Below are positions 1-22,745 of a stretch of 22,745 nucleotides of DNA, piece after piece. The DNA comes from a virus. Below the pieces are notes generated by a model, which saw nothing but the letters and a program-made list of their open reading frames with translations, ran no database searches and had not been told where the DNA came from. The position numbers and the translations under genes were made by a program. The DNA lies in the IMG/VR virus record IMGVR_UViG_3300027844_001934, positions 1 through 22,745 of that record; one strand, written 5' to 3'. The first letter of the stretch is position 1. Every line of letters begins with the position of its first letter.

Positions 1-14
1 AGTGAGAGTAATTT

Positions 15-365
15 TTAAGTTGTAGATTCTGGAAGAATTGTGATCATGCCCTCAACTATCCTTTCCTTTGTTACAGCATCCACTTGGGTGTATTCAACAT
101 CATAAACATATAAACCAGAAGACATACCTGCTGTTTGAGTGGAGCTAGCCGTTATTGTGACATTACTGCCTGCTACTGCGGCTGTAAAAGACATTATCCA
201 AGAAGTATTAGTAGTTGTATGATTCTTCTTCATTTTAGAAGCACAAGTACCAGTACTTATGGTTACATTTGAATTGTTGGCATCTTTAGCAGTAAAAACC
301 TTTTCAAAGTTACTGCCTTGATACATTGTTAAATTTTCGCCTTGAGTTTTTATTGTAAGTGCCAT
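15..365 (-). CDS. Small probable virion/baseplate-associated protein, 116 aa
   Basis: Unidentified 116-residue protein on the strand opposite to its neighbours. It starts MALTIKTQGENLTMYQGSNF and ends with a beta-rich segment (GLYVYDVEYTQ ... RIVEGMITILPEST). This layout, a short polar start, alternating beta-strand residues and a final VYDVE...RIVEG strand pair, resembles small beta-sandwich proteins common among phage baseplate and fibre genes; that is recognition from memory, not a search. It has no signal peptide or membrane segment. The gene is divergent from gene 15, and a perfect late promoter octamer lies 5 nt before its ATG, so it is probably expressed late. I see no clear Shine-Dalgarno sequence before this ATG. 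An in-frame Met14 preceded by AAGG is a possible alternative start, but it would remove the conserved-looking first strand. Confidence 0.6.
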   Translation of the reverse strand: MALTIKTQGENLTMYQGSNFEKVFTAKDANNSNVTISTGTCASKMKKNHTTTNTSWIMSFTAAVAGSNVTITASSTQTAGMSSGLYVYDVEYTQVDAVTKERIVEGMITILPESTT

Positions 366-370
366 AAGAC

Positions 371-378
371 TATTTATA
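371..378 (-). promoter_or_regulatory. T4-type late promoter octamer (minus strand)
   Basis: The + strand reads TATTTATA, so the minus strand carries a perfect TATAAATA, the -10 octamer recognised by gp55-type late sigma factors in T4-like phages. Only 5 nt (GTCTT) separate it from the ATG at 365. By the T4 rule, transcription would begin at about the start codon, giving a nearly leaderless mRNA. Confidence 0.6.
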
Positions 379-412
379 CAACTAAATAATATTATAATCT
401 TTATGGAGTGTT

Positions 413-1348
413 ATGTTAGGACAAACTTTTTATCATCAAACAATAAGAAAATATGTTGCATTGTTTGGAACACTATTTAATGATATTAATATTGAAAAAA
501 AGGACTCGGGGGGTAATGTTTTATCTCGACAAAAAGTACCAATATCCTATGGTCCAAAGCAAAAATTTCTTATAAGACTAAGAGAAGATCCGAGTCTTGA
601 CCGTCAAGTTGCTATTCAATTACCAAGACTGGGTTTTGAAATGTCTGGTATAGCTTATGATCCTATTAGAAAATTAAATACAATAGGTGCATTAACGCAT
701 AAAGAATCGATTAATGGTGAAAGAAACATTAAAAAGATGTTTAATCCCTCACCATATATTCTTGATTTTTCTTTATATGCATTTGTAGAAAATGCTGAAG
801 ATGGCACTCAAATATTAGAACAAATTCTTCCATTCTTTACTCCAGAGTTTAATGTAAGTGTAAATATTTTAACAGAAATGGGTATCAAGTTAGATATTCC
901 AATTGTTCTTCAAAGTGCAACAAGTGAAGATTCTTATGAAGGAGAATTCTCTGCTAGAAGAACAATTGTTTGGACAATAAACTTTATGTTAAAGGGATTC
1001 ATATATCCTGATATCAAATCTGGTCAATCAATTATTAAATCAGTAGAAATAGCATTTAAAGAAACCGTTCCCGAGGCATCTTCAACTGGAGTATTTGAAA
1101 GATTGTCTTTAGAATCTAGTACAAATTTTTCAGAAGATTATTTTCAACTAGAAACAGGAGACCATCTTATAACTGAAGCGAGTGTAACTAAATTGGGTCT
1201 TGATAATATAATCAGTAAAATTACAGTTGTTCCTGAAGGCGGAGCAAATACATATATTACTCCAGGAGATGATTTTGATGCAAATACTACAATAACTGTT
1301 TACAATCCACCAGTCGATTACGATCCTGCAACAGGTACTTACTCATAA
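413..1348 (+). CDS. 15: Tail sheath stabiliser / tail completion protein gp15
   Basis: 311 residues, against about 270 in T4 gp15. In T4, gp15 forms the terminal ring at the head-proximal end of the tail, locks the last sheath and tube rings, and contacts gp3 and the head neck. The opening LGQTFYHQTIRKYVALFGTL followed by an N-D-I-x-I strand, then KVPISYGPKQKFL and LDRQVAIQLPRLGFEM, matches the recognisable N-terminal half of the T4-like gp15 family. The C-terminal ~90 residues are less conserved and Asp/Thr-rich. The start is supported by a GGAG sequence 6 nt before the ATG. Position immediately before genes 16 and 17 is the same as in T4. It is the first gene of the + strand late operon here. 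Confidence 0.88.
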   Translation: MLGQTFYHQTIRKYVALFGTLFNDINIEKKDSGGNVLSRQKVPISYGPKQKFLIRLREDPSLDRQVAIQLPRLGFEMSGIAYDPIRKLNTIGALTHKESINGERNIKKMFNPSPYILDFSLYAFVENAEDGTQILEQILPFFTPEFNVSVNILTEMGIKLDIPIVLQSATSEDSYEGEFSARRTIVWTINFMLKGFIYPDIKSGQSIIKSVEIAFKETVPEASSTGVFERLSLESSTNFSEDYFQLETGDHLITEASVTKLGLDNIISKITVVPEGGANTYITPGDDFDANTTITVYNPPVDYDPATGTYS

Positions 1349-1359
1349 TATAAATTACA

Positions 1360-1761
1360 ATGAAAACTTTCGAAGATAAATTAGATAAAATATTAGAAAT
1401 ACCTCCTGGCTCTATTATTAAAAAGCCACCTGAAAGAAAAATGGTTGAATCAAATGCAAATGATTTGAATACTGATTATAGGTATGCCCGTGAAAATATA
1501 TACAATATTATTGAAAGAGGACAGGAGGCCATTGAAGATTTATTACAAGATGCAAGAGATAGTGGTAACGCTAGAATGTTTGAAGTTGTTGGCCAATTGA
1601 TTAAAACAGTAGGTGAACAAAATCAAAATTTAGTAAATGTTCATAAACAGGTAAAAGATATCACACAAGAAACAAACGCTGGTCCCAATAGTGTAACAAA
1701 TGCATTATTTATAGGTAGTACTGCAGAACTTCAAAAAATGTTAAACGATAAAGAAAAATGA
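1360..1761 (+). CDS. 16: Terminase small subunit gp16
   Basis: 133 residues (T4 gp16 is 164). The small subunit recognises DNA for packaging and regulates the ATPase and nuclease of gp17, assembling as an oligomeric ring. The central segment, from DYRYARENIYNIIERGQEAI through the SGNARMFEVVGQLIKTV helix to a polar helix, gives the long antiparallel helical hairpin typical of T4-type small terminases. The N-terminus contains a Pro-rich PPGSIIKKPPE linker also seen in relatives. It lies between gene 15 and gene 17, as in T4, although two extra genes are inserted before 17. The last four bases overlap the next start (ATGA), so translation of the next gene is probably coupled. Confidence 0.85.
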   Translation: MKTFEDKLDKILEIPPGSIIKKPPERKMVESNANDLNTDYRYARENIYNIIERGQEAIEDLLQDARDSGNARMFEVVGQLIKTVGEQNQNLVNVHKQVKDITQETNAGPNSVTNALFIGSTAELQKMLNDKEK

Positions 1762-1982
1762 AAAAATTTAAACAATACTTAAAAGAAATAGAAGAAGTAG
1801 AAGTTGATGAAGATAATAAAGATGCATTAAAAAGAGCATTAGCCTTACATAAGTTTAAACAAAAGGGTGGAAAAATAGATAAACAACCAGATTCTTTAGA
1901 GAAACCATATGGCAACCTTTCTAAAGATGATTTAAAACGTGCAAAAAAAATTGTTCAATATAAAAAAGATAAAAAAGAATAA
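1758..1982 (+). CDS. Small highly charged protein, unknown function, 74 aa
   Basis: Unrecognised 74-residue protein, very rich in Lys, Asp and Glu. It begins MKKFKQYLKEIEEVEVDEDN, has a predicted amphipathic helix at about residues 19-36 (KDALKRALALHKFKQKG), and ends in a basic helix (DDLKRAKKIVQYKKDKKE). It has no Cys, no signal peptide and no membrane segment. The start overlaps the gp16 stop as ATGA, and its own stop overlaps the next start as TAATG, so it sits inside a translationally coupled chain between the two terminase genes. The location suggests a packaging accessory or a small DNA- or protein-binding factor, but this is inference from position only. Open reading, coupling and codon use like its neighbours support it as real. 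Confidence 0.7.
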   Translation: MKKFKQYLKEIEEVEVDEDNKDALKRALALHKFKQKGGKIDKQPDSLEKPYGNLSKDDLKRAKKIVQYKKDKKE

Positions 1983-3403
1983 TGGCACATTTAGGACAAA
2001 TTGATAGAAGAAATCCAGGAGATGTGGTTTTTACACGATATGTTACAAAAAACCCTGACTGGAAGAAATTGAAAGTAAGAATAGAGAATGGTCAGTTTGC
2101 CGAAATGTTTGAAGATAAAAATAATGAATTAGAAAGTATGAATATTAATATTCACCCAAGAACTGAGATAAAATTAGCTTCAAATAAATACAAAGAATTT
2201 GAAAAAAAAAAGTATGCTAATATTGAATATCAAAGAAAAAAGGGTTATGTATTAATTTCAAAAATAAGAAAACCCACAAACAATCTTGATGCCGAAAGAC
2301 CTCAAAAATTACAAATATTAGCAGAAGATTTTACAGAAAAAGGTAAAGACGAAAAAATAACAGTACTTACTAAAAAAGATGTTCCTGTAAAATTATTTGA
2401 AACTTTTGATGAATTAAAAAAAAGCGTTATTTGGGGTTTAAATAATAGAATACATGACAATGATTATGTTATAGAAAAAATAAAATCTTATTTAGATAAA
2501 GATGATTTATCTGAAATTGATTTGAATGGTGTTGATGATAGTCATATTGATGAGCTTGGTGTATATTTTGGTGAAATTTTAATAGGAATATTAGCATTCA
2601 AAAATCAACTATCAAACACATGTACTCCTTCTGATATGTTTGGTATAAACTTGAAATCTTTTAGTATTCCAACTGATCCTGCTTTTAAACTTGTTGATAG
2701 TAGTTTGACATTTGATACGAATACTGTTAGTGTATCAAGTAAATATGATAAAGGGGCCGCCGCTTCATTTATGTCAAATATCCTTCCTTATGGAATGAAA
2801 AAGCATCTTACTTATAAAAATTGTTTTTTTAAAAAAATGTGCATGGTTGCATCTAAAATGGGATATACATCAAAACAAGTAGGAGCAAATAGATTTAAAT
2901 TTTCAAAGAATATAACATTTGAAGCTGGATTAAGAGAAGTATTAAAAATAAAAAAAGCAATCGTAAAAAATTCAAATCATTCTCTTTATGATAGTATTCG
3001 AAAAGTTGCAATGGGGCAAGAACTTACACAAAAAGAAAATCAAGAACTTGATGAAGTAATAGAAGCAATAGAAGATTATTTTATAAAGAAAAAAACTTTT
3101 GATGGAAAAGAGCAAGTTATACTAACAATAAGAAATAATTATCCTTTTACAATTACTTCTTTTTTTAATTATTCTGTAGCGAGCAATTTAAACAATGATC
3201 CTTTATCAAAAAAATATGTTAGTGATATCATCGGGGGCAAAGATTTTTATCAAGCAAATTTAAGCAAGACTAAATGGAGAAAAGGAATTATTGATATTAA
3301 AATGGTTTCTCCTAAATCTGCTTCGTTAAAAATATTAGGATCAATGTCAGGCGCTACAGATTTTACTGCAAAACAGGGTTTAGTAAATTACGAATTGAAA
3401 TAA
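1982..3403 (+). CDS. Unrecognised 473-aa protein between terminase subunits
   Basis: A 473-residue, Lys-rich soluble protein with no signal peptide or obvious membrane helix. I do not recognise its family. Visible landmarks are an N-terminal segment with LGQIDRRNPGDVVFTRYV, a basic middle region, a block at about residues 235-270 with LTFDTNTVSVSSKYDKGAAASF, a Cys-containing stretch (LTYKNCFFKKMCMVASKMGY, about residues 280-300), and a beta-rich C-terminus after residue 400. The D...VSVSSK segment followed by a Gly/Ala/Ser turn loosely resembles the D...(D/E)xK strand of PD-(D/E)xK-type nucleases, but a conserved acidic residue before the Lys is not evident, so this is weak. Start and stop are coupled to both neighbours by TAATG overlaps, so it should be made with the terminase. 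In T4, gene 16 abuts gene 17 directly. Confidence 0.75.
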   Translation: MAHLGQIDRRNPGDVVFTRYVTKNPDWKKLKVRIENGQFAEMFEDKNNELESMNINIHPRTEIKLASNKYKEFEKKKYANIEYQRKKGYVLISKIRKPTNNLDAERPQKLQILAEDFTEKGKDEKITVLTKKDVPVKLFETFDELKKSVIWGLNNRIHDNDYVIEKIKSYLDKDDLSEIDLNGVDDSHIDELGVYFGEILIGILAFKNQLSNTCTPSDMFGINLKSFSIPTDPAFKLVDSSLTFDTNTVSVSSKYDKGAAASFMSNILPYGMKKHLTYKNCFFKKMCMVASKMGYTSKQVGANRFKFSKNITFEAGLREVLKIKKAIVKNSNHSLYDSIRKVAMGQELTQKENQELDEVIEAIEDYFIKKKTFDGKEQVILTIRNNYPFTITSFFNYSVASNLNNDPLSKKYVSDIIGGKDFYQANLSKTKWRKGIIDIKMVSPKSASLKILGSMSGATDFTAKQGLVNYELK

Positions 3404-5046
3404 TGGCACAAGATACTTACGCAGGAAATCCTCTTCTTAAAGGGGCATATCAATCATTAGAATATGATAAAGAAACCATAGAAGATTATATTAGGTGTTC
3501 TAAAGATCCTGTATATTTTGCAAAAAACTATATGAAGATTATTCATGTTGATCATGGTTTAATGCCCTTTGATCTTTATGATTATCAGGAAGAAATGGTT
3601 CAGACAATGCATGAGAATCGTTTTGTTATTTGTAAAATGCCTAGACAAACTGGAAAATCAACAACGATTGTTGCTTACTTATTACATTTTGCTCTTTTTA
3701 ATCCACAATCTAATATTGCTATATTAGCAAATAAGGGTTCTACTTCAAGAGAGATTCTTCAAAGATTAAAAACGGCTTATGAGCATTTACCGAAATGGTT
3801 GCAACAAGGTGTAGTTGTTTGGAATAGGGGTAATATTGAATTAGAAAACGGCAGTAAAGTTATATCCGCTTCAACTTCTTCTTCTGCAGTTCGTGGATCG
3901 TCTTTTAATATCATCTTTATGGATGAGTTTGCACACATTGATCCTCCTAAGTTAGCAGAAGATTTTTTTACTTCAGTATATCCTACAATTTCTTCTGGTA
4001 AAACTACTAAAGTTTTTATTGTTTCAACTCCAAAAGGATTGAACATGTTTTATAAGATGTGGATTGATGCTGAAGAGAAAAGAAGTAATTATATTCCCAT
4101 TGAAGTTCATTGGTCCCAAACCCCTGGAAGAGATGATGCATGGAAAAAAGAAACAATAAAAAATACGAGTGAATTGCAATTTGCTCAAGAATATGAATGT
4201 GATTTTATTGGTTCTCAAAATACATTAATTTCTCCTTCAAAATTAAGGACAATGCCTTATAAACCACCTATCATAAAGAAAGATTGCCTAGATGTATATG
4301 TTGAACCAAATCCTAAGCACTCATATGTTTGTATAGTTGATGTTGCAAGAGGAAGAGGCCAAGATTATTCTGCATTTTCAATAATTGATGTTACCCAGTT
4401 TCCATATGAACAAGTTGCAAAATATAGAGATCCAAATATTTCTCCCATGTTATTGCCAAATGTTGTTGATAATGTGGGCAAATATTATAATTCTGCATAT
4501 GTCTTAGTTGAAATAAATGATATTGGTGGTCAAGTAGCAGATATTTTACACTATGATTTAGAATATCCTAATATTTTTCAGACAAGTGTTATGGGGAGGT
4601 CTGGTCAAACTTTGGGTGGGGGATTTGGAAAAAGTTCACAACTAGGAATTAGAACCACAAAAGAAGTTAAAAGAAAAGGGTGTTCTAGTTGTAAAGATTT
4701 GATAGAAGGAGATAAATTACTTGTTTGGGATCTTGATACTATTACTGAAATGACAACATATATTGCTAAAGGATCTAGTTACGAAGCAGATGAAGGATAT
4801 CATGATGACTTGATGATGACTTTAATTTTGTTTGGCTGGTTAGTGAATCAAAAATATTTTACAGAAGTTACAGATATGGATTTACGTGAAAAAATGTTTA
4901 AAGAGCAATTAGAAGAAGCAGAAGCACAATTGATACCTTTTGGTTATATAAATGATGGAAGAGATTCTTATGAACCAGAAACTGTTGATATGGGTGGTGA
5001 AAAATGGGTAATAGATAAAGAATATTCTACAGAATATTTACATTAA
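3403..5046 (+). CDS. 17: Terminase large subunit gp17 (packaging ATPase-nuclease)
   Basis: 547 residues (T4 gp17 is 610). This motor protein docks on the portal, hydrolyses ATP to translocate DNA into the prohead, and cuts the concatemer. The N-terminal ATPase domain has a Walker A motif at residues 80-87 (PRQTGKST, Lys85), a Walker B motif at 170-175 (IIFMDE, Asp174/Glu175) and the coupling motif VSTPKG at 207-212. The C-terminal RNase H-like nuclease domain shows Asp313 in VDVARG, Glu370 in LVEIND, and Asp468/Asp469 in YHDD, matching the catalytic acid triad of T4 gp17. No intein or frameshift is visible. The start overlaps the preceding stop as TAATG. The last 20 bases overlap the convergent HNH gene. 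Confidence 0.95.
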   Translation: MAQDTYAGNPLLKGAYQSLEYDKETIEDYIRCSKDPVYFAKNYMKIIHVDHGLMPFDLYDYQEEMVQTMHENRFVICKMPRQTGKSTTIVAYLLHFALFNPQSNIAILANKGSTSREILQRLKTAYEHLPKWLQQGVVVWNRGNIELENGSKVISASTSSSAVRGSSFNIIFMDEFAHIDPPKLAEDFFTSVYPTISSGKTTKVFIVSTPKGLNMFYKMWIDAEEKRSNYIPIEVHWSQTPGRDDAWKKETIKNTSELQFAQEYECDFIGSQNTLISPSKLRTMPYKPPIIKKDCLDVYVEPNPKHSYVCIVDVARGRGQDYSAFSIIDVTQFPYEQVAKYRDPNISPMLLPNVVDNVGKYYNSAYVLVEINDIGGQVADILHYDLEYPNIFQTSVMGRSGQTLGGGFGKSSQLGIRTTKEVKRKGCSSCKDLIEGDKLLVWDLDTITEMTTYIAKGSSYEADEGYHDDLMMTLILFGWLVNQKYFTEVTDMDLREKMFKEQLEEAEAQLIPFGYINDGRDSYEPETVDMGGEKWVIDKEYSTEYLH

Positions 5047-5449
5047 TGCGATGAATGTTTTTGGGTTCTTTTATTTGATCAATTAATTTGTCTATATCGT
5101 ATTTTAAATCAGGTCTTAATTTTTTTAATTTTTGTAAATATCTTACAGATTCATTGAATATCATTTCAGGATTAATTCTTAATTCATAAAATTTATTTCT
5201 CGTTTCACTTTTTGTAGTTAAATATAAATGCTCCGGTTTTACGCAATATGTATTATTGCATGATTGATGAACTATTTTATTCTGTTCAATAGTTCCTTTA
5301 TAAGCAATATATGCAAATCTATGGGCGGGAATTGATTTTCCATCATATGAAAACATACCATAACCCTGCTTTGTTTTACTTGCAGTCCAAAACCAACAAT
5401 CAGTTGTTTTTAAAATTTTCTTTTCAAATCTCTCAATAGCCTTTTTCAT
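5027..5449 (-). CDS. HNH endonuclease, probably free-standing homing type
   Basis: 140 residues on the minus strand. The core runs from DCWFWTASKTKQGYG (Cys18) through PAHRFAYIAYKG (His43-Arg44) to VHQSCNNTYCVKPEHLYL, with His61, Cys64, Asn65/66, Cys69 and His74. This is the HNH_3-type beta-beta-alpha metal nuclease signature, with the histidine, asparagine and Cys pair in the usual spacing. Residues 75-140 form a helical, Lys-rich tail that could help DNA recognition. Such genes are common selfish insertions between conserved genes in T4-like phages and usually nick or cleave a site in phages lacking them. It is antisense to its neighbours and overlaps the 3' end of gene 17, and it has its own late promoter octamer. 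It could instead be a domesticated packaging nuclease; homing is the likelier reading. Confidence 0.85.
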   Translation of the reverse strand: MKKAIERFEKKILKTTDCWFWTASKTKQGYGMFSYDGKSIPAHRFAYIAYKGTIEQNKIVHQSCNNTYCVKPEHLYLTTKSETRNKFYELRINPEMIFNESVRYLQKLKKLRPDLKYDIDKLIDQIKEPKNIHRINVNIL

Positions 5450-5454
5450 ATTAT

Positions 5455-5462
5455 TATTTATA
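5455..5462 (-). promoter_or_regulatory. T4-type late promoter octamer for HNH gene
   Basis: The + strand reads TATTTATA, giving a perfect TATAAATA on the minus strand. It is followed by 5 nt (ATAAT) and then the HNH start codon. The spacing is the same as for the other minus-strand gene (octamer at 371-378), so the transcript would again have almost no leader. Confidence 0.6.
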
Positions 5463-5499
5463 TTACAATAAATAAAACCACCTCCAAAATCAGCTAAAA

Positions 5500-5507
5500 T
5501 ATAAATA
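5500..5507 (+). promoter_or_regulatory. T4-type late promoter octamer for tail sheath gene
   Basis: A perfect TATAAATA on the + strand lies 43 nt before the gp18 start codon. A purine-rich ribosome binding site (AGGGAGAG, about 8 nt before ATG) lies in the predicted leader. The layout matches the usual T4-like arrangement of a strong late promoter ahead of gene 18. Confidence 0.75.
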
Positions 5508-5550
5508 TATTGGAGAGCAATTTTTTTAAAATATTTTAGGGAGAGATAAT

Positions 5551-7878
5551 ATGGCCTTTCAAGTTAGTCCAGGAGTAGCCGTAGCAGAAATCGATTTAAC
5601 TACTAGAGTACCCATTCCTTCTATTTCAGATGGTGCTATAGCTGGTAATTTAACATGGGGACCCTTGGAGGTTGCTACATTAATTACTGCAGAAGATGAT
5701 TTGGTTTCTATATTTGGTAAACCAAACGGAAATACATATAAAACATTTTTTAGTGCCGCAAATTTTTTGAGTTATTCAAATAAATTAAGAGTTGTTAGAG
5801 CGGCCAATACATCAATCGCCAGAAATGCAGTATCTGGTGGTACTGCAATATTGATACGTAATGATAAGGAATATCAAAATACTTACGAATCTACAACAAC
5901 TGCAGGAACAAGTTTTACATCAAAATATCCAGGAGTTCTTGGAAATTCGATGAGAATTTCTATTTGTCAAGCAGATAGAGCAAATACAAAAGTTAATGAA
6001 AATGATAGTACTGTTTCTCTTGCAAGTGATACAACTGTACAACTTACTGGTACCGTTGCAAATAGTGATACTGGAGCAGGTATTACAGGAACAGGCACAT
6101 TATTTGATACAGAATTAAGAGTTGGAGATGTTGTTGTAGAAAGCGGTAGTAATGCTAATGTAGGAATAGTAACAGCAGTTACTTCTAATACTGTAGCAAC
6201 AATTACAACAGGTGCAGGAGGAGCAGAAACCACAGGAATAACAGGAGAAAATGGTGGTGGTGTAGTACTTACAAAGAAAAAACGATCTGCTTTTGAAGAA
6301 CCAGCACAAAATATGCTTGGTAATCTTTCTGCTTCAGCATCAGGTACTACAATTACGGGAACCGATTCTGCTTTTAGTCGACAAATTCATGTAGGAGATA
6401 TTATTTCATGTTATGATGATGTGGATAAAAAAGATGAAGTTGCACGAAGAGTAACGGCTATTACAAACTCAACATCATTGACTGTTGCTACTGCCTTTGA
6501 CAGAGCAATAAGCGATCAAGGTACTTGGCATAGGCAATGGGAATATCGTGACTCTTTTGGAACTGCCCCTCTTACCAGTCCATATGCTTATGATCGAACT
6601 GGATCAAAAGATGTTGGGGATCAAATTCACGTTATATTAGTAGATGAAGATGGAGATATTTTAGGCGTAAAAGATAGTAGAGGAGCAAAAGGTACTTCAA
6701 ATAAACAAGTACTGGGTATATGGTCGTCTGTATCAGTAGCGGATGGTGCGGTAGGAGAAACAGGAGATACTTTATATTATAAAGAAGCAATAAACAATAG
6801 TTCTAATTATATAAGATGGACAGATCATGATGGAATGGGAGATTCTCCTCTAGATGCTGGATCTAGCAAAATTACTCACGATTGGGGAGACACACTTGCT
6901 CAAGGAAATACCAGTGCTGAATTTGCTGGTTCTTTTAGTGGAGCAGGCGCAAATGGAATTATGGTGGCTAGTTTATCAGGAGGTGTTGATGGATATAGTG
7001 ATTCTGCTTCAGATGAAATTACTGCTTATAGTTATTTTAGAGATCCCGCAAAAATAGATGTTTCTTTATTAATTTCGGGAGAAGCATCAAATACTTTATG
7101 TACATATTTGATTAATGAAATAGCAGAAACTAGAAAAGATTGCGTTGTATTTGTTTCTCCTGAAGAAGCAGATGTTGTTAATAAAGAAGGATCTGAAGTA
7201 TCAAATGTAGTTGCTAGAAGAAATGCATTACCAAGTACAAGTTATGCTGTTATGGACGGAAGTTACAAATACATGTTTGACAGATATAACTCTGTTTATA
7301 GATGGGTTCCAATGAATGGCGATGTTGCTGGAATTTGTGCCCAAGCAGATAATGTTAATCCTTATGTTTCTCCTGCGGGATTTACAAGAGGAAATATAAA
7401 AGGCGCAGAATTTATAGCGTATGTACCAAATAATGCTGAAAGAGATGATTTGTATCTAAATGGAATCAATCCAATAGCATCATTTCCTGGAAAAGGAAAA
7501 GTTCTATTTGGTGATAAAACATTGTTAGCAAGACCATCGTCTTTTGATAGAATTAATGTACGTAGACTTTTCATTATTCTAGAAAAAGCTATAGCAAATG
7601 CGGCTGAAAATTTATTATTTGAATTTAATGATGAATTTACACGATTAAATTTTGTTTCTATAGTTGAGCCTTTTTTAAGAGAAGTTCAATCATCGAGGGG
7701 TATAGAAAGTTTTAAAGTGATATGTGATGGTTCAAATAATACGTCTGCTGTTATAAATAGAAATGAGTTTAGGGGAGATATTTTTATTAAACCCACTAAA
7801 TCTATTAATTTTATTGGATTAAACTTTGTGGCAGTTGCTTCTGGAGTTGAATTTTCTGAAGTCGTTAACGCAATTTAA
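5551..7878 (+). CDS. 18: Contractile tail sheath protein gp18
   Basis: 775 residues (T4 gp18 is 659). This is the subunit of the contractile sheath around the gp19 tube. The N-terminus (QVSPGVAVAEIDLTTRVPIP, then GAIAGNLTWGPLE) and the C-terminal region (NEFRGDIFIKPTKSINFI, then GLNFVAVASGVEFSE) are characteristic of T4-type sheath. The extra length lies mainly in the variable outer part: about residues 165-225 and 258-320 each contain a similar beta module (GTGTLFDTELRVGDVVV...VTAVTSNTVATI and GTDSAFSRQIHVGDIIS...VTAITNSTSLTVATAF). These look like a tandem decoration domain facing outward. A clear ribosome binding site and the late promoter at 5500 precede it. Gene 19 follows after 12 nt. 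Confidence 0.95.
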   Translation: MAFQVSPGVAVAEIDLTTRVPIPSISDGAIAGNLTWGPLEVATLITAEDDLVSIFGKPNGNTYKTFFSAANFLSYSNKLRVVRAANTSIARNAVSGGTAILIRNDKEYQNTYESTTTAGTSFTSKYPGVLGNSMRISICQADRANTKVNENDSTVSLASDTTVQLTGTVANSDTGAGITGTGTLFDTELRVGDVVVESGSNANVGIVTAVTSNTVATITTGAGGAETTGITGENGGGVVLTKKKRSAFEEPAQNMLGNLSASASGTTITGTDSAFSRQIHVGDIISCYDDVDKKDEVARRVTAITNSTSLTVATAFDRAISDQGTWHRQWEYRDSFGTAPLTSPYAYDRTGSKDVGDQIHVILVDEDGDILGVKDSRGAKGTSNKQVLGIWSSVSVADGAVGETGDTLYYKEAINNSSNYIRWTDHDGMGDSPLDAGSSKITHDWGDTLAQGNTSAEFAGSFSGAGANGIMVASLSGGVDGYSDSASDEITAYSYFRDPAKIDVSLLISGEASNTLCTYLINEIAETRKDCVVFVSPEEADVVNKEGSEVSNVVARRNALPSTSYAVMDGSYKYMFDRYNSVYRWVPMNGDVAGICAQADNVNPYVSPAGFTRGNIKGAEFIAYVPNNAERDDLYLNGINPIASFPGKGKVLFGDKTLLARPSSFDRINVRRLFIILEKAIANAAENLLFEFNDEFTRLNFVSIVEPFLREVQSSRGIESFKVICDGSNNTSAVINRNEFRGDIFIKPTKSINFIGLNFVAVASGVEFSEVVNAI
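7752..7759 (+). promoter_or_regulatory. Possible internal late promoter octamer before gene 19
   Basis: A perfect TATAAATA occurs inside the gp18 coding sequence (reading V-I-N-R), 131 nt before the gp19 start. It could boost tube protein synthesis, but in such AT-rich coding DNA it may be chance. Confidence 0.25.
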
Positions 7879-7890
7879 GGAGAAAAGTAA

Positions 7891-8484
7891 ATGGCATTTA
7901 ATATACAAAATTTTAGAGAGGCAATGCAATATGATGGGCAAAGACCTAATTTATTTAGAGTAACTATGCCAACCAAAGGAGCCATCTTTAATGGAACAGA
8001 TTTATCACTATTTGCTAAAGCGACATCAATACCAGGCGCTACACTTGGAACAATTATAGTTCCTTATTTTGGTAGAGAAGTTAAAATGGCGGGAAATAGA
8101 ACTTTTCCTGAGTGGACAATAACAGTTATTAATGATGAAACTTTTGCAGTAAGATCACAATTTGAAAATTGGATGGATCATATAAATTCACATGCTTCGA
8201 ATACTAGAAAAGCTGGTTCAGGTCAAGGTGCCTACACGAATACAGCAAAAGTTGAGCAATTTAGTAAAAGCGGTCCTTCTACTGCGATTACAGCAGTTTA
8301 TTCATTTCACAATATATTTCCAACTGATCTTTCAGAAATTACTTTAGATTGGGGAGATAATGATGTAGTTGAAGAATATACTGTAACTTTTTCATATGAT
8401 TATTGGTTACGAGAAATTAAATCTGCCGCTCCGGCTACCTATGGTATTGCGGCGTCGGATATCTTGGAAGTCGCAGAAGCATAG
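7891..8484 (+). CDS. 19: Tail tube protein gp19
   Basis: 197 residues (T4 gp19 is 163). Hexameric rings of this protein stack into the rigid tube through which DNA passes. Conserved T4-type elements are the start MAFNIQNFREAMQYDGQRPN, the LFRVTMP strand, FAKATSIPGATLGTIIVPYF, GREVKMAGNRTFPEWTITVI, and the C-terminal FPTDLSEITLDWG followed by VEEYTVTFSYDYWL. The last ~25 residues extend past the usual DYW end and are Ala-rich. A strong AAGGAG ribosome binding site precedes the ATG. It lies directly after the sheath gene, the standard order. Confidence 0.93.
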   Translation: MAFNIQNFREAMQYDGQRPNLFRVTMPTKGAIFNGTDLSLFAKATSIPGATLGTIIVPYFGREVKMAGNRTFPEWTITVINDETFAVRSQFENWMDHINSHASNTRKAGSGQGAYTNTAKVEQFSKSGPSTAITAVYSFHNIFPTDLSEITLDWGDNDVVEEYTVTFSYDYWLREIKSAAPATYGIAASDILEVAEA

Positions 8485-8520
8485 TAGATAAATTTTCAAA
8501 AATACATAATTTTCTGATTT

Positions 8521-8576
8521 TGCGAGTGAATAAATATAAATTAGTAGTATATTGTATTATATTTATTTAACTCGCA
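8521..8576 (+). promoter_or_regulatory. Imperfect hairpin before portal gene with overlapping late-promoter-like octamer
   Basis: TGCGAGT at 8521-8527 pairs with ACTCGCA at 8570-8576. After one mismatch the arms continue with AT pairs (8529-8530 with 8567-8568, and 8531-8539 with 8557-8565 after one bulged base), giving about 18 bp around a 17-nt loop. The left arm contains TATAAATT (8535-8542), one base from the late promoter octamer. The right arm ends just before the gp20 ribosome binding site (AGGAAA). No T-run follows the stem, so it does not look like a classical terminator. It could be an mRNA 5' stabilising structure or a processing site; the role is inferred. Confidence 0.5.
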
Positions 8577-8589
8577 TTCAGGAAATTAC

Positions 8590-10272
8590 ATGCCTATTGA
8601 ACTATTCGGTTTTTCAATCGGAAAAAAAGAACAGAAAAACGTAAAAGCCCAAACTTTTGCTGAAGCAGAATATGAAGACGGAGCATTGACTGTAGCATCT
8701 GGTGGTGTCTATGGAACATATGTTGATACAGAAGGGGCTGTAAAAAGTGAGTCTGAACTAATAAACAGATATCGTGATATGGGTCTTCAAGCAGAAGTAG
8801 AAAATGCTATTGATGATATTATCAATGAAGCAATTGTGGCGGCGAAAGACAAACCTCTCATAAGAATTAATGTAGACAATTTAAATGTTTCTGAGCCCAT
8901 CAGAGATAAAATAAGACTAGAATTTAAGCAAATAAGTAAACTTCTAGATATACAAAATCTAGGACATGATATTTTTAGAAGATGGTATATTGATGGTAGA
9001 ATTTATTATCATGTTATTGTCGATGAAAATAATATGGAAAAAGGCATTCATGAATTAAGAGTATTAGATCCTAGAAAAATAAAGAAAATTCGAGAAAAGA
9101 AAAAAGAAAAACAGCCGGATGGTAAAGTAAAAACAACCATTACAGAATATTATGTTTATAATCAAAAGGGAATTTATCAATCACAAGGACAAGTAATCGG
9201 AACTGCTTTTACAAGTGCCGCTAGTGGTTTAAAAATAGCTCCTGATGCGATTGTATATACACATTCAGGACTGATGAATGCTACCCGTTCATTGGTTTTA
9301 TCCTACCTACACAAAGCAATTAAACCATTAAATCAATTAAGAATGATTGAAGATTCTCTGGTAATTTATCGTATTTCACGGGCACCAGAGAGGAGAATTT
9401 TTTATGTTGATGTTGGTAACCTACCTAAATTAAAAGCAGAACAATACATGCGTGATTTAATGACCAGATATAAAAACAAACTGGTATATGATGCAAACAC
9501 TGGTGAAGTTAGAGATGACAGAAAACATATGTCAATGCTTGAAGATTATTGGATGCCGAGAAGAGAGGGTGGGAGAGGAACAGAAATTTCTACTCTACCT
9601 GGTGGTTCAAATCTTGGGGACATTGAAGATGTGTTATATTTTCAGAAAAAACTTTACAAATCATTAGGTGTTCCTATTTCAAGACTTGAATCAGAAGCAA
9701 ATTATACAATTGGTCGTGCTACAGAAATTTCAAGAGATGAAGTTAAATTTACACGTTTTGTTAATAAACTTCAAAGCAGATTTAGTTTAATGTTTGATGA
9801 GATTATGGAAAGACAATTAACCCTTAAAGGAATAATGTCTAGAGAAGATTGGAAAAATGTTAAGAATGAAATATTTTATGAGTTTGAAAATGATAGTCAT
9901 TTTGCAGAAATAAAGCATAATGAACTTTTTCAAGATCGATTAAACATTTTAAGAGATTTACAAGATTATGCTGGAAAATATTGGTCGCATGAATATATTA
10001 GAAAGCATATTTTAATGATGACAGATGATGAAGTTAAAACTAATGATGAACAGATGCAAAAAGAGATAGACGATCCTAGATTTTCGGGAGAAGAAGATAT
10101 GCAGTTCAATTCTGCAGAAATAGATACTACTAATAAACAAATTATTAATGAGGATATTGATAAAAAAATTGAAGAGAAATTTGAAGTTGCGAAAAAAGAA
10201 AATGAAATTAAAGATAAAGTGAATGATATTCTTTTTTCTGTTTTAGAAGACGATGAAAAATTTGTAGATTGA
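8590..10272 (+). CDS. 20: Portal vertex protein gp20
   Basis: 560 residues (T4 gp20 is 524). Twelve copies form the portal ring that nucleates head assembly and is the docking site for gp17. The match to T4 gp20 is clear along the chain: ELINRYRDMG, DIFRRWYIDGRIYYHVI, HELRVLDPRKIKKIRE, AIVYTHSGLM, VIYRISRAPERRIFYVDVG, LVYDANTGEVRDD, MLEDYWMPRREGG and STLPGGSNLGDIEDV. The C-terminal ~80 residues are charged and coiled-coil-like (DKKIEEKFEVAKKENEIKDK). A good ribosome binding site (AGGAAA) lies about 6 nt before the ATG, downstream of the hairpin at 8521-8576. The next gene is not a prohead core or protease gene but a giant fibre gene, starting 27 nt later. Confidence 0.95.
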   Translation: MPIELFGFSIGKKEQKNVKAQTFAEAEYEDGALTVASGGVYGTYVDTEGAVKSESELINRYRDMGLQAEVENAIDDIINEAIVAAKDKPLIRINVDNLNVSEPIRDKIRLEFKQISKLLDIQNLGHDIFRRWYIDGRIYYHVIVDENNMEKGIHELRVLDPRKIKKIREKKKEKQPDGKVKTTITEYYVYNQKGIYQSQGQVIGTAFTSAASGLKIAPDAIVYTHSGLMNATRSLVLSYLHKAIKPLNQLRMIEDSLVIYRISRAPERRIFYVDVGNLPKLKAEQYMRDLMTRYKNKLVYDANTGEVRDDRKHMSMLEDYWMPRREGGRGTEISTLPGGSNLGDIEDVLYFQKKLYKSLGVPISRLESEANYTIGRATEISRDEVKFTRFVNKLQSRFSLMFDEIMERQLTLKGIMSREDWKNVKNEIFYEFENDSHFAEIKHNELFQDRLNILRDLQDYAGKYWSHEYIRKHILMMTDDEVKTNDEQMQKEIDDPRFSGEEDMQFNSAEIDTTNKQIINEDIDKKIEEKFEVAKKENEIKDKVNDILFSVLEDDEKFVD

Positions 10273-10298
10273 TCCGGTGTTGGGTGCAGGTACAATAA

Positions 10299-13200
10299 AT
10301 GAAAGATGAAGAAAAAGAGTCGAAAGACTTAGATTTAAGTAAAGTTCTAGCTACTGCTCTTGCTTATACTAAAAAACAATTAAAAAAGACTAAAGAAGAA
10401 CTCGTTGAGGGTGTAAGAGAAATTTTAGACCCTGTTACTGGTGAAAAAGTCAAAGTTCTTGAGATTAAAGGTACTGAAGGATCCAAGGGCGAAAAGGGTG
10501 AAAAGGGCTCTGCGGGAGAAGCAGGATCTAAAGGAGAAGCAGGAGAAGCAGGAAGAATTGGTCCACAAGGTGTTCTGGGTCCTAAGGGGGATCTGGGAGA
10601 TGTTGGTCCCATAGGCCCAAAAGGAGACCAGGGAGAAGCTGGTGATGATGCTGAAGTAACTCGACTTGAGATAGAAATAGAAGGCATCAAAAAAGTTGTT
10701 AAAGAAGTTAGTTCAAAAGCAACTCAAACTGCACAAAGAGTAGCAGGAGGAAGCGGTTGGGGTGAAGGCGGTGGCGGAGGAGGAGGAGGAGATGGAACAC
10801 ATGGAACTTCTGGCTCTGCAGGATCATCTGGTGAGACTGATGGAACATCTGGATCTTCTGGTGTTGATGGATCATTTTTAGGCACATCTGGATCTTCTGG
10901 TGTTGCTGGAACATCTGGATCTGCTGGATCTGCAGGAAGTGCTGGATCATCTGGTCGTGATGCATCTTCTGGTTCATCTGGAGGAACAGGAAGTCATGGA
11001 TCATCTGGATCTACAGGTACTTCTGGTTCATCTGGATTAACTTATGCTTCTTCTGGCTCTGCAGGAACCGCGGGATCGTCTGGACAAGATGGTGGTTCTT
11101 ATATTCATATTCAATCTTCAGCTACACTTGTCTGGCTGATAAATCACAATTTAAATACTAGACCGATAAACATATTAGTAGTAGATACTAATTATAATGT
11201 AATTTATCCTGAATCTATTCAATTTATAGATTCAAATAATGTAAAAATAATTTGGCCTACTATACAAGCAGGATTTGCTTCAATTACTTTTGGTGAAGGA
11301 AGTTCTGGAACTTCTGGTTCTTCTGGATTAACATATGCTTCTTCTGGGTCTTCTGGAACTGCGGGTTCTGCAGGAAGTTCTGGCTCTACGGGTTCATCTG
11401 GTTCTGCAGGAAGCTCTGGTTCTTCAGGAACTATGGGAACTTCTGGATCTTCCGGATCTTCAGGAACTGCTGGAACATCTGGATCAGATGGTGAACAAGG
11501 AGAAACTGGACTAGAAGGAACTTCTGGATCGTCAGGAACTACTGGAACACATGGAAGTTCTGGTTCTGCTGGATCGTCAGGAACTGCTGGAACATCTGGA
11601 TCAGATGGAACAGTAGGAGATACAGGACCTCCAGGAGCTGCCTCCGCTGGATCATCTGGTTCTGCAGGAAGCGCAGGAACTGCTGGATCATCTGGAGTAG
11701 ATGGACTGCCTGGTGGAAATCATATTCATACTCAATCTTCAGCTACACTTGTCTGGCTGATAAATCACAATTTAAATACACGACCATTAAATATTGAAGT
11801 TGTAGATTCTAATTATAATGTAATTATTCCAGAATCTACTCAGTATATAGATTCAAATAATGTAAAAATAATTTTTGCTTCTTCTCAATCAGGATATGCC
11901 GCAATAACTTTGGGAGAAGGATCTTCTGGTACTTCGGGAACTTCTGGATTAACATATGCTTCATCTGGGTCTTCTGGAACTTCTGGAACTACTGGATCAT
12001 CTGGTTCTGCAGGAACTTCTGGAACTGCTGGAACTTCTGGAACTGCGGGATCGTCTGGTCTAGATGGGGGTTTTGGAGGAGCTTCATTTTCATATGTTTA
12101 TAACACTACACAAGGGACGAATGATCCAGGATCAGGCAAATTAGCATTTACATTAACATCTGGTACTTTTACAACTCCTGATCAAGCTAATAGATTAAGA
12201 ATAAGTGATACTGATCAAGACGGAACAACAATTGATAATTTTTTACAGACAATTGATGATTCTACTGGTACCCCAAAAGGACATTTACGAATTTATGATA
12301 AAGATGATCCTGATGAATTTATGTTATTTAGTATCAATGGATTTGATGGTACTCCAAATCCTTCATGGTATTATGTAAAAGTTACATATTTAAATTCTTC
12401 ATTAACTGATTTTCAAAATGCAGTTGAACTTGTGGCATCCTTTGCGAGAACTGGTGATGCGGGAACATCTGGAACTACTGGATCTGCTGGCTCTGCAGGA
12501 AGCGCAGGTAGTGCTGGTTCTGCTGGTTCTGCTGGAAGTGCTGGAACTGCAGGAAGTGCTGGTAGCTCTGGAACTGGGGGTTCTTCAGGAACTGCTGGAT
12601 CGTCTGGAAAAACATATGCTTCATCAGGAAGTGCTGGATCGTCTGGACACACTTATGCTTCATCTGGTTCTTCAGGAGAAGCAGGAATTCAGGGAATTCA
12701 AGGAAGTAGTGGATCGGCTGGACAAGATGGTGGTTCCTATATTCATCCTCAATCTGTAGCTTCATCTGTCTGGATAATAAATCATAATTTAGGAACTAGA
12801 CCTTTAAATATTGAAGTTGTAAATTTTGATTATGATGTAATTTATCCAGAATCAATTCGATATATAGACTCTAATACTGCTAAAGTAGTTTTTGCTTCAG
12901 CAATAGCAGGATATGCCGCATTAACTTTTGGGGAAGGAAGTTCTGGAACTTCTGGATCTTCGGGAACTTCTGGATCATCTGGTTCTGCAGGAAGCGCAGG
13001 GAGTGCTGGTTCTGCTGGCTCTGCAGGAAGTGCTGGTTCATCTGGATTAACATATGCTTCATCTGGATCTTCTGGTTCTACTGGATCTGCAGGAAGTGCT
13101 GGAAGTGCTGGTTCTTCTGGACAAGATGGTGGTTCTTATATCCATACTCAATCTGTAGCTTCACTTGTCTGGCATATAAATCATAATTTAGGAACTAGAC

Positions 13201-14987
13201 CTTTAAATATTGAAGTTGTAAATACTAATTATGATGTAATTTTTCCAGAATCAACTCAATATATAACTTCTAATGATGTAAAAATAATCTTTCCTTCAGC
13301 AACAGCAGGATGGGCCGCATTAACTTTTGGTGAAGGAAGTTCTGGAACTTCTGGTAGTGCTGGATCATCTGGATTAACATATGCTTCATCTGGCTCTGCT
13401 GGCTCTGCAGGAAGTGCTGGAAGTGCTGGTTCTGCAGGAAGCGCAGGAAGTGCAGGAAGTGCAGGAAGTGCTGGTTCTGCTGGTTCATCTGGAACTTCTG
13501 GGACATCTGGATCTGCTGGCTCTGCAGGAAGCACAGGAAGTGCTGGTTCTGCAGGAAGTGCTGGCTCTGCTGGTTCTGCTGGTTCTTCTGGAACTTCTGG
13601 GACATCTGGTTCTGCTGGCTCTGCAGGAAGCGCAGGAAGTGCAGGAAGTGCAGGAAGTGCTGGTTCTGCTGGTTCATCTGGAACTTCTGGAACTTCTGGG
13701 ACATCTGGATCTGCTGGCTCTGCAGGATCCGCAGGAAGTGCTGGCTCTGCAGGAAGTGCAGGAAGTGCTGGATCATCTGGTCGTGATGGTGTTTTTGGTG
13801 GGGCGGCTTTCGAATATGATTTTGAAGATACATCGTTTACAGGAGCCCCAAGTGATCCAGGTGCTGGTAAACTTGAAGTAGGAATTGATACTGGATCTGC
13901 TCCCACAGATTTTTCTACAGTTGACAGAATTTCTATAAGTGAAGTTGATGTAAATGGAACATCAACAGAAAGTTTTTTAAGTCAAGTTCAAACAGCAACA
14001 TCTGCAATTAAAGGTCATGTAAGAATTCATCGAAAAACGTATTCTGAACAATATGTAATGTTTACAATTTCAAACGTTACTAATGATTCGGGTTTTCAAG
14101 AAATAGAAGTTTCAAAAATCGGTGGAGAAAATGCATTTTTTGCTGATGATCAAGATATAGTTGTTACATTTGCAAGAACTGGTGATGCTGGAACATCTGG
14201 TTCTGCAGGATCTTCTGGACACACTTATGCTTCTTCTGGTTCATCTGGCTCTGCTGGAACTTCTGGAACTTCTGGAACTTCAGGAACTGCTGGATCATCT
14301 GGACAAGATGGTAGTTCTTTTTATCATACACAATCTGTAGCTTCAATGACTTGGTTAATAACTCATAATTTAGGATTGAGGGTTGTAAATGTAGAAGTTA
14401 CAAATGATAATTATAATTCAATTTTTCCAGAATCAATTCAATTTATAGATGATAGTAATGTAAAAATTGTATTTCCTACAGCAATAGCAGGATATGCCGC
14501 ATTAACTTATGGAGAAGGAACTTCTGGTACATCAGGAACCGCTGGTTCTTCTGGACATACTTATGCTTCATCTGGTTCTGCTGGAAGCGCAGGAAGTGCT
14601 GGTTCTGCAGGTAGTTCTGGAAGTTCAGGAACTGCTGGATCTTCGGGACTTTTACACCTAAATAATTCTGCGGAAGATCGTCTAATTTCTATCAATGCTG
14701 ATACTGTTACTGGTGATGCAGAAACAAATTTAACATTTGATGGTAATGAATTAAGTGTGACTGGTAAAACGTTTTTGGTAGGTACAAGTGGAACAACTGG
14801 ATTTGTACAGATGTCTCAAAGAGATGATGTTTCTGGAAATAAACCTACTTTGTCTGCAGGTCAATCTGCAGTTTTTTCAAGTTCTTCGGGGGCAGGAGGA
14901 ACAGGTATATATTTTAAACAAGGAACTGATGATCCCGATGAATTAGTTTCACGCAAAAAAGCGATAACTTATGGATTAATATTCTAA
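10299..14987 (+). CDS. Giant collagen-like modular fibre protein, 1562 aa
   Basis: Probable virion fibre or adhesin. Residues 1-57 are a charged helical segment. Residues 58-115 are 20 perfect charged Gly-X-Y triplets ([10 protein letters not shown] type), followed by a short coiled coil (about 119-147) and a run of 8 Gly (157-164). The rest is Gly-Ser-Ala/Ser/Thr triplets, with almost no Pro, interrupted by globular modules. Five are 70-residue beta modules (W-x-I-x-H-N-L, T-R-P, V-x-x-x-Y-x-x-I-x-P-E-S, F-G-E-G) at 11091-11300, 11712-11921, 12729-12938, 13128-13337 and 14310-14519. Two are ~130-residue modules ending F-A-R-T-G-D at 12072-12458 and 13794-14186. Modules of both kinds are familiar in phage fibres. 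The C-terminal ~110 residues end [16 protein letters not shown], like other phage fibre ends. Nine TYASSG motifs break triplet phase. Confidence 0.85.
13338..13793 (+). repeat. Gly-Ser-Ala/Thr triplet tract, longest in first fibre
   Basis: About 150 residues of nearly uninterrupted Gly-X-Y triplets (GSA, GSS, GTS) between two globular modules. At the DNA level this is a degenerate 9/18-bp repeat, with Ser switching between AGT/AGC and TCT/TCA and Gly and Ala third bases varying. No Pro occurs in the tract. Confidence 0.9.
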
Positions 14988-14988
14988 T

Positions 14989-15309
14989 ATGTCAATCGAA
15001 ACAAATTTAATAGCGAGTACATCATCCGCAACTCCTACTACGGTTTATACTTCATCAGGAGAGTCTGCAATTACAACAATATTTTTTTGTAATACAGATG
15101 CTTCAGATAGAATTATAACCGTTTGGATTGTTCCTAGTGGCGACACTTTGGGTGATGAGCATATGATAATGAAGGAATTAACAATAAATGCAACTGATAC
15201 TTTTGCTTTTGGAAGCGAGAGAATCTTGATGGGTGCAAGTGACACTATTCAAGCAATTGCTGATACAATTAACAAAGTTTCAGTGGTAATTAGTTATACG
15301 AGTATTTAA
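14989..15309 (+). CDS. Small probable structural protein between the two fibres, 106 aa
   Basis: 106 residues, beta-rich, starting [20 protein letters not shown] and containing [20 protein letters not shown] and a final [10 protein letters not shown] strand. The pattern (a Thr/Ser-rich first strand, xxFFCNT, a hydrophobic strand, ...INATDTFAF...ERI, a final strand) is like small single-domain virion proteins found near fibre genes in marine T4-like phages; this is recognition from memory. It has no signal peptide or Gly-rich repeats. Spacing is tight: 1 nt after the first fibre, and its stop overlaps the second fibre start as TAATG. A connector or cap between fibre segments is plausible but not shown by the sequence. 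Confidence 0.7.
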
Positions 15310-18300
15310 TGGCATTATTTCTTAAAGGCGAAAGCCCTGAATTTAGTATAAAAAAATATACAACTTCTGGTTCTGCTGGAAGCGCAGGGAGTGCTGGCTC
15401 TGCAGGAAGCGCAGGAAGCGCCGGCTCTGCTGGTTCTGCAGGAAGTGCTGGATCATCTGGTTCTGCTGGAACATCTGGTTCTGCTGGAACTGCTGGAACT
15501 TCTGGCTCTGCAGGAAGTGCTGGAAGTGCGGGTTCTGCTGGAACTTCGGGAACTTCTGGGACATCTGGATCTGCTGGCTCTGCAGGAAGCGCAGGAAGCG
15601 CAGGAAGCGCAGGAACTTCTGGAACTTCGGGAACTTCTGGGACATCTGGATCTGCTGGCTCTGCAGGAAGTGCTGGAAGTGCTGGAAGTGCAGGTTCTGC
15701 TGGGACATCTGGTACTGCTGGTTCTGCAGGAAGTGCTGGCTCTGCAGGAAGCGCAGGAAGCGCAGGAAGCGCAGGAACTTCTGGAACTTCGGGAACTTCT
15801 GGGACATCTGGATCTGCTGGCTCTGCAGGAAGCGCAGGAAGTGCTGGAAGTGCAGGTTCTGCTGGCTCCGCAGGAAGTGCTGGTTCTTCTGGAACTTCTG
15901 GGACATCTGGTTCTGCTGGTTCTGCAGGAAGTGCTGGCTCTGCTGGTTCTGCAGGAAGTGCTGGCTCTGCTGGTTCATCTGGATTAACTTATGCTTCATC
16001 TGGCTCTGCAGGAAGCGCAGGTAGTGCAGGAAGTGCAGGATCATCCGGTCGTGACGGTGGCTCTTATATTCATATACAATCTACACCTGCACTTGTTTGG
16101 TTAATACCTTATAATTTAGGAACTAGACCAATAAACATTGTGATTGTTGATAACAATTATAATGTTATTACTCCAGAATCAATTCAATTTATAGATTCAA
16201 ATAATGCTAAAGTGGTATTTACTTCTGTTCGGGCAGGATTTGCCACATTGACTTTTGGAGAAGCATCTTCTGGTACATCAGGAAGCGCAGGAACTTCTGG
16301 ATCTTCTGCTTCTGCAGGAACCTCTGGTTCTTCTGGAAGCACAGGAAGCACTGGTTCTGCTGGTTCTGCTGGCTCTGCTGGTTCTACAGGAAGTGCTGGC
16401 TCTGCAGGAAGTGCAGGATCATCTGGTCGTGATGGTGGCACTTATCTTCATACTCAGTCTGTAGCAAATTCTGTTTGGCAGATTCCTTATAATCTTAATA
16501 CACGACCTATAAATTTAGAAGTTGTAGATGAGTATTTTAATGTAATCTATCCAGAATCAACTCAGTATACAGATTCAAATAATGTAAGAATAATATTTCC
16601 TTCTGCACGAACAGGATATGCCGCAGTAACTATGGGAGAAGGAAGTTCTGGAACCTCTGGTTCATCTGGATTAACTTATGCTTCATCTGGTTCTGCAGGA
16701 TCCGCAGGAAGCGCAGGAAGTGCAGGATCATCTGGCTCTGCAGGAAGTGCTGGTTCTGCTGGCTCTGCAGGAAGTGCTGGTTCTGCAGGAACTTCTGGAA
16801 CATCTGGAACTGCAGGAACCGCAGGAACTTCTGGACAAGATGGTGGTTTTGGTGGTGCATCTTTTGAATATGATTTTGAAAGTACAACATTTACAGGAGC
16901 CGCAAGTGATCCAGGTACTGGTATACTTGAAGTAGGAATAGATACTGGATCTGCTCCAACAGATTTTTCTACAGTTGATAGAATTTCTATGAGTGAAGCT
17001 GATGTAAATGGTACATCAACTGAAAGTTTTCTAGTTCAACTCCAAACGGCATCATCTGCAATTAAAGGTCATGTAAGACTAGCAGAGTTTCAGAATATGG
17101 GCGCCTATGTAATGTTCACTATTACAGATGTTGATAATGATTCGGGGTTTCAAGAATTAACAGTTTCAAAAGTTGGTGGACAAGATACATTATTTTCGGA
17201 TAATGCTAATATACTTGTTACATTTGCGAGAACTGGTGATGCAGGAACATCTGGAACTTCTGGTTCATCTGGTTCTGCAGGAAGCGCAGGAAGTGCTGGA
17301 AGTGCTGGTTCTGCAGGAAGTGCTGGATCTGCTGGTTCTGCTGGTTCTTCTGGAAGCGCAGGAACTTCTGGAACTTCTGCTACTGCTGGCTCTGCTGGTT
17401 CTGCAGGAAGCGCAGGAAGTGCTGGCTCTGCTGGCTCTGCAGGAAGTGCTGGTTCTGCAGGAACTGCTGGATCGTCTGGTCAAGATGGTGGTTCTTATAT
17501 CCATACTCAATCTGTAGCTTCACTTGTTTGGCATATTCCTTATAATCTTAATACACGACCTGTAAATATTGAAATTGTTGATGAGTATTATAATGTAATT
17601 ATGCCCGAATCTATTCAATTTATAGATTCAAATAATGTAAAAATAATTTTTGATTCTGCAGTAAAGGGTTGGGCGGCAGTAACTTTTGGAGAAGGAAGTT
17701 CTGGAACTTCTGGTTCATCTGGATTAACTTATGCTTCATCTGGTTCTTCAGGAACTTCTGGATCTTCTGGAAGCGCAGGAAGTGCTGGCTCTGCTGGTTC
17801 TGCTGGAAGCGCAGGATCTGCTGGTTCTGCTGGCTCTGCTGGTTCTGCAGGAACTTCTGGAACTGCAGGAAGTTCTGGTTCTGCTGGAACTGGTGGAACT
17901 GCTGGAACATCTGGCTCTGCAGGAAGCGCAGGAAGTGCTGGCTCTGCAGGAAGTGCTGGATCATCTGGGACATCTGGAACCTCTGGATCATCTGGCTCTG
18001 CTGGAACTGCTGGAACTGCTGGAAGTGCTGGAAGTGCAGGTTCTGCTGGCTCTGCTGGCTCTGCAGGAACTTCTGGCTCTGCAGGAAGCGCAGGAACTGC
18101 TGGAACTGCTGGATCTGCAGGATCTGCAGGAAGTGCTGGTTCTGCTGGTTCTTCTGGAACTTCTGGGACATCTGGTTCTGCAGGAAGTGCTGGTTCTGCA
18201 GGTAGTGCTGGTTCTGCTGGCTCTGCAGGAAGTGCAGGATCATCCGGTCGTGATGGTGGCTCGTATATTCATACACAATCTACACCTGCACTTGTTTGGT

Positions 18301-21300
18301 TAATACCTTATAATTTAACAACTAGACCAATAAACATTGTGATTGTCGATAGCAATTATAATGTAATTTATCCAGAATCAATTCAATTTATAGACTCTGA
18401 TACTGCTAAAGTAGTCTTTACTTCTGCACAAGCAGGATGGGCCACATTGACTTATGGTGAAGGATCTTCTGGAACATCTGGTTCTTCTGGAACTTCTGGT
18501 TCTGCTGGATCTGCAGGAACTGCTGGAACTGCGGGATCATCTGGACAAGATGGAAACTTTGGTGGTGCTTCTTTTCAATTCATTTTTGAAGACACAACAT
18601 TCTCAGGAGCAGGAAGTGATCCTGGTACTGGTAAAATTGAAGTAGGTATTGATACTGGATCTGCTCCTACTGATTGGTCTACAGTCAATAGACTTTCTGT
18701 AAGTGAAACAGATACAAATGGTTCATCGGTTGAAAGTTTTCTAGATCAAGTTGATACATCATCTTCTGCAATTAAGGGTCATATAAAATTATCAAAAACT
18801 TTTGATCCATCTGAATATGTAATGTTCACAATTAATGATCTTACTAATAATTCGGGTTATCAAATTATAGAAGTTGATAAAGTTGGAGGAGTAACTTCAT
18901 TATTTCCTGATGGTGGTACTGTACTTTTTTCTGTTGCAAGAACTGGTGATGTTGGTACATCTGGAACTTCTGGCTCTGCTGGTTCTGCAGGAAGCGCAGG
19001 AAGTGCAGGGAGTGCTGGATCTGCAGGAAGTGCTGGATCTTCTGGAACTTCTGGGACATCAGGAACCGCTGGCTCTGCAGGAAGCGCAGGAAGCGCAGGA
19101 AGTGCTGGTTCTTCTGGACAAGATGGTGGTTCTTATATTCATACACAATCTACACCTGCACTTGTTTGGCATATTCCTTATAATCTTAATACACGACCTG
19201 TAAATATTGAAGTTGTAAATACTAATTATGATGTAATTTTTCCAGAATCAACTCGGTACATAGATTCAAATACTGTAAGAATAGTATTTCCTTCTGCAGT
19301 AGCAGGATGGGCGGCAGTAACTTTTGGTGAAGGAAGTTCTGGAACTGCTGGATCTGCTGGATCTTCTGGATTAACATATGCTTCTTCTGGTTCTGCTGGA
19401 AGCGCAGGGAGTGCTGGCTCTTCAGGAACTTCTGGAACCGCAGGAACTGCTGGCTCTGCTGGATCTGCTGGATCTTCTGGATTAACATATGCTTCTTCTG
19501 GCTCTGCTGGATCTGCAGGAAGTGCTGGCTCTGCTGGTTCTGCAGGAAGCGCAGGAAGTGCTGGAAGTGCAGGTTCTGCTGGATCTGCTGGATCTTCTGG
19601 TTATGCTGGAACATCTGGATCATCTGGATCTGCTGGATCTGCAGGAAGTGCTGGAAGCGCAGGAAGCGCAGGAAGCGCAGGAAGTGCTGGTTCTTCTGGA
19701 CAAGATGGTGGTTCTTATATTCATACTCAATCTGTAGCTTCACTTGTTTGGCATATTCCTTATAATCTTAATACACGACCTGTAAATATTGAAGTTGTAA
19801 ATACTAATTATGATGTAATTTTTCCAGAATCAACTCAATATATAGATTCAAATACTGCAAGAATAGTATTTCCTATTGCAGTAGCAGGATGGGCGGCAGT
19901 AACTTTTGGTGAAGGAAGTTCTGGAACTGCTGGATCTGCTGGATCTTCTGGATTAACATATGCTTCTTCTGGCTCTGCTGGATCTGCAGGAAGTGCTGGA
20001 TCTTCTGGAACTTCTGGGACATCAGGAACCGCTGGCTCTGCTGGATCTGCTGGATCTTCTGGATTAACATATGCTTCATCTGGTTCGACTGGCTCTGCTG
20101 GCTCTGCTGGATCTGCAGGATCTGCAGGAAGTGCTGGCTCTGCAGGAACTTCTGGGTCATCTGGCTCTGCAGGAAGTGCTGGTTCTGCTGGAAGCGCAGG
20201 CTCTGCAGGAAGCGCAGGAAGTGCTGGAAGTGCGGGTTCTGCTGGATCTGCTGGATCTTCTGGTAATGCTGGAACATCTGGATCATCTGGAGCAGATGGA
20301 CTGGCTGGTGGGAATCATATTCATATTCAATCTGTAGCATCACTCGTTTGGTTTATACAGCATGATTTCACAACACGACCATTAAATGTTGAAGTTTGTG
20401 ATACTAATTATAATGTAATTTTTCCAGAATCAACTCAGTATATAGATTCAAATACTGTAAAAATAATCTTTCCTATTGCTCAAGCAGGATATGCCTCAAT
20501 AACTATGGGAGAAGGATCTTCTGGAACTTCTGGTTCTGCTGGATCTTCTGGAATAACATATGCTTCTTCTGGCTCTGCTGGCTCTGCAGGAACTTCTGGA
20601 TTTACAGCTCCTCAGCCGCAAGCCGCCGCTGGACATCTTCAATTTTATTATGATGCGACCACACTTGGAGGACATGCAAATTTACTTATAGACAACGTAA
20701 CTACGCCAACTCAATTGGCCGCTAATATGCCCATCTATTCTTCAAGTGGAGTTACTGGAGTAGCGGCTTTCAAAGTACACGGAACTACTGGACTTGATGG
20801 AGCAACAGTAACTTCTTCTACTGTTAATGTAGGAGGAACTTTAACTACACAAGCTATTATTCCTGTTGCAAATAATACACATGATATTGGTACATCACAA
20901 ATGGTGTATAATGACATGTATGCAGTTACGTTTAATGGAAGAGCAACATCAGCAAACTGGTCTGACTTGGCCGAGAGATATGAATCTGATGAAATCTATG
21001 ATCCAGGAACTGTTTTAGCAATTGGAGGAACAAAAGAAGTTACTTTGTATCAAACTGAAATGCCTTATGCTGGTGTTGTTTCAGATAAACCCGGATTGAG
21101 AATGAATGATGGTATAAAACAAAGAGAAAATGAATTTATGATTTTTATTTGTTTGAAAGGAAGAATATTAGTTAAGATCGAGGGAGGATGTAACAAAGGA
21201 GATTTTATTATAGCTCATAATGATGGAACTGGAAAAGTTATAACTAAATACGAATATACGCCTCATAAACATGATTTAATTGGAATAGCATTATCTAATA

Positions 21301-21332
21301 GTAATGCGGGATTTGTTGAAGTAAAGGTATAA
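15309..21332 (+). CDS. Giant collagen-like modular fibre protein, 2007 aa
   Basis: Paralogue of the 1562-aa protein. It has only a ~19-residue non-repetitive start ([19 protein letters not shown]) and then enters Gly-Ser-Ala/Thr triplets, so it lacks the charged collagen and coiled-coil anchor of the first fibre. Seven 70-residue beta modules lie at 16056-16265, 16434-16643, 17487-17696, 18255-18464, 19125-19334, 19707-19916 and 20307-20516; the first six read I-P-Y-N-L where fibre 1 reads I-N/T-H-N-L. Two ~130-residue modules lie at 16848-17240 and 18558-18950. The C-terminal ~240 residues are non-repetitive ([20 protein letters not shown] ... [20 protein letters not shown] ... [10 protein letters not shown]). 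This resembles C-terminal domains of marine phage fibres and, loosely, the intramolecular-chaperone autoprocessing (peptidase G2) family. It is probably the distal, receptor-facing fibre. No frameshift is visible. Confidence 0.85.
15363..16055 (+). repeat. Long Gly-Ser-Ala/Thr triplet tract at N-terminus of second fibre
   Basis: About 230 residues of Gly-X-Y triplets, the longest uninterrupted arm in the window. The sub-pattern of several GSA triplets followed by two to four GTS triplets recurs about every 35-45 residues. A single LTYASSG motif breaks the phase near 15984. Synonymous changes are dense, so few long exact DNA repeats occur. Confidence 0.9.
19125..20080 (+). repeat. Tandem duplication of fibre segment, period about 582 bp
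   Basis: The module and following linker at 19125-19500 recur at 19707-20080. The 70-residue modules differ at only a few residues (Thr-Pro-Ala versus Val-Ala-Ser near the start, Arg versus Gln before Y-I-D-S, Ser versus Ile in F-P-x-A). The DNA between them is nearly identical through [20 protein letters not shown]. This suggests recent unequal recombination inside the gene. Confidence 0.8.
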
Positions 21333-21333
21333 T

Positions 21334-21873
21334 ATGGGATCACCGTGTCCAGCTAATTTAACAGGATTAACAGTAGTAGTAGGAACAGTAGTAGATGATG
21401 CTGAATTTACTACTGTACGAGATTCTATTAATGCTGAATTTACTCGTAGAGGATTATCAACATCTTCATGGATAGGTTATGTTGATCCTATTGATGCTGA
21501 TGTTTATAATGAAATGCGAAATGAGCTTAATACAAAATTGGGAGGAGTAACTCCTCCTTCTCCTGCACCTTCACTAGGAGGTACAGTTGCGGTTGGTGAA
21601 GTGATCACGGCTTCTGGACATTCTCCTGCATCTATGAATGACTTGATTGAACATTTGGATGAATGGAAAGTTGCTTGTATTTGTGATTGTAACTATTGTA
21701 CCTGTGACTGTAACTATTGTACCTGTGACTGTAACTATTGTACCTGTGATTGTAACTATTGTACCTGTGACTGTAACTATTGTACCTGTGATTGTAACTA
21801 TTGCACTTGTAATTGTAATCATTGTCCGTGTAATTGTAATTATTGTACTTGTAATTGTGCATGGAGCAAATGA
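21334..21873 (+). CDS. Cysteine-array protein (C-x-C-N-Y-C-T heptads), 179 aa
   Basis: 179 residues in two parts. Residues 1-113 contain two related short segments (VVVGTVVDDAEFTTVRDSIN and VAVGEVITASGHSPASMNDL), similar to the G-x-x-I-x-A-x-x-x-N-x-L motif of many phage structural proteins. A Pro-rich linker (VTPPSPAPS) separates them. Residues 115-175 are a tandem seven-residue array: six CDCNYCT units, then CNCNHCP, CNCNYCT and CNC, ending AWSK. The array holds 27 cysteines in 61 residues. This could bind metal ions as a metallothionein-like or stacked-turn structure, or form a disulphide ladder. It starts 2 nt after the second fibre stop and is probably co-expressed, suggesting a virion or fibre-tip role. 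No function is known to me. The ORF is intact and the start follows directly on the fibre gene. Confidence 0.85.
   Translation: MGSPCPANLTGLTVVVGTVVDDAEFTTVRDSINAEFTRRGLSTSSWIGYVDPIDADVYNEMRNELNTKLGGVTPPSPAPSLGGTVAVGEVITASGHSPASMNDLIEHLDEWKVACICDCNYCTCDCNYCTCDCNYCTCDCNYCTCDCNYCTCDCNYCTCNCNHCPCNCNYCTCNCAWSK
21682..21858 (+). repeat. 21-bp tandem repeat coding the cysteine heptads
   Basis: Eight full 21-bp units (21682-21849) and a 9-bp partial unit. Units 1-5 are the same apart from GAT/GAC alternation in the Asp codon. Units 6-8 diverge, first synonymously and then with Asp to Asn, Tyr to His and Thr to Pro changes. All Cys codons in the units are TGT except one TGC in unit 6. Confidence 0.95.
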
Positions 21874-21876
21874 ATT

Positions 21877-22641
21877 ATGCCTATTTTAATTAAAGCCAGT
21901 GAAGATGTTATTATAATAGATGATGAATTAAAAGAAATTAATGTAGAAGAATTAAATGATTTTTTATATGAACATTTAAAATCAAGTAAAATATGTACTA
22001 TTTATGAATTATATCCAGAGACTAATTTAGTAACATATGTCTATTGTATTCGTCCTCAAAATATAAATTATGAAGATTTTTATGAAGCATTTAACAATTA
22101 TTTTATAAAATGTCAAATAAGTTATTCGTATCAAACCAGTATTCCTGTTGCATTATATTCAGTTTTAAAAGAAAATGGGCATTTAAGTAAAAATGAACTT
22201 TATAAAATGATTGAACATTCAGACGAATATGTAGAATATGGTATTGAGCCTCTTGTAAAGTCATTAATCGAATTTCCTGGAATTGAAATTATAGAATCGT
22301 GTCATGGTCATTATAATAAGAATAGCCCTGTAGTAGATAATGATTGGGTGTGTTATGCTTTTGTAGTATTTGGAGCATCAGATTTTGAGAATTTAAATAT
22401 ATTTTCTTTGGCATTACAAAAACAAATCACTCGTATGTTTCAATATTTCCAGCTTGATGATGTGCAAGTTTGGTCTGTAAAAGATTGGTATAAGAGAAAT
22501 GGATTATTAACGAATTTTAGTTATAATAAGGATAAGGGAACTGTTTTTGAAATAGCTTTTAGATATGAAGTAGCAGAGCAGAGTAAAATATTTCAAATGA
22601 TAGAATATTTAGGACAGCAATTACATTATGAAAAATTATAA
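21877..22641 (+). CDS. Unrecognised 254-aa protein with ESCHGHY motif
   Basis: 254-residue acidic, Tyr-rich soluble protein, not confidently assigned. The first ~95 residues look like an alpha/beta domain (MPILIKASEDVIIIDDELKE ... YELYPETNLVTYVYCIRP). The middle contains EYGIEPLVKSLIEFPGIEII followed by ESCHGHY at about residues 147-153. That hydrophobic helix plus P-G-I-x-x-x-x-S-C-x-G-H motif resembles small phage and bacterial proteins of unknown function with LPGI...SCxGHG signatures; here it is embedded in a larger protein. Cys and His could bind metal. The C-terminal ~100 residues alternate strands and helices. It starts 3 nt after the cysteine-array gene, so it may be co-transcribed, and overlaps the next start by 14 nt. 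It could be metabolic or regulatory rather than structural. Confidence 0.7.
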   Translation: MPILIKASEDVIIIDDELKEINVEELNDFLYEHLKSSKICTIYELYPETNLVTYVYCIRPQNINYEDFYEAFNNYFIKCQISYSYQTSIPVALYSVLKENGHLSKNELYKMIEHSDEYVEYGIEPLVKSLIEFPGIEIIESCHGHYNKNSPVVDNDWVCYAFVVFGASDFENLNIFSLALQKQITRMFQYFQLDDVQVWSVKDWYKRNGLLTNFSYNKDKGTVFEIAFRYEVAEQSKIFQMIEYLGQQLHYEKL

Positions 22642-22745
22642 AGAATTCCCAGAATATGTTAGAAAGTTGCCATGGAAATTTGATGTTGAACGTTTGCAGA
22701 AAGAACTTCAGCCCATTAAACCTTTAATGGTATTATGGGATTATG
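22628..22745 (+). CDS. Partial gene, N-terminal 39 codons only
   Basis: An ATG at 22628 opens a frame that stays open to the window end. It encodes MKNYKEFPEYVRKLPWKFDV, then ERLQKELQPI and KPLMVLWDY. It overlaps the 3' end of the 254-aa gene by 14 nt in another frame, typical of the coupled genes in this window. The aromatic, basic start and amphipathic helix suggest a soluble protein, but 39 residues are too few to name it. Confidence 0.55.
   Translation, partial: MKNYKEFPEYVRKLPWKFDVERLQKELQPIKPLMVLWDY

Follow-up and report, generated by a model that had tools for sequence, protein, structure and literature searches.

Radical-SAM maturase genes linked to cysteine-array proteins of the fibre region in tailed phages: a candidate RiPP-like system

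Two described systems, PapB/PapA and CteB/SCIFF, consist of a radical-SAM maturase with SPASM encoded beside a Cys-rich substrate, and CteB is the thioether-forming SCIFF maturase. PapB joins Cys to Asp or Glu, with Cys-Xn-Asp spacings of n = 0-6 accepted (PMC9413430). The phage loci described here have the same arrangement. However, the candidate substrate is a phage protein of 125-534 aa with a tandem array, not a short peptide; array homologues can carry a fibre chaperone, the maturases number three, and neither a protease nor an exporter was noticed at these loci.

The second set of relatives consists of phage fibre proteins. In T4, gp37 forms a His-Fe needle and gp38 is the tip adhesin. 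By general comparison the array protein resembles both in its probable fibre-tip position downstream of a fibre gene and in its repetitive tip, but no sequence relation was found and the array contains Cys, not His. In the T5 fibre protein pb1, the S74 chaperone is cleaved at a Ser with a Lys at +5, a cleavage proposed to unmask receptor binding (PMC4690869). Array homologues, like T5 pb1 and the K1F endosialidase, carry S74 with the Ser...Lys(+5) arrangement, placed right after the array. Unlike those fibres they have a Cys array right before the cleavage site, and their S74 is often divided between a 12-aa stub and a gene of its own, or has been lost.

Elements of the system have been reported separately. 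In 2010 Timms et al. described 11-12 radical-SAM genes in the Campylobacter phages CP220 and CPt10 and a 21-bp intragenic repeat in CPT_0180/CPt10_1891, and did not tie the genes to the repeat (PMC2853527). Nishimura et al. interpreted the 12 such genes of a T4-like ocean genome as Fe-S metabolism (PMC5332604), and radical-SAM cassettes lie in pelagimyophage host-recognition clusters (PMC7029224). No phage RiPP or radical-SAM fibre system, and no joining of radical SAM to a fibre array, was found in the open-access literature. The enzyme and chaperone families are known; we found no precedent for their combination on a phage fibre protein. We analysed a 22,745-nucleotide stretch of phage DNA (hereafter the window; IMG/VR record IMGVR_UViG_3300027844_001934) together with its relatives, and we consider it likely that the array belongs to a RiPP-like phage system and that the Cys array of a fibre tip is cross-linked there by radical-SAM enzymes.

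The array protein and its family

Apart from the array region, the window holds a T4-like myophage structural core followed by two giant collagen-like GSA-repeat fibre genes. The core includes genes for a gp15-type sheath stabiliser, the small and large terminase, gp18 sheath, gp19 tube and gp20 portal; the portal gene (8590-10272, + strand; PF07230, E 3e-177), also used as control query, places the contig in a T4-like myophage. A 140-aa minus-strand ORF lies between the terminase and sheath genes (5027-5449, -), and at the matching place in L109 (2478-2897, -) there is an ORF that, judged by eye, is HNH homing-endonuclease-like. The fibre genes span 10299-14987 (+, 1562 aa) and 15309-21332 (+, 2007 aa, GSA/GTS repeats). 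The second ends just before the array gene starts at 21334, which agrees with the sequence-only reading, where a phage protein in a fibre context, encoded directly downstream of a giant fibre gene, had been proposed. Gene order in L109/L165 and L160 resembles that of the window, with the fibre gene followed by the array gene, and we take this to be the slot where T4-type phages carry a fibre-tip adhesin gene.

The array protein is encoded by an ATG ORF of 179 aa (21334-21873, +) with homologues in viral contigs L002-L018, L160, L164 and L165. It contains 28 Cys, namely C5 and 27 within residues 115-175 (21676-21858, +), where nine C-[ITP]-C-[DN]-C-[NA]-[YHW] heptads place them at 115, 117, 119, 122, 124, 126, 129 and onwards to 175. 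Translation and autocorrelation (peaks of 0.89 at lag 7 and 0.77 at lag 14) confirm the 27-Cys array of period 7 noted earlier, and the C-x-C-x-x-C-x-C spacing then claimed is exact. The stacked metal-binding or disulphide-linked solenoid proposed along with it is a reading of that spacing, and we found no support so far for metal loading, a redox switch or a disulphide solenoid. Cys makes up 0.36% of the other window proteins pooled, and 27 Cys in 61 residues has a probability of ~1e-49 by composition. The protein ends directly after the array in CNCAWSK, without S74. Its N-terminal domain (residues 1-114 by alignment; 21334-21675, +) is modelled by AF2 with pLDDT ~80 over helices 22-38, 55-69 and 101-112, and the alignment shows that divergent homologues have the helical modules INxEFxRR ... 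NEMRNELN in common; it is probably an attachment or recognition domain.

A Pfam search with the window protein gave no match, including none to PF13884 or to metallothionein-type families, and a PDB sequence search with the array protein gave insignificant matches only. Since these searches matched the array protein to no known metal-binding family, zinc-finger or metallothionein assignments were dropped. In the AF2 monomer the array part shows regular 4-residue strands every 7 residues, with pLDDT only ~60, and Foldseek with this model returned nothing significant and no solenoid match; consequently, we build no structural claim on the array model.

Dozens of phages, marine and freshwater ones as well as Campylobacter phages, yielded array proteins in protein and DNA-pattern searches of viral contigs; the isolates with an array are the Campylobacter Firehammerviruses CP220, CPt10, CP21 and IBB_35. 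The number of units per array ranges from ~2 to 26, with the family consensus C-[DNQ]-C-N-[YFH]-(x)-C-[TP]. Among 336 units, 204 have period 7 and 132 have period 8, where an extra residue (Ala, Ser or another) comes after Tyr. All but two of the units (334 of 336) retain the third Cys, position 4 is Asn/Asp, position 5 is Tyr/Phe/His and position 7 is mostly Thr/Pro; the Cys at positions 1 and 3 were demanded by the search pattern. In the tandem paralogues of L031 and L038 the N-terminal domains are 41-69% identical, the arrays 96-100%, and of 29 codons 5-13 differ synonymously but 0-1 non-synonymously. Strong purifying selection thus acts on the peptide that the array encodes, the whole motif included; the array is not a drifting DNA repeat. 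Loss of the array or of its frame had been named beforehand as a possible refutation; homologues from many phages retain the array and keep it in frame. A further tandem pair, at L074:3821-5040, has CNCNY units mixed with CDARCSC units and a common CHNNDG...GFADEW tail.

A tblastn search of isolated phages with the whole window protein found nothing, probably because the low-complexity filter masks the array, and with array DNA and the CP220-type protein as queries convincing matches were obtained in Campylobacter phages only. DNA matches in Staphylococcus, Stenotrophomonas and others (E 0.06-8) were taken as chance. Three pattern matches occurred in 84,980 prokaryote genomes, the closest in the Chloroflexi MAG NAT137; its 161-kb contig bears a T4 portal gene and is thus a phage contig, and a cellular origin of the array was rejected. 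The CP220-type protein (phrog_26958; CP220 CPT_0180, APL47_gp140) has a CDCNYCT array like that of the window, with six annotated units, and a clade-A radical-SAM gene (see below) ~2.2 kb downstream of its gene. It is much longer, at 534 aa, has further Cys-containing sequence of a different kind beyond the array, and is annotated as hypothetical or as N-acetylneuraminate pyruvate lyase. In the Campylobacter phage records HE815464 (CP21_105) and OP654737 the label is "putative N-acetylneuraminate pyruvate lyase", an apparent misannotation. The array proteins are thus a widespread phage family of which we found no prior description, in line with the earlier proposal of an undescribed system.

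Radical-SAM genes at the array loci

Next to the array genes lie genes for radical-SAM enzymes (Pfam PF04055), in some cases with SPASM. Radical-SAM genes were present in 60 of 74 array loci, a redundant set with simple ORF calls, giving 207 HMM matches in 735 kb, and the shortest gaps between array and enzyme genes were 7-18 bp. Eighty control loci around portal genes of related phages (655 kb) gave 3 matches, all of them 6 bp downstream of a Cys array that the control happened to include. The HMM had been trained on the array loci themselves, and the linkage was re-tested with PF04055 and by reciprocal search. With PF04055, in 20 T4-like contigs carrying portal relatives, radical SAM was found in 4 of 5 array-bearing and 0 of 15 array-less contigs, a test that rests on two independent lineages since 3 of the 4 positive contigs are near-identical; in the fifth the array sits at the contig end. 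No radical SAM was found in the array contig G027 (L014, a 43.8-kb fragment). Searching reciprocally from clade A, a Cys-rich array protein lies nearby in 19 of 20 loci, the exception being L182, where the expected place holds just a short N-terminal ORF of an array protein. Other motifs occur among these loci, namely CNSDCAC... joined to S74 in L183/L184 and CGCDAN in L180, where a Cys-rich protein (L180:10779-11450) runs, judged by eye, into Hint/intein-like sequence (CPAPDVPLRMADGT...).

The association may extend to more distant radical-SAM genes, for which a survey found Cys-rich ORFs of other kinds (CTGCTSC, CNCNC, CTCTC) in 19 of 26 loci, against 3 of 80 control loci, those 3 being genuine arrays. 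We read the window array as one case of a wider phage strategy, with the distant set covered by survey only. Phage fibre-like proteins with the Cys arrays CTGCTSCTG, CTCTCT, CNCAC and CACACA were also seen near the distant genes (L186-L211; for example L190:7081-7977, L195:5965-6537, L199:3519-3917 and L204:8356-8763).

The enzymes form three monophyletic clades, A, B and C (support 0.99, 0.99 and 1.00), each present nearly once per locus. SPASM occurs in A and B, and clade C is ~290 aa in most loci and without the SPASM motif. Clade A has an invariant CX3CX2C and SPASM-type Cys. The best NCBIfam relatives are peptide maturases, with the PapB ranthipeptide family first (E to 1e-46) and SCIFF and nif11-type maturases also among them; the best score, 159.6 bits, does not reach the PapB cut-off of 340 bits (NF047865), and with scores this far below the equivalog cut-offs the chemistry cannot be read off. 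An AF2 model of clade A (pTM 0.79) has CteB as its best structural match (5why, E 7e-14), followed by anSME, TigE and SkfB. Pfam reported no PqqD-like RiPP recognition element among the neighbours scanned, and the N-terminal domain of the array protein could act as a leader.

The window ends 872 bp past the array gene and contains no radical-SAM gene, and for the window itself the evidence is synteny with relatives. It was this linkage to radical-SAM and SPASM genes, lying outside the window, that the sequence-only reading missed; its fibre context and maintained array stand, as does its tip role as a likely one. Directly downstream of the array gene is a 254-aa ORF (21877-22641, +) of no known family, followed by the start of a 268-aa gene (22628-22745, +) that is cut by the window end and has a homologue at L160:4168-4971; L002:7295 is the same gene. 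Three relatives reach past the array (L160, L164 and L165), and in all of them A, B and C are downstream of it. Portal identity to the window is 94% in L164 and 89% in L165; in both, clade A, with its CX3CX2C, comes directly after the array. L160, a 161-kb phage contig in a Chloroflexi MAG bin, is 87% identical in DNA over the array end and the next gene. Its array is followed by a 257-aa homologue of the 254-aa ORF, at the equivalent place ahead of the clade A/B/C genes, and by a weak Asp/Asn beta-hydroxylase match (L160:4168-4971; PF05118, E 3e-5), so that both next genes are alike in the window; a 2OG-Fe(II) oxygenase gene also lies within the L160-type cassette.

The S74 junction

In six scanned homologues the Pfam S74 domain (PF13884) starts exactly at the array end, CNCNY|SDxRLK. 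The motif S-D-x-x-[LVM]-K follows the array in 32 of 61 distinct array proteins, many of which stop 12 residues in. Of 13 such stub loci with enough downstream sequence, 8 (L006, L015, L031, L038, L042, L045, L070 and L078) encode the S74 remainder in a gene of its own, 84-103 aa long and located downstream of the array gene. The stub reads SDxRLKxxIxY[MFIL] and the separate gene covers PF13884 positions 16-57; as judged from these sequences, the pair is a naturally split S74 chaperone. S74 is therefore fused, split off as its own gene, or absent in the family. Some of the array proteins without it end exactly at CNCNY or CNCNYS; the window protein, which is missing SDxRLK (catalytic Ser, Lys +5), is another.

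Because the array ends at the S74 cleavage site in many homologues, it probably forms, by analogy with S74 fibres, the C-terminal tip once a trimeric fibre protein has matured. The tip or spike role suggested earlier is accordingly likely, with the array abutting the fibre chaperone in homologues. CPT_0180 is missing from the major bands identified in CP220 virions (PMC2853527, Fig. 3).

Proposed maturation and its alternatives

We propose that the window Cys array is a radical-SAM substrate and fibre tip. The N-terminal domain would link the array protein to the fibre or host-recognition apparatus, and clades A, B and C would install carbon-linked cross-links on the C-terminal Cys array. These would most likely be thioethers of the PapB/CteB type, from Cys to neighbouring Asp/Asn (or Thr), and would turn the repeat into a stiff rod that resists proteases. 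In homologues S74, whether fused or split, would act as the trimerising chaperone and then be cleaved off at the array end, which would expose the array as the distal tip for contacting or piercing the host surface; the window protein has no S74 and stops directly after the array.

These steps differ in strength. The conserved array, the S74 junction and its splitting, the enzyme linkage and the predicted fold class come from sequence data. We take the array, on good grounds, to be a probable substrate of A/B/C. A thioether-stapled rod is a reasonable expectation for the product, given that PapB tolerates spacings of 0-6 and that Asp/Asn occupy array positions 2 and 4, and Thr position 7; alternative radical cross-links or added hydroxylation are possible. 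Trimerisation and virion location of the array protein we infer, and a host-contact or piercing role is tentatively suggested.

The foremost alternative is an unmodified metal-thiolate or Fe-S array, in which Zn or Fe is loaded onto a trimeric Cys rod, comparable to the His-Fe needle of T4 gp37, and the radical-SAM genes have some other target. CxC and CxxC spacings do resemble those of metallothioneins, and the short strands every 7 residues of the AF2 model (array pLDDT only ~60) would suit such a rod. However, this explanation leaves the near-universal, reciprocal linkage to A/B/C peptide maturases unexplained, no metal-binding family was matched, and the non-Cys positions of the motif are constrained too. 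We regard it as unlikely.

Less probable still is an auxiliary metabolic or surface-sugar role for the radical-SAM genes, which would share a host-recognition cassette with the array by chance. Earlier authors took phage radical-SAM genes as metabolic (PMC2853527, PMC5332604, PMC7029224), and a second radical-SAM-like cluster without an array exists (G001:C1 1-24 kb). This cluster (L162/L163, on the NAT137 161-kb phage contig) has ~13 radical-SAM-like genes and no Cys-rich ORF, and possibly serves surface-sugar or other metabolism. The linkage could in part come from a common host-recognition cassette. The array-linked enzymes, however, are three specific peptide-maturase-allied clades, apart from a divergent set of others; they lie 6-18 bp away at the closest, are present and absent together with the array, and have distant members beside different Cys-array types.

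A disulphide-linked solenoid or redox switch formed without enzymatic cross-linking has a slightly lower probability again. It would fit a Cys-dense tandem repeat in a probably extracellular protein, but no oxidase or isomerase was recognised adjoining the array, where radical-SAM maturases are found instead, and the fold searches returned no solenoid. Linkage to A/B/C peptide maturases points to enzymatic cross-linking over simple metal or disulphide chemistry. That slippage generated the array as a tandem repeat with little function, or that it is a Cys sink, is extremely improbable: 21-bp units do repeat, and the CP220 array repeat ("x") was reported as the only intragenic one in that genome (PMC2853527), but paralogues diverge synonymously with invariant amino acids, and the array is maintained across marine, freshwater and Campylobacter phages.

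The conserved radical-SAM genes beside the array gene in relatives suggest that fibre tips may be hardened or functionalised chemically in some phages, in a manner resembling the making of modified peptide antibiotics by bacteria. On balance, and with less assurance than for the array system itself, we favor a broader reading, namely that in many tailed phages two to three radical-SAM maturases cross-link Cys-rich fibre-tip arrays of varied motif (CxCNYCT, CNSDCAC, CTGCTSC, CTCTCT), with S74 fused or split. The array provides an adjacent, co-inherited candidate substrate for phage radical-SAM genes that previously had none. If this is true, it would explain in part why T4-like and Campylobacter phages have so many radical-SAM genes, which had been puzzling, and these proteins would, to our knowledge, be the first virion component matured by RiPP-type enzymes. 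They would also be a source of many new cross-linking enzymes and offer a route to very stable receptor-binding tips, and they would represent a broad class of ribosomal, enzyme-stapled adhesins, with virions built using radical chemistry.
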